NCBI GenBank assembly: GCA_016125045.1
Contig: WGML01000005.1
Span: 62,001 to 126,000, forward strand
DNA length: 64,000 nucleotides
Reading direction: 5' to 3'
Source: a bacterium
GTDB lineage: Bacteria > Pseudomonadota > Alphaproteobacteria > Caulobacterales > Hyphomonadaceae
In this document: positions 1 through 64,000 of the stretch, piece after piece
How positions within the stretch are numbered: position 1 is the stretch's first letter
Layout: each line of letters starts with the position of its first letter
Notes under the pieces: generated by a model
What the model was told of the DNA's origin: nothing
Databases searched by the model: none
Seen by the model: the letters and a program-made list of their open reading frames with translations, nothing else
Position numbers and translations under genes: made by a program

Positions 1-642
<642 letters not shown>

Positions 643-683
643 GCCGAACCAGGCGGACCTGCGGGACCGCTTGCGACATTGCG

Positions 684-720
684 TAGCACGGGGCTGACCG
701 CGAAGGTCGGAACCGTGCTA
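684..720 (+). promoter_or_regulatory. Hairpin in kup 5' leader (TAGCACGG ... CCGTGCTA, inner GACC-GCGAA-GGTC)
   Basis: 8-bp perfect outer arms and 4-bp inner stem read directly; lies 35 bp before the kup ATG; no T-run, so not a typical terminator. Confidence 0.4.
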
Positions 721-754
721 ACGCGCTTCCGTCAGAAACCGGGAGGCGGGAGAA

Positions 755-2674
755 ATGGCGGCCTCGACCGCCGGCGGGAGCGCCGAGCCAGACGGGCAAC
801 CGAACGGACGGCGTCTGTTCTGGGCGTCAGCCCTCGGCTCTGTCGGGGTGGTGTTCGGCGATATCGGCACAAGCCCGCTCTACGCGTTCAAGGAATCGGT
901 GGCGGCGCTTGGCCGCGACGGCGAGGTGGCGAACCGGACCGAAGTGTTCGGCGTCATTTCGCTGATGCTCTGGTCGCTGCTGATCGTGGTCTTCCTCAAA
1001 TATGTCGTGCTGCTGATGCGGCTCGACAATCGCGGGGAAGGCGGAACGCTGTCGCTGATGGCGCTGCTGCAGCGGGCGCTCGGCAAGCGGCCGCTCGCCC
1101 TGCTGGTGATGGGGATCTGCGGCGCCGGCCTGTTTTATGGCGATGCGTTGCTGACACCGGCGATCTCGGTCTTGTCGGCCGTCGAGGGTCTCACCGTCAT
1201 TCCGGCGTTCGAGGGCTGGATCGATCCATTGATCGTTCCGCTTGCGCTCATCATTCTGACGGGACTGTTTCTCGTTCAGCGACGCGGCACAGGCGTCGTC
1301 GGGGCCTGGTTCGGGCCGATCTGTCTCGTCTGGTTCCTGACGCTTGGCGGGCTCGGCGTTTATCGTCTGATCGGCGAGCCGACCATTCTCGCCGCGATCA
1401 GCCCGCACCACGCGATCCAGTTCATGACCTCCCACTCGGTTCTCGCCTTCGTGGTGCTGGGATCGGTGTTCCTCACGGTCACGGGCGCCGAGGCGCTCTA
1501 CGCCGACATGGGACATTTCGGCCGCAAGCCCGTGACGGCGGCGTGGACGGCGCTGGTGCTGCCGTCGCTTGCGTTGAACTATCTCGGCCAGGGCGCGCTG
1601 GTGCTGCGTCATCCGGAGACGATTGAGAACCCGTTCTTCATGATGGCGCCGCAGGTCCTGCAAGGCCCGCTCGTGCTGCTGGCGACCATGGCGACGGTGA
1701 TCGCGAGCCAGGCGGTGATCACCGGCGCGTTCTCGCTGACCCGCCAGGCGATCCAGCTCGGCCTGCTGCCGCGGCTCAACATCGTCAACACATCGGAGCA
1801 GCATCAGGGGCAGATCTACATTCCGCAGGTGAACTATCTTCTGCTCGCGGGCGTGGTGGCGCTGGTGCTCGGCTTCCGCACCTCATCGGGGCTCGCTGCG
1901 GCCTATGGCATCTCGGTGAGCGGCGAGATGATCATCTCGACGCTGCTCGCCTTCATCGCGATCCAGCGGGTGTGGGGCCGCAAGCTGTGGCAGGCGGGGC
2001 TGATCGTGCTGCCCTTCCTGCTGGTCGAACTCGTCTTCCTCGCATCGAACCTGCTGAAACTGTTCCAAGGCGGGTATCTGACGTTGCTGATCGCGGGGGC
2101 GATCGCGATCACCATGTGGACGTGGGTGCGCGGGTCGCGACTGCTGAGCGAACGCTCTAGCAAGGGCGTGCCGCTGGAAGCGGTGATGGATTCGCTGCGG
2201 GTCTCGCCGCCGCACACGGTGAGCGGCACGGCCGTGTTCCTGACGCAGGATCCCGCGGCCGCGCCGGCGGCCTTCCTGCATAATCTCAAGCACAACAAGG
2301 TGTTGCACGAAACCATCGTCGTGCTGACGGTGCGCGCGGACGAACAGCCGCGCGTCGCGGATGAGGACAAGATCGAAATCACCGAGGTCCGCCCCGGCGT
2401 GAAGCGGATGACGATCAGCTATGGCTTCATGGAGACGCCGAACATCTCGCGCAGCCTGTCGATCGCCCGCAAACGGGGGCTGTGGTCGCACGACATCATG
2501 TCGACCTCCTTCTTCCTCAGTCGCAGGTCGCTCCTGCCGGACTCAAAGACGGGGATGCCGATCTGGCAGGACCATCTGTTCATCTTCCTTGCGCGGAACG
2601 CGAGCCACGCCTCGGAATTCTTCCGGGTGCCGACCTCCCGCGTCGTCGAGCTCGGAACGCAGATGCTCATCTGA
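755..2674 (+). CDS. kup: KUP-family potassium uptake transporter
   Basis: GVVFGDIGTSPLYAFKES N-terminal signature, multiple TM segments, 639 aa, ends ...VELGTQMLI. Confidence 0.97.
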   Translation: MAASTAGGSAEPDGQPNGRRLFWASALGSVGVVFGDIGTSPLYAFKESVAALGRDGEVANRTEVFGVISLMLWSLLIVVFLKYVVLLMRLDNRGEGGTLSLMALLQRALGKRPLALLVMGICGAGLFYGDALLTPAISVLSAVEGLTVIPAFEGWIDPLIVPLALIILTGLFLVQRRGTGVVGAWFGPICLVWFLTLGGLGVYRLIGEPTILAAISPHHAIQFMTSHSVLAFVVLGSVFLTVTGAEALYADMGHFGRKPVTAAWTALVLPSLALNYLGQGALVLRHPETIENPFFMMAPQVLQGPLVLLATMATVIASQAVITGAFSLTRQAIQLGLLPRLNIVNTSEQHQGQIYIPQVNYLLLAGVVALVLGFRTSSGLAAAYGISVSGEMIISTLLAFIAIQRVWGRKLWQAGLIVLPFLLVELVFLASNLLKLFQGGYLTLLIAGAIAITMWTWVRGSRLLSERSSKGVPLEAVMDSLRVSPPHTVSGTAVFLTQDPAAAPAAFLHNLKHNKVLHETIVVLTVRADEQPRVADEDKIEITEVRPGVKRMTISYGFMETPNISRSLSIARKRGLWSHDIMSTSFFLSRRSLLPDSKTGMPIWQDHLFIFLARNASHASEFFRVPTSRVVELGTQMLI

Positions 2675-2830
2675 GGGGCCGGCGCGCGCCGGGCCCGCGG
2701 GTTGCATGGACGGGGGGGCGCAGCGACTTAGAAGCGTCATTGCTGTTCAATCGGGTCGCATATGCATTGAGAATCGGCGGCGCGGCGGCTACCCCGTCCG
2801 CACGTCCGAAGCCAAGGGGAAAGCACGATC

Positions 2831-4351
2831 ATGAGAACGCCGCGTGCCGACATCGCAGCCAACACCTACGACTTCGAGATGACGCCGCTCGTCAAGCCCA
2901 CCGGGTTTCGGGAATACGATGCGCGCTGGTGGTTCGGCGGACCACAATACGCCAAGGCGCCGGAGCTGAACTTCCTCGGCGTGCAGGCGCTCGGCCTCGG
3001 GCTCGGCACGCTGATCCGCCGGATGGGCGTCGCGCCGCGTATCGTGACGGGGCATGACTACCGGGCGTACTCTCTCTCGATCAAACAGGCGCTCACGCTC
3101 GGCCTTCTGGAAGCGGGGCTGGAGGTGCACGATATCGGCCTCGCCCTCTCGCCGGTCGCCTATTATGCGCAGTTCGCCCTCGATGTACCCTGCGTCGCGA
3201 TGGTGACCGCCAGCCACAACGAAAACGGGTGGACGGGCGTGAAGATGGGGGCGAACAAGCCGCTCACCTTCGGTCCGGACGAGATGGGCCAGCTGAAGGA
3301 GATCGTGCTCGGCGGCACGTTCGATCCGCAGCCGGGCGGCCGGCTGATCCGCGTCGAGGGCATGCGGGAGCGCTATATCGAGGCGGTGTCCAAGGATGTG
3401 AAGCTCTCGCGGCCGATCCGGGTGATCGCCGCCTGCGGCAATGGCGCGGCGGGGGCGTTCGCGCCGGACGCCCTGAGGCGGATGGGCGCCGAAGTGATCG
3501 AGATGGACACGGCGCTCGACTACACTTTCCCGAAATACAATCCGAACCCCGAGGACATGGAGATGCTGCACGCCATGTCCGCAGCGGTTAAGGCTCACGG
3601 CGCGGACCTCTGCGTCGGCTTTGACGGCGACGGCGACCGGTGCGGCGTTGTCGACAATCTCGGCGAGGAGATTTTCGCCGACAAGATCGGGCTAATGCTG
3701 GCGCGCGACCTGTCGAAGCTGCACCGGGACGCAACCTTCGTGGTCGATGTGAAGTCCACCGGTCTCTACAAGACCGATCCCGTCCTGAAGGCGAACGGCG
3801 CGACCGTCGACTATTTCAAGACCGGCCATTCCTACATCAAGCGCCGCACGACCGAGCTTGATGCGCTCGCCGGCTTCGAGAAGTCCGGCCATTTCTTCTT
3901 CCGCCCCCCCTATGGATTTGGCTATGACGACGGCCTCGTCGCGGCGGCGGAAGTGCTGAAGATGCTCGACCGCAATCCCGGGCGGACGCTCGCCGACCTG
4001 AAGGGCGAGCTTGGCGCGGCGTGGACCTCCGCCACCATGTCGCCCCACTGCGACGACGAGACGAAATACCAGGTGATCGAAACCGTCGTCGCGGACTATC
4101 AGAAACTCCACGCGGCGGGCGGCGAGATCGCCGGCCGCAAGATCATCGACGTCAACACGGTGAACGGCGCAAGGGTGACCTTGTCGGACGGCTCCTGGGT
4201 GCTGGTGCGCGCCTCGTCCAACAAGCCGGAACTCGTGGTGGTGGTGGAGAGCATGACGGGCGAGGACGACATGCGCACGCTGTTCCGCTCCGAGGTGAAG
4301 CCGCGCCTTGCGGCCTTCTCGCAGGTCGGCGCTTACAATCAGGAGATCTGA
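2831..4351 (+). CDS. Phosphomannomutase/phosphoglucomutase (AlgC/PgmG-like)
   Basis: TASHNENGWTGVKMG phosphoserine loop, GFDGDGDRCGVVD metal loop, FEKSGHFFF sugar-binding loop. Confidence 0.93.
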   Translation: MRTPRADIAANTYDFEMTPLVKPTGFREYDARWWFGGPQYAKAPELNFLGVQALGLGLGTLIRRMGVAPRIVTGHDYRAYSLSIKQALTLGLLEAGLEVHDIGLALSPVAYYAQFALDVPCVAMVTASHNENGWTGVKMGANKPLTFGPDEMGQLKEIVLGGTFDPQPGGRLIRVEGMRERYIEAVSKDVKLSRPIRVIAACGNGAAGAFAPDALRRMGAEVIEMDTALDYTFPKYNPNPEDMEMLHAMSAAVKAHGADLCVGFDGDGDRCGVVDNLGEEIFADKIGLMLARDLSKLHRDATFVVDVKSTGLYKTDPVLKANGATVDYFKTGHSYIKRRTTELDALAGFEKSGHFFFRPPYGFGYDDGLVAAAEVLKMLDRNPGRTLADLKGELGAAWTSATMSPHCDDETKYQVIETVVADYQKLHAAGGEIAGRKIIDVNTVNGARVTLSDGSWVLVRASSNKPELVVVVESMTGEDDMRTLFRSEVKPRLAAFSQVGAYNQEI

Positions 4352-4404
4352 CCGCGGAGTCGCGGCGAGACTCGCCCATATCATCTGCATCCCGCGCCGA
4401 AGCG

Positions 4405-4419
4405 TTAACGACACGTTAA
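4405..4419. promoter_or_regulatory. CtrA-type box TTAA-N7-TTAA upstream of divL-like gene
   Basis: Sequence gcgTTAAcgacacgTTAAcgc; also a perfect 9-bp inverted repeat (GCGTTAACG-aca-CGTTAACGC). Matches the established CtrA consensus spacing. Confidence 0.65.
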
Positions 4420-4463
4420 CGCTCGCAGTCCCCATTTGGCGAACGGGCGAATTCGCCTATGCC

Positions 4464-4506
4464 GAATCGCGCGCCGAATCACATGTGCTGGTCGCATGTC
4501 CGATTC
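4464..4506. promoter_or_regulatory. Cluster of three GANTC (CcrM methylation) sites
   Basis: GAATC at 4464 and 4476, GATTC at 4502, within 43 bp and just before the divL-like ATG at 4542. Confidence 0.6.
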
Positions 4507-4541
4507 GCCGCTGATGGAAAGTGCTGCAGGGACGACTGAAT

Positions 4542-6998
4542 ATGACCGAGCCGCTGCTGATTCTCGTCTCCGGCGCCGCCGCCTTCGGCCTCGCGGCCTT
4601 GCTCTGGTCGCTGCGGATTTCGGACGGCGCACGCGGGGCCGCCCGGAAGTTCAAGGAGGAAGCCCAGAAGCTGCGTGACCGGCTGGCCCGCGCCGACAGC
4701 GTGTTCGGCGCCCATCCGGGCGTCATCGTGGTCTGGGAGGATGACGCCGCCGACGACAGCGCCGCAAAGACCGGCGACTGGGGAAGCCCCAGCGTCTACG
4801 GCTCGCCGGTGGCGCTGATGGGCCTGTTGCGCTTCACCGACGACGCCGCGTCCGCCAATCCGGCCGTGCGGATTCTCGAAGGGCTCGCCGATTATGAGGC
4901 GCGCGACGGCGCCGGCCAGGACGCCACCCTGCGCGAGCGGCTGAAACAGCTGCGCACCGAGGGCGCGCCCTTCTCGCTCACCATCATCGGCCCGTCGGGG
5001 CGCTTTCTTGAGGCGGACGGACGCACCGCCGGCGCCCGCGCCGTGCTCTGGATCACTGACACCACGATCAAGGGGCTTGAGGAATCGAGCGCCCGCGGCC
5101 GGCTCGAGGAGGCCCGCCAGGTCGTCGCGCGCAATCCGATGGCCTTCCTTGAAATGCTCGGGAAAGCGCCCTTCCCCGCCTGGCGCATGGCGAGTTCCGG
5201 CAAACTGCAATGGGTGAACGAGGCCTATCTCGACGCGGTCGGGGCCGGATCGATGGACCAGGTGCTCGATCGCCAGATCATGCTCGACCAGCACATCACC
5301 ACCCAGGCCCACAAGACGATCACCGCCGGCGCGAACACCACCGACGTGCGCCATGTCGTCGTCGGCGGCGACCGCAAGACCTTGCGCGTGATCATGTTCC
5401 CGCTGACGGCGGGGCTCGGCGGCATGGCGCTCGATGTGACCGCGGAGGACTCCTTCCGCGAGGCGCTTGAGGCTCACACCAAGGCGCACGACGAGACGCT
5501 CAACCATGTCGCCGACGCGGTCGCGATATTCGGTCCGGAGCGGAAGCTGATTTTCCACAACCACGCCTTCGCGGAGCTGTGGGACCTCGACCCCGCCTAT
5601 CTGCGCGAAAAGCCGGACCATGGCTCGCTGCTCGACCGGCTGCGCGAGCGTCGCAAACTGCAATCCCGCACCGACTACGCCAAATGGCGGGCCGAGCAGC
5701 TCTCCTATTCGCAGGGCGCGAAGGACACGCTGTCGGAAGACATCTGGACGCTTCCTGACGGCCGCGTGCTGCGCGTGACCCGTCAGCGCCACCCCCTCGG
5801 CGGCCTCCTGATGATCTGCAAGGACATCACCAACGAACTCGCGCATCAGGCGCGCTACAACGAACAGATCAAGGTGCAGAGCGCGACGCTCGACAACCTC
5901 CGCGAGGCGGTGGTCGTGTTCAAGGCGGACAGCAAGCTGCGCCTGCGCAACCGGGCGTTCGAACAGCTGTGGAACATTCCGCCTGAACGGCTGAAGGACC
6001 AGCCGGACTTCGACACGGTCGTGGAGTGCTGCACGGAGATGTTCCACGACCGCGCCGTGTGGGCGAACATCAAGGCGCGGGTCACCAATCCCGACCCGGA
6101 TTACCGCGTCTCCGACACCGGCGTGATGCGCACCTCCAACAACAAGACGCTGGTCTGGCTCACCCAGCCCCTGCCCGACGGCGCGACTCTCATTGCCTTC
6201 ATGGACGTCACCGCCCAGCGCCAGGTCGAGACCGCGCTCAAGGACCGGGCGGAGGCCTTCGCGGCGGCGGACCGGCTGAAGACCGAGTTCGTGCACAATG
6301 TCTCGCGCCAGCTCCGCGCGCCGCTGACGACGATCCTCGGCTTCGCGGAATTCCTCGAAAGCGAAAAGCCCGGGGCCCTGAACGACAAGCAGAAGCAACA
6401 GGTCGGCGCGATCCTCTCGGCGTCCGACCATCTGTCGAAACTGATCAGCAACATTCTCGATCTCGCCATGATCGAGGCGGGGCGACTCGATCTCGATCTC
6501 TCCGACGTCAACCTGCGGCGGGCGATCGACGATTCGGTCGATCTTCTGGTTTCGACCGCCGACAAGACGAAGGTTCGCGTCGAGGTGCAGTGCGACGAGA
6601 AGGTGGGTACGATTCACGCCGATGAGCGGCGCATCCGCCAGATCCTGTTCAACCTGCTGTCGAATGCGCTCCGCTTCACCTCGCCGGGAGGGCTCATCCG
6701 GGTGGAGGCGAGCCGCGAGGACGGGGTGGTGCGTCTCACCGTCACCGACAATGGCAAGGGCGTGCCGTTCGACCGCCAGCCGAGCGCGTTCGACAGTTTC
6801 ACCTCCGGCGATCAGCGGGGCGCCGGGCTCGGTCTCGCCCTGGTGCGCTCGTTCGTCGAGCTGCACGGGGGCCAGGTGCTGATGAAATCCGCGCCGGACG
6901 CCGGCACGACGGTGCTCTGCTTCTTCCCGGAAACCGCCATGCCGCGCGGGTCACGGGGCGAACTCAATCTCGGCGCCGAGGCCGTGACGCTCCAGTAG
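4542..6998 (+). CDS. divL: DivL-like PAS-domain sensor histidine-kinase-family protein with non-histidine (Arg) phosphoacceptor position
   Basis: N-terminal TM (LLILVSGAAAFGLAALLWSL), PAS-like repeats, HisKA-like FVHNVSRQLRAPLTTILGFAEF, HATPase N/G boxes (NLLSNALRFTSPGG, DNGKGVP, GAGLGLALV). ORF opens at GTG 4521; ATG 4542 preferred. Orthology to DivL is inferred from architecture. Confidence 0.75.
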   Translation: MTEPLLILVSGAAAFGLAALLWSLRISDGARGAARKFKEEAQKLRDRLARADSVFGAHPGVIVVWEDDAADDSAAKTGDWGSPSVYGSPVALMGLLRFTDDAASANPAVRILEGLADYEARDGAGQDATLRERLKQLRTEGAPFSLTIIGPSGRFLEADGRTAGARAVLWITDTTIKGLEESSARGRLEEARQVVARNPMAFLEMLGKAPFPAWRMASSGKLQWVNEAYLDAVGAGSMDQVLDRQIMLDQHITTQAHKTITAGANTTDVRHVVVGGDRKTLRVIMFPLTAGLGGMALDVTAEDSFREALEAHTKAHDETLNHVADAVAIFGPERKLIFHNHAFAELWDLDPAYLREKPDHGSLLDRLRERRKLQSRTDYAKWRAEQLSYSQGAKDTLSEDIWTLPDGRVLRVTRQRHPLGGLLMICKDITNELAHQARYNEQIKVQSATLDNLREAVVVFKADSKLRLRNRAFEQLWNIPPERLKDQPDFDTVVECCTEMFHDRAVWANIKARVTNPDPDYRVSDTGVMRTSNNKTLVWLTQPLPDGATLIAFMDVTAQRQVETALKDRAEAFAAADRLKTEFVHNVSRQLRAPLTTILGFAEFLESEKPGALNDKQKQQVGAILSASDHLSKLISNILDLAMIEAGRLDLDLSDVNLRRAIDDSVDLLVSTADKTKVRVEVQCDEKVGTIHADERRIRQILFNLLSNALRFTSPGGLIRVEASREDGVVRLTVTDNGKGVPFDRQPSAFDSFTSGDQRGAGLGLALVRSFVELHGGQVLMKSAPDAGTTVLCFFPETAMPRGSRGELNLGAEAVTLQ

Positions 6999-7019
6999 GC
7001 GCTCCGCCCGCGCCGCTGC

Positions 7020-8870
7020 TCAGGTCGGTTCAGCCTCGCTTGCGAGCACCGAGGCCGTCCAGTCGCGAACCCGCCGTTCGAGCACCGACATGGGCAGCGC
7101 GCCACCGCCCAGCACGACATCATGGAACTGGCGGATGTCGAACCGGTCGCCGAGGGCGGTGCGCGCCTCCTCACGCAGCTGCTGGATGCGGATCTGGCCG
7201 ATCTTGTAGGCGGTCGCCTGCCCCGGATTGACGAGATAACGCCGCATCTCGGACCGGACGGAGGCCTCCGGACGGGGCGAATTCGTCAGCGCGTAGTCGA
7301 TCGCCTGATCCTGCGTCCAGCCCTTGGCGTGCAGGCCGGTGTCGACGACGAGGCGCACGGCGCGCCAGATTTCGGACGACAGCCTGCCGAAGTCTGAATA
7401 CGGGTCCTGGAAGAAGCCGACTTCCTTGCCGAGCGCTTCCGAATAGAGGCCCCAGCCCTCCGAATAGGCGGTATAGCCATACTGGGTGCGGAATTGCGGC
7501 AGCCCTTCCAGCTCCTGCGCGATCGCAATCTGCATGTGGTGACCGGGAACCGCCTCGTGATAGGTCAGCGCCTCGAGCAGGAAGGTCGGGACGGCGTTCA
7601 TGTCGACGAGGTGGGCGTAGAACACCCCCGGCCGCGACCCGTCCGGCGCCGAGCGGGAATAGTGCGCCGCGCCGCCCGCCTCCTCGCGAAAGGACTCCAC
7701 ACGGCGGACGACCACGTCGGCCTTTGGCAGCCGGCCGAACAGTTCGGGCAGCTTCGCCTTCATCGCGCCGATATAGCCCTCGGCGATTGCGATGTATTCG
7801 GCCCGGCCGGCGTCGGTGTTCGGCAGAAGGAAACGCTTGTCGGCCCGCATGGCGTCGAAGAATTCCGGCAGCGACCCTTCAAAGCCGACCTTCTGCTTGA
7901 TCGCCTCCATCTCGGCGTGGATGCGCGCCACCTCAGCGAGGCCGAGTTCGTGGATCTGGTCGGCCGTCAGGTCGGTCGTCGTCTGCTGGCGCAGCATCGC
8001 CTGGTAGTAGGCCGCCCCGTCCGGCAGACCCGACGAGCCGAGCGGCGTCTCGGACGCCTTCGCGCGGTCCGCCTCAAGCCAGGCGATGAGCCGGTCATAG
8101 CCCGGCTTCATTTCCTCCAGCATCGCGGTGCGCACGGCGTTGTCGAGCTCGCCCGCCTGGGCGGGCACCGCCTTTCCGGAACGCACGAGCTCGGTGATCT
8201 TCGAGCGGGCGTCCGCGTAGAGCGGCGAGTCGGGGCCATCGGAGAACGGCGCACCGGTGATCACGCGCCGCGCCTCGTCGATCGCCTGATCATAGGCGAA
8301 CCGCGGCTGGCGCACGCCCGGCACGTCGGCGGCGACTTTCGCGCGAACGGTGAGCTTGTCGAGCACGTCGTCGATCTGGCGGATGCGCGCGGTGTAGTTG
8401 CGCATGTCGGACACATCGTCGACGCGGTGGAAGTTGATCATGAAGTTCGGCAGCGAGGCGTGCGCCCCGCCGCGGGCGAAGATGTAGCGGTGACGCCGCC
8501 AGCGCTGCGCTTCCTCCGCGCGGGCGAGCGACAGCTCCCAGACCTCGAACGAGGTCCGCGCCTCGGCGTCCAGCCTCGCCGGGTCGAACGTGCGCTTCAT
8601 CTCCTCGACGCTCGCGCGCCGCCATTCGAGATCTGCGTCCTCCGCCGCCTCGCTTGGATCATCGAGCTTGTCGTACTGCTCCTTGCGGCCGTTGCGGGTC
8701 AGCCATTGCGGACTGCGCTGGAGTTCCTCCTCGAACGCGGCGTCCAGATAGGCCGTCAGCCGCGCGCTCTCGGCGGCGACCTCCTCCGGCGTCAGCTGCT
8801 GGACGATGTTGAGGCCCTGGCCGCAGGCCGCGAGCAGGGTGATGAGACAAGCGATGACAAGTTGACGCAT
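7020..8870 (-). CDS. DUF885-family putative metallopeptidase lipoprotein
   Basis: Lipobox start MRQLVIACLITLLAACGQG; zinc-like motif YHEAVPGHH; C-terminal MRRYLVNPGQATAYKIGQ typical of DUF885. Confidence 0.85.
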   Translation of the reverse strand: MRQLVIACLITLLAACGQGLNIVQQLTPEEVAAESARLTAYLDAAFEEELQRSPQWLTRNGRKEQYDKLDDPSEAAEDADLEWRRASVEEMKRTFDPARLDAEARTSFEVWELSLARAEEAQRWRRHRYIFARGGAHASLPNFMINFHRVDDVSDMRNYTARIRQIDDVLDKLTVRAKVAADVPGVRQPRFAYDQAIDEARRVITGAPFSDGPDSPLYADARSKITELVRSGKAVPAQAGELDNAVRTAMLEEMKPGYDRLIAWLEADRAKASETPLGSSGLPDGAAYYQAMLRQQTTTDLTADQIHELGLAEVARIHAEMEAIKQKVGFEGSLPEFFDAMRADKRFLLPNTDAGRAEYIAIAEGYIGAMKAKLPELFGRLPKADVVVRRVESFREEAGGAAHYSRSAPDGSRPGVFYAHLVDMNAVPTFLLEALTYHEAVPGHHMQIAIAQELEGLPQFRTQYGYTAYSEGWGLYSEALGKEVGFFQDPYSDFGRLSSEIWRAVRLVVDTGLHAKGWTQDQAIDYALTNSPRPEASVRSEMRRYLVNPGQATAYKIGQIRIQQLREEARTALGDRFDIRQFHDVVLGGGALPMSVLERRVRDWTASVLASEAEPT

Positions 8871-9090
8871 TCGGCAGACTCCACTCCGGTGTCGAGACAT
8901 GGATCGTGTCGGCGTTCAGCCCGGTGGCTCTTGCACCACGCGAGACCGGAACACGCAAGCCGAATTGGATGCATGCGCGCCGACGCGGGGCCGGATTGCG
9001 CGGCCAAACGGGCGTGATAATCTCGATTTCCGTTCGGCCATGAACGCCGCAGGCGCCCGTGCTCCCGGACTGATCGGAGACAAATCAGTC

Positions 9091-10635
9091 ATGGACAAGA
9101 CAAGCGGTGCGCCCGTCGCGGGCGCGGTGCGCGGGCTCGGCCGGCTCTGGCAGCGCAAATCCGTGGACCAGGTGCAGGCGGAATACGCCTCGAGCGAGCT
9201 GAAACGATCGCTCGGGGCGGTGAACCTGGTGCTCCTCGGCATCGGCTGCATCATCGGCGCGGGCATCTTCGTGCGCACCGGCACCGCGGCGGCGCTCCAC
9301 GCGGGGCCGGCGGTGATCCTGTCTTTCGTGATCGCGGGGCTGATCTGCGCCTTTGCGGGTCTCTGCTATGCGGAACTCGCCTCCGCCCTGCCTGTTTCAG
9401 GATCGGCCTACACCTACGCCTACACGACGCTCGGCGAGTTCGTGGCGTGGATGATGGGCGCGTTGCTGGTGCTTGAATACGGGCTCGCCGCGTCGGTGGT
9501 GGCGGCCGGCTGGGCTGGCTACGTCGTGAGTTTCCTGCACGATTTCAACATTGTCATACCCCCGGAACTGACCGCGGCGACCGGCAAGGAGATCATCCTC
9601 GCGGACGGCGGCACGGGCACGGCGCTGTTCAACCTGCCGGCGGCCGCGATCGTGATCGCGCTCGCCTCGCTTCTGGTGCTCGGCATCTCGGAGTCGGCGA
9701 CCGTCAACAACATCATCGTCGCGATCAAGGTGTCGGTGATCCTCGCCTTCATCGTGGTCGGCGCCTTCCATGTGAATCCGGCGAACTGGACGCCGTTCAT
9801 CCCGGAACCCACGGGCGAGCCTGGCGAGTTCGGCTGGGGCGGGGTCTTACGCGCCGCGACCATCGTGTTCTTCGCTTATATCGGCTTCGAGGCGATCTCG
9901 ACCGCCGGCCAGGAGGCCCGCAACCCCAAGCGCGACCTGCCGATCGGCATCATCGGGTCGCTGGTGATCTGCACCGTGCTCTACATGGCGACATCCGCCG
10001 TGCTGACGGGCGTGGTGCCCTATGCGCAACTCGATTCCCCGGCTCCGGTCGCGGATGCGGTGAACGCCTTCGGAGCGGGTTGGGCCTGGCTCGGCACGGC
10101 GATCAAGATCGGCGCCATTGCGGGGCTGACGTCGGTGATCCTGGTCCTGATGTATGGCCAGACGCGCATCTTCTACACCATGGCGCGCGACGGCCTTCTG
10201 CCGGGCGTGCTGTCGCGGGTGCATCCGACCCTCAAGACGCCCTGGATCAACACGCTCGTCGTGGCGGTGCTGGTGGCGGTCGCCGCCGGCCTCTTCGACA
10301 TCAACACGCTCGGCGATCTCACCTCGATCGGCACGCTCGCCGCATTCGCGATCGTGTGCATCAGCGTGATCTGGCTGCGCCAGACGCGGCCCGACCTGCC
10401 GCGCGGGTTCAAGACGCCGCTTTATCCGATCACGCCGATCCTCGGCATCCTCTCCTGCCTGTTCCTGATCTTTCAGGTGGAGCCGCGGGTGCAGCTGTTC
10501 TTCCTGGTCTTCCTCGTCGGCGCGGTGGCGGTGTATTTCGTCTACAGCCTGCACCACTCCAAGCTCGGCAAGGGCGTGATCGTGAGCGGGCACGAGCCGT
10601 CGCCGGACGAAATTCTTGCTCCGCCGCCACACTGA
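9091..10635 (+). CDS. Amino acid permease (APC superfamily)
   Basis: LGIGCIIGAGIFVRTGTAAALHAGPAVILSF, about 12 TM segments; ORF track start 8899 is an upstream extension, ATG 9091 preferred. Confidence 0.9.
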   Translation: MDKTSGAPVAGAVRGLGRLWQRKSVDQVQAEYASSELKRSLGAVNLVLLGIGCIIGAGIFVRTGTAAALHAGPAVILSFVIAGLICAFAGLCYAELASALPVSGSAYTYAYTTLGEFVAWMMGALLVLEYGLAASVVAAGWAGYVVSFLHDFNIVIPPELTAATGKEIILADGGTGTALFNLPAAAIVIALASLLVLGISESATVNNIIVAIKVSVILAFIVVGAFHVNPANWTPFIPEPTGEPGEFGWGGVLRAATIVFFAYIGFEAISTAGQEARNPKRDLPIGIIGSLVICTVLYMATSAVLTGVVPYAQLDSPAPVADAVNAFGAGWAWLGTAIKIGAIAGLTSVILVLMYGQTRIFYTMARDGLLPGVLSRVHPTLKTPWINTLVVAVLVAVAAGLFDINTLGDLTSIGTLAAFAIVCISVIWLRQTRPDLPRGFKTPLYPITPILGILSCLFLIFQVEPRVQLFFLVFLVGAVAVYFVYSLHHSKLGKGVIVSGHEPSPDEILAPPPH

Positions 10636-10732
10636 CCGCATCCGCCCGGAGATCTACCGCCGCCTTTCCGGCTGGCCCTGCGCGTCCGCCGAGGATAAGC
10701 CGGTCCATCACAGTCCGAACGAGGCCTCGCAC

Positions 10733-11926
10733 ATGACGCTCCGACCCCACCGCACCGTCGCCGCCGCCCTCGCCGTCTGCTTCGGTTCGCTGGCCGCCCC
10801 GACGGCGACCGGGCAGGTTCCGATCACCGATCCGCCCGCGCCCATGATTCTGACCTGGACGCCTGAACAACAGGCGAACTGGTACAAGGCAATCGAAAAG
10901 GTCTACGAGGTTCGCACCGTCCGGCGCGGCGACCAGGTGCACGCCCTCCCCATCTCGACCGAGCCCGTCACCGACCTCGCCGTCGACGTCGGCGGCAAGA
11001 CAAGCGACCTTCGGACCTTCATGGCCGACCACAAGATGTCCGGCGTGCTCGCCCTCAAGGACGGCAAGATCATCCTCGAAGCCTACGGCCTCGGCAGGTC
11101 GCGCACCGATCGCTGGACGTCGTTTTCCGTCGCCAAGTCCGTCACCTCGACGCTTGTTGGGGCGGCGATCGCGGACGGGAAGATCAAGTCGCTCGACGAC
11201 CCGATCACCGACTATCTGCCGGACCTGAAGGGCGGCGGCTATGACGGGGTCACCGTTCGCCAGATCATCACCATGACCTCCGGCGTGAAGTGGAACGAGG
11301 ACTATACCGACCCGAAATCAGACGTCGCGAACGCCGGCCGCGACCCGATGGTGGGCGGCGTCAACCCGATCATCGCCTACATGGCGAAGCTGCCCCGCGA
11401 GGCCGAACCCGGAACCAAGTTCGTCTACAAGACCGGAGAGACGGACCTCGCCGGCTTCCTCGTGTCGAAGGCGGTGGGCAAGCCGATGTCGGAGTATCTG
11501 TCGGAAAAGATCTGGCGACCCTATGGCATGGAGCAGGATGCGATCTGGATGGTCGACGGCGCGGGCCATGAGCGCGGCGGGTGCTGCATGTCGATGACGC
11601 TGCGCGACTATGGCCGCTTCGCCCAATTCTTCCTCGACGGCGGCATGATCGACGGTCGCTCCATCCTTCCTGAGGGCTGGGTGAAGGAAGGGTCCACCAA
11701 CCAGATCAAGCCGCCGGCGGAGGGCCAGTACGGCTATTTCTGGTGGACCGAAACCGCCCCGAACTTCCGCGCGAGCGGCATCTACGGACAACAGATCGCC
11801 TTCTTCCCGGAGGACCGTCTGATCGTGGTCATCAACTCCGCCATGCCGAAGGCGACCGACCGCGACCAGTCGCTCGCGATCCGCGGGCTCTACAACAGCA
11901 TCCACAAGGCGGCGACGGCCAACTGA
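10733..11926 (+). CDS. Secreted serine hydrolase (beta-lactamase/class C family)
   Basis: Signal peptide MTLRPHRTVAAALAVCFGSLAAPTATGQ; SxxK motif SVAK; TMTSGVKWNEDY. Confidence 0.85.
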   Translation: MTLRPHRTVAAALAVCFGSLAAPTATGQVPITDPPAPMILTWTPEQQANWYKAIEKVYEVRTVRRGDQVHALPISTEPVTDLAVDVGGKTSDLRTFMADHKMSGVLALKDGKIILEAYGLGRSRTDRWTSFSVAKSVTSTLVGAAIADGKIKSLDDPITDYLPDLKGGGYDGVTVRQIITMTSGVKWNEDYTDPKSDVANAGRDPMVGGVNPIIAYMAKLPREAEPGTKFVYKTGETDLAGFLVSKAVGKPMSEYLSEKIWRPYGMEQDAIWMVDGAGHERGGCCMSMTLRDYGRFAQFFLDGGMIDGRSILPEGWVKEGSTNQIKPPAEGQYGYFWWTETAPNFRASGIYGQQIAFFPEDRLIVVINSAMPKATDRDQSLAIRGLYNSIHKAATAN

Positions 11927-11954
11927 CGCGGGGCGGCCTTGCGGAGCAGGGAGA

Positions 11955-12920
11955 ATGGCGGTGCTCAAGAGCGCGCTGAGATGGACCGGCCGGGCGCTTG
12001 GCGCCGGGCTCATCGGCCTCATCGCGATCGGCGGCTTTGGACAGATTTCCGCCATGGGTGACGAGCCCTCCTTCGACATGGTCGAGGTCGAGCCCGGCCG
12101 GCGCCTGCATGTCGAGTGCGAGGGCGAGCCCGAAGCGCCGTTCGCGCTTTACGACGCTGGCGCCTTCGGCATCTATTCGGACGGCTGGTGGATCAAGGAG
12201 GAGCTGAAGCGGGACTTCCGCGTCTGTCTCTATGATCGCGCGGGCATGGGCTGGAGCGATCCTGTGCCTGCAGGCGTCTCTCCGTCGCCCGACTGGCATG
12301 TCGAGGATATGCGCCGGCTCGCAAGAGCGGTCGGGGCCGCCCCGCCCTATTACCTGATCGGCCATTCGATGTCGGGCCTGCGGCTGCACGCCTTCGCGAG
12401 CCTCCATCTGGACGAACTCGCCGGCCTCGTCTTCATCGACGCCGCCCGGCCGGCGGGCTTCACCGGCGAGAGCGCGCGACGCCTGATGAACCGGTTTTCC
12501 GGCGCGATGTCGGCCGGCGTGTTCGCCGCGCAGGTCGGGCTCGCCCGCGTCGCGGCGCAGGTTCTGCCGGACTCCCTCGACCTGCCTCGCGGCCCCGCCC
12601 GCGACAAGCGACGATCGATCGCCTCGGTGCGCCATCACAAGGCGTCGCGGGAGGAGGTGCGCGCGGTGGACACGAACGCGGAATGGCTCACGCGCGAGCT
12701 CGCTCAGGAGGTTCCGGTGTCCGTCTTCGCCACATCAGCCGACGGCGGGAGAAACGCCGCCGTGGCGGAGGCCGCCCGGGCGATATCCGGCTTCGGCCGC
12801 GTCCACGGCCTGCCCGATGAGAACCACGTCTCGCTCCTGTCGAGGAAGATCGCGCCGCTGATCGCAGAGGATGTCCGCGCCATGGCCGCCTTCCGAGCCG
12901 CCCGGACGGGGCCAGGGTGA
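11955..12920 (+). CDS. Alpha/beta hydrolase
   Basis: GHSMSG nucleophile elbow, YDRAGMGWSD oxyanion-region motif; N-terminal TM; overlaps next gene by 4 bp (ATGA). Confidence 0.85.
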   Translation: MAVLKSALRWTGRALGAGLIGLIAIGGFGQISAMGDEPSFDMVEVEPGRRLHVECEGEPEAPFALYDAGAFGIYSDGWWIKEELKRDFRVCLYDRAGMGWSDPVPAGVSPSPDWHVEDMRRLARAVGAAPPYYLIGHSMSGLRLHAFASLHLDELAGLVFIDAARPAGFTGESARRLMNRFSGAMSAGVFAAQVGLARVAAQVLPDSLDLPRGPARDKRRSIASVRHHKASREEVRAVDTNAEWLTRELAQEVPVSVFATSADGGRNAAVAEAARAISGFGRVHGLPDENHVSLLSRKIAPLIAEDVRAMAAFRAARTGPG

Positions 12921-14692
12921 TGGCCGCCTCGCCCGCCGTCGCCGAGGCCGGCCCCCTCGCCCGGGTTGAGGCGGTGCTGTTCGATCATGCGCCGCGGTGG
13001 CTTGGCGCGCTCACCTTCGTCGCGGGCGTGATGTCGATGATCGCCTCCGCCAACCCATCCATGCTCGGCGCCAATCCGGTGCTAATGGACTGGCTGGTCG
13101 CCGAACTGCCCAACTTCGCCGCGGCGATAGGCGGTCTCGCCCTTATGGCGCTCTCGCTCGGCCTGATGCGGCGCATCTGGATGGCGTGGGCGTTCACCCT
13201 CGCCACCGCGGCTCACGGCCTCTGGCTGTCGGTGTTCGTGAAGCCCTGGGTGCTCGAGGCGGTGGTGTACGCCGGACTGATCGTCGTGCTGATCGCGGCG
13301 CGCCGGGCGTTTTTCCGCCGCTCGGCCCTTCTCGCCATCCGCCTGCCCCGGATCTGGTTCTTCGCCGCGGGCGGGGCGATCGCGCTCGCGGCGGTCGGCG
13401 CCGCCCTTTGGGCCGGGCACCGCAGCGGGTTTGTGGCCGCCGAGTGGTGGGACCTCATCATCCATCCGGTGATCGGCGCAGCGGGGCGCCCGATCCTGCT
13501 TGCGACCCTGATCCTGGCGTTTCTCGCCTTCGGATCGCTGGTGACCAGTCCGGTGGCGCCGCACGCGCCGCCGCCCGGCGGGGAGGATTTCCGCAAGGTC
13601 GAGGCGATCCTCGCCGCAACCTCGCGGCCACGGCCGGAGGGACTTCTCGCCTTCGCCGGAGACAAGAGCTTTCTGTTCTCCGAGGCGGACGACGCCTTCA
13701 TCATGTTCGCCTCGATCGGTAACGCGATCATCGCCTTCGGGGCGCCTATCGGACCGCGCGCGCGCTGGAAACCGCTTCTGTCGCAGTTTCGCCAGCGGGC
13801 CGACCAGCTCGGCGCGAACTGCGCCGTTTACGCCGCACCGCCGGATTTGCTGCCCGATCTCCTCGATCTCGGCTTCAAGGTCGAGAAGGTCGGCGAGAAC
13901 GCGATCATCGACCTGCCCGCCTTCAGCCTCGCGGGGGGCCGGCGCGAAGTCATCCGCCGCGGCCGCCGCAAGCTCGCCGAACGCTCCGGCGCGCGCTTCC
14001 AGATGATCGAGACCGGCGTCACGAACGACCTGATGGACCGCCTGAAACCCGTCTCGGACGCCTGGCTGACCGCCCAGAAGGGCAAGGAAAAGGCGTTCTC
14101 GCTCGGCCGGTTCGATCCGGATTTTCTTCAGCGCTGCCCGATCGGCGTGGTCGAGATCGGCGGGCGAACCGCCGCGTTCGGAACCCTGCTTGCGACGCCG
14201 GACCGGTCCTGGGCCGGCATCGACCTGATGCGTTATGACCCGGAGATCGCCGTCACCAACACGATGGATTTCCTGCTGGTCGAGATGATCCTGTGGGCCA
14301 AGGAGGCTGGCTTCCAGCGCTTTGATCTCTCGATGGCGCCCTTGTCGGGCCTCGTGGAGGAGGATCACGCCCCGCTCTTTGCGCGCATCGGCAACGAGAT
14401 CTACCAGCGCAGCGAACGCTTCTACAATTTCCAGGGGCTGCGGCGTTTCAAGGAAAAATTCGATCCGGAATGGGAGCCCCGCTACATCGCCGCGCCGGGC
14501 TATTGGGACCTGCCTGTCGCGCTCGCCCAGGCGGCGCTATTGACCAACGGTGCCGCACGTGTCGCCCCCGCCGCGGGCGCGGCCGCTGGACAACCGCAGG
14601 AAGGCGGCGCAACGACCGCGCAAACCTCCGGGAAATCGATCGGCAGGTCGTCGCCCGGCTCCGCCGACAAGCCCATCACGCAGGACGGTTAG
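12917..14692 (+). CDS. Membrane protein with MprF-like DUF2156 (aminoacyl-phosphatidylglycerol synthase-like) domain
   Basis: N-terminal multi-TM half followed by FLFSEADDAFIMFASIGNAIIAFGAPIG...RFDLSMAPLSGL...FYNFQGLRRFKEKFDPEWEPRYIA, typical of LPG synthetase C-terminal domains. Confidence 0.85.
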   Translation: MMAASPAVAEAGPLARVEAVLFDHAPRWLGALTFVAGVMSMIASANPSMLGANPVLMDWLVAELPNFAAAIGGLALMALSLGLMRRIWMAWAFTLATAAHGLWLSVFVKPWVLEAVVYAGLIVVLIAARRAFFRRSALLAIRLPRIWFFAAGGAIALAAVGAALWAGHRSGFVAAEWWDLIIHPVIGAAGRPILLATLILAFLAFGSLVTSPVAPHAPPPGGEDFRKVEAILAATSRPRPEGLLAFAGDKSFLFSEADDAFIMFASIGNAIIAFGAPIGPRARWKPLLSQFRQRADQLGANCAVYAAPPDLLPDLLDLGFKVEKVGENAIIDLPAFSLAGGRREVIRRGRRKLAERSGARFQMIETGVTNDLMDRLKPVSDAWLTAQKGKEKAFSLGRFDPDFLQRCPIGVVEIGGRTAAFGTLLATPDRSWAGIDLMRYDPEIAVTNTMDFLLVEMILWAKEAGFQRFDLSMAPLSGLVEEDHAPLFARIGNEIYQRSERFYNFQGLRRFKEKFDPEWEPRYIAAPGYWDLPVALAQAALLTNGAARVAPAAGAAAGQPQEGGATTAQTSGKSIGRSSPGSADKPITQDG

Positions 14693-14816
14693 ACCCCTTG
14701 CGACCACCGCGCACGATGACCTGCGAGGTCATCGCCGCGCGCCAGATCGTGAGTTAGGTTCAGCCGGTCACGCGCAGTCTCAAGCCACCAGCCTCAAACC
14801 ACCCGGGCGACGACAC

Positions 14817-15161
14817 ATGCTCCTGTTCCGCATCTTCCTGATCGCGTTTCTCATCTTCCTTTCCGTCTATACCGGCGTCGTCATCGCCAATCACGGATGG
14901 AACCTGTTCGCCGTCTTCTTCGGCGACCTGCTCGCGATGACCTGGCCGGGCCAGTTCAACGCCGACTTCCTCGGCTTCCTCATGCTGTCCGCGATCTGGA
15001 CCGCGTGGCGCCATCAGTACTCGGCGCTCGGCCTCGCGCTCAGCGTGGCGGCGTTCTTCGGCGGCATGATATTCCTGACGATCTATCTGACCATCGAGAC
15101 GGGACGCGCGCGCGGCGACGTGCGCGAGCTTCTGCTCGGGCGGGCCCGGGCGCGGAGCTGA
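14817..15161 (+). CDS. Small membrane protein, function unknown
   Basis: ATG 14817; MLLFRIFLIAFLIFLSVYTGVVIANHGWNLFAVFFGDL..., about three TM helices. Confidence 0.7.
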   Translation: MLLFRIFLIAFLIFLSVYTGVVIANHGWNLFAVFFGDLLAMTWPGQFNADFLGFLMLSAIWTAWRHQYSALGLALSVAAFFGGMIFLTIYLTIETGRARGDVRELLLGRARARS

Positions 15162-15191
15162 CCTCGAGCGACTCAGCGGAGCTTGAAGGGG

Positions 15192-15512
15192 TTAGTGCTG
15201 GCTTTCGGGCGTCGTGACGACCAGCCCGTCAAGCGCGTCGGTCACCTTGATCTGGCACGACAGGCGCGAGAACTCGGTCACACCTTCCGCGAAATCGAGC
15301 ATCGACTGCTCCATCGAGCCGGGCGATCCGACCTTGGCGATCCAGTCCGGATGCACCTGAACATGGCAGGTCGCGCAGGCGCAGGCGCCGCCGCAATCGG
15401 CGTCGATGCCCGGCACGTTGTTCTTGATCGCCGTCTCCATGACGGACATGCCGTTCTTCGCTTCCACCGTGCGGGTCTCGCGGGCGGCGTCGATGAAGGT
15501 GATCTTCGGCAT
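15192..15512 (-). CDS. 2Fe-2S ferredoxin (adrenodoxin/FdxB type)
   Basis: [21 protein letters not shown]; cysteine pattern [14 protein letters not shown] ... LSCQIKV; start at 15512 preferred over ORF-track 15542. Confidence 0.92.
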
Positions 15513-15528
15513 TGGACGGGTTGACTCC

Positions 15529-16788
15529 TCAAGTCCGCGCAAGGGCGCGCGCGGCGATATCTTTCATCGCCACCGATTTATCTGCTAGTTCGCCGGGCGC
15601 AACCATCGCTCCCAGCGAGACGAGCTTTTTGCCAACAATATATTCCGGCGCGGCGTTGACCGCGTCGACCGCGATCAGGCGTCCGGCCTGAAGGTAGAAC
15701 ACGGCGAACGACCGTTCCGCCGGGTCGCCGCGCACCACAGTCGCGTCCGCTCCGGTCCACAGGCCGGCGGTCTGCAGCTTCAGATCATACTGGTCGGACC
15801 AGAACCAGGGCGCATCCTCCGCCGGATGCGGCGCGCCGAGGATGGCCGCCGCGGCGATCTTCCCGCCCTCGATGGCGTTATGGACCGATTCCAGCCGCAT
15901 CATCCGGTCGCCGAAATGGACAAGCGGCCGCCGCGCCACATCGCCGATGGCGAACACGGCCGCGTCGGATGTCCGCTGCGCACGATCCACCACGATTCCG
16001 TCGTCGCAAACGAGGCCCGCCTCCCGCGCGATCTCGTCATTGGCGATCACCCCCACGCCCACGATCACGACGTCGCAGCCAATGACCTCCCCTCCCGCAA
16101 GGCGGACGCCGGACACACTGCCCGCGCCCTCGAAGGCTTCCAGGCGCGCGCCGAGTCGCAGCTGGACGCCGCGCGATCTGTGTTCGTTTGCGAAGAAGGC
16201 CGACAGCTCCTCCCCGGCGACGCGGGACAGCACCCGGTCCATCGCCTCGATCACCGTCACTTCGCAGCCGAGCGCGCGCGCGGCCGCGGCCGTCTCCAGT
16301 CCTATATATCCGGCGCCGACCACGCAAAGGCGCTCTCCCGGTTTCAGCGCGGGCTTCAACCGCTCGACATCGGCGCGCGTGCGCAATTCGAACACGCCAC
16401 CCAGCCCCGCCCCCGGCGCCGCCAACCGGCGGGGCCGCGTTCCGGTTGCGATGATCAGGGCGTTGTAGCCGAGTCCCGCCTCTCCCTGCTCAGCGTCGGT
16501 CGTCACGCGCCGCGCCGCTCGATCAATCGCGGTCACCCGTTCGCCGAGCCGAAGCTCGATCCGCTCCTCCGCGTAGAAGCTCTCGGGCCGGATGAGCAGC
16601 CGCTCCGCCTCGATCTCGCCCTTCAGATAGGCTTTCGAGAGCGGCGGGCGCTGATACGGGGCGTCCGGCTCCTCTGCGATGATCACGATCTCGCCGGCGT
16701 GGCCGAGCTGGCGCAGCGACGCCGCGGCCTGGCATCCCGCCTGACCGCCGCCGATGATGACTACCCTGTCCGGAGCCCGCTCCGCCAC
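15529..16788 (-). CDS. FAD-dependent NAD(P)H:ferredoxin reductase
   Basis: [21 protein letters not shown] Rossmann motif, [20 protein letters not shown] second dinucleotide fold, reductase C-terminal domain. Confidence 0.92.
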
Positions 16789-16905
16789 GATTCCGCGCCC
16801 TCACGCCGCTTCGTTCCGCTCCCGTCTGTATCACACGGGCCGGGGACGAACAGGCGCTACACCGCCGCGCTTGCCAATCCCGTCCCGCGTCGGCACACAG
16901 CCGCC

Positions 16906-17451
16906 ATGGCTTCGCCGCCCGGCCCGTTCAACTCTTTCCTCGCCCCCACGTCGGCCGGCGCCGCGCAGCGCGCGGTCCTGCTGCTCGACGACGAGGCCGC
17001 GACCGAACGTCTCGCCGCCGAAATCGCCGCGGTGTGCAGGGCCGGCGACGTGATCCATCTCATCGGCGATCTCGGTGCGGGCAAGACCGCCCTTGCGCGC
17101 GGCCTCATCCGATCACTCGCGGGCGATCCCCGGCTTGAGGTGCCGAGCCCGACCTTCACGCTCGTGCAGACCTACCCCGCCCCCGCCTTCGACATCTGGC
17201 ACTTCGACCTCTACCGGACCCGCGACCCGGAGGAGGTGCGTGAACTCGGCCTCGACGACTCCATGGACGGCCTCGCTCTCATCGAATGGCCGGAACGCCT
17301 CGGCCCGCATACGCCGCGCCTCCGCCTCGATATTGCGCTATCCTTCGGCGATTCGGGTGGTTCGGACCCTATCACCGGCCCGTCCGCCCGGATCGCCCAC
17401 CTTGAGGACCACCATGACTGGAGCCGCCGCCTCCGCGCCGACTGGAGCTAA
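16906..17451 (+). CDS. tsaE: tRNA threonylcarbamoyladenosine biosynthesis ATPase TsaE
   Basis: GDLGAGKTALARGLIRSL Walker A, SPTFTLVQTY, WHFDLYR; true start likely ATG 16906 (ORF track 15826 is read-through antisense to the reductase). Confidence 0.93.
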   Translation: MASPPGPFNSFLAPTSAGAAQRAVLLLDDEAATERLAAEIAAVCRAGDVIHLIGDLGAGKTALARGLIRSLAGDPRLEVPSPTFTLVQTYPAPAFDIWHFDLYRTRDPEEVRELGLDDSMDGLALIEWPERLGPHTPRLRLDIALSFGDSGGSDPITGPSARIAHLEDHHDWSRRLRADWS

Positions 17452-18526
17452 TCTCCGCGCTCGCGAGATCATCGACTTTCTGTCGCGCTCGGGCTGGGAG
17501 GCCGCCCACCGTGCGCCGCTCAAGATCGACGCCTCGACGCGGCGCTACGAGCGCCTGCGGCTGAAATCCATGGGCGCGATCCTCATGGACGCACCGCGCG
17601 TGGAGTCGAGCCCCTGCCCGCCCGGCGCGAGCGAGGAGGAGCGTGTCGCGATGGGCTGGAACGCGATCGCCCGGCTTGCGGCGTCGCGGGTTGAGGCGTT
17701 CGCCGCGGTGGACGGCTTCCTCACCTCGATCGGACTGTCAGCCCCCGGCGTGCTCGACATCGACGTGCCGCGCGGCCTCGCCCTCCTCGAGGATCTGGGC
17801 GACGATCTGTTCTCCGTCGTGATCGAACGGGGCGGCGACGAGACCGCGCTCTACACCGCCGCCGCGCAGGTGCTGGCCCGCGTTCACACGACGCCGCCAC
17901 CCTTCTCCCTGCCTTATCCGGGCGGCGAGTGGCCGATCCTTTCCTATGACGAACTCGCCCTCGCCGGCGGCTTCGACCTGTTCTGCGAGTGGATGCCGCG
18001 CCGGTTCGACGACATCCGCATCGGCGACGCCCAGCGCATCCGGTGGGAGCGTATTCGTTCCGATCTCTTCGCGCTGGCGGACGAGTTCCCCCGGGCCCTG
18101 ATCCTGCGCGACACGCACGCCGAGAACCTGATCTGGCTGCCTGACCGTGAGGGTCCCGCGCGTGTCGGCCTGCTCGACTTCCAGGACGCCGTTCTCGGCT
18201 GGGGGGAGTGGGACCTATCCATGCTGCTCCACGACGCCCGGCGGGATGTGTCGCCGGAGGCCGCCGAAGCCGCCATCCGGTCCTATCTCGATCTCACCGG
18301 CGGCGAGCGGGCCGCGCTCGACCACAGGCTGGCGGTGCTTGGCGCGATCAACATCATGCGCATTCAGGGCGTCTTCGCCCGGCTGGTCACACGCGACCAG
18401 AAGCCAAGATACGACGCCTTCCAGCCGCGCCTCGCCAGACTCCTCGGAGGCGTCGCGAAAGCGCCGGCGCTCGACGATCTTGCAAGCTTCCTGCGCGCGA
18501 TCGCGCCGCGCGCCATCGCCGGCTGA
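17414..18526 (+). CDS. amgK: Aminoglycoside-phosphotransferase-fold sugar kinase, probable N-acetylmuramate/N-acetylglucosamine kinase AmgK
   Basis: APH motifs LRDTHAENLIW and GLLDFQDAV; directly followed by MurU-like nucleotidyltransferase; start ATG 17414. Confidence 0.8.
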   Translation: MTGAAASAPTGANLRAREIIDFLSRSGWEAAHRAPLKIDASTRRYERLRLKSMGAILMDAPRVESSPCPPGASEEERVAMGWNAIARLAASRVEAFAAVDGFLTSIGLSAPGVLDIDVPRGLALLEDLGDDLFSVVIERGGDETALYTAAAQVLARVHTTPPPFSLPYPGGEWPILSYDELALAGGFDLFCEWMPRRFDDIRIGDAQRIRWERIRSDLFALADEFPRALILRDTHAENLIWLPDREGPARVGLLDFQDAVLGWGEWDLSMLLHDARRDVSPEAAEAAIRSYLDLTGGERAALDHRLAVLGAINIMRIQGVFARLVTRDQKPRYDAFQPRLARLLGGVAKAPALDDLASFLRAIAPRAIAG

Positions 18527-19284
18527 TGGCCCCGCCCGTCGCCCATTCGCCAGTCGTCGGTCGCAAGGTGCGCAGCGCGATGCTTCTGTCAGCCGGGCTT
18601 GGCACCCGCATGCGCCCGCTCACGGATCACACGCCGAAACCGCTGATCGAGATCGCCGGCCGGACGCTCATCGACCGCGTGCTCGACAAGCTCGTTGCTC
18701 AGGGCGTGGAGCGGGCGGTGGTCAACGTCCACCATCTCGCCGGACAGATGGAGGCGCACCTCGCCCGCCGCGCGGATATCGAGATCATCATCTCAGACGA
18801 ACGCGATCTGCTGCTGGAGACAGGCGGCGGAGTGGTCAAGGCGCTGCCACATCTCGGGTCGGAGCCGTTTTTCGCGATCAACACCGACGTCGCCTGGGAA
18901 ACCGAGGGCGACGACACCTTCCTGCGGCTCGCCCGCGCCTTCGATCCGGGCCGGATGGACGCGGTGCTGCTGCTCGCGGACATGACCCGCACACTCGGCT
19001 TTCACGGCGCCGGCGACTTTTTCCTCGACGATGAGGGACGCCCGGTCCGGCGCGGCGACCGGGCCCGCGCGCCCTATGTCTACGCCGGCGCCTATGTCTG
19101 CACCGCGGGGGCGCTCGCGGGCGAGACTGTTCACCCCTTCTCGGCCAACCGCTACTGGGACAGGTTCGCGGCCGCCGGCCGCCTGTTTGCAACCGTGATG
19201 TCACCCTTCTGGCTGCATGTCGGCGACCCCGAGGCCCGCGACAAAGCTGAACGCTGGCTGCTTGATCGGGCGGCGGGGCCGTGA
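18526..19284 (+). CDS. murU: Nucleotidyltransferase, probable N-acetylmuramate-1-phosphate uridylyltransferase MurU
   Basis: AMLLSAGLGTRMRPLTDHTPKPLIEIAGRTLIDRVLD; start overlaps amgK stop (TGATG). Confidence 0.82.
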   Translation: MAPPVAHSPVVGRKVRSAMLLSAGLGTRMRPLTDHTPKPLIEIAGRTLIDRVLDKLVAQGVERAVVNVHHLAGQMEAHLARRADIEIIISDERDLLLETGGGVVKALPHLGSEPFFAINTDVAWETEGDDTFLRLARAFDPGRMDAVLLLADMTRTLGFHGAGDFFLDDEGRPVRRGDRARAPYVYAGAYVCTAGALAGETVHPFSANRYWDRFAAAGRLFATVMSPFWLHVGDPEARDKAERWLLDRAAGP

Positions 19285-22200
19285 GCGCGCAGCGCCTCTT
19301 CACGCTGGCGCCGGGAAGCCGTTTCCTTGACGCGATCGCACGCGAACTCCTCCGCCGCACCAACGCCGTCGCTGACCCGATCAGCCTGTCCCGCGCGCAG
19401 GTGTTCGCACCCAACCGGCGCGCCGCACGCGCCTTCGCCGAAGCGCTTCACGCCGCCGCGGGCCGGCCGGTGCTCCTGCCCGACATCCGGGCGCTCGGCG
19501 ACCTGGACGAGGAAGAGTCCGGCGCATCCTTCGGGGTGGACAGCCTGTCGCTTCCCGAAGCACTCGCCCCCGCCCTTCGAAGGGGCGCCCTCATCCGGCT
19601 GGTGTCGGCATGGCGGAAGCGTCGGGACGAGGCTCCACTTCCGCCCGCGACGCTCCTCGCCGCGGTCGACGAACTCAGCCAGCTCATCGACCAGTCGGCG
19701 ATGGGGGGAGAGGTCGACTGGTCGATGCTGCCGCACCTGGTCGAGGATCAGGACCTCGCACGCCATTGGAGCGCGTCGGCGAGCTTTCTCAACATTGTCG
19801 GAGAGGCCTGGCCGCAGCAGCTTGCAGAGCTGCGCATGCTCGACCCGGCGCTTCGTCGCCTCAAGGCCGCCCATGCACTCGCCGAACGATGGACCCGGGA
19901 GCCGCCACGCGATCCGGTGCTCGTGATCGGATCGACCGGAGCGATGCCCGCCACCCGCATCCTGATGGCGGCGACGCTGCGTCTCTCCGCCGGCGCGGTT
20001 GTGCTGCCGGGCCTTGACCGCGAACTCGACGACGACGCCTGGAAGGCCGTCGCCCGCGCCCCGAGCCACCCGCAATACGTTCTCGCCCGCACCCTGCGCG
20101 ACCTCGATGCGACCCCCGCCGACGTCGCCGACTGGCCGGACGAGCCCCGCGCCCCGGCGGCGATCGCCCGCGCCAAGCTGATCAACGAGGCGCTCGCCCC
20201 GGCCGTCGCGACCCGCGGCTGGAATGCGCGGCTCACCCGGCTCGCGACCCCGGAAGAAGCGCCAGATTTCGTCCGCAGGGGCCTTGCCGGCGTCCGGCTG
20301 ATCGAGGCGGCGGATCAGTCCGAACAGGCGCTGACCGCCGCGCTCCTCCTCCGGGAGGTTCTGGAGACGCCCGGCCGCACCGCCGCGCTCGTCACGCCGG
20401 ACGGCGATCTTGCGCGGCGCACCTCCGCCACGCTGCGATCGTGGGGGATCGATGTCGCCCCATCCGCCGGCACGCCGTTCAACCGCACCCTCCCGGGCGG
20501 CCTCGCGCTGATCCTGCTCGGCTGGATCCGCGACCCGGCGGACCCGACCCTGCTCCTCGCGCTGCTCAAGCATCCGCTCACCACCCCCGAAACCTCACCC
20601 GAAACCTCACCCGAGCCCCGCCGCGCGGCGATCACCTGGCTCGAACGCGAGTGGCTTCGGGGGCCCCGGCGCCATTCCGATCTCGCCGCCTTGTCCGCGA
20701 GCGCCGAGGCGAAGGACCAGCCCGCCGCCGCCGCTCTGCTCCGGGGGATCGAGCAGGCGCTTTCCACCATGTCATCGCTCCTCTCCGCCGACGAGGTGGA
20801 GGGCCCGACCCTCGCCCGGGAACTCGCCGCGCTGGGGGAAGCGCTGGTTCTGCACCTTGGCGCGCGGCCGCCGGAGAGTTTGTGGGCCGGGCCTGCCGGT
20901 CGCGCCGCCGGCCAGTGGTTCCGCGATCTATCCGACATCACGAGCGGGATGGGACCACTGCCGCCGGATCAGGTGCTCGACCTCGCCGAGGCGCTCGCCG
21001 CCGAAGTGGTCGCCGCGCCAGACGCCGCCGAACACCCCCGCCTCGCGATCTGGGGACCGCTGGAGGCCCGCCTGCAACGCCGCGACCTGATGATCCTCGG
21101 CGGCCTGAATGAGGGGAGCTGGCCGCGCCTGCCCGCCGCCGATCCCTTCCTCAACCGCAAGCTGCGCCAGGAACTCGGGCTGAACGACCCCGACGAACGC
21201 GTCGGCCTCGCCGCGCACGACTTCGCCGAACTCGCCAATGCACCCGAGGTCGTCCTTCTGCGCGCCCGGCGCGTGGACGAACAGCCACGGGTCGCGTCCC
21301 GCTGGATCTGGCGCTTGTCCACGCTCGCCGCAGGGGGACTTAAGAGCCGCGCCGAGGCGGACCGGCTGCTCGCCCCTCCGCCGGACAAGGACCCGCTCCG
21401 CTGGGCGCGTCACCTGCGGCGAACACCGGCGGTCACACCTGTCTCGGCGCCCGCTCCCCGACCACCCGCGGACGCGCGCGAGCTTACCTACGCCTCGCCG
21501 AGCCGGGTGTCCGATCTCATCCGCGACCCGTTCACGGACTACGCCAAGCGCATCCTGCGGCTGGCGCCGCTTGAACGCGTCGGCGGTCCGGTGGATCCCG
21601 GGCGGCGCGGCACGGCGGCCCACGCCGCGATCGAACGTCACGCCCAGGCGATGCGGGAGGGCCGCGCGCTCGATCTTGAGGACCTGTTCATCGACCAGCT
21701 TCGGCGTCAGGGCGAGACCATATCGAACCTCGTCTATGAACGCCCGCTGTGGCGGCGGGCCGCGACCGCCTATCTCGACTGGACGGCGCGCAGGGCGAAC
21801 CGGGTGCGTGACTACGAGCTCGAAGCCAAGGCGCAGATCGTGCTCGAAACCAGCTACGGCGTCTGCCGCCTCTCCGCGACCGCTGACCGGATCGAACGGC
21901 TCGACGACGACACGATCGCCATCATCGACTTCAAGACGACGCCAAAAAGCAGGTCGCAGGTCGAGAGCGGACTCGAACCGCAACTGCCGCTTGAGGCGGC
22001 GATCGCCAATCAGACCGCCTTTGGCGGGATCGGACCCGCGACGACATCCGAGATCATCTATTTCCAGGTATCCACGAGCAAAGGGGTGGACAACCCGAAA
22101 AACGGCGAGCCGCTGAACGTCGACGTGATGGCGCTCGCGTCCGAACATACCCTGGCGCTTGTGGACCTGCTCAACCAGTTCGCCGACGAGGCCACGCCCT

Positions 22201-22301
22201 ACCGGTCCAAACCCCGCGCCCAGTACGCCGCCGATTGGGGGGATTATGACCGCCTCGCCCGCCGGCAGGAGTGGACAGCCGACGGGCACGCGGACGAATG
22301 A
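19281..22301 (+). CDS. addB: Double-strand break repair protein AddB
   Basis: 1006 aa, GTG start overlapping murU stop (GTGA), LGGLNEGSWP and C-terminal PDDEXK-like IIDFKTT nuclease motif; followed by addA. Confidence 0.92.
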   Translation: MSAQRLFTLAPGSRFLDAIARELLRRTNAVADPISLSRAQVFAPNRRAARAFAEALHAAAGRPVLLPDIRALGDLDEEESGASFGVDSLSLPEALAPALRRGALIRLVSAWRKRRDEAPLPPATLLAAVDELSQLIDQSAMGGEVDWSMLPHLVEDQDLARHWSASASFLNIVGEAWPQQLAELRMLDPALRRLKAAHALAERWTREPPRDPVLVIGSTGAMPATRILMAATLRLSAGAVVLPGLDRELDDDAWKAVARAPSHPQYVLARTLRDLDATPADVADWPDEPRAPAAIARAKLINEALAPAVATRGWNARLTRLATPEEAPDFVRRGLAGVRLIEAADQSEQALTAALLLREVLETPGRTAALVTPDGDLARRTSATLRSWGIDVAPSAGTPFNRTLPGGLALILLGWIRDPADPTLLLALLKHPLTTPETSPETSPEPRRAAITWLEREWLRGPRRHSDLAALSASAEAKDQPAAAALLRGIEQALSTMSSLLSADEVEGPTLARELAALGEALVLHLGARPPESLWAGPAGRAAGQWFRDLSDITSGMGPLPPDQVLDLAEALAAEVVAAPDAAEHPRLAIWGPLEARLQRRDLMILGGLNEGSWPRLPAADPFLNRKLRQELGLNDPDERVGLAAHDFAELANAPEVVLLRARRVDEQPRVASRWIWRLSTLAAGGLKSRAEADRLLAPPPDKDPLRWARHLRRTPAVTPVSAPAPRPPADARELTYASPSRVSDLIRDPFTDYAKRILRLAPLERVGGPVDPGRRGTAAHAAIERHAQAMREGRALDLEDLFIDQLRRQGETISNLVYERPLWRRAATAYLDWTARRANRVRDYELEAKAQIVLETSYGVCRLSATADRIERLDDDTIAIIDFKTTPKSRSQVESGLEPQLPLEAAIANQTAFGGIGPATTSEIIYFQVSTSKGVDNPKNGEPLNVDVMALASEHTLALVDLLNQFADEATPYRSKPRAQYAADWGDYDRLARRQEWTADGHADE
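20589..20612 (+). repeat. 12-bp tandem repeat (GAAACCTCACCC x2) inside addB
   Basis: Two exact adjacent copies encoding ETSPETSP. Confidence 0.8.
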
Positions 22302-25300
22302 CCGAACCGGACCCCGCCGCACGCGACTCCTCTGACCGGCCCGAATACGTCGCCGCCCTCTCTGGCCAGGCGCAGGCCGCGCACCCCGCCCATTCCGCCT
22401 GGGTGTCCGCCAACGCCGGCTCCGGCAAGACCAAGGTGCTGATCGACCGCGTGGCCCGCCTGCTTCTCAGCGGCGCGGCGCCGGACGAAATCCTCTGCGT
22501 CACCTACACCCGCGCGGCGGCGATGGAGATGCAGGCCCGCCTCTATCAACGTCTCGGCGACTGGTGTGTCGCCGCCGAAGCCGATCTCGCGGCGCAAATC
22601 GAGGCGCTGGAGCAAGCCACCCCCGGCAGCCTTGACCCGGCCCGCATCGGCCGCGCGCGCGAGCTCTTCGCCCAGGCGCTCGAGACGCCCGGGGGCCTGC
22701 GCATCGAGACCATCCACGCGTTCTGCGCGCGCCTGCTCAAACGGTTTCCGATCGAGGCCGGATGCCCACCCGGCTTTCAGGAACTGGACGAGCGTGAAGC
22801 CGATCTGCTCTGGCGGGACGCCCTCGACGAGGTCGCCGAACGGATCGCCGCCGGCGACGAAGACCTTGCCGCCGCCGCGACATTCGTCGCGGAAGTCGCC
22901 GGAGCGGCGCTGCGCCCCCTCGAAGCCCTGACCTCCCGCCGCGGGCAGGTGTCCGCCTGGCTCGCGGAGGCCTCCAGCATCGACGACGCCATCGCCCGGC
23001 TGGCCGCCGAGCACGGCGCCGGCGACGAGACCGCCGAGGAAATGCTCGAACGCTTCATGGGGCGGGACCTCCCCAGAGCGGATCTGCGACGCGCCGCGGA
23101 CGCGCTTATGAGCGGCGCCAAGACCGACAAGACCGCGGCGGAGAAACTCCTCGTCGCGCTGTCGGATGCTCCGGCCGCCGAGCGATGGGACGCCTATCAG
23201 GGGGTCGTCCTGACGACGACCGGAGACTTGCGGAAGAGCGCTGCCACGAAAGGGACGGCTTCCGCCCATCCCTTCATCAATGATCTGTTCTCCACCGCGC
23301 CGCCCACGGGCCGCGAGACCGGCCGTATTCTCGCCTTCCGCGCCGACCTGCGGATCCGGCGCACCTTCGAACGCTCCGCCGCCCTCACCCGCCTCGCCGC
23401 CGCCGCCCTCGACATCTACGCCAAACGCAAGGCCGAGCGCGGACTGCTCGACTTCGACGACCTGATCGATACCGCGCTCCGCCTCCTCGACAATCCCGGC
23501 GACGGCGCATGGGTGCTCTGGAAGCTCGACGGCCGGCTGTCCCATGTCCTGCTCGACGAAGCGCAGGACACGAGCCCGGCGCAGTGGCGGCTGCTGCGCC
23601 GGCTGACCGAGGAATTCTTCGCTGGGGCCGGCGCGCATGACGGCGCCCCCCGGACGCTGTTCGTGGTCGGCGACCAGAAACAGTCGATCTATTCCTTCCA
23701 GGGCGCGGAGCCGGAACGGTTCGGGGCCGAGCGCGAGGACCTTCGGCGGCGGCTGGAGAGCCATTCGGCGCCGCTCGCCCATCCGAGCCTCGACATGTCT
23801 TTCCGGTCGGCCCCAGAAATCCTCAGCTTCGTCGACACCGCCTTCCTCACCGACGCGTTCGACGGGCAGGACCCGTTTTCCATCGCGCCTCCGCCGGAAG
23901 CCGATCTCATGCGCCACACCGCCTATCGGCGCGGAGAATGCGGATCGGTGGAGCTTTGGCCGCCGCACCGGCCGGCCGAGGCCCCCGCGTCGCGACCATG
24001 GGATGCGCCCCTCGATCAGGAGCCGGAATCATCCCCCAGGCAGGTGCTCGCCGCCGCCATCGCCCGCTTTGTCCGCGAGGAGATCGACGCCGGCGCCGCC
24101 GTCTGGGACGCGGGCCGCAAGCGCGCCATGCGGCCGGGCGATGTGCTCATTCTGGTGCGCAAGCGATCCGGCGGACTGTTCGATGCGATCCTCCATCATC
24201 TGAAACGACAGGGACTTCCCGTCGCGGGGGCCGACCGCATCGCGCTTCTCGACACGCTTGGCGTTCAGGACCTGCTCAACCTCATCCGCTTTGTCCTGCA
24301 CCCGGACGATGATCTCGTGCTCGCCGAAATCCTCGTCGGCCCCTTCGGCGGCTTCGACTATGACGCGGACCTGTTTCCGCTGGCCCATGGACGCGGCGCC
24401 GCCTTGCTCCTTGACCGGCTGCGCGCCTCACCCGCTCAGAAGGCCCGCCCTGCGGTCGCGTTTCTCGATCGTCTGCTCGAAATGCGCGGCGCCGCGCCTT
24501 ATGATTTCCTCGCCACCGTCCTTGATCAAGCGGCGCCCTCGCGCTCCCCGGACGTGGTGATGTCCGGCTGGCAGGCCATCCTGTCCCGCCTCGGAGCGCC
24601 CGCACGCGAACCCGTCATCGCCCTCCTCGACCGCGCCGCCCGATTCGACTCAGGCTCGCCTGCGTCGCTGCAGATGTTTCTCACCGAAATCACCCGCGAC
24701 GGCGGAGAGATCAAACGCGAGCTGTCCGAGGCCGGTGACGCGGTGCGGGTGATGACCGTGCACGGCGCGAAGGGACTGGAAGCCCCGGTTGTCATCCTGC
24801 CCGACACGACCTCGAACAAGGCCCCCACATCCGCCGGCGTCTACCTCACCGAGACCGGCGCGCCGGTGTGGTCGTCCGGCAAGAAGGAAGAGACCAAGCT
24901 GGTCGAGACACTCCGAACCGAGGCGGAGGCCAAGGCGCTCCGGGAGCAGCGCCGGCTTCTCTATGTGGCGCTGACGCGCGCCCGCGACCGGCTCGTGATC
25001 TGCGGGCACTGGACGGGAAAGCGCGACGGCGCCGGAGAGGACGCCGCCTGCTGGCTCGGCGTCTGCCGGGCCGCGATGGTCCGCCTCCAGGCTGAGGGCC
25101 GCGCCCTGCCCGAGCCCTCGGATCAGGGGGAAATCCTGCGCTATGGGACGCGCAGCCTCGCCAGTCGCGAGGATCCCGAGGCGCTCGAAGGAGCAGCGCT
25201 TCCCCACTGGCTGGAGCGCCTTTCGGACGCCCCGGCCGCCCCTGCGCTCCCGCCGCGCGCACCGTCTTCGCGCGAGACCCCCACCGGCGCGGCGCGGACA

Positions 25301-25864
25301 AGGGAAGCAGCAAACCCGTTCATGGAACGCGCATCCCCGGGCGCGCGCCGGGGCGTGCTGATCCATCGCCTGCTTGAAACCCTTCCCGATCTGCCGCCCG
25401 ACGCGCGGCCTGACGCCGCCCGCGCCTGGCTTGCCGCGCGCGACGATCTCGACGACGCGGCCCGCGAGGATATCGCCGCAGCGGCGCTCGGCGTTCTCTA
25501 CGACCGGCGCTTCGCCGCCCTGTTCAACGCCCCTGGACGCGCCGAAGCGCCCATCATCGGCGGCGCTGATCCGGGCCAGGCGGAGGGGGCGTCGCCCGGC
25601 GGCGGGCTGATGTTCGGACGGGTGGACCGCCTCGTCGTGACCGATGACGCCGTCTGGATCGTCGACTTCAAGTCGGACCTCGACCCGCCCGCCGACGCCA
25701 CGGGGGTTGCCGCGCCCTATATCGCGCAGATGGCCGCCTACCGGTCCATCCTGCGTCAGACCTGGACCGATCGGCCGGTGCGCGCGCTCCTGATCTTCAC
25801 GGAAGGGCCGACTCCGGTTGAACTCTCCGATCACGACCTCGCCCGAGCCGTCAATTTGGCGTGA
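22298..25864 (+). CDS. addA: Double-strand break repair helicase-nuclease AddA (UvrD/Rep family)
   Basis: SANAGSGKTKVLIDRVARLLL Walker A, LLDEAQDTSPAQW, VMTVHGAKGLEAPVV, C-terminal IVDFKSD nuclease motif; ATGA overlap with addB. Confidence 0.95.
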   Translation: MTEPDPAARDSSDRPEYVAALSGQAQAAHPAHSAWVSANAGSGKTKVLIDRVARLLLSGAAPDEILCVTYTRAAAMEMQARLYQRLGDWCVAAEADLAAQIEALEQATPGSLDPARIGRARELFAQALETPGGLRIETIHAFCARLLKRFPIEAGCPPGFQELDEREADLLWRDALDEVAERIAAGDEDLAAAATFVAEVAGAALRPLEALTSRRGQVSAWLAEASSIDDAIARLAAEHGAGDETAEEMLERFMGRDLPRADLRRAADALMSGAKTDKTAAEKLLVALSDAPAAERWDAYQGVVLTTTGDLRKSAATKGTASAHPFINDLFSTAPPTGRETGRILAFRADLRIRRTFERSAALTRLAAAALDIYAKRKAERGLLDFDDLIDTALRLLDNPGDGAWVLWKLDGRLSHVLLDEAQDTSPAQWRLLRRLTEEFFAGAGAHDGAPRTLFVVGDQKQSIYSFQGAEPERFGAEREDLRRRLESHSAPLAHPSLDMSFRSAPEILSFVDTAFLTDAFDGQDPFSIAPPPEADLMRHTAYRRGECGSVELWPPHRPAEAPASRPWDAPLDQEPESSPRQVLAAAIARFVREEIDAGAAVWDAGRKRAMRPGDVLILVRKRSGGLFDAILHHLKRQGLPVAGADRIALLDTLGVQDLLNLIRFVLHPDDDLVLAEILVGPFGGFDYDADLFPLAHGRGAALLLDRLRASPAQKARPAVAFLDRLLEMRGAAPYDFLATVLDQAAPSRSPDVVMSGWQAILSRLGAPAREPVIALLDRAARFDSGSPASLQMFLTEITRDGGEIKRELSEAGDAVRVMTVHGAKGLEAPVVILPDTTSNKAPTSAGVYLTETGAPVWSSGKKEETKLVETLRTEAEAKALREQRRLLYVALTRARDRLVICGHWTGKRDGAGEDAACWLGVCRAAMVRLQAEGRALPEPSDQGEILRYGTRSLASREDPEALEGAALPHWLERLSDAPAAPALPPRAPSSRETPTGAARTREAANPFMERASPGARRGVLIHRLLETLPDLPPDARPDAARAWLAARDDLDDAAREDIAAAALGVLYDRRFAALFNAPGRAEAPIIGGADPGQAEGASPGGGLMFGRVDRLVVTDDAVWIVDFKSDLDPPADATGVAAPYIAQMAAYRSILRQTWTDRPVRALLIFTEGPTPVELSDHDLARAVNLA

Positions 25865-25957
25865 CGAGGCCTCGAACAAGACTGGACCTTTGACGCAGCA
25901 GGGCTACTTACCCGTCATACCCGCCCGCCGGATGCGGGCTTAAAGAGGATTTCCGAG

Positions 25958-26290
25958 ATGGCCATCAAGACCGTGAACGACGACACGTTCGAGGGTGAAG
26001 TGCTGGGCGCCAAGGGCCCCGTGATCGTGGACTTCTGGGCGGAGTGGTGCGGCCCGTGCAAACAGGTCGCCCCGCATCTGGAAGCGCTCGCCGCCGAACT
26101 CGGCGACACGGTTTCGGTGGTGAAGCTCAATGTGGACGACAATCCGGTCACCGCCGGCAAGTTCGGGGTTCGCGGCCTGCCGACCTTCATGATCTTTGTC
26201 GACGGGAAGGTCGCGGCGACCCATCTTGGCGCGATGAACAAGGCCAAGATGGCTGAGTGGATCCGGGAAGCTGCCCCCTCGAACGCCTGA
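25958..26290 (+). CDS. trxA: Thioredoxin
   Basis: VDFWAEWCGPCKQVAPHLEAL active site; 110 aa. Confidence 0.97.
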   Translation: MAIKTVNDDTFEGEVLGAKGPVIVDFWAEWCGPCKQVAPHLEALAAELGDTVSVVKLNVDDNPVTAGKFGVRGLPTFMIFVDGKVAATHLGAMNKAKMAEWIREAAPSNA

Positions 26291-26419
26291 TCTCTCCCGA
26301 CCTTCCGAACCGTTCCCTTGCGCGGCGTCCGGAGCGGGTTAACGCCCCCCGCGTTCGCGGCTTCTTAACCAGAGCGCGCGAAGAGAAACGCTCCAGAACG
26401 GTTTGGAACGGTCATTCTC

Positions 26420-27577
26420 ATGCCTGCGTCACGAAAAACCGACCCGTCCGCCCTTCAGACAGGGCTCGGGCATTTTGCGCTCAGCATCCTCACCTTCGGG
26501 GTTGCCGCCTCCGCGCTGGGCGGCGCGGCCGCCGCGCTCGGCGATGCATCGGACGCAGCGCCGGTCGTGGAATACGCGCTGTTTGATCATAAGGACGCCG
26601 CCGCTCCCTATCTGAAGGCCCGCACCGACGCCGGCGCGCTGGTGAACCACGCCGCCGAGCCGAGCCTCGGCGTCGACTATGATCCCGACGCGGACGCCGG
26701 CGCGCGGCCCGTCACCATCACCATAACGGACCTAGAGCAGGGCTCCCTCGCGCCCGCGGCCCTTCCGCGCGCGCCCATTCTGGGCTTCTTCGAGCGCACG
26801 CCGTCGGGCGACCTGCCGCGCATTGCCGCCGATGGATCGACCCCGGCGCAGGCCTACGCCCGTCCGTTCGTTTCGTCCGGCCAACCCCGTGTCTCGCTGA
26901 TCATCGGCGGTCTCGGCCTCAACGCCACCCACACGCTCGCGGCGATCAACGAACTGCCGCCGGAAGTGACGCTTTCCTTCGTGCCGTATTCCAACAACCT
27001 GCAGACCTGGATCAACCGGGCGCGGGCGGCCGGGCATGAAGTGCTGCTTGAACTTCCGATGGAGCCCTATGATTATCCCAATGTGGACACCGGACCTCAA
27101 ACCCTGCTGACGTCGGCTTCGACCGGCGAAAACCTCCGCCGGCTCAACCTGCTGCTCGGCAAGGCGACCGGCTATTTCGGCGTGACGAATTATCAGGGCG
27201 CGAAGTTCGCAACCGATGAGCGGGCAGCCGCCCCGATCATGAAATCGCTGAACGAGCGCGGCCTCGTTTTCGTCCACGACGGTGCGGCGGCGCGGTCCTC
27301 CCTGCCCGAGGCGGCCGAGAGCGCTGGCCTGTCCTTCGCCGCCGCGGATCGCATCATCGACGCGGAAGCCTCCGCGGACGCGATCGACCGCCAGTTGCTG
27401 GAGCTTGAGGCGCTGGCGCTCCAGAACGGGTCGGCGGTGGGTGTCGGCTTCGCCTATCCCGTGACGGTGGAACAGCTCCAGCAATGGGCCGCCGGGCTCA
27501 AGACCAAGGGCTATGAGCTCGCCCCGGCCTCCCAGGCGGTTGGCGTGACCGCCCTCTCCCTCGGCGACGCGACCTGA
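26420..27577 (+). CDS. Divergent polysaccharide deacetylase family protein (DUF610)
   Basis: PRVSLIIGGLGLNATHTLAAINELPPEVTLSFVPYSNNL...GHEVLLELPMEPYDYP; adjacent to rppH. Confidence 0.88.
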   Translation: MPASRKTDPSALQTGLGHFALSILTFGVAASALGGAAAALGDASDAAPVVEYALFDHKDAAAPYLKARTDAGALVNHAAEPSLGVDYDPDADAGARPVTITITDLEQGSLAPAALPRAPILGFFERTPSGDLPRIAADGSTPAQAYARPFVSSGQPRVSLIIGGLGLNATHTLAAINELPPEVTLSFVPYSNNLQTWINRARAAGHEVLLELPMEPYDYPNVDTGPQTLLTSASTGENLRRLNLLLGKATGYFGVTNYQGAKFATDERAAAPIMKSLNERGLVFVHDGAAARSSLPEAAESAGLSFAAADRIIDAEASADAIDRQLLELEALALQNGSAVGVGFAYPVTVEQLQQWAAGLKTKGYELAPASQAVGVTALSLGDAT

Positions 27578-27579
27578 CC

Positions 27580-28095
27580 ATGATCGCCCATCCGCTCGAA
27601 AACGGACGGGACCCCACGCTCTACCGGGCCAATGTCGGCCTCGCCGTCTTCTCGAAGAAGGGCCATGTGATGGTCGGCCACCGCGCCGGCGGCGGGCGCA
27701 ATGACGATCAACGCTTCTCCTGGCAGATGCCGCAGGGCGGGATCGATCGCGGTGAGACCCCCGCCGAGGCCTCGCTGCGCGAGCTGAAGGAGGAGACCGG
27801 GATCAACCCGTCCATGGTCGAGCTGCTGGAAGAGCTCGACCCCTGGCTCTACTACGACTTCCCGCCGGACCTGAAGGCGCGCCTGACCGGTCCCTACCTG
27901 GGACAGCGGCAGAAATGGTTCGCCTTCCGCTTCAAGGGGAGCGAGAGCGATGTGCGCCTCGATGAGCACACGCCGGAATTCGACGCCTGGCGCTGGGCCG
28001 AACTCGCGGAAGCCCCTGCCCTCGTCATCCCTTTCAAGCGGGCGGTCTACGAAGAGGTCGCCCGGCGGTTCGTGCGCTGGACCGAACCGGTGTGA
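27580..28095 (+). CDS. rppH: RNA pyrophosphohydrolase (Nudix)
   Basis: YRANVGLAVFSKKG; Nudix box GGIDRGETPAEASLRELKEETGI. Confidence 0.95.
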   Translation: MIAHPLENGRDPTLYRANVGLAVFSKKGHVMVGHRAGGGRNDDQRFSWQMPQGGIDRGETPAEASLRELKEETGINPSMVELLEELDPWLYYDFPPDLKARLTGPYLGQRQKWFAFRFKGSESDVRLDEHTPEFDAWRWAELAEAPALVIPFKRAVYEEVARRFVRWTEPV

Positions 28096-28108
28096 GGGCG
28101 CCGCTCTT

Positions 28109-28243
28109 GCGTGCTACCAGCGCGCGATCTGATCGGGCGCATTGCCTTCGACCAGTTCCCGTGCGAGGCGAGTTGCGACGCCGGAGCCTCTCCCGGCTGT
28201 ATCGGTGGGGCCACCAGACCCGGCGCGCTTCTTGCTCTGACTG
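28109..28243 (-). CDS. Possible small ORF (about 44 codons, TTG start) between rppH and UDP-xylose synthase
   Basis: Minus-strand reading ...[46 protein letters not shown]-stop; not in the ORF track because it is short; no ATG. Confidence 0.25.
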
Positions 28244-28282
28244 GGCGCTAAGTGCGTCAACGGGTGCGTGCGAGGGACGAAA

Positions 28283-29275
28283 ATGGCTCAGACTGGCGGG
28301 TCTCGGAAAGTCGGCGTGAAGGCGAGTTCGCTGCTCGACGGGCGAACGCTGGTGACTGGCGGGTCCGGCTTTCTTGGCTCCCATCTCTGCGACAAGCTCC
28401 TTGCGCAAGGGCGCGAAGTGCTCTGCGTCGACAATCTCTTCACCGGACAAAAGCGCAATGTCGCCCACCTCATCGGGCACAGCCGGTTCGAATTTCTCCG
28501 TCATGACGTGACGATGCCGCTCTTTGTCGAGGTCGACGAGATCTACAATCTCGCCTGCCCCGCCTCTCCGGTGCACTACCAGCACGATCCCGTGCAGACG
28601 ACGAAGACCTCGGTCCACGGCGCGATCAACATGCTTGGCCTCGCCAAGCGCCTGCACGCCAAAATCCTCCAGGCGTCGACGTCGGAGGTCTATGGCGACC
28701 CCAAGGTTCACCCGCAGACGGAGGATTACTGGGGACATGTGAACCCGATCGGCCCGCGCTCCTGCTATGACGAGGGCAAGCGCTGCGCCGAAACCCTGTT
28801 CTTCGATTACCACCGCCAGCACGATCTTAAGATCAAGGTCGTTCGCATTTTCAACACCTACGGCCCCCGCATGCATCCGAATGACGGACGAGTGGTGTCG
28901 AACTTCATCCTTCAGGCGCTTCGCGGCGAGGCGATCACCCTCTATGGCGACGGCGGCCAGACGCGGTCCTTCTGCTATTGCGACGACCTGCTCGACGCCA
29001 TGGTCTGCATGATGCAAACCGGCGACGACGTGACCGGCCCGATCAATATCGGCAATCCCGGCGAATTCTCGATGCGCGAACTGGCCGAGATCGTGCTCGA
29101 ACTCACCGGCTCGAAGTCGCCGCTCGAATATCGCCCCCTGCCAGCGGACGACCCCAAGCAGCGCCGGCCGGACATCACCCTTGCGCGCCAGACGCTGGGC
29201 TGGGAGCCCAAGGTTCAGCTCCGCGACGGGCTGAAGGAAACCATCGCCTATTTCCGCTCACTCATCGCAAGCTGA
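28283..29275 (+). CDS. UDP-glucuronate decarboxylase (UDP-xylose synthase), extended SDR
   Basis: [58 protein letters not shown]; start ATG 28283 preferred. Confidence 0.93.
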
Positions 29276-29282
29276 TCCCGTT

Positions 29283-29299
29283 CCGCACGCGACGTGCGG
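29283..29299. repeat. Perfect inverted repeat CCGCACG-CGA-CGTGCGG between UXS and galE
   Basis: 7-bp arms, 3-nt loop read directly; no T-tract. Confidence 0.5.
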
Positions 29300-29323
29300 G
29301 GCCAGCCGGAGGTCGAAACCCAG

Positions 29324-30298
29324 ATGACAACAGTTCTCGTGATCGGCGGGGCAGGATATGTCGGCAGCCATTGCTGCAAGGCGTTCGCCGAAGCGGGCTG
29401 GAACGTCGTGACGTTCGACAATCTGTCGGGCGGCTGGCGGGATTTCGTGAAGTTCGGCCCCCTAATCGAGGGCGACATCCGCGACCGCGCCGCCCTCGAC
29501 GCCGCCATCCGTGAAACCAGGCCGGATGTCGTCGCCCATTTCGCCGGGCTGATCGAGGTAGGGCTGTCGGTCACCAATCCCGGCGCCTTCTACGACGTCA
29601 ACGTCACCGGCACGCTGAACATCCTCGAAGCGATGACCGCCGCCGGGGTCAACCGGATGATCTTCTCCTCGACCTGCGCCACCTATGGCGCGCCGGTGCG
29701 CACGCCGATGGACGAGACCCATCCGCAATGGCCGATCAATCCCTATGGTTGGACCAAGCTGTTCGCCGAACGGATGATGGCGGACTTCGACCGCGCCCAC
29801 GGCCTTCGCTACGCGGCCCTTCGCTATTTCAACGCCGCGGGCGCCGACGCATCGGCGGAGATCGGTGAACGCCACGAGCCGGAAACCCACGTCATCCCGC
29901 TTGCCATTCGCGGCGCGAAAAGCTCTGACTACACCTTCACCATCTTCGGCGATGACTACGACACGCGCGACGGCACCTGCGTGCGCGACTATATCCACGT
30001 CACCGATCTCGCCGACGCGCATCGCCGGGCGATCCAGCATCTGCTCGACGGCGGAGCAAGCGAGGCGTTCAATCTGGGCACGGGCGTCGGCACCACCGTC
30101 GCCGAAGTCGCGGCGGCCGTGGAGACCGCCTCCGGGCGTCCCCTGCCCCGCAAGTTCGGACCGCGCCGACCGGGTGATTCCCCCGCCCTCGTCGCCGCCG
30201 CGGAGAAGGCGAACCGTCTGCTCGGCTGGACACCGCGGCACTCCTCGATCGACAATATCGTGCAGACCGCCTGGCGCTGGCACCTTCGCCAACCCTGA
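29324..30298 (+). CDS. galE: UDP-glucose 4-epimerase
   Basis: MTTVLVIGGAGYVGSHCCKAF, NPYGWTKLFAERM, RYFNAAGADASAEIGERHEPETHVIP. Confidence 0.94.
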   Translation: MTTVLVIGGAGYVGSHCCKAFAEAGWNVVTFDNLSGGWRDFVKFGPLIEGDIRDRAALDAAIRETRPDVVAHFAGLIEVGLSVTNPGAFYDVNVTGTLNILEAMTAAGVNRMIFSSTCATYGAPVRTPMDETHPQWPINPYGWTKLFAERMMADFDRAHGLRYAALRYFNAAGADASAEIGERHEPETHVIPLAIRGAKSSDYTFTIFGDDYDTRDGTCVRDYIHVTDLADAHRRAIQHLLDGGASEAFNLGTGVGTTVAEVAAAVETASGRPLPRKFGPRRPGDSPALVAAAEKANRLLGWTPRHSSIDNIVQTAWRWHLRQP

Positions 30299-30446
30299 TC
30301 GCGGTGATCGGCGCGCCGACCACCCGTCCGCGCGCCGCCGCCCTGCACACGCGCGAGGACTTTCCCGCGGCACGCGATTTGCTCGTCCCTATCAAACCGC
30401 CGCGGGCGAGAAGCGATCGGCGAAGCGAAACTGAGGAGTTCCCCGA

Positions 30447-31331
30447 ATGAAAAAGGTCCGCAAGGCCGTCCTCCCCGTCGCCGGCTTCGGCACACGCGTG
30501 CTGCCCGCCACGAAATCCATCCCCAAGGAGATGCTGCCCGCCTTCGACCGGCCGGCGATCCAGTATGTCGTGGACGAGGCGCGCGCGGCGGGCGTTGAGC
30601 ATTTCATCTTCGTCACCGGCCGCAACAAGGGCGCGATCGAGGACTATTTCGACCGCGCCTATGAGCTCGAGACCACGCTCAAGGAAAAGAACAAGACCGC
30701 GCTGCTGGAAGAGCTCGACCGGCTCTGCCTTCCGCCGGGCGCCGCAAGCTTCGTGCGCCAGCAGGCCCCGCTCGGCCTCGGCCACGCCGTGCTCTGCGCC
30801 CGCGATCTCGTCGGCGACGAGCCGTTCGCGGTCCTCCTGCCCGACGTCCTCGTCCATGCCTCGCCCTCCTGCCTCGCGCAGATGACCGCGGCCTACGCCG
30901 AGGTCGGCGGCAATATCGTGGCGGTGGACGAGGTTCCGGCCGAACGCGTCTCGTCCTACGGCGTCATCGCTCCGAAGACCGCGGGCGACCAGGGGCCATT
31001 GATCGAGATGAGCGGCATGGTCGAGAAGCCGCCGCGCGAGAGCGCTCCTTCGCGCCTCAAGATCACCGGCCGCTACATCCTTCAGCCTGAAATCTTCGGC
31101 CTGCTCGCCACCCAGGCCCGCGGCGCCGGAGGCGAGATCCAGCTGACGGACGCGATGCAGCGCCTGATGGGATCGCAGACCTTCCACGCCTTCCGCTACG
31201 CCGGACGCGACTATGATTGCGGCGACAAGCTGCTTTATCTGGAGGCCTTCGCCGCGCTCGCCCTCGCCCACCCGGAGCTTGGCAAGGACGCACGGGCGGT
31301 GCTCGAAGCGGTGCTCGCCCGCAAGCCCTGA
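30447..31331 (+). CDS. galU: UTP-glucose-1-phosphate uridylyltransferase
   Basis: KAVLPVAGFGTRVLPATKSIPKEMLPAFDRPAIQYVVDEA; GKGAIEDYFD-type motif. Confidence 0.96.
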   Translation: MKKVRKAVLPVAGFGTRVLPATKSIPKEMLPAFDRPAIQYVVDEARAAGVEHFIFVTGRNKGAIEDYFDRAYELETTLKEKNKTALLEELDRLCLPPGAASFVRQQAPLGLGHAVLCARDLVGDEPFAVLLPDVLVHASPSCLAQMTAAYAEVGGNIVAVDEVPAERVSSYGVIAPKTAGDQGPLIEMSGMVEKPPRESAPSRLKITGRYILQPEIFGLLATQARGAGGEIQLTDAMQRLMGSQTFHAFRYAGRDYDCGDKLLYLEAFAALALAHPELGKDARAVLEAVLARKP

Positions 31332-31343
31332 CGGCGTCGCGTC

Positions 31344-32309
31344 TCAACCGCGAAGGAACTCCGCCTTGATAAGGCCCGGCTGTTCGCCCCGCGCCGGATA
31401 CTCGAGAACATCGACATAACGCCCCGCCGGCGAGCGGAAGCGCGTGAACAGCACGCTTTCATCCAGCGTCTCTTCCGACGTCTTTTCAAACCGCGACTCG
31501 GTTTGCGTCAGTGCGCTTCGTAGACGCGGGCCCGCCGCATCGCTGAGCGGGCGAGCGATGATCACCCCGCATCCCGCCGCACCAGAGTGGGCATAGAGAT
31601 ACACCTGGCTGTCGGTTGACTCCGCGGCCCAGGTGACGGCGTCGGCTGGCAGGGTCCGCTTCACGAAGTCCGGCGCTTCGGCGGTCTGCAGACCGGCCGC
31701 CCCGGCGAGGGCCGCCGGCGTAGACGCGTCTTCCGCGGCGGACTGACAGATGCTCAGCAACAGGCCCTGCGCGACTTCGAACGAGAACTGACCGAATTGC
31801 TCCGATCGGGGCGGCGGCGGCTCCTGCGGCCGGGCCAGCGTGCGCGGCGGTTCGGGCGGCTCTGATGGTCCGTCGACGACAGGCGCGCGCGCCGCCGGGG
31901 AAGGCGGAGCGGTCGGGACAGAGGCCGATGCTGCGTCGGGCGCGGCCTGGACCGTGATTTCAGGTGACGGCTCCGGAGTCGGAACTGGCGTCTGAACTGG
32001 CGTCTGAACTGGCGTCGGCGCTTGTTCTGTCGCCGCCGCTTCAGATGGTGTGGCGGCTTCCCCAGGCGACGCCGCGCCCGAGCCCGGATCGCCCTCTCGC
32101 ACGACCATCCACATCCCGCCGCCGGGCGCGGGCGGCGTCTCGGTTTCCGAGGGAACAGCGCCCTGCGGGTTCGGGGCGGAGACTGCGGGCGGAGGGACAG
32201 GATCAGGCCGCGGTTGCGTCTCCGGCGGGGACTGCGCCACCGCGGTCGACCCGATCCACAGACCTGCTCCGATCACGGCTGTGATCGCTGCTTCAAGCGC
32301 ATGGCGCAT
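31344..32309 (-). CDS. Hypothetical secreted/periplasmic protein with Pro/Thr-rich linker
   Basis: Signal-like MRHALEAAITAVIGAGLWIGSTAVAQ (ATG at 32309), long Pro-rich segment, conserved-looking C-terminal domain (QGLLLSICQSAAED...GCGVIIARPLSD...). Confidence 0.65.
   Translation of the reverse strand: MRHALEAAITAVIGAGLWIGSTAVAQSPPETQPRPDPVPPPAVSAPNPQGAVPSETETPPAPGGGMWMVVREGDPGSGAASPGEAATPSEAAATEQAPTPVQTPVQTPVPTPEPSPEITVQAAPDAASASVPTAPPSPAARAPVVDGPSEPPEPPRTLARPQEPPPPRSEQFGQFSFEVAQGLLLSICQSAAEDASTPAALAGAAGLQTAEAPDFVKRTLPADAVTWAAESTDSQVYLYAHSGAAGCGVIIARPLSDAAGPRLRSALTQTESRFEKTSEETLDESVLFTRFRSPAGRYVDVLEYPARGEQPGLIKAEFLRG
31978..32013 (-). repeat. 12-bp tandem repeat (about 3 copies of GTCTGAACTGGC) coding for TPVQTPVQTPVP
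   Basis: Copies at 31978 (one mismatch), 31990 and 32002. Confidence 0.8.
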
Positions 32310-32491
32310 CGCCCACCCATCCCCCTCCCGGATGACCCTTGGTCCAACCATACCCGACTTTAGACGGGAAGTGCGACGTTTGGTTTCGCGTGAAGCGGGA
32401 TTCTTTGCGTTTCGTGAACGAGAGGCTCTGCGCCGCCACCGGGCTGACCTGTCTATTGCAGGCGCGCGGTCACAAGCGGAGACCGCGAGCC

Positions 32492-32896
32492 CTAGCCGAC
32501 CGACACCGCGGCTTTCAGGGCCTCAAGATAGGCGAGCCGGTCCGCCGCCCGCGCGCGCCGCGCTTCGTCGCCGGGATCGGCGGCGTCCGTGCGCACCACC
32601 TCGATCTCCGCCGACAGCTTCGCGACATCGACATCCGACAGCCGCACCGCCTCCTCCGCGAGGATGGTCAGCCCGTCCGGGGTGACGTCCGCGAACCCGC
32701 CCCGCACGAACACCGCAGTCTTGTCGCCCGCCTCATGGATCGTCACGACGCCCGGCTTCAGCGTCGTCATGAAGGGCGCGTGGTTGGGCAGAACGCCGAA
32801 CTCCCCCTCGACGCCCGGCGCATCCACCTGCTTCACCGCGCCGGAGAACAGTTCGCGCTCGGGCGAGACCAGCGAGAATTGGAGAACGTCGGCCAT
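32492..32896 (-). CDS. atpC: F0F1 ATP synthase subunit epsilon
   Basis: MADVLQFSLVSPERELFSGAVKQVDAPGVEGEFGVLPNHAPFMTTLKPGV; ORF track start 33001 trimmed to ATG at 32896. Confidence 0.94.
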   Translation of the reverse strand: MADVLQFSLVSPERELFSGAVKQVDAPGVEGEFGVLPNHAPFMTTLKPGVVTIHEAGDKTAVFVRGGFADVTPDGLTILAEEAVRLSDVDVAKLSAEIEVVRTDAADPGDEARRARAADRLAYLEALKAAVSVG

Positions 32897-33016
32897 GAGA
32901 ATTTCCTTTTCCGCCGCTCGTCTAGCAGGACCAGACCGCGTGTAAAGGCCGCATCTTGTCTTGCCAATCGGGCATGCCGCGCGCAAAATCCGACAAGGCA
33001 TCCATGGCGGGACGAG

Positions 33017-34816
33017 ATGCTCATGGGAAACATTGTCGCCCTTTCGATCAAGCGCCTGTTGCTGATCATTGCCGCTTGGGCCGTTATGACGGTCCCGCTT
33101 GGTCCAAGGTCGTTTGCGGCCCCCGCCACAGAATTTGCCTGCAATGTCTTCCTGGGCGTCGCGACCTGCGGCCTCGCGATCGGTGACGCGGCGCGACCGT
33201 TATCCCAAAGCGAACCCTTCGCCTCGAAAGATCCTGTCTCCTCCATCGCCGCCTTTTCGGAGCCGACAACCCGCACCTTCAATCTCAACAACACGAGCTT
33301 CACCACCGAGACCGGCGAGCCGACGGAGGGCGGGCTGATGACCAGGACATCCTGGTTCCGGCTCGAGCTCGCCGGATCGGGAGCCTCGACGCGCCGGGCG
33401 ATGATCCATACGTTCGGGTCCGAAATCGATACCGTAATCGCCGTCTATTCCGGGCCGGGCGGCTCTTTTGGCGGCCTCACCCGAATTGCCGGAAACAACG
33501 ACTTCGTGGCGCCCGGCGTCTCGTCCCAGCAGAGCCTGGTGCAGGTGGATCTGCAACCGGGAATGACCTATTGGCTACAGGTTGGATCGATCGGGGGAGC
33601 CCAAGGAAACATAGCCATCACCTCATCCGTCCTCGCAGACCAGGGCGGTCTTTCGGCGTTTCTCTACAAATACGGCGCGAACACCTCCTTCAACGGCCGC
33701 GAGTATTTCTGCACAAGCGGGGTCTGCCCGACAGCGGGATTCATCCTCTATAACGCCACCGCCGGTGCGATGACTGTCACGCCATCGACGACCCTTCCCA
33801 CACGCTTCAGCGCGCCGGCGGCCTTCCAGCTCGCGGCCGGCGCCGTTGCGACAGCTGAATTCACCGGCCTCGCTCTCACTGACTCAACCACCCGAACGGA
33901 AATCGGCTCGTTCGTGTTTGAAGGACGGACCGCAGGCGCTCTGACGGGTCGCGCCACCGAGCGTGCGGTCACACGGGTGCGCGGCGCGGCTCCGGCGACC
34001 ACCATCGCCGCCGCCGTGCTTCCATCAGGTCGCGCCGGGTCCCCCAACGAGCCCCTCACCGGCTTCATGAGCATTATCAACTCCGGCGCTCAGCCCGCGA
34101 TCGGCTGTCACCTCCGGACCGCCCAGTTCTCAGCCTACAGGATGTTCTTCCAGGCTACGGACCCGGCGAGCAACCTTCCCATCGGATCGATCGACGCCCC
34201 GATCGATATTCCGGCCGGCGCGACCCGCACATTCGTCTTTTCGGTGGAGAGTTTCGCCACCGAACTCGGCGACCCCACCGCCGCCGTGAACCCGTTTCAG
34301 ATCGAGTGCGCCAACGCCACATCAGGCGCGATCGGCGGGCTCGCGAGCGCCTTCGCCCTCACCTCCATCTTCACCTTCGACCCGGCGGACATGATATCCA
34401 TCGGCGTCACGCCCTCCGGCGACGGGATTCTGAACGTGCCTTCCGCCGGGCAGGCGTTCCCGGTGGCGACCGTGAACATCGGGGCTTCGGCGACGATCCG
34501 CGCGCGCGCGATCTACGCGCGGCCGTTCAGCGATCCGTCGGATCAGGCGTTCACGGCGACGATCTGCAAGACCAATCCGTCGACCGGCCAGTGCCTCGCC
34601 CCGCCGACGGCGGAAGTGGCTTTCACCGCCGCGCCGAACGTCGTTCACACATTCACCGCCTTTGTGTCGCGTCCGGCGTCTGCGCCCGCCTATTCCCCGA
34701 GCGAACGGCGCATGATCGTTGAATTCCGACAGGACTCGCCTGTGGGATTCATCTCGTCGTCCAGCGCCACGCCGGTATCGGTCGGGTCAACCAGCGCCGC
34801 GGTTCGGGCGCAGTAA
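33017..34816 (+). CDS. Hypothetical secreted protein inserted between atpC and atpD on the opposite strand
   Basis: Signal peptide MLMGNIVALSIKRLLLIIAAWAVMTVPLGPRSFAAP; beta-rich extracellular-like sequence with PPC-like SEIDTVIAVYSGPGGSFGGLTRIAGNNDF. ORF-track start 32339 is antisense read-through of atpC. Confidence 0.75.
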   Translation: MLMGNIVALSIKRLLLIIAAWAVMTVPLGPRSFAAPATEFACNVFLGVATCGLAIGDAARPLSQSEPFASKDPVSSIAAFSEPTTRTFNLNNTSFTTETGEPTEGGLMTRTSWFRLELAGSGASTRRAMIHTFGSEIDTVIAVYSGPGGSFGGLTRIAGNNDFVAPGVSSQQSLVQVDLQPGMTYWLQVGSIGGAQGNIAITSSVLADQGGLSAFLYKYGANTSFNGREYFCTSGVCPTAGFILYNATAGAMTVTPSTTLPTRFSAPAAFQLAAGAVATAEFTGLALTDSTTRTEIGSFVFEGRTAGALTGRATERAVTRVRGAAPATTIAAAVLPSGRAGSPNEPLTGFMSIINSGAQPAIGCHLRTAQFSAYRMFFQATDPASNLPIGSIDAPIDIPAGATRTFVFSVESFATELGDPTAAVNPFQIECANATSGAIGGLASAFALTSIFTFDPADMISIGVTPSGDGILNVPSAGQAFPVATVNIGASATIRARAIYARPFSDPSDQAFTATICKTNPSTGQCLAPPTAEVAFTAAPNVVHTFTAFVSRPASAPAYSPSERRMIVEFRQDSPVGFISSSSATPVSVGSTSAAVRAQ

Positions 34817-34830
34817 CCAGCCGGACGGTC

Positions 34831-37184
<2,354 letters not shown>

Positions 37185-37228
37185 TCAGCAGCCCCTGTTC
37201 CCGTGTTGGGTCCGATGGACCAGTCGGC

Positions 37229-39330
<2,102 letters not shown>

Positions 39331-39420
39331 ATCTGTGCCCGCAATCTCCGGCCCGCCGCGCCCGGGCCCGAGCGTTTGAAAATTCGCTCACAAATCAGGT
39401 GACTGCAGGCGGCCAGACGC

Positions 39421-39448
39421 GGAGCCCCCCTCAGGTTGAGGCGGCTCC
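39421..39448. promoter_or_regulatory. Hairpin in presumed atp operon leader (GGAGCC ... CCTCA-GGT-TGAGG ... GGCTCC)
   Basis: 6-bp outer and 5-bp inner stems read directly, about 90 bp upstream of atpH start; no T-run on either strand. Confidence 0.4.
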
Positions 39449-39633
39449 TAGCATGAGCCCCTACCCATGACAACATGACGCCGTCGCGACAATTCGCTTT
39501 GCCGGCGCGTTCCGTGGCCGGAGGGTCGCGCGCGCCCCCTCTCCGCGTCCGGGCGGCATGCTCGGGCCGCATCGCCTGATCCACAGGACGCGCCGCCGGC
39601 GTATACCTGCAACACACAAGGAATTACCGGCCC

Positions 39634-40272
39634 ATGTCCCCTCCCGCATCGCTTCTGGTCGTCGCCGCCACAGCCATGTTCGCGGCGGTCGCGGCCCCCG
39701 CCGCCAGCGCCGTCGAGGAACCGAAATTCGCCCGCGTCCTCAAAGATGGCGACTTCGAGGTACGCGACTACGCCCCGCAGATCGTCGCCTCGGTCGACAC
39801 GCGCGGCGAGGCGGTTGACGCCCGTAATTCCGGCTTCATGCCGCTCGCGAACTACATCTTCGCCAAGGAGAGGCCCGGCGAGAAGATCGCCATGACGGCC
39901 CCCGTCGTCCAGGCGCCGCGAGCGAAGATCGCGATGACCGCCCCCGTCACCCAGACAGCGTCCGCCGGGGATGAGTGGCGCGTCTCCTTCATCATGCCCT
40001 CGTCCTGGACCATGGAGACCCTTCCCTCCCCGGAAAATCCCGCGGTCGAACTCGCCGAGCGCCCGGCCCGCCGCATGGCCGTCGTCCGCTATTCCTGGTT
40101 CGCCGGGCCGGACAAGATGGCCCGCAAGGAGGCCGAACTGCTTGCCTGGGTGTCGGCTCAGGGGCTCACCCCCGTCGGCGAGCCGGAGCACGCCTTCTAC
40201 GACCCGCCATGGACGCCGCCTTTCGCGCGCCGGAATGAAGTCATGGTCGAGATCGCCGCCGACGCAAGTTAG
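39634..40272 (+). CDS. SOUL family heme-binding protein, secreted
   Basis: Signal-like N-terminus; FEVRDYAPQIVASVDTRGE, duplicated KIAMTAPV motif, FIMPSSWTMETLP. Confidence 0.92.
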   Translation: MSPPASLLVVAATAMFAAVAAPAASAVEEPKFARVLKDGDFEVRDYAPQIVASVDTRGEAVDARNSGFMPLANYIFAKERPGEKIAMTAPVVQAPRAKIAMTAPVTQTASAGDEWRVSFIMPSSWTMETLPSPENPAVELAERPARRMAVVRYSWFAGPDKMARKEAELLAWVSAQGLTPVGEPEHAFYDPPWTPPFARRNEVMVEIAADAS

Positions 40273-40298
40273 GCGGACCGCCGGGGCTCGCCTCCCCG

Positions 40299-40973
40299 CT
40301 ATCGATCGCTCCGCCGCCTCGCGAGCGCCGCAAGCGTCGGCGAAAGGGCGAGGCCGATGAAATCCGTCACGATGTGGCCGAGAATATTGGCGCCGAGATC
40401 GCCATGGATCCGGTAGAGCCCCATCAACACGCCTCTCGAAATGAAGAAGGTCACCGTCGGTCCGACGCCCCACATCGGGAGATGCGCGAGCGCAAAAATC
40501 GTCACGCCGACCAGGGTCGCAATCACCGGATCGCCGACCAGGCGATCAAGCCAGGCGAGCGCGACGCCCGTGAAGAGTATGTCCTCTGCGGCGACGCCAA
40601 CCACCACTCCGGCGACCATCAGCCACGGCGGGGCCTGACCGAACGCCGCCGCGCCGGCCTCGAACCCCTTGAGGCCGAGCCGGGCCGGAAGCCGCATCAG
40701 AACGCCGCCGAACCAGAGCGAGAAAAAGCCCGCGATCCCCGCAGCCCAGGCGAGCGTCGTCCATCCCGGCATGACGAAGCCCAGCTCCGCCGGCGAGAAC
40801 CCGCCCGGCCCAAGCGCCAGCGCAAGTCCACTCCCCGCCGCACCGGCAAACGCGATGAGCCCGGCGACGCGCAGCCACATCGGCCTCGCCGCCGGGTCCC
40901 CCCGCGTGGTCGCCCAGGCGATCAGCGGCGGCAGGCCGCAACCCAGCGTCAGCGCAAAGAGAGCAAGCGTCAT
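40299..40973 (-). CDS. CPBP-like intramembrane protease-family protein with degenerate first motif
   Basis: Hydrophobic protein with VAAEDILFTGVALAWL (canonical EExxxR position altered), FALAHLPMWG, HIVTDFIGLAL. Confidence 0.65.
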   Translation of the reverse strand: MTLALFALTLGCGLPPLIAWATTRGDPAARPMWLRVAGLIAFAGAAGSGLALALGPGGFSPAELGFVMPGWTTLAWAAGIAGFFSLWFGGVLMRLPARLGLKGFEAGAAAFGQAPPWLMVAGVVVGVAAEDILFTGVALAWLDRLVGDPVIATLVGVTIFALAHLPMWGVGPTVTFFISRGVLMGLYRIHGDLGANILGHIVTDFIGLALSPTLAALARRRSDR

Positions 40974-41059
40974 GAGGTCCCCCGCCGCCCGCGCGATTGA
41001 TCCTGACCCGACATCGGTCTAACCCGAAGCACCGTTCGCCAGCCAGAGATCGATGCGCC

Positions 41060-42457
<1,398 letters not shown>

Positions 42458-42502
42458 ACCCGGGCTCGCTTATACCTTCGAGGTCGGCGCGTCAGGTGCC
42501 TC

Positions 42503-43447
42503 TCAGGCGTCCTCAAGATCGAAGAATGACCGGAACAGGGAGTCGCCGACGATGTTCAGGTTGAACTGAAGCACGTCGATGAATTCGTGCAGCCCGCCCT
42601 GCAGGATCGGCTCGATCTCCGCCGTGTCGATCCCGGCGCGAAGCTTCTCCATTTCAGCCGTCGCCGCGACGTCCACACCGAGCATCCGCACGATCCGCTG
42701 AAGCGCGTCCGACGCGCCGTTGACGCAGAAGCGGATCGATCGCGGGAACTCCGGATCGAGGATCAGGAAGGTGGTGACATCCTTGTAGTTCGCGCGGTGG
42801 AATCTCTGGCGGTACATCTCAAATCCGCTCACCGACTTCAGCACGGCCCCCCAGTGAACCGAGTCATAGGGCGACTGGAAATAGTCCGCCCTCGGCAGCA
42901 GGTGGAAATACTTCACATCGAGAATCCGCGCCGTCTTGTCGGCGCGCTCGAGCAGCCGCCCCATGCGCAGGAAGTGCCAGCCCTCGCCATGCGACATAAC
43001 ATTCTCGGTGAGGCCCTCCAGCAGGTTGCTGGCGTTGCGCACCGCGATGTAGACGTCCTGCAGATTGTCGATCTTCCGCTTCCGGCTGTGCCGTTCGATT
43101 TCATGGTGCAGTTCGTTGATCGCCTCCCACATTTCCGACGGAATGATCTCCCGCAGGGTGCGAGCGTTCTCCCGCGCGGCCTTGATGCAGGAGAGGATGG
43201 AGTTGGGGTTCACCGGATCGAACGTCAGGAACCGGACGACATCCGCTTCGGTTTGCGTCGCATAGCGGGCGGCGAAATCCTCATCATCCCCGGACGCCTG
43301 CACCAGCGGCTCCCACTGCGCGCTGTCACGGTCGAGCCGCAGGTCCAGGATCAGATGCGAATTGACCGCGATGAACCGCGCGACATTCTCGGCCCGCTCC
43401 AGATAGCGGCCCATCCAGTGGATGGAACTGGCGGCGCGGCTAAGCAT
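42503..43447 (-). CDS. Alpha-E domain-containing protein
   Basis: [47 protein letters not shown]; 8-bp overlap with upstream ATP-grasp gene. Confidence 0.93.
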
Positions 43448-44912
43448 CGAGGATCTCGTCCATCGAACGGAGGTCGTCGCCGAGCACCCAGGTATCCTTG
43501 CTGCCGCCGCCCTGCGACGAGTTCACCACGAGCGAGCCGCGTTTCAGCGCCACGCGCGTCAGACCGCCCGGCAGCACATAGATCTCCCGGCCGTAGAGAA
43601 TGTACGGCCTGAAATCGACATGCCGGCCCTCGATCGCGTCACCGATGATCGTCGGCGTGCGCGAAAGCGACAGCGTCGGCTGGGCGATATAATCCCGCGG
43701 CGCCTTTCGGATGCGTTCGGCGAAGATGTCCCGTTCGGCCGCCGTCGATTTCGGCCCGATCAGCATGCCGTATCCGCCGGACAGGTTGACCGCCTTCACG
43801 ACCAGCGAATCGAGATTCTCGAGCACATGCTTGCGCTGCTTTTCATCGTCGCAGATGAAGGTCGGCACGTTCGCGGTGATCGCATCCTCGCCGAGATAGT
43901 ATCGGATGATCTGCGGCACATAGGCGTAGACCGCCTTGTCGTCGGCGATCCCCGTCCCGGGCGCGTTGGCGAGCGTCACATTGCCCTTGCGGAAGCAATC
44001 CATGATGCCGGGAACGCCGAGCAGGGAGTCCTTGCGGAACACGAGCGGATCAAGAAACGCGTCATCGATCCGGCGATAGATCACGTCGACCCGCTGGAAG
44101 CCGGTGGTCGTGCGCAGATAAACCTTGTCGTCCCGCACCGCCAGATCGGAACCCTGCGCCAGCATCACTCCCATCTGCTGGGCGAGGAAGGAGTGCTCGT
44201 AATAGGCCGAATTGTAGATGCCGGGCGTCAGCACCACGACCGTCGGCTTCTCCACCCCCTCCGGCGCGGCGTGGCGCAGCGTCTCGTAAAGATGGTCGCC
44301 ATAGTTCGACACCGGGCGCACCCGCATTTCCTGGAAGGCGTTCGGAAAGGTGTGCTTCTGGATCGCCCGGTTCTGCAGCACGTAGGAGATGCCGGACGGA
44401 CAGCGCAGATTGTCCTCCAGCACATAGAATTCACCGTCGCCGTCGCGCACGAGGTCGGTGCCGGTGATGTGGATCCAGATCCCCTTGGGAGGCGACAGCC
44501 CGACGCATTCCTTCAGGAAGCATTCCGAGGACAGGACGAGATCCCTCGGAACCACGCCGTCCTTCAGGATCTTCTGGTCATTGTAGATGTCGTCGATGAA
44601 GAGGTTCAGCGCCTCGATCCGCTGCTTCAGTCCGGCTTCCAGCGTCTTCCATTCCTTCGACGGCACGATGCGCGGAACGATGTCGAACGGGAAAATCTTC
44701 TCCGTGCCCTTCTTGTCGCCATAGACGCTGAAGGTGATGCCCTGCTGATAGAGCGCGTGCTCGGCCGCCTTCTGCCGCCTGCGCAGCTCCTTGGGCGGGA
44801 GCGCGTTGATCTGCTGGATCAGCGGCAGCGCCTCCTTGCGGGGCCGACCGTTCGGCTGGATCAACTCGTCATAGAACCCTTCCGTGTCGTAGTTCGCGAA
44901 GTTCATACACAA
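43440..44912 (-). CDS. Circularly permuted type-2 ATP-grasp protein
   Basis: [74 protein letters not shown]-like segment. Confidence 0.94.
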
Positions 44913-44920
44913 AGGGTCCT

Positions 44921-45889
44921 TCAGCTGACCGGTTCATTGAGCTCCCGCATCTGCACATCGATCAGGAGCGATTCCGTTCCGCCGCCGCGATAGATCGTGC
45001 CGGAGGTCGGAGTGGCGTCGAGATAGTTTCGGCCGCTGGCTACGCGAACATGATCTTGCGCGACCGAGCAACCGTTCGTCGGGTCAAATCCGCGCCAGCC
45101 GACGTAAGGCAGATAGACTTCAGCCCACGCATGCGACGCGTCCGACTGAATCTTGTTGGCGTAATTCGCCCCTGTATAGATGTAACCCATCCGATAACGG
45201 GCGGGAATGCTGAGCAGTCTTGCAAGACAAATAAAGAGATTGGCGAAATCCTGACAGACGCCCCGTCGCGACTTGTAGACCTCATACGGCGTCGTACTCA
45301 GGGCAGTGGCGCCCGGAGAATAGGCATAATCGCGATAGATGCTGACATTGATATCCTGAATCGTCTTCAGAAGATGGTAGCCGTTCCTCTCGACAAACCC
45401 CATCGCATAGTCGGTGAGTTCGAGAAGCTGCGACTCCGGCAATTCCATAGGCAACAGGTAGGGCATCATCATCTGCCGCTGCCAGGGCATCCAGACGAGC
45501 GGGATCGATGACTGCCTTCGGGACAGGCTGTGATCATCGGGCGGGGCCGCGAACACTTTCACCACGCTCGACGCCGTCACGTCGAGCCGCGTATAGGGCG
45601 CATCGATCAGATAATGCATGGCCTGATTGCCGAACACATCGTCGAACAGGATCCGTTCACCCGGAGACGACAGCGTCACCGTGGAGCGGACCACGTCCTG
45701 AACTGCGTCCTCCACCGGCTGGAGTCGGAACAGGTGCGTCGAATGCTCAACTGGCGCCGAATAGACGTATTGCGTCCGATGAACGATCTCGAACAGGCGA
45801 TAATGCAGCGGCTGACCGTCCTGCGTGCGGGTGATCGCGCGCACATTGGTGACGGACCCGGAATCCGCTATAGGTCGATCGTCATTCAT
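44921..45889 (-). CDS. Transglutaminase-like cysteine peptidase family protein
   Basis: Tgase triad: [28 protein letters not shown]; start ATG at 45889 preferred. Confidence 0.92.
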
Positions 45890-46017
45890 CCGCAGCCTCC
45901 TCGCGCCTACCGGCCGCAGCGCCTGCGTGCGTCCGTCGCCCGCGGGCCGGATCGCGGACGTGTCCCGCGAGCGGCCCTCTGTCCGCCTCCTGTCGTCTAG
46001 CACGGAACACCCGCACA

Positions 46018-49000
46018 TTGAGCATTCTCGTCGGCCTCCATCATCTCACCCGCTACACCTACGATCGACCGATCGAACTCGGGCCGCAGACGATCCGGCT
46101 TCGCCCGGCCCCGCACGCCCGTGCGCAGATCCAGTCCTACTCCCTTCGGATTGCCCCGGACGGCCATTTCATCAACTGGCAGCAGGACCCGTTCGGCAAC
46201 TTCCTCGCGCGCGTCGTGTTTCCCGAAAAGGTGAAATCCTTCGAGATCGAGGTGGATCTCGTCACATCGATCCGGGTCTTCAACCCGTTCGACTTCTTCC
46301 TCGAAGACTACGCCAGGGACTTTCCCTTCGCCTACGAGCCCGGCCTGCGGGAGGAACTCGCGCCCTATCTTGAGATCAAGGACGCCGGCCCCGCCCTGCT
46401 CGGCTGGCTGAGCCGCGTCGACCGCACGCCGCGCGGCATGGTGGATTTCCTCGTCGGCGCCAATCAGCTTCTCAACCAGAGCCTGACCTACACCGTTCGC
46501 CTCGAGCCCGGAATCCAGACGCCGGAGGAAAGCCTCGCCCTCGGTTCGGGGTCGTGCCGCGACATGGCCTGGATGCTCTGCCAGGCGCTTCGGCACCTGG
46601 GGCTCGCAACAAGGTTCGCCTCCGGCTATCTGATCCAGCTGAAAGCGGACGTGAAATCGCTCGACGGACCGTCCGGAACCGAGGTCGACTTCACTGATCT
46701 CCACGCCTGGACCGAGGTCTATCTTCCCGGCGCGGGCTGGGTCGGCCTTGATCCCACATCCGGCCTGTTCGCGGGCGAGGGGCATATCCCGCTCTGCTGC
46801 ACGCCGAACCCGTCCAGCGCGGCCCCCGTCACCGGGCTGATCGAAGGCGGCGCCCACGCCACCCTTCATCACGAGATGTCCATCACCCGCATCGTCGAGG
46901 CCCCGCGCGTGACACGTCCACTGCCCGAGGGCGGCTGGGAGCGCATCGACGCGCTCGGCGCGGAGGTCGACAAGCGCCTCGCCGCCGCCGACGTCCGCCT
47001 GACCATGGGCGGGGAGCCGACCTTCGTCTCACTCGACGACCGCGAGGGCCAGACCTGGCACTACACCGCGCTCGGCGGCGAGAAAAAGCCCCTCGCCAAA
47101 GCCCTGATGCAGCGGCTTCGCGACCGGTTCGCGCCGGGCGGGCTGCCAATTTTCACGCAAGGCAAATGGTATCCGGGCGAAATCCTGCCTCGCTGGGCGA
47201 TGCCTTGCTTCTGGCGGCGCGACGGCCAGCCGATGTGGGCCTCACCGGACCTCCTCGCCGACCCGGACAAGCCGCTCGGCCACGACGCCGCGACGGCCGG
47301 ACGTTTCCTCGGCGCGCTCGCCGAACGCCTGGGCGTACCGTCCGACTATGTTCTGCCCGTCCGGGAAGACGCGCCTTACTATCTCTGGCGGGACCGCAAA
47401 CTCCCGCAAACGGACGAGATTCTCGCCGCCAGCCTGTTCGAGCGCGCCGAGCGCGAGCGCCTCCAGGCGCTGATGGAGGGCGATCTCAACGCCCCGGTCG
47501 GCTACGCCATGCCGCTCCATTTCTCCCACCGCCGCGAGCGCTGGATCAGCAACCGTTGGCGCTTTCGCGGCCCCCACCTCATCGCCCTCACCGGGGACTC
47601 GCCGATCGGCCTGCGGCTGCCGCTCGCCAGCCTGCCCTCGCCAAAGGATGCCGATCTCGAAATCGCGCCGGAGCGCAGCACGTTCGACCGCCCGAAGCCG
47701 CTGGCGTCGCATGCGGCCTTCACCAAGGCGGCGAGAGCCCGAAAACCCTCCGACGCCGCGTTCCGCGACGATCCGAACGGACTGATCCGCAGCGCGATCT
47801 GCGTCGAAGCGCGCGGCGGAGTGCTCCATGTGTTTCTGCCGCCGGTCGCATGGGCCGAGCACGCGCTCGACCTCATCGCCGCCATCGAGCTCACGGCCGC
47901 CGAGTTGAAGACGCCCGTCGTTCTCGAGGGCTACACACCGCCCTTCGATTCCCGGCTCGCGCATTTCAGCGTGACCCCGGACCCGGGCGTGATCGAGGTC
48001 AACATCCAGCCCTGCGCGAACTGGGAGGAGCTCAAATCCGTCACCTTCGGCGTCTATGAAGACGCCCGCGCCTCACGCCTGTCGACCGAGAAATTCCTCA
48101 TCGACGGCCGCCGCGTCGGCACGGGCGGCGGCAACCACATCGTCGTCGGCGCCGCCTCGCCGGACGACAGCCCGTTCCTGCGCCGGCCGGACCTTCTGCG
48201 CAGCATGCTCGGCTTCTGGCAGAACCATCCATCGCTCTCCTACCTGTTCGCGGGCCTCTATATCGGGCCGACAAGCCAGTCGCCGCGCGTCGACGAAGCC
48301 CGGCACGACTCGCTCTACGAACTCGAGATCGCGTTCCAGCAGATCACCGATGACGCCAAGGTTGCGCCCTGGATGGTCGACCGGCTGTTCCGCAATCTCC
48401 TCGTCGACCTGACCGGCAACACGCACCGGGCCGAGTTCTGCATCGACAAGCTGTACAGCCCGGACAGCGACCGCGGGCGGCTCGGACTGCTCGAAATGCG
48501 CGGCTTCGAAATGACCCCGCATCCGCAGATGAATCTCGTCCAGGCGCTGCTCCTGCGGGCGCTCATCGCCCATTTCTGGACGACCCCCCACCGTGCGCCG
48601 CTCGTGCGCTGGGGCAACCGGCTGCACGACGAATTCATGCTGCCGCACTTCATCGCGCAGGACTTTGCAAGCGTCCTCCGCGCGCTGCGGCAGGGCGGCT
48701 TCGCCTTCGAGGACAGCTGGTTTGCCCCCTTCTTCGCCTTCCGCTTCCCCGAGGCCGGCCGCGTGCAGGTCGGCGGCGTCGAACTGGTGATCCACAACGC
48801 GCTTGAACCCTGGCCGGTGATGGGTGAGGAGCCCGCGGGCGGCGGGGTCAGCCGCTCGGTCGACGCCACGGTCGAGCGTCTTCAGGTGACGGCGAGCGGC
48901 CTCGTCGAGGGGCGGCATGTGATCACCTGCAACGGCCGCCGCGTGCCCCTGTCCCCGACGCACGAGGCCGGGACCTCCGTCGCCGGCGTCCGCTTCAAGG

Positions 49001-49293
49001 CCTGGGCGCAACCCTCAAGCCTTCATCCGGGGATCGAACCGCACGCCCCGCTCGTGTTTGATGTCTTCGACCTGGAGAGCGGGCGGTCGCTTGGCGGCTG
49101 CCGATACCATGTCGCTCACCCCGGCGGCCGCAGTCATGATCGTTTCCCGGTCAACGAGAACGAGGCGGAGGGACGAAAGCTGTCGCGCTTCGAGGCGATG
49201 GGCCATACGCCCGGACGCGCGATCCCGCCGGTCGAGCCCCGCAATCCGGACTTTCCACGCACGCTCGATCTCCGGTTCCGGCCTGCGTCCTGA
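46018..49293 (+). CDS. Large transglutaminase/DUF2126 fusion protein
   Basis: TTG start; Tgase triad GSCRDMAWML, LHAWTEVYLPG, GLDPTSG; DUF2126 region LTMGGEPTFVSLDDREGQTWHYTALG...; 1091 aa. Confidence 0.92.
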   Translation: MSILVGLHHLTRYTYDRPIELGPQTIRLRPAPHARAQIQSYSLRIAPDGHFINWQQDPFGNFLARVVFPEKVKSFEIEVDLVTSIRVFNPFDFFLEDYARDFPFAYEPGLREELAPYLEIKDAGPALLGWLSRVDRTPRGMVDFLVGANQLLNQSLTYTVRLEPGIQTPEESLALGSGSCRDMAWMLCQALRHLGLATRFASGYLIQLKADVKSLDGPSGTEVDFTDLHAWTEVYLPGAGWVGLDPTSGLFAGEGHIPLCCTPNPSSAAPVTGLIEGGAHATLHHEMSITRIVEAPRVTRPLPEGGWERIDALGAEVDKRLAAADVRLTMGGEPTFVSLDDREGQTWHYTALGGEKKPLAKALMQRLRDRFAPGGLPIFTQGKWYPGEILPRWAMPCFWRRDGQPMWASPDLLADPDKPLGHDAATAGRFLGALAERLGVPSDYVLPVREDAPYYLWRDRKLPQTDEILAASLFERAERERLQALMEGDLNAPVGYAMPLHFSHRRERWISNRWRFRGPHLIALTGDSPIGLRLPLASLPSPKDADLEIAPERSTFDRPKPLASHAAFTKAARARKPSDAAFRDDPNGLIRSAICVEARGGVLHVFLPPVAWAEHALDLIAAIELTAAELKTPVVLEGYTPPFDSRLAHFSVTPDPGVIEVNIQPCANWEELKSVTFGVYEDARASRLSTEKFLIDGRRVGTGGGNHIVVGAASPDDSPFLRRPDLLRSMLGFWQNHPSLSYLFAGLYIGPTSQSPRVDEARHDSLYELEIAFQQITDDAKVAPWMVDRLFRNLLVDLTGNTHRAEFCIDKLYSPDSDRGRLGLLEMRGFEMTPHPQMNLVQALLLRALIAHFWTTPHRAPLVRWGNRLHDEFMLPHFIAQDFASVLRALRQGGFAFEDSWFAPFFAFRFPEAGRVQVGGVELVIHNALEPWPVMGEEPAGGGVSRSVDATVERLQVTASGLVEGRHVITCNGRRVPLSPTHEAGTSVAGVRFKAWAQPSSLHPGIEPHAPLVFDVFDLESGRSLGGCRYHVAHPGGRSHDRFPVNENEAEGRKLSRFEAMGHTPGRAIPPVEPRNPDFPRTLDLRFRPAS

Positions 49294-49396
49294 CCAGAGC
49301 GCGCGCCGATCCCCGCGGGACTCGCGGCCGCGACGCTCCACCGGACAGGGTCAGCCGACCGGCCGCTGATCTGTCAAACGCGGGTCGCGGCGCAAT

Positions 49397-50713
49397 CTAG
49401 TCCGCGCCCTTGGCGCTCGCTTTCAGACGCGCCCTGAGTTCCGCGCCGGTGACCGTAGGCGGCAGGATCGGCGCGTCGGGGCCGGCCAGAATGACGCCAT
49501 CGCTGTCCGGGACAAGTCCGTCCGTGACGCGGAACCTGTTGGAGAAGAAGGCGTGGAGGCTGGGGCCCATGGGCGGCGCCTCGCTCTTGTAGGACCGAAC
49601 CCCGGAGACCTTGCGGCTCGCGTCCGGCGTCATCACGTAGGCCCGCACCGCATCTATCTTCAGCGCGAACGAAATGTGAGTCTTTTCGCCATTGGCCCCG
49701 TCCGGACTGTAGTCCGCGCCGCGTTTCAGGGCGTTCCACACCCCCGGCAATTCGGCCCACGTCAGCTGCTCGATGACCGAGCCGCGGGCTTCGACCATGC
49801 CCTGATACAGACGCTTCCACGGACGGTATCCGGCCAGAATCCCGCTCAGCGATCCGTCGTCCTTCATCGTCAGCTGGAGCTGCGCCTGGAGCAGTTGCAG
49901 CTCGCGCGCGTAGCTCGGATCCCGGAGCCAGATCTCCTTCGTCGGACTGGTCGATACGATGACGCCGTCGACGGTCTTCGCCTCGAGGATCGCCTCAAAC
50001 CTCGCATGCGGCTGGATCCGGAAGGTGTAGCCCGTCGCGATGTCGCCATTGCCATCCTTCACCAGCTTGTCGGTGCTGTCGTAGAAGCCGACCCGCACCT
50101 TGTCGTCGTTCATCGGATCGTCGCCCTCGCCGGAGGCGACGATCAGCACCGTCCAGCGACCCTCGCGCATCTCGTCATTGCGCGATTCCGCATTGTAGGA
50201 GAGGCGCGGCGGTCCGCGGAAATACTTCCAGCAGCCCATCGTGCGGTAGAACTGATTGTCGATGCCGGTGGTCTTTCCATCGACGCTGACAAAGCCGTTG
50301 GTCTTGTCGCCGTCCAGATCGAGGCCCTCGCCGATCGTCCCGGTGACGCCCTGCATGCCGGGATCCGCGGCCAGTTCAGGATGGACATAGACGTTCGCCC
50401 TGCCCTCGCCGCGAAACGCCATCTGATTCTGGCCGTGATTGGGGACGCGATAGGGGTGCGAGGGGTCGCGAAGCCAGAGCGCTTCCTGCTCCGTGTACCC
50501 CGCCTTCTTGAGGACGCCGATCCAGTCGGGCTCCGGGTTTGTGCCTTTCGGACAATCCGTTCCCGGATCGATGATCCCCGTCTCGGCGCCGTAATAATGC
50601 GCCGGCTCATACCATTCGATGGCCCACGTCCGTGTCCATTCGGCGCTCGCCGCGCCGTGCGCGGCGGCCATGAGAAGGGCGAGACCAGCCGCCTTGGCGA
50701 ACGGAAGTTTCAT
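49397..50713 (-). CDS. Hypothetical secreted protein, third gene of DUF1592/DUF1552 operon
   Basis: Signal peptide MKLPFAKAAGLALLMAAAHGAASA; no family recognised; starts 9 bp after DUF1552 stop. Confidence 0.75.
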   Translation of the reverse strand: MKLPFAKAAGLALLMAAAHGAASAEWTRTWAIEWYEPAHYYGAETGIIDPGTDCPKGTNPEPDWIGVLKKAGYTEQEALWLRDPSHPYRVPNHGQNQMAFRGEGRANVYVHPELAADPGMQGVTGTIGEGLDLDGDKTNGFVSVDGKTTGIDNQFYRTMGCWKYFRGPPRLSYNAESRNDEMREGRWTVLIVASGEGDDPMNDDKVRVGFYDSTDKLVKDGNGDIATGYTFRIQPHARFEAILEAKTVDGVIVSTSPTKEIWLRDPSYARELQLLQAQLQLTMKDDGSLSGILAGYRPWKRLYQGMVEARGSVIEQLTWAELPGVWNALKRGADYSPDGANGEKTHISFALKIDAVRAYVMTPDASRKVSGVRSYKSEAPPMGPSLHAFFSNRFRVTDGLVPDSDGVILAGPDAPILPPTVTGAELRARLKASAKGAD

Positions 50714-50722
50714 CGCGCGCTC

Positions 50723-52075
50723 CTATGCCATGACTTCAGTGACGGGCCGCGACGTGCGCATGGCGCCCATGCCGAATTCGCCCCTCGGCACGCCGACGAG
50801 CTGCTGGGCCGTCAGGGACAGTCGGGTGATCGGTTCGCCCTTGGAGGCGATATGCTGGCCGGCGATGTGGCGGCCGCCCGCGCCGCCGGCGAACAGCACG
50901 GGAATATTCTCGAGCGAATGGATCTTGGCGTAGCCGGTGTCGGAGAACGCCATGACCAGCATGTGATCGAGCAGCGTCCCCTCGCCTTCCTGTATCGCCT
51001 CCATCTCGTTGAGGAAGTCGCCGAACGCCCCCATCACCAGGCCCGCGAGTTCGCTCGTCTTGGGCTGATAGCCGAGGGTCGTGTCGGTCGGCTCGTCATG
51101 CGTGATCTGGTGATAGGTCTTCTGCTCACCGGCGATATAGGTGATCGATGTGCCCGGCGTGTGCACGAAGTTGAACACGCGCGTCTGGTTGCAGGCGAGC
51201 CCCATGGCGAGCAGTTTCGCCAGCATTTTCGAATTCGCGTTCACGACATCGATGGTGACGGAATTGCCGAGGTCCTTTGGCGCGTCTGGAACCTCGCACG
51301 CTTCGCAGGGCTCTGGACGCTGCAGCTGGATTTCGAGCTGTTTCTCGATCTCGCGCAGCGAGGTGAAATACTGGTCCAGCTTCAGCTGGTCCGAACGGCC
51401 GACTTCCGAGATCAGCGCCTTGCGCTGTTCGGCGATGCCGGAGAGGACGCTGCGCCTCAGGACGATGCTCGGATCAGGCGTCCAGTTGGGATCATTCGGA
51501 TCCTGGAAGCCCTCGCCGAACAGTCGCTGGTAGAGTTCAAGCGGCGTTGTCTCCGGCGTCGCGAAAGTGGCTCCGTTCCGGGTCGAGTGGCAGGCGGACT
51601 GGCCGCCGGACGCCGCGACGTCGACTTGCTTGAACCGCATGCCGGCGCCAAGCGCGTCCGCGACCGCCGTGTCGAAGGACGGTCCCGCCATCACCCGGTT
51701 CCTCGCCGGCGCCTCGCCGCCGAGGATCGCCGCATGGCCGCTCCAGTGGACGACGTTGGGCTTGCCGTCGCCGATGACCCGAAAGCCCGAAAACACCGAA
51801 ACCTTGTGCCGCAAGTGCTTGATCGATATCAGCTCGGGCGTCGCCTCGTAGCCGCGGCCAACGGTTTCCGGCACCCAGCGCGATCCGCCCAGCGGCGTGT
51901 CGGTGAGGCCGAGCCCCCAGAAATAGGTGCCGAACCGTGTCGGCAGCGCCGCCTTGTCGGCGTAGGCGGACCCATTGCCGTTGAGGAAGGCGTCGAGCGC
52001 GGGAACGCCGACGCAGACGCCTGCGCCCGCGACCGCTCCGCGCAGGATCGAGCGGCGGTTGAATCTCTTGGTCAT
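50723..52075 (-). CDS. DUF1552 domain-containing protein with Tat-like signal
   Basis: MTKRFNRRSILRGAVAGAGVCVGVPALDAFLNGNG; ARNRVMAGPSFDTAVADALG; adjacent to DUF1592 gene. Confidence 0.9.
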   Translation of the reverse strand: MTKRFNRRSILRGAVAGAGVCVGVPALDAFLNGNGSAYADKAALPTRFGTYFWGLGLTDTPLGGSRWVPETVGRGYEATPELISIKHLRHKVSVFSGFRVIGDGKPNVVHWSGHAAILGGEAPARNRVMAGPSFDTAVADALGAGMRFKQVDVAASGGQSACHSTRNGATFATPETTPLELYQRLFGEGFQDPNDPNWTPDPSIVLRRSVLSGIAEQRKALISEVGRSDQLKLDQYFTSLREIEKQLEIQLQRPEPCEACEVPDAPKDLGNSVTIDVVNANSKMLAKLLAMGLACNQTRVFNFVHTPGTSITYIAGEQKTYHQITHDEPTDTTLGYQPKTSELAGLVMGAFGDFLNEMEAIQEGEGTLLDHMLVMAFSDTGYAKIHSLENIPVLFAGGAGGRHIAGQHIASKGEPITRLSLTAQQLVGVPRGEFGMGAMRTSRPVTEVMA

Positions 52076-53838
52076 TGTCCTCCTCCTGAGGCGGCTGGCC
52101 GTGTCGATGTGTCTGCGTGCGTGGTTCCAGGACCCGCCGGAACGCCCTCTGGCGGGCGCACCGTCAGGAAGTTCGGATGGGTGAGGATCGTCCGGTACAG
52201 CGCCTTCATCCGATAGCCGGCGCCCGCGAACGCCTCCTGCTGTTTTGCGAGCAGCGCGTACTCGTCCGTCGCCGTCGTGCGTCCGACGCTGTAGGCGTGC
52301 ACCTTGCGAACCAGGCAGGCCGGCACCAGGGGGTGACCGGAAAGATAGTCTCCGAGCCCTTGCGCGCCGGAGAAGGTCTGCCCGCCGATACTGGCGCTGA
52401 CGTCGATCACCTCGCCGTTTTCAAGCAGCCTGTACTGGCCGAGCCCGTCGAAGTGTTCGAGCGCGAGGCCGGCCGGATCGGAAATCATGTGGCAGGTCGA
52501 GCAGCCGGTGTTGCTCATGTGATCGATCAGGCGGGCGCGCACGGTGCCGTTCTCCAGCGCCTGCACCTTGGAAAAGTCGACATCCGGCGGGGGATCGGGG
52601 GTGGCGACGCACAGGAAGATGTCGTGCAGCCTGACGCCTCGCACGGTGGGCGAGGAACTCCCGGGATGGGAGAACAGGGACAGGAACGTGACCTGGGTCA
52701 GCACGCCCGAGCGCTCACTGTCCTTGTCGAACGTGTGTCGCGACCACGGTTCGGCTGATGCGTAGGGCACATCATAGACGGCCGCCAGCGTGCGGTTGAG
52801 GAAGGTGTCGCGGCTCGTGAACACCTCCCGATAGTCGCGATCACGCGCGACGAGATGGTCAACAAGGAATCTCAGCGTCTCCTCGCGCGCGCTGTCGGCG
52901 ACCGCCTGCGAGAATTTCGGATAGGTGAGCGAGTCCTTGGTGAGCGTGTCGAACGCCTCGAACTGCATCATGTCGGTGAAGAAGGCGCGCACGCCGCGTT
53001 CGAGCTTGGGCGACGCGAGCATCCGCTCGACCTCGGCCGCCAGTCCCTCCTCGTCATGCAGCTCGCCATTGGCGGCCGCCCGCAGCAACGCCGCATCCGG
53101 CGGGCCGTCCCAGAGCACGAAGGAGAGCCTTGATGCAATCGTGTAGGCGTCGAAACGGTGGGCGCCGGGTTTCGCCGGGTCCGGCTCGGCCGCCTCGACG
53201 CGGAACAGAAAATCGGGCGACATCAGCATGGCGACGAGGGCGTGCTGGACGCCCGTATCGAAGTCTCCGGTCTCCGTGCGCGCCTTGTCCCAGACCGCGA
53301 CGAACCCCTCGATCTCGGGGGCGGACAGGGGACGACGAAAAAGCTGCTGGCCCCTGCCCTTGATGAAGGCCGTCGCGCAGTCGGCCGCCGCCTGCGCTTC
53401 CGGATCGGCGCCGCAGCCGATCAGCGCATCTCGGGCCTTGTTCGTCACCACCTGTTCGGCGATCGAACGGGCGACCGAGTAATACTGTTCCAGTCCGCTC
53501 GTGGTGATGGACAGGCGGCGGTTGCCGATCGCCTGGAGACCATCTTCGCGCATTTCGGGTTCAAACCTGGCGTTGATCTGAACGGCGTCTGCGAACATGT
53601 CGGCGATCACATTGCGATACTGACTCTCGGTCAGCCGGCGGTAGGCGGCGTTGAACGCTGTCTTGTCCTGATAGGGGGCGTAGCTTGCGTCGGGGGCGGC
53701 GTCGGGCCGCTCCCCGGCGCCCGCCCCGGCGCTTGCCTGGCTGGCGAGACCCGCCCCGACGTCGGCTGTCGTCTCCACCGACGGGCTCGCGCACCCGAAA
53801 AGCCCCGCGCACAGGACGCCAAGCAACCGTCGTCTCAT
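52072..53838 (-). CDS. DUF1592/DUF1588/DUF1585 domain lipoprotein with one CxxCH heme motif
   Basis: Lipobox MRRRLLGVLCAGLFGCA (ATG at 53838); RLTESQYRNVIADMF, RLSFVLWDGPPDAALL, TGCSTCHMISDPAGLALEHFDGLGQYR; ATGA overlap with DUF1552 gene. Confidence 0.9.
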   Translation of the reverse strand: MRRRLLGVLCAGLFGCASPSVETTADVGAGLASQASAGAGAGERPDAAPDASYAPYQDKTAFNAAYRRLTESQYRNVIADMFADAVQINARFEPEMREDGLQAIGNRRLSITTSGLEQYYSVARSIAEQVVTNKARDALIGCGADPEAQAAADCATAFIKGRGQQLFRRPLSAPEIEGFVAVWDKARTETGDFDTGVQHALVAMLMSPDFLFRVEAAEPDPAKPGAHRFDAYTIASRLSFVLWDGPPDAALLRAAANGELHDEEGLAAEVERMLASPKLERGVRAFFTDMMQFEAFDTLTKDSLTYPKFSQAVADSAREETLRFLVDHLVARDRDYREVFTSRDTFLNRTLAAVYDVPYASAEPWSRHTFDKDSERSGVLTQVTFLSLFSHPGSSSPTVRGVRLHDIFLCVATPDPPPDVDFSKVQALENGTVRARLIDHMSNTGCSTCHMISDPAGLALEHFDGLGQYRLLENGEVIDVSASIGGQTFSGAQGLGDYLSGHPLVPACLVRKVHAYSVGRTTATDEYALLAKQQEAFAGAGYRMKALYRTILTHPNFLTVRPPEGVPAGPGTTHADTSTRPAASGGGQ

Positions 53839-53987
53839 ATCCAGGCGCACCTTGTTCGCTCCCCAGGATCGGCGCGACCGGAAGACCGGCGCCCCGGTCA
53901 TGTCATCGGTGGTTTTCTGGGCGTCAAACCCGGGCGGTCTTTGCGCCGCCAACCACAGGAAAGCTTGCTATTGGACGGACATATAGT

Positions 53988-54045
53988 CAATCAGTCGGGG
54001 GTCAGACAGCCAGGAGCCAATCAGTCGGGGGCCAATCAGTCGGGG
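53988..54045. repeat. Three direct repeats of CAATCAGTCGGGG upstream of the DUF1592 operon
   Basis: Exact 13-mers at 53988, 54018 and 54033 (spacings 30 and 15 bp). Confidence 0.85.
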
Positions 54046-54250
54046 ACGGGCCGAGGTCGCGTCAGGGCAGATCATGACAATCGCCTCGCGCGTGTCGACA
54101 GGCTCGCGACGCCGCCCTGCCCCGACCGCGTCAGACGAGCTGCTTTGCGAACGCCGATGAGTCGGGAAGATTTCGTCCACTTCCCGGCAACTCAAAGGTT
54201 TGTTGGTTCGGGCCGTCGGCGAGGTCCGCGCATCGCCCGGTGTGCGGCGG

Positions 54251-56251
54251 CTACTCCAACGGCTTCATGCGGATCGACATCTGATATTCATAACCCTGCC
54301 CTTCCGCGGCCTTCGCCGACACCTCTTTTTGGTAGGCGCCCGGCAGGCTGATCGTCTGGACATTTGGAAAACCGGGAGGGGATTCCCAGTCGCAACGGAC
54401 GAGCCCGCGGTCGCTAGGCGGCCTCATGCAGGTCGGCTCCGCACCGATGAGCCTCGAAAGACTGGCGACGACGGCCTCGGGCGTCCGCGCCGGATCGAGC
54501 GTTCTCTCGAAAAAAGTCCACTGGAGCCCGAGTCGTGGCATCGATTTCGGGCCGTCGATGCTCACCCTGCTTCGGTCAAACTCACGGATGTAATAGGGGC
54601 CCGGAAACCCGTTCGCCTCCAACCACGCCGCCGCCTCCACCTTCGTGCCAGTGCGCAGCGGACCCTCCGGGCCGAGCAGGCGTTCGAGCGTGAACACATC
54701 GCCGGACGTCCCTGCCGGCGCAGAGCCCGCCGGCGCCGGGGCCGGAGACGCGCCTGAGGACGCGCCTGAGGATGCCCTTTCCGGCGCAGCACCGATCAGA
54801 TGGCGCTCGCGCAGCTCGTCCAGCCGCTGGATCCGGCCCGCGAACAGCGCGGCCGCGTGCGCCCGCGGCGCGAAGAGCTTTTCCCGAAGAAGGTTGACGT
54901 CACCTTCAAGAGGGATTTCGAGGTCCTCTTCACGCCCCTGGGACGCCTGAGCGTAAGTTGTGTCCCGATCACGCGCTTGGATCGCCTCGTAAAACGATTG
55001 AGTCGGGGCCACCCCGATAAACACCTGCGCGATCAGTCCGCACCCCCAAGGCCCGATGTCCTGCGTCGGGATCGAGGATCCCCTGGAAATGTTATCGTAC
55101 CAGTCGAAGTCTTGGAACGCCGTGACGCACGCCGTTCCGCTGTCCGGCCGGGCAGGTTGTCCGTCGGCCTCCAGGACCCAGACCATCGCCTGCGCGGGGC
55201 CTAGCGAGCGCACCTGCCGCATGTCCTCGCGCCGCCATGCGACCTCGCCGGCGTGAATCTGGTAGAAGGGCTCCCCCCACTTCGCGACGTAGCTGTCAGC
55301 CAGCCCCTCCAATTCGCGGCTAAGCCCCGTATTGCCCTCCTCGCGTACGAACGCAGTCACCAGGCCGTCATTCGGCCAGCCGGTACCAGCGCCGACGGCG
55401 AGCACGCCCTGAACGAGAGGACGTGCTGTGCCCGGACCGGCGACCCTCGCCTGCATCTGGCTGAACATGTACTGTTCCATCCTCGGGGGTTGGTATTGAA
55501 TGCTCTCCCACTCGCCCGTCTCCGGCTTCGGCCCAAGCCGGATGCCGCGAATATCAAAGCGGGCGTACGGGCCGCCGTCGATCCCTGTAGGCAGGTCGCG
55601 CACGCGCGTGACGACCTCAAGCCCACCGTCGAAGCTCCGTTCCCGCGTGCGTTCGTCGTGCGGGTTCTGGCTGGCGGCAACGGTATTCTGCGCCTGAAGG
55701 CGGACCGTTCCATCCCGCTGGCTCGTGAGGCTGAAGGGATAGCACCAGCCCGGCCGGCCGGTGTACTGGTCGGGCGTCACACCAAACGAAACGCTGGCCG
55801 CGTTCGGGTCGTCATTGCTCCAGGCCGTACACATCGCATGGCCGTTGTTGACAACGGCTGAGTAGGAACCGCTCTCTCCGAAGAACACGACGAGATCGAA
55901 AGGCCACATCCGGGAACTCGGAGCGGCCTGGGTGATCGCTTGGACCGCGTCATCCGACAGACGGATCTGCGTGTAGCCGCTCCAGTCGCCGCCGGCGTTT
56001 GCAGTCCGCGAGGGGCTCGCAGCCGTCTCGGTCGCCAAGGGACCGGAACGCTCGCTTGCCGGTGTCGATTCCTGCGTCACCGCGAGCTCAGCGCCGGCGC
56101 CCGCATCCGCCTCATTCGTCGCGGCTGGCTGACCGCAGGCTTGCGCGGCCAGCGTGAGGGCCAGCACGCAAGAAAGCAGTATTGGCCGGGAGACAGCAGA
56201 CTTGCCGATCTCGATGGCGCCCCGCCTCACCAACGCACACGAACCAGTCAT
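54251..56251 (-). CDS. Hypothetical lipoprotein, 666 aa
   Basis: ILLSCVLALTLAAQACGQPAATNE lipobox; strong codon bias-consistent ORF; no family recognised. Confidence 0.75.
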   Translation of the reverse strand: MTGSCALVRRGAIEIGKSAVSRPILLSCVLALTLAAQACGQPAATNEADAGAGAELAVTQESTPASERSGPLATETAASPSRTANAGGDWSGYTQIRLSDDAVQAITQAAPSSRMWPFDLVVFFGESGSYSAVVNNGHAMCTAWSNDDPNAASVSFGVTPDQYTGRPGWCYPFSLTSQRDGTVRLQAQNTVAASQNPHDERTRERSFDGGLEVVTRVRDLPTGIDGGPYARFDIRGIRLGPKPETGEWESIQYQPPRMEQYMFSQMQARVAGPGTARPLVQGVLAVGAGTGWPNDGLVTAFVREEGNTGLSRELEGLADSYVAKWGEPFYQIHAGEVAWRREDMRQVRSLGPAQAMVWVLEADGQPARPDSGTACVTAFQDFDWYDNISRGSSIPTQDIGPWGCGLIAQVFIGVAPTQSFYEAIQARDRDTTYAQASQGREEDLEIPLEGDVNLLREKLFAPRAHAAALFAGRIQRLDELRERHLIGAAPERASSGASSGASPAPAPAGSAPAGTSGDVFTLERLLGPEGPLRTGTKVEAAAWLEANGFPGPYYIREFDRSRVSIDGPKSMPRLGLQWTFFERTLDPARTPEAVVASLSRLIGAEPTCMRPPSDRGLVRCDWESPPGFPNVQTISLPGAYQKEVSAKAAEGQGYEYQMSIRMKPLE
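54747..54770 (-). repeat. 12-bp tandem repeat (GACGCGCCTGAG x2) in hypothetical lipoprotein gene
   Basis: Two exact adjacent copies, coding SSGASSGAS on the minus strand. Confidence 0.8.
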
Positions 56252-56576
56252 GCCCCTCTCCCCAAACCCGACGTCTGCGCCTCAACTCACTACTTAACCT
56301 GTATGACGAGCTTGCGAGGCGTGCTCTGAAGGTCAAGTCAAACTCGTCGCTCAGCACGAGGTTTGACGTTTTTGTTATCGAACTCTCGATCGATGTATTT
56401 GCCGAGCGCGCGCGGGTTTCCCTCGAGCAGCGGACCAGAGCCCTGTTGCTTGCCCTTGATGTCATTTGGGTCGAGCCGGATCGCGAGCCGGGAGGGCCGC
56501 CCGGTTCAAAACGTCAAGGGCCGCCCCATCCCACTGCGCGGCGACCTGCTGACATCACCAAAGATGGTCGGTCAGA

Positions 56577-56651
<75 letters not shown>

Positions 56652-57018
56652 GGCGCATGGGTCTGCGCGAAGACGCTGCTAATGCCGCCTCCGTGGTGCG
56701 GCGTCAATGGCGCCTGGCGGAGCATGAGGGCGCCCGCCGGATGCCGCGCCAGACGCCTCGGCCACGACCCCGAGACCCTCCGCGACGCCCTTGGCGCTGA
56801 CGCCCTCCGATCCGGGCGGCCCCCACCTCCGCGATCCTGCCATCATGCGTCAGGTCGGGTCCCGGTCGGATATCGCGGGGATTGTCCCCCTTTCGGTCGG
56901 GGCGACGGGGCGCTCCAGGGGGCGGAATCGGGCTGTTTCGCCGTCAAACCGGGCCGTCCCGGTGGGCCCGGAGCATCCCGCAGCCACGCCCCGAACATCA
57001 CTCTGACCCGTTTCTGAC

Positions 57019-57055
57019 GCCCGGTCACGAAAGCCGATCACAAAAGCCCGGTCAC
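57019..57055. repeat. Three near-direct repeats (GCCCGGTCAC / GCCGATCAC / GCCCGGTCAC), 13-14 bp period, just 3' of cpdR
   Basis: Copies at 57019, 57033 and 57046; read directly. Confidence 0.7.
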
Positions 57056-57064
57056 AGGCGCAGG

Positions 57065-57424
57065 TCAGGCCGCGACCACGCGCTCCACCTCGGCCACCAG
57101 GTCCTTCAGGTGGAAGGGCTTGGACAGGACGCGCGCCTCCTTGGGCGCCGGGTGATTCTGGCTCAGCGCCACGGCCGCGAAGCCCGTGATGAACATGATC
57201 TTCATGGCCGGATCGAGCTCCGCCCCCCGCCGCGCCAGCTCGATCCCGTCAAGCCCCGGCATCACGATGTCGGTCAGCAGAAGGTCGAACACCTCGCGTT
57301 CAAGCGCCGTCAGCGCCTGGCGGCCGTCGTCGAACGCCCGCACCGAATGGCCCGCCCGCACCAGCGCGTTGGACAGAAAGCCGCGCAGGCTGTCGTCGTC
57401 TTCCGCGAGCAGGATCTTCACCAT
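57065..57424 (-). CDS. cpdR: Single-domain response regulator CpdR
   Basis: MVKILLAEDDDSLRGFLSNAL...LLLTDIVMPGLDGIELARRGAELDPAMKIMFITGFAAVALSQNHPAPKEARVLSKPFHLKDLVAEVERVVAA closely resembles Caulobacter CpdR as remembered. Confidence 0.93.
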   Translation of the reverse strand: MVKILLAEDDDSLRGFLSNALVRAGHSVRAFDDGRQALTALEREVFDLLLTDIVMPGLDGIELARRGAELDPAMKIMFITGFAAVALSQNHPAPKEARVLSKPFHLKDLVAEVERVVAA

Positions 57425-57529
57425 TCCCATCGTCCGCATCAGCCTTCCCGACATCTATGCTAGACCGTGTGCACGTCGCGGGTAAAGCCGACGTGAAGAT
57501 GCCGCCTTGACGATCCGTGCGCACCGGCA

Positions 57530-58555
57530 ATGATGCCGCTCATGACGCTGGGGTTGACCATTGCAAGCGCTCCGGGGGCGCGGCCCGGGGAGGACCCCTG
57601 GGGGCCGGTGTTCGCCATCGAGGAGCCGGTGTCCGTGGTCGCGCCGGTGGTCTTCGCCTCGCCGCATTCCGGACGCCGCTACCCGGACGTGTTTCTCGAC
57701 GCCTGCCGCGCGCCGCTCGCCGACCTTCGCCGCATCGAGGACGCCTATGTCGACCGGCTGCTCGCCGACGTCCACACCTGCGGCGCGCCGCTGATCCATG
57801 GCCTGATCGGGCGCGCCTGTATCGATCTGAACCGCGCCGAGACCGAGATCGACCCGGACATGTTCTCGGACGCGGGAACCATGTACGCCGCCGCCGCCCG
57901 GACCCCGCGGGTCGCCGCTGGGCTCGGCTGCATTCCGCGCGTCGCCCACAACGGGGCGGCCATCTATGGGCGCAAACTTGCGAAGGCTGACGCCGAGGCG
58001 CGCTTTCGGGCGGTCTACCGGCCTTATCACCGCGCGCTGGAGGCCCTGCTTCGGCGGGGCGAGGCGATGTTCGGCCGCTGCTGGCTGATCGATGTGCACT
58101 CCATGCCGGACGACGGCCCCGCGCCCGCCCGCGACCGCAACGCATCCGGCCCCGCCCTGCGCGCCGAGGCCTCCGGCGCGGACATCGTGATCGGCGATCG
58201 CTTCGGCGCGGCGTGCGGGGGTGAGTTCGCGGATCACATCGAGACCCTCTTCCGCCGCCGCGGCTACACCACCGCGCGCAACAAGCCCTACGCCGGCGGG
58301 TTTGCGACCGTGCACTACGGGCGACCCGCCCTCGGCCGGGAGGCCGTGCAGATCGAGGTGCGACGCCGCCTCTATCTCGACGAAGACGCCGTCGAGCCGC
58401 ACGAAGGCTTCTTTGCTCTGAAGGAATGCCTGACTGAGATCGCGGGGGAGATCTGCGCCTTCGCCTGCGACCGCGTTCTCGGGGAGCGTCAGGACAAGAA
58501 AAAGGCCGCGTCGGATGCCGACGCGGCCAAGGTCTTAGGGAGGAAACGCCCATAA
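57530..58555 (+). CDS. N-formylglutamate amidohydrolase family protein
   Basis: VVFASPHSGRRYPDVFL; DLNRAETEIDP; LIDVHSMP; IEVRRRLYLDE. C-terminal KKKAASDADAAK is encoded by the opposite-strand terminator hairpin. Confidence 0.92.
   Translation: MMPLMTLGLTIASAPGARPGEDPWGPVFAIEEPVSVVAPVVFASPHSGRRYPDVFLDACRAPLADLRRIEDAYVDRLLADVHTCGAPLIHGLIGRACIDLNRAETEIDPDMFSDAGTMYAAAARTPRVAAGLGCIPRVAHNGAAIYGRKLAKADAEARFRAVYRPYHRALEALLRRGEAMFGRCWLIDVHSMPDDGPAPARDRNASGPALRAEASGADIVIGDRFGAACGGEFADHIETLFRRRGYTTARNKPYAGGFATVHYGRPALGREAVQIEVRRRLYLDEDAVEPHEGFFALKECLTEIAGEICAFACDRVLGERQDKKKAASDADAAKVLGRKRP
58499..58528 (-). terminator. Rho-independent terminator (minus strand)
   Basis: GGCCGCGTCGG-CAT-CCGACGCGGCC followed by TTTTT on the minus strand. 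Confidence 0.88.
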
Positions 58556-58578
58556 GGGCAGCAGCGCCGAAGCGCCAC
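58499..58578 (-). ncRNA. Candidate alpha-r8 (MmgR / suhB-type) small RNA
   Basis: Minus strand: GCGC-UUCG-GCGC hairpin, GCCC-UUAU-GGGC hairpin, single-stranded UUUCCUCCCU (58537-58546), then 11-bp GC terminator stem and T5. Promoter-like TTGAAC-N17-TAAGAG at 58607-58612 / 58584-58589 predicts an approx. 80-nt RNA. Confidence 0.75.
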
Positions 58579-58586
58579 GACCCCTC

Positions 58587-58706
58587 TTACGCTGCAGTGC
58601 AAAAGAGTTCAAGAGCCTGCTGCTGCTTCCGGCCGCTGAGGCCAAATTGCCGCATTTTGAGGCGCTTTCTGTCCATGTTTCGGGCGGCGTCAGGTGTTTG
58701 AACCAT
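58587..58706 (-). CDS. Possible small ORF upstream of the sRNA (MVQTPDAARNMDRKRLKMRQFGLSGRKQQQALELFCTAA)
   Basis: Internal ATG of ORF-track 58587..59723 that avoids overlap with the XRE gene; no good RBS. Confidence 0.2.
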   Translation of the reverse strand: MVQTPDAARNMDRKRLKMRQFGLSGRKQQQALELFCTAA

Positions 58707-58841
58707 CTCTAATGTTGCAGCGCACAAGATCTTTCGGTGTCTAACTCGCCTTTTCGCCTGTGTTGTGGCGCGCAGCTTGCTCCTCCCCCTGCGAACGGTC
58801 TCCAAATGGCACGGGGACCCGCAAACGCGGGAGCATAAACA

Positions 58842-59240
58842 ATGGCCACAGATGTGGATATCTATGTCGGCAAGCGGCTTCGCCGACGCCGTCGTTTGCT
58901 GGGCCTCACCCAGCAGGACCTCGCCGCTCAGGTCGGAGTGCGGTTCCAGCAGATCCAGAAATATGAATGCGGCGCGAACCGGATCACGGCGAGCCGCCTG
59001 TTCAATCTGGCGCACGCCCTGAACGTCAACATCAACTACTTCTTCGACGGCCTCGCGCCGGACGGGAAACAGGCGCCGGCCAACGACTCCGCCGACCGGC
59101 TCTCGGGCGACATCCTCTCCCAGAAGGAGACGCTGGAACTCGTCCGCGCCTACTACCGGCTCGACGAACGGCCCCGCCGCCGCCTGCTCGATCTCGCCAA
59201 GGCGCTTGAATCCGGCGGCCCGGAATCGGGCGCAGCCTGA
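58842..59240 (+). CDS. XRE-family HTH transcriptional regulator
   Basis: VGKRLRRRRRLLGLTQQDLAAQVGVRFQQIQKYECGANRITASRLFNLAHAL helix-turn-helix. Confidence 0.95.
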   Translation: MATDVDIYVGKRLRRRRRLLGLTQQDLAAQVGVRFQQIQKYECGANRITASRLFNLAHALNVNINYFFDGLAPDGKQAPANDSADRLSGDILSQKETLELVRAYYRLDERPRRRLLDLAKALESGGPESGAA

Positions 59241-59358
59241 TCCGAACGGGTCGCGCCCGCGGCCCTTCGCCATCTTCCGCTCCCTAGTCGCGCTCCGGCC
59301 AAATGGTCGGGGCGCGCGGGTGTTTGCCAATCGCAAGTCTCTGCTCCATGGTCGCGCG

Positions 59359-60162
59359 ATGCTGACAGACGTCCTCGCCGCCGAACTTGAAGCGTTCGCC
59401 GAAATGTTGGCTGACGCCGCCCGCGACGTCACTTTCCGGCATTTTCGCTCGCTCGATATTTCCACTGAAAACAAGGCCTCACGAGGGTATGACCCCGTCA
59501 CGATCGCCGACCGCGAGGCCGAACGGGTCATGCGTGATCTGATCGCGCGGCGTCGCCCTGACGACGCCGTCGAGGGCGAGGAGTTCGGCTTCACGCCGGG
59601 CCGCAGCGGCTTCACCTGGTATCTTGATCCGATCGACGGCACGCGCGCGTTCGTCGCCGGCCTGCCGAGCTGGACCACGCTGATCGGCCTCGTTGCGGAC
59701 GGCCGCCCCTTGGTCGGCGTCATCGATCAGCCCTGGCTAGATGAACGTTATGTCGGCGGCCCGCACGGGGCCTTCGCGCGCATCCGGGGCGCCCGCGGGC
59801 CGATCCGCGTGAGCCGCTGCGCGGACCTCCGCGAAGCCGTGATGGCGACCACTGACCCTTATCTGTTTTCACCCTCCGAGCGCGGGGCGTTCGAGCATTT
59901 GCGGTCCACCGCGCGCCTCACCCGTTACGGGCTCGACGCCTATGGCTATGCGAGGGTCGCCGCCGGCACGATCGACATCGTCGCCGAGAGCGGCCTGAAG
60001 CCCCACGATGTTGCGGCGCTCATCCCGGTGATCGAGGGCGCGGGCGGCGTCGCTCTCGATTGGCGCGGCGAGCGGGCGGCGCTCGGCCGACAGATACTGG
60101 CGGCCGCCAGTCAGGACCTCGCCGAGCAGGCGCTGGTCGCCCTCCGGCGCTCGGCTGACTGA
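59359..60162 (+). CDS. Inositol monophosphatase / HisN-type histidinol-phosphatase family protein
   Basis: GEEFGF, WYLDPIDGTRAFVAGLPSWTTLIGL, GLKPHDVAALIPVIEGAGG motifs; ATG 59359 preferred. Confidence 0.9.
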   Translation: MLTDVLAAELEAFAEMLADAARDVTFRHFRSLDISTENKASRGYDPVTIADREAERVMRDLIARRRPDDAVEGEEFGFTPGRSGFTWYLDPIDGTRAFVAGLPSWTTLIGLVADGRPLVGVIDQPWLDERYVGGPHGAFARIRGARGPIRVSRCADLREAVMATTDPYLFSPSERGAFEHLRSTARLTRYGLDAYGYARVAAGTIDIVAESGLKPHDVAALIPVIEGAGGVALDWRGERAALGRQILAAASQDLAEQALVALRRSAD

Positions 60163-60189
60163 CCCGGCGCCGGCGGCGGTCCATTCAGC

Positions 60190-61125
60190 TCAGACCCCGG
60201 CCTCCGCCAAGAGCGCGTCAAACGCCGCCCAGAACTGATCGCGGAGCGCGTCCTGCTCCATAAGGATCTCATGATAGGCGCCTGCGACCTTGATCTGCCG
60301 GATATGCGACAGCGTTCTCGCCATGCGGTCATGCGCGCGGTTATCGACGAGTTGCTCCGAACCCGCCGAAGCGATCAGGATCGGGATGGTCGACAGATGG
60401 GCCACGGCGCCCGGCTTAAAGAAGCCCGCTGTCACGCGGAGCGACGCCGCCACCCAGCCGATGGAGGGTTGACCCAAAGCCAGCCCCGGCTCGGCGGCCA
60501 CGCAGTCATGATAGACGCGCCAACGCGTCTCGTCGTGCGTCAGATTGTTGGTGGCGAAGGTTTCCTTTGGCCCTGGCGGGCGGGCAGCGCGCCCGCGCAT
60601 GCCGAACGAGGCCATCAACCCGATCGCGGCGCGGCTCAACCCGGCGATCCTCAGCCCCAGCATCGGCGCGCTGAACGCCGCAGCCTTCGGCGCTATCACC
60701 TTCTGGCGCAACGCTTCAAAGCCAATGGCGCCGCCCATCGAATGGGCGACGAGCACGACCGGCTTTGGGGTTCGGTCGCCAATCACCTCGAGGCCGCGAC
60801 GCAGGGCGTCGACAAAGACATCGAAATGGCTGACATGGCCGACCGTCGGATCGGGCAGCATTCGGGCGGACAGGCCCTGCCCCGGCCAGTCGAACACCAC
60901 GACCTCGAAGCCGCGCCGCTGCAGATCGCGGGCGACCTCGAAATACTTCTCGATGAATTCCGTGCGGCCCGGAAACACCAGGGCCGTCCCCCGCGCCGGA
61001 GACGCAAGCGCGGGCGCCGTCATCAGCCTCAGACGGCGCCCACCCTCACCTTCATACCAGATCGCCTCGGCGCCCTCGGGCGGCGGGTTGCCGGTGGTCG
61101 AAACGAGGCTGGCCGCGGCGCCCAA
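60190..61125 (-). CDS. Alpha/beta hydrolase (lysophospholipase-like)
   Basis: FPGRTEFIEKYFEVARDL, DWPGQGLS, LVAHSMGGAIGFEALR. Confidence 0.92.
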   Translation of the reverse strand: MGAAASLVSTTGNPPPEGAEAIWYEGEGGRRLRLMTAPALASPARGTALVFPGRTEFIEKYFEVARDLQRRGFEVVVFDWPGQGLSARMLPDPTVGHVSHFDVFVDALRRGLEVIGDRTPKPVVLVAHSMGGAIGFEALRQKVIAPKAAAFSAPMLGLRIAGLSRAAIGLMASFGMRGRAARPPGPKETFATNNLTHDETRWRVYHDCVAAEPGLALGQPSIGWVAASLRVTAGFFKPGAVAHLSTIPILIASAGSEQLVDNRAHDRMARTLSHIRQIKVAGAYHEILMEQDALRDQFWAAFDALLAEAGV

Positions 61126-61129
61126 TCGG

Positions 61130-61429
61130 TCAGCGCAGCTTGGAGAACAGCGACTGGAGCTTCATCGCGACGCCCATGTCGCCCGCGACCTTCAGCTTGC
61201 CCTGCATGAACGCCATGGTGGGGTCGAGCTGGCCCTGGGCGAGTTTCAGGAAATCGTCGAAGTCGACGCTGATCGTCGCATCCGCGGCGCCATCCTCATT
61301 GGAGGCCTTGCCGGCGACGCCGTCGATCAGAAGCTTGCCGACGGACCCAAAGTCGAACTTCACCTTCTTGTCGAAGCCCGAACCGCCGATGGCGCCCTGA
61401 ACCTTGGAGGTCAGTTCCGCGAGATTCAT
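61130..61429 (-). CDS. SCP2 sterol-binding domain protein
   Basis: MNLAELTSKVQGAIGGSGFDKKVKFDFG...ATISVDFDDFLKLAQGQLDPTMAFMQGKLKVAGDMGVAMKLQSLF. Confidence 0.95.
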   Translation of the reverse strand: MNLAELTSKVQGAIGGSGFDKKVKFDFGSVGKLLIDGVAGKASNEDGAADATISVDFDDFLKLAQGQLDPTMAFMQGKLKVAGDMGVAMKLQSLFSKLR

Positions 61430-61601
61430 GTGCAGTCTCCTTTGCTTGGTTTGTCAGCCGTTGTCGCCCACCTGCTTCTGCGACGCAACGCCGTATCCCC
61501 TGATCCGCACCGCGATATTTGATTGCACCAAGCCTTCTGCTGGTCTCCTGTGTGAAACGGGACACGCAAGAGAGGCTTCAAGCCGCGGGACGAGACGGAA
61601 G

Positions 61602-63149
61602 ATGAGTTGGAAGCCAAGCATCGAGGAGCTTCGCGCGCGCGAGCGCCTCGCCGAACAGATGGGCGGAGAGGAGCGCGTCGAACGCCAGCGCAGCCAGGGC
61701 AAGCTCACCGTCCGCGAGCGCATCGCCTTCCTCGCCGACCCCGGCAGCTTCCACGAGCTCGGCAAGATCGCGGGCAAGGCGGACTACGACGCGGACGACC
61801 AGATCGCCAGCTTCCTGCCGGCGACCATGGTGATGGGTCGCGCGCGCGTCGACGGCCGCCCGGTCGTGTTGCTCGGCGATGATTTCACCGTGCGCGGCGG
61901 GGCGTCGGACGCCTCCATCGCCGGCAAGATGATCATGGCCGAACAGATGGCCCACGAATACGGCATGCCGATCGTGCGGATGGTCGATGGCACCGGCGGC
62001 GGCGGGTCGGTCAAAGCCCTGGAGGCGAACCCGCGGACCTATATTCCCCAGACCCCGGGCTGGGAGTGGGTTGTCGCCAACATGGCCCGTTCACCCGTCG
62101 TGTCCCTCGCCCTCGGGCCATGCGCGGGGCTTGGCGCGGGGAGGGTCGCGGCCAGCCATTATTCGGTGATGGTGAAGGGCTTGTCGCAAGTCTTTGTCGC
62201 GGGCCCGCCGGTCGCCCGCGCCATCGGAGAGGAGGTCGACAAGGAGGGGCTTGGCGGCTGGGACATCCAGGCCCGCAACGGCGTCGTTGACGACGCTGTC
62301 GCCTCGGAAGCGGACGCGTTCGCCCGCGCAAGGCGGTTCTTGTCCTACCTCCCCTCGAACGTCGACGAAGCCCCTCCGCGCACCGCGCCGACCGACGATC
62401 CCCATCGGCGGGAAGACTTCCTCATCGACATCGTTCCGAAGGACGGCCGCACCCCCTACAAGCCTCGCCGCATCATCGAGGCGGCGTTCGACCGCGGCAG
62501 TTTCTTCGAGATCGGCGAGCTCTGGGGCCGGTCGGTGGTGACCGGTTTCGCCCGGCTCGACGGCGTCCCCGTGGCGGTGCTCGCCGGAGACCCCTTCTTC
62601 CTCGACGGCGCCTGGACGGCCGACGCCTGCGACAAGGTTGTCCGCCTGATGGACCTGGCGGACACTTTCCACCTGCCCGTCATCCACCTCGTCGACTGCC
62701 CGGGGTTCGCGGTCGGGCAGCGGCACGAGCGGGCGGGCGTCACCCGGCGCGGCGTGCGCGCGATGGCTGCGGTCTATCAGGTGGACACGCCGGTCTGCGC
62801 CATCGTGATCCGAAAGGCCTACGGGCTCGCCGGGTCCGCCATGTTCAACCCGACCCGCACCAAATGGCGCTATTGCTGGCCGTCGGGCGACTGGGGCAGC
62901 CTTCCCATGGCTGGCGGCATCGAGGCGGCCTACAAGCGCCAGCTTGAAGCCTCCACCGACCCCGAGGCGGAGCTGCGCGCGCTCTACGCCAAGTTCGAGG
63001 CGATGCGATCGCCCTTCCGCACGGCGGAGGCGTTCATCGCGGAGGAGATCATCGATCCGCGCGACACCCGCCGCCTGCTCGTGGATTTCGCCCATCACGC
63101 GGTCCGCGTCCAGAAGACCGGCCCCCGCGCGAACGGGATGCGTCCTTGA
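61602..63149 (+). CDS. Acyl-CoA carboxylase carboxyltransferase (beta) subunit
   Basis: RERIAFLADPGSFHELGKIAGK, GGGGSVKALE, NPTRTKWRYCWPSGDWGSLPMAGGIEAAYKRQLE; ATG 61602 preferred. Confidence 0.92.
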   Translation: MSWKPSIEELRARERLAEQMGGEERVERQRSQGKLTVRERIAFLADPGSFHELGKIAGKADYDADDQIASFLPATMVMGRARVDGRPVVLLGDDFTVRGGASDASIAGKMIMAEQMAHEYGMPIVRMVDGTGGGGSVKALEANPRTYIPQTPGWEWVVANMARSPVVSLALGPCAGLGAGRVAASHYSVMVKGLSQVFVAGPPVARAIGEEVDKEGLGGWDIQARNGVVDDAVASEADAFARARRFLSYLPSNVDEAPPRTAPTDDPHRREDFLIDIVPKDGRTPYKPRRIIEAAFDRGSFFEIGELWGRSVVTGFARLDGVPVAVLAGDPFFLDGAWTADACDKVVRLMDLADTFHLPVIHLVDCPGFAVGQRHERAGVTRRGVRAMAAVYQVDTPVCAIVIRKAYGLAGSAMFNPTRTKWRYCWPSGDWGSLPMAGGIEAAYKRQLEASTDPEAELRALYAKFEAMRSPFRTAEAFIAEEIIDPRDTRRLLVDFAHHAVRVQKTGPRANGMRP

Positions 63150-64000
63150 GGTTCCCCGCAGGACCCGTCGCGCTCGCCGCCCTGCTTGCACAGATTGCCG
63201 GGTGCGGCTCACGCGTGTCTCATGCCGGCAAGGCTTCGTCTGCCTCTGCGGCGCTTGCCGAGGGTGGCCCGCTCGGGATCGATGTCATGACCACCGCTGC
63301 GCCTCCGCCTCCGGCCTTCCTCGTCGATCTGCCGGACGAAGAGCGTCACGGCCTTCCCACCAACTTCACGCAAGGCAAGGCCGGCGACCCCGTCTTGCCG
63401 GATCTCTTCGCCTCCCTGACCGGCGCACGCATCACCACGCCCGCGGCATGGCGCGCCATTCGACGGCCCGAACTCCTCGACCTGCTCGCGGCGCACCAGT
63501 TCGGCCGCACGCCGGATGCCGCCATCTCCGCCGAGCACGACGTCTGGGACGCCGGTTCTCCGGCTTTTGGCGGCCTCGCCATCCGCACACAGGTGGAGAT
63601 CAAGCTGTCGTCGGACGCCGGCGCATCCACCATGAATGTCGTGCTTTATCTGCCGGCGGCGGCTGTGGCCCGCTCATCCGGCCGCGTGCCCGTCATCCTT
63701 CGCCTCCTGTTCAGTCCGGTTGTCATCGGCGTCGACGACGAAGGGGTCAGAGAGGTCGACGGCTGGGTCACCACGGGCCCGGACGCGCCGAGGCGTGTGG
63801 CAGGACGGGATGCGCGCAGCCTCGGCAGGGTCGATGTCGCCGCCTTCGTGACCGCTGGCGTCGGGGTCGCGCTCATCTACTACGGAGAGATCGAACCGGA
63901 TTTCGCCGGAGGCGCGGCCCTTGGCGTCCGCCGCGTCTTCGCCTCCACGGCGGGACCGAGCGAACGCGCGCCAGGCGATTGGGGCGCGATCGGCGCGTGG
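63146..64000 (+). CDS. Probable CE15-like glucuronoyl/acetylxylan esterase lipoprotein, truncated by window end
   Basis: Open frame from TTG 63146 (LRFPAGPVALAALLAQIAGCGS lipobox) to window end; AAWRAIRRPELLDLLAAHQFGRTPD, VILRLLFSPV, VGVALIYYGEIEPDF, DWGAIGAW. Missing from the ORF track because it has no stop in the window. Confidence 0.7.
   Translation, partial: MRFPAGPVALAALLAQIAGCGSRVSHAGKASSASAALAEGGPLGIDVMTTAAPPPPAFLVDLPDEERHGLPTNFTQGKAGDPVLPDLFASLTGARITTPAAWRAIRRPELLDLLAAHQFGRTPDAAISAEHDVWDAGSPAFGGLAIRTQVEIKLSSDAGASTMNVVLYLPAAAVARSSGRVPVILRLLFSPVVIGVDDEGVREVDGWVTTGPDAPRRVAGRDARSLGRVDVAAFVTAGVGVALIYYGEIEPDFAGGAALGVRRVFASTAGPSERAPGDWGAIGAW

Follow-up and report, generated by a model that had tools for sequence, protein, structure and literature searches.

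Arginine at the phosphoacceptor position of a Hyphomonadaceae DivL orthologue, one of several substitutions at this site

The window analyzed here, a 64,000 nucleotide stretch of a Hyphomonadaceae genome, carries an open reading frame that is the DivL orthologue of this bacterium based on sequence, tree position, copy number, synteny and predicted fold, and in which arginine occupies the phosphoacceptor position of the HisKA domain. DivL is a cell-cycle protein that derives from a histidine kinase but cannot function as one, and the version described here departs from the usual form genuinely, though to a modest degree. Other residues have also replaced tyrosine at the DivL acceptor site, and arginine recurs there in another family; what is new is the residue itself, and that this site, for which a single departure had been described (Ala in Magnetospirillum), varies repeatedly. 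By analogy with the family, the window DivL is very probably a multi-PAS pseudokinase that would control the CckA-ChpT-CtrA pathway by binding and conformational change. The relevant features of the window are given below, where row counts refer to a residue table of 162 rows, in which 161 retrieved DivL-type cores were set alongside Caulobacter DivL.

1..642, + strand: 3' part of ahcY, a gene conserved next to divL
4542..6998, + strand: divL orthologue, 818 aa (ATG at 4542, stop at 6996-6998)
5499..5846, + strand: PAS_7 domain, residues 320-435 (Pfam PF12860; predicted fold)
5877..6206, + strand: last PAS domain, about residues 446-555 (PAS_7/PAS_4 stretches; predicted strands and helices)
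6261..6497, + strand: DHp (HisKA) two-helix domain, residues 574-652 (Pfam; helices of the model)
6294..6296, + strand: His585, one helical turn ahead of Arg589
6306..6308, + strand: Arg589 (CGC), the phosphoacceptor position, corresponding to Caulobacter Tyr550
6309..6311, + strand: Gln590 at H+1, where an acidic residue is usual (Gln in 114 of 162 rows)
6315..6317, + strand: Arg592, equivalent of Caulobacter Arg553, a DivK~P contact (Arg in 159 of 162 rows)
6318..6320, + strand: Ala593 at H+4 (phosphatase-motif residue absent)
6342..6344, + strand: Phe601, equivalent of Caulobacter Tyr562, a DivK~P contact
6621..6935, + strand: HATPase_c (CA) domain (Pfam, residues 694-798; N, G1, F and G2 boxes intact)

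Translation of the divL frame could alternatively begin at 4521, where there is an in-frame GTG. Around the acceptor site the frame reads ...DRLKTEFVHNVSRQLRAPLTTILGFAEFLE..., and the H-box is FVHNVSRQLRAPL, with Arg589 within it. The first-pass annotation had described a HisKA H-box with Arg as the acceptor residue and intact HATPase boxes, and both observations were confirmed: CGC at 6306-6308 encodes Arg589, and all four ATPase boxes are present (N, QILFNLLSNALRFT; G1, DNGKG; F, FDSF; G2, GAGLGLALV). Pfam matched PAS_7 twice in the window DivL, as well as HisKA at residues 580-647 (62.5 bits) and HATPase_c at residues 694-798 (94.3 bits), the latter two well over the cut-off. The last PAS domain adjoins the DHp helix on its N-terminal side. 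The overall layout, an N-terminal helix followed by several PAS domains, DHp and CA, is that of a DivL protein. Upstream of the window (C5:56000-62500), genes for a response regulator, a sensor kinase, a PTS EIIA-like protein and HPr, as read from their sequences, precede ahcY and divL.

When the protein was compared with all solved structures, the closest was that of Caulobacter crescentus DivL (4q20, E-value: 2.3e-57), which leads the next match (E-value: 8.4e-31) by 26 orders of magnitude. Arg589 pairs with Tyr550 of 4q20, and the alignment is gap-free nearby. In the predicted full-length model, which has a mean pLDDT of 78.7, helices span residues 557-606 and 615-645, Arg589 lies mid-way along the first of these DHp helices, and 4q20 is among the top Foldseek matches (41% identity over the core); as the pTM of this model is 0.35, the relative placement of its domains is uncertain. 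In trees, 58 DivL rows including Caulobacter DivL were split from 10 other kinases by one branch (support 96). The window DivL falls with Caulobacter DivL, away from PleC/DivJ-type and other kinases, and groups with the nearest genus (support 97; 99/98 in a second tree), with Hirschia, Henriciella and other Hyphomonadaceae among the named relatives in the same neighbourhood. divL is present, as a rule in one copy, in 103 of 105 family genomes and in 245 of 249 from the order. For 40 of the 78 named relatives, Rhizobiales and Rhodospirillales among them, the retrieved flanking sequence contains an ahcY homologue. The DivJ and PdhS family models matched only the kinase core of the window DivL, far below the curated cut-off; for this reason, and because the H-box His is lacking, the protein is not PleC, DivJ or PdhS. 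Orthology to DivL, as first proposed from the sequence, is thus borne out by the tree, the residue table, ahcY synteny and single-copy distribution.

The window DivL shares with Caulobacter crescentus DivL (4q20) the multi-PAS, DHp and CA arrangement, a core that is approximately 41% identical and a non-His acceptor residue, and CckA and CtrA are encoded in the window genome. The equivalents of Caulobacter Arg553, Thr557, Gly561, Ala582 and Ala601 are kept, and among the DivK-contact positions R592, T596, G600 and A623 are retained. The two proteins differ in that the window DivL has Arg for Tyr550, Gln for Glu551, Ala for Thr554 and, at two further DivK-contact positions, Phe for Tyr562 and Gln for His579.

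Tyr is found at the acceptor position in 29 of 29 nearest relatives, so the change from Tyr to Arg arose in the window lineage; every sampled member of the Hyphomonadaceae with a readable site, except the window genome, has Tyr. In the 162-row table, the site is Y in 149 rows, V in 4, H in 4, R in 2, S in 1, T in 1 and a stop codon in one. Among 77 named relatives it is Y in 67, H in 4, A in 3, F in 2 and C in 1. This second sample was not selected on the acceptor site, as the patterns used lay in the CA domain, and the remotest of its His rows may represent proteins other than DivL. When the columns surrounding the acceptor site were left out of tree building, at least 8 changes at this site were required. 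That the substitution is independent, as had been suggested, is upheld by the Tyr-bearing relatives, the tree and the residue table. The DivL Tyr is held to be conserved in the literature, with Ala in Magnetospirillum as the exception (PMC4211667). Magnetospirillum magneticum DivL resembles the window DivL in having a non-Tyr, non-phosphorylatable acceptor residue (PMC4211667), but this residue is Ala rather than Arg and the lineage is distant. Ala is also found at this position in Telmatospirillum and two other alphaproteobacterial records.

Several DivLs in this survey are of separate interest. Small clades with Val or a regained His at the acceptor position were observed in genus g35 (L117, L118 and L249) and genus g33 (L115 and L250); the His-bearing DivLs of these clades are not ordinary kinases, as H+1 is Gln or His. 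In L216 (genome G606, C187:1706-3742), an in-frame TAG stop falls on the Tyr codon of a DivL core that is otherwise open. L318 (LNFC01000022.1), from a record titled Acidobacteria bacterium Ga0077551, is a Hyphomonadaceae-like DivL (59% identical); the bin has probably been given a wrong label or contains sequences of mixed origin.

When 398 order-level genomes were screened by pattern, one further Arg protein emerged, in genome G203 of another family. Because the H-box pattern matches close spellings only, this count of Arg proteins is a lower bound.

C1:260038-260066, - strand: Arg-type DivL of G203 (L352), FVDNVSRQLRDPL, in an open frame

The G203 DivL is full-length and 40% identical to the window DivL over residues 100-796, and, like it, has Arg at the acceptor position, Gln at H+1 and an intact frame. 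Its sister, L263, has Tyr (support 100/100). Arg therefore arose at least twice in the order, and that of the G203 DivL is of separate origin. Arg at the DivL acceptor site is rare, yet also seen elsewhere. Two other pattern matches (L351 and L353) were dropped as they are not DivL, and L266, which has Arg, was not taken as a firm further origin because of its very long branch.

These comparisons also bear on whether the codon might be a sequencing or assembly error, a suspicion that could be raised by the window genome being the single member of its genus in the comparison set. Such an error is extremely improbable. The close relatives have Tyr codons (TAC or TAT), from which CGC is two adjacent changes away, so a base-call slip is unlikely; both changes would have to fall in one codon within a normal frame with normal neighbours; and Arg is seen again in G203, the genome of which is 99% complete.

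The kinase and phosphatase reactions of HisKA proteins require an acceptor His, an adjacent acidic residue and Thr or Asn at H+4. In the window DivL, Arg589-Gln590 stands in place of the active signature (acceptor His followed by Glu or Asp), and the H+4 residue is Ala, compared to Ser in near relatives and Thr in Caulobacter. As the acceptor His, the H+1 acid and the H+4 Thr/Asn are all absent, neither reaction is expected. Gln at H+1 is typical of the relatives and is nothing peculiar to the window DivL. Judged from its sequence, a phosphoryl-transfer role for this protein is very unlikely, and the loss of all three residues is consistent with the non-catalytic role favoured in the first-pass annotation. 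An active kinase using another residue, such as His585, might be proposed from the intact HATPase boxes and from the location of His585 one turn from Arg589, but this is barely credible for three reasons. First, other DivLs have His585 beside Tyr589 (L024 and the Rhizobiales proteins with FVHHVSY), so His585 is not a displaced acceptor. Second, the H+1 acid and the H+4 Thr/Asn are missing. Third, Caulobacter DivL is inactive both as a kinase and as a phosphatase (PMC4211667) and binds ATP poorly. An alternative alignment that supplies an acceptor His is likewise unlikely, given that His585 is shared by Tyr589 DivLs.

In Caulobacter, DivL binds DivK~P via the receiver-docking face of its DHp domain, and a published docking model places the Tyr550 hydroxyl over the DivK phosphorylation site (PMC4211667). 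The Y550H substitution leaves DivK~P binding unchanged and impairs growth and shape (PMC4211667), indicating that residue 550 matters in this species. In Hyphomonas neptunium, which belongs to the same family (Hyphomonadaceae) as the window genome, DivL, CckA, ChpT and CtrA are essential while DivK is dispensable, and DivL binds DivK in a two-hybrid assay (PMC7200025). By extension from these family members, the window DivL would act through protein contact. Free DivL would favour CckA kinase activity, leading to CtrA phosphorylation via ChpT, while docking of DivK~P on the DHp helices would bend the core and reverse the effect on CckA. The side chain of residue 589 would tune the docking surface and carry no phosphate, and Arg may alter docking strength or phospho-specificity. 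The change from Tyr to Arg was perhaps made via a tolerated intermediate, His or Cys, either of which is one base change from each.

Alternatively, Arg589 could be a convergently selected gain, with its cationic side chain pairing with the phosphoryl group of DivK~P to give altered, sharper charge-based phospho-specific sensing. While this would fit both the placement of the Tyr550 hydroxyl in the docking model (PMC4211667) and the separate origin of Arg in G203, where the protein is otherwise intact, the hydrophobic and small residues found at the site point to tolerance more than to selection for charge, and we consider such a gain unlikely. The survey provides a natural mutational series at the acceptor site of the best-studied bacterial pseudo-histidine-kinase: Arg (at least twice), Val, His, Ala, Phe, Cys, Ser and Thr. 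This series lets the role of the residue be probed, and indicates that a phosphorylatable side chain is not required at this position.

All domains of divL show dN values far lower than dS, and DHp is as constrained as the others. The gene is therefore maintained and not decaying, and its DHp domain is under purifying selection. At 24 of 369 sites that are invariant among ten near relatives, the window DivL differs; three of these differences (Y589R, S593A and Y601F) are located in helix alpha-1. On the window branch this helix has a share of 8.9% of total length, versus 4-6% elsewhere. Faster evolution of the DHp helix was rejected (Fisher p = 0.20 for alpha-1 and p = 1.0 for the whole DHp). 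Arg553 and Tyr562 of Caulobacter DivL contact DivK~P (PMC4211667), and S593A and Y601F, both on the docking helix, could alter docking, with an enrichment that is not significant (p = 0.20). Phe at position 601 is common across the class (Y in 83 and F in 71 of 162 rows).

The window genome encodes CtrA (76% identical), a CckA-type hybrid kinase whose frame includes a receiver domain (52% over DHp-CA), and two kinases of the DivJ/PdhS type that have a normal His and DivJ as their best family model. DivK was absent from this assembly, which is 82% complete and in which the best generic receiver has 32% identity, compared to the 52-68% identity of the DivK carried by nearly all family members. 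In relatives, divK lies in a pleD-divK-dinB-RidA-HIT block with lpxK a few kilobases off (gene names read from sequence). pleD, dinB, RidA, HIT and lpxK are likewise missing from the 82%-complete assembly, and the branched-chain aminotransferase and regulator-kinase pair from beyond HIT are found on C3 (C3:30000-49500), beside unrelated genes. As lpxC is present, lipid A synthesis, and with it a requirement for lpxK, is expected in this organism; with lpxK missing although lpxC is present, the absence of DivK is most simply explained by a hole in the assembly, and the missing divK looks like an assembly gap.

True loss of DivK would cast Y589R, S593A and Y601F as decay of an unused docking surface, with DivL acting on CckA via its PAS domains only. 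The absence of any DivK above 32% identity agrees with this, as do the dispensability of DivK alongside an essential DivL in H. neptunium (PMC7200025) and the loss of both DivK and the DivL kinase core in Rhodobacterales (PMC9430884). We nevertheless judge it decidedly unlikely, as the divK neighbours are missing along with divK, including an lpxK that should exist unseen, the DivJ/PdhS-type kinases are retained, and the DHp domain combines low dN/dS with no significant excess of change. The idea that losing DivK led to the substitution was set aside because the missing block includes lpxK and because DivK coexists with non-Tyr DivLs in other genomes: G213 and G261, both with Val at the acceptor position, carry DivK at 71% and 69% identity, respectively, and G157, with His, carries it at 65%.

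Follow-up and report, generated by a model that had tools for sequence, protein, structure and literature searches.

Organization of the locus

The window, a 64,000-nt stretch of bacterial DNA, carries on its minus strand a small RNA (sRNA) gene that converges upon, and partly overlaps, a gene of the N-formylglutamate amidohydrolase (FGase) family. The features of the locus are collected in Table 1. The order CpdR, FGase, sRNA, XRE-family regulator, phosphatase recurs in the family, and Hyphomonas and Henriciella records share it; the nearest named records, as judged by alignment of the XRE protein, are Hyphomonadaceae MAGs. When the FGase protein alone was used as a query on genome contigs, no relative was found.

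Table 1. Coordinates of the features at the sRNA–FGase locus, numbered along the window
Feature	Position	Strand	Basis or remark
CpdR	57065-57454	-	Neighbour of the FGase gene
FGase-family gene	57530..58555	+	Pfam PF05013, 4.5e-67; overlaps the sRNA gene by its last 57 nt
alpha-r8/MmgR sRNA, predicted transcript of ~79 nt	58499..58577	-	cmscan and fold; both ends predicted, from the -10 box and the T-run
Rho-independent terminator	58499..58528	-	11-bp stem (58528-58504), then TTTTT; compensatory changes at 5 pairs
Unpaired anti-Shine-Dalgarno core UUUCCUCCCU	58537..58546	-	Fold; invariant in A1
Hairpin 2	58547..58560	-	Fold; loop bears the opposite-strand FGase stop codon
Hairpin 1 (5' stem-loop)	58563..58576	-	Fold; both sides of 3 pairs change across 16 distinct sequences
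-10 box TAAGAG	58584..58589	-	Direct reading; relatives have TAAATT/TAAAAC-like boxes
Candidate PhaR/AniA-type operator TGCACTGCA	58593..58601	-	Between -35 and -10; fits published PhaR motifs
-35 box TTGAAC	58607..58612	-	Direct reading; nearly all genus g5 relatives have a CTTGAG-like box there
Second strict PhaR-type box TGCAGCGCA	58716..58724	+	XRE start lies 126 nt downstream
XRE-family regulator, divergent from the sRNA	58842..59240	+	Pfam HTH_3; conserved neighbour in the family
Histidinol-phosphatase-like protein, inositol monophosphatase family	59206-60162 (ORF)	+	In-frame ATG at 59359

Within the family 103 of 105 genomes have the sRNA, which was matched in 171 of the 289 genomes sampled across the class, 135 of these matches lying above the cut-off. 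A single copy was found in the source genome, which is estimated to be 82% complete. In some other genomes of the class (L090 and L093, on G066 and G255 contigs), three alpha-r8 copies stand in tandem within ~600 bp, with no FGase gene in the fetched flanks. Linkage of the sRNA to FGase genes is itself on record, in the passage of PMC12559287 that cites Lagares 2016.

A member of the alpha-r8 family with a predicted promoter and terminator

A covariance search with cmscan matched Rfam RF00519 (suhB, now mmgR, and described as MmgR RNA) to the minus strand at 58566-58489, over the full length of the model (1-77), with 67.4 bits against a curated gathering cut-off of 41 and an E-value of 9.9e-12 over the window. 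The first-pass annotation of this DNA had proposed an alpha-r8/MmgR identity, naming a covariance score below threshold among the grounds for abandoning it, and the score upholds it. The match and the predicted transcript (about 58577-58499) differ in extent. The core 10-mer, the length of ~77 nt, the terminator and the adjoining FGase gene all agree with the published traits of alpha-r8 (PMC12559287, PMC8401924). Because the family, its linkage to FGase genes and its anti-Shine-Dalgarno mechanism have already been published (PMC12559287, PMC8401924), the locus counts as a further member of a well-described sRNA family, and the RNA itself is an ordinary and expected one.

The minus-strand promoter-like sequence that the same annotation had described, TTGAAC and TAAGAG separated by 17 nt, was found by direct reading, with similar boxes at the same place in related loci; it was not among the outputs of a generic sigma-70 scan. 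Likewise, the two small hairpins, the unpaired UUUCCUCCCU and the strong Rho-independent terminator were all recovered in the sequence and its predicted fold. In this fold UUUCCUCCCU, the defining 10-mer of alpha-r8 (PMC12559287), stands unpaired after a weak hairpin, as is required of the family. The folding energy has a z-score of -4.43, and none of 200 shuffles was equally stable. Among 16 distinct sequences, 8 of the 22 stem pairs change on both sides while 99.7% of cells remain paired, a level of covariation that was reached by none of 500 shuffles; structures slid along the alignment give at most one double-changed pair. We infer that the gene is transcribed, in which case the sRNA would run leftward from its own promoter and end at its own terminator.

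A candidate PhaR-type operator in the sRNA promoter

The sequence TGCACTGCA, which lies within the promoter, fits YGCRNYGCR, the PhaR motif of Sinorhizobium meliloti (PMC12542648), and differs in its last letter from TGCRNYGCASMA, the motif of Bradyrhizobium (PMC6201568); it is of the TGCRNYGCA type. Such boxes are widespread: among 127 alpha-r8 upstream regions, for which the class loci had been chosen by highest match score, a relaxed box was present in 103, against 7.5% of flank controls, and a strict box in 84, against 1.5%, although the cross-genome counts are not independent and shared ancestry inflates all of the operator and co-occurrence numbers. The 103 comprise 63 of the 71 regions from the same family and order, and 40 of the 56 from other families. 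Across these boxes the TGC...GCA arms are constant and the middle letters variable, as would be expected of a protein-bound dyad. Boxes like TGCAGCGCA, with other middle letters, also lie at about -100 to -138 of the XRE gene in four genera of the family.

The regulator and the sRNA tend to be found in the same genomes. In the class sample 147 genomes have both the sRNA and a PhaR gene (PF07879), 24 the sRNA only, 35 PhaR only and 83 neither (odds ratio 14.5, p 7e-23, subject to the inflation just noted); the number with the sRNA but without a PhaR match, here 24, is 9 at E <= 1e-6. In S. meliloti, mmgR is repressed by PhaR and its promoter carries the motif (PMC12542648), and what the present comparison adds is the breadth of the PhaR-type box across the class. 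PhaR probably represses the sRNA of the source genome by binding the palindrome between the -35 and -10 boxes.

The source genome encodes Hfq, PhaC, a phasin and PhaR, the last by two PF07879 genes; no strict PhaR box was found at the promoter of the phasin gene or at the PhaR genes. A role in polyhydroxybutyrate (PHB) metabolism, the limiting of PHB by way of phasins, has been established for S. meliloti only. For the sRNA described here such a role is suggested indirectly, by its relationship to MmgR together with the presence of PhaR, PhaC, phasin and Hfq genes and the PhaR-type operator. The phasin start pairs weakly with the sRNA, at -14.8 kcal/mol against a background of -12.7 +/- 3.2 (an energy that ignores accessibility), and regulation of the phasin by the sRNA, if there is any, may be indirect.

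A TonB-dependent receptor as the predicted target

Targets were sought by pattern searches rather than by a scan of all genes. The pattern AGGGAGGAARC occurs at three sites in the source genome, namely the sRNA gene itself, the ribosome-binding site of a TonB-dependent receptor (L133/L227, G000 contig C2, ~241330) and one intergenic site. The last of these (L229, C6:55219) was set aside, as it lies past the end of an opposite-strand OmpA-like gene with no evident gene behind it. The receptor site, chosen as the best genome-wide pattern match, is a nearly perfect complement of the sRNA core and of one arm of hairpin 2. It forms 15 contiguous pairs with GGGCGUUUCCUCCCU, with a duplex energy of -30.2 kcal/mol that takes no account of accessibility. 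The 508 control starts average -12.7 +/- 3.2 kcal/mol, and none of them pairs as strongly.

This site is conserved. Of 30 related receptor loci, which range down to ~37% identity, 27 have GGGAGG just ahead of the start, whereas the same hexamer precedes the start of only ~3% of controls (4/121 window ORFs and 8/315 family ORFs). The Caulobacter relative already has known targets in this receptor family: compensatory mutations have shown that SisA uses the same core to repress TonB-dependent receptors (PMC12559287). With the help of Hfq, to which it would bind, the sRNA would present UUUCCUCCCU to mRNAs and cover their ribosome-binding sites, and in the circuit that we propose the best target would be the mRNA of the TonB-dependent receptor, whose repression we infer from this complementarity.

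Overlap of the sRNA with the FGase gene

The FGase gene had been taken to end at ...DADAAK. This is wrong, as the frame continues ...AAKVLGRKRP and stops at 58553-58555; therefore, 57 of the ~79 nt of the sRNA are covered by coding sequence. The terminator is overlapped, as had been claimed, but the overlap is not with the terminator alone. The accompanying suggestion that the C-terminal tail is written by sRNA sequence was correct and reaches farther than was claimed, the tail being ...KKKAASDADAAKVLGRKRP. A literature search on C-terminal extensions written by antisense sRNAs returned nothing relevant.

The FGase frame enters the sRNA gene in the source genome and throughout one related genus (15 species), and in 15 of these 16 genomes the stop is a TAA in the loop of hairpin 2. 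In a member of a third genus (L002) the stop lies inside the terminator loop, and a few other genomes reach the terminator only. Nearly all other relatives have the FGase stop ahead of the sRNA core, at a distance that is 36 to 140 nt in most and several hundred nt in some. We would explain the overlap by loss of the usual FGase stop in this lineage, a loss that may be tolerated since the tail has its sequence fixed by the sRNA.

The first-pass annotation described the sRNA as antisense to the FGase gene, and the geometry is true: in all 108 FGase-linked loci with a callable orientation the two genes are antisense, and in none do they run in the same direction. Since this convergent order is standard in all 108, the antisense position is no evidence of cis regulation. 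The sRNA might nevertheless regulate the FGase mRNA mainly in cis, as an antisense RNA that pairs with dozens of bases at the 3' end of the message. In the source genome this message does hold the perfect complement to the greater part of the sRNA, and the convergent gene order is a conserved one. We regard this as improbable, given that in nearly all relatives the FGase gene ends before the sRNA core, that extra copies occur away from FGase genes (17 loci without FGase; SisB-D in PMC12559287), and that the conserved part consists of the anti-Shine-Dalgarno core and the stems rather than of complementarity to FGase. The same opposite-strand complementarity would also allow the 3' end of the FGase mRNA to sponge up the sRNA in the manner of CrfA of Caulobacter, a sponge known to pair with the same core (PMC12559287). 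CrfA, however, is a separate trans-encoded RNA, and interference is the more probable outcome of convergent transcription, so that a sponge seems very unlikely.

Lastly, the basic C-terminal tail (KKKAA...GRKRP) could be a selected feature of the protein, the match to the RNA being secondary; the GRKRP end is indeed kept in 15 of the 16 genomes of the two genera. Yet the letters that encode GRKRP are, on the other strand, those of the invariant RNA core, and codons within the stems change in matched pairs, which alters the amino acids but preserves the RNA stem. In one example TCG...GAC, encoding S and D, is replaced by CTG...AGC, encoding L and S, with the pairing retained. In genus g5, one species (L041) has the FGase tail read in another frame and another (L042) reaches the hairpin-2 stop only after an indel, with the sRNA intact in both. 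Because stem changes compensate in the RNA while altering the amino acids, and these two species differ by frame or indel, we rejected selection on the tail as protein, which has only the slightest chance of being correct; judging from these comparisons, the FGase tail appears to follow the RNA, and it is the RNA upon which selection acts.

Proposed circuit and comparison with known systems

Our preferred reading, to which we assign a probability of roughly 0.85, is that the locus encodes an FGase-linked, trans-acting sRNA of the alpha-r8 (MmgR/SisA) type, with its own promoter and terminator, which would be repressed by PhaR and would mask ribosome-binding sites with the assistance of Hfq, the overlap with the FGase gene being lineage-specific. 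A broader proposal is that direct control of alpha-r8 by PhaR is ancestral in the Alphaproteobacteria, with stored PHB setting the number of TonB-dependent receptors through the sRNA, and that in one lineage of the Hyphomonadaceae a single piece of DNA has come to encode the sRNA on one strand and an enzyme's end on the other. This is more tentative, and we would rate its chances at somewhat under even. If true, the circuit would join two separate literatures, those on rhizobial PHB control and on the nutrient receptors of Caulobacter.

Three of the results stand out as most useful: an operator that recurs across the class, a receptor site that is conserved, and an overprint specific to one lineage. 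The comparative data make of an ordinary sRNA a testable circuit, in which carbon storage would be tied to nutrient uptake, and the overprinted end of the FGase gene offers a neat example, on a small scale, of protein sequence dictated by an sRNA on the opposite strand.

The closest parallel is SisA of Caulobacter crescentus (PMC12559287), which likewise has an FGase neighbour, the same 10-mer core, a weak hairpin before the core, and a terminator, and which acts by anti-Shine-Dalgarno pairing on TonB-dependent receptors, targets that are here predicted. The two systems differ in that Caulobacter possesses four sibling sRNAs together with the CrfA sponge, whereas one copy was found here; no shared motif has been reported upstream of SisA-D (PMC12559287), in contrast to the PhaR-type box of the present locus; and only here does the FGase frame read into the sRNA gene. 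With MmgR of S. meliloti (PMC8401924, PMC12542648) the sRNA shares a length of ~77 nt, a single copy and a PhaR/AniA promoter motif. The PHB/phasin phenotype, however, has been shown only in S. meliloti, whereas the best predicted target here is a TonB-dependent receptor. The agreement with RF00519 extends over the full length of the model, but the neighbour from which suhB takes its name differs: the corresponding phosphatase lies farther downstream here, and passes the NCBIfam cut-off for HisN rather than that for SuhB.
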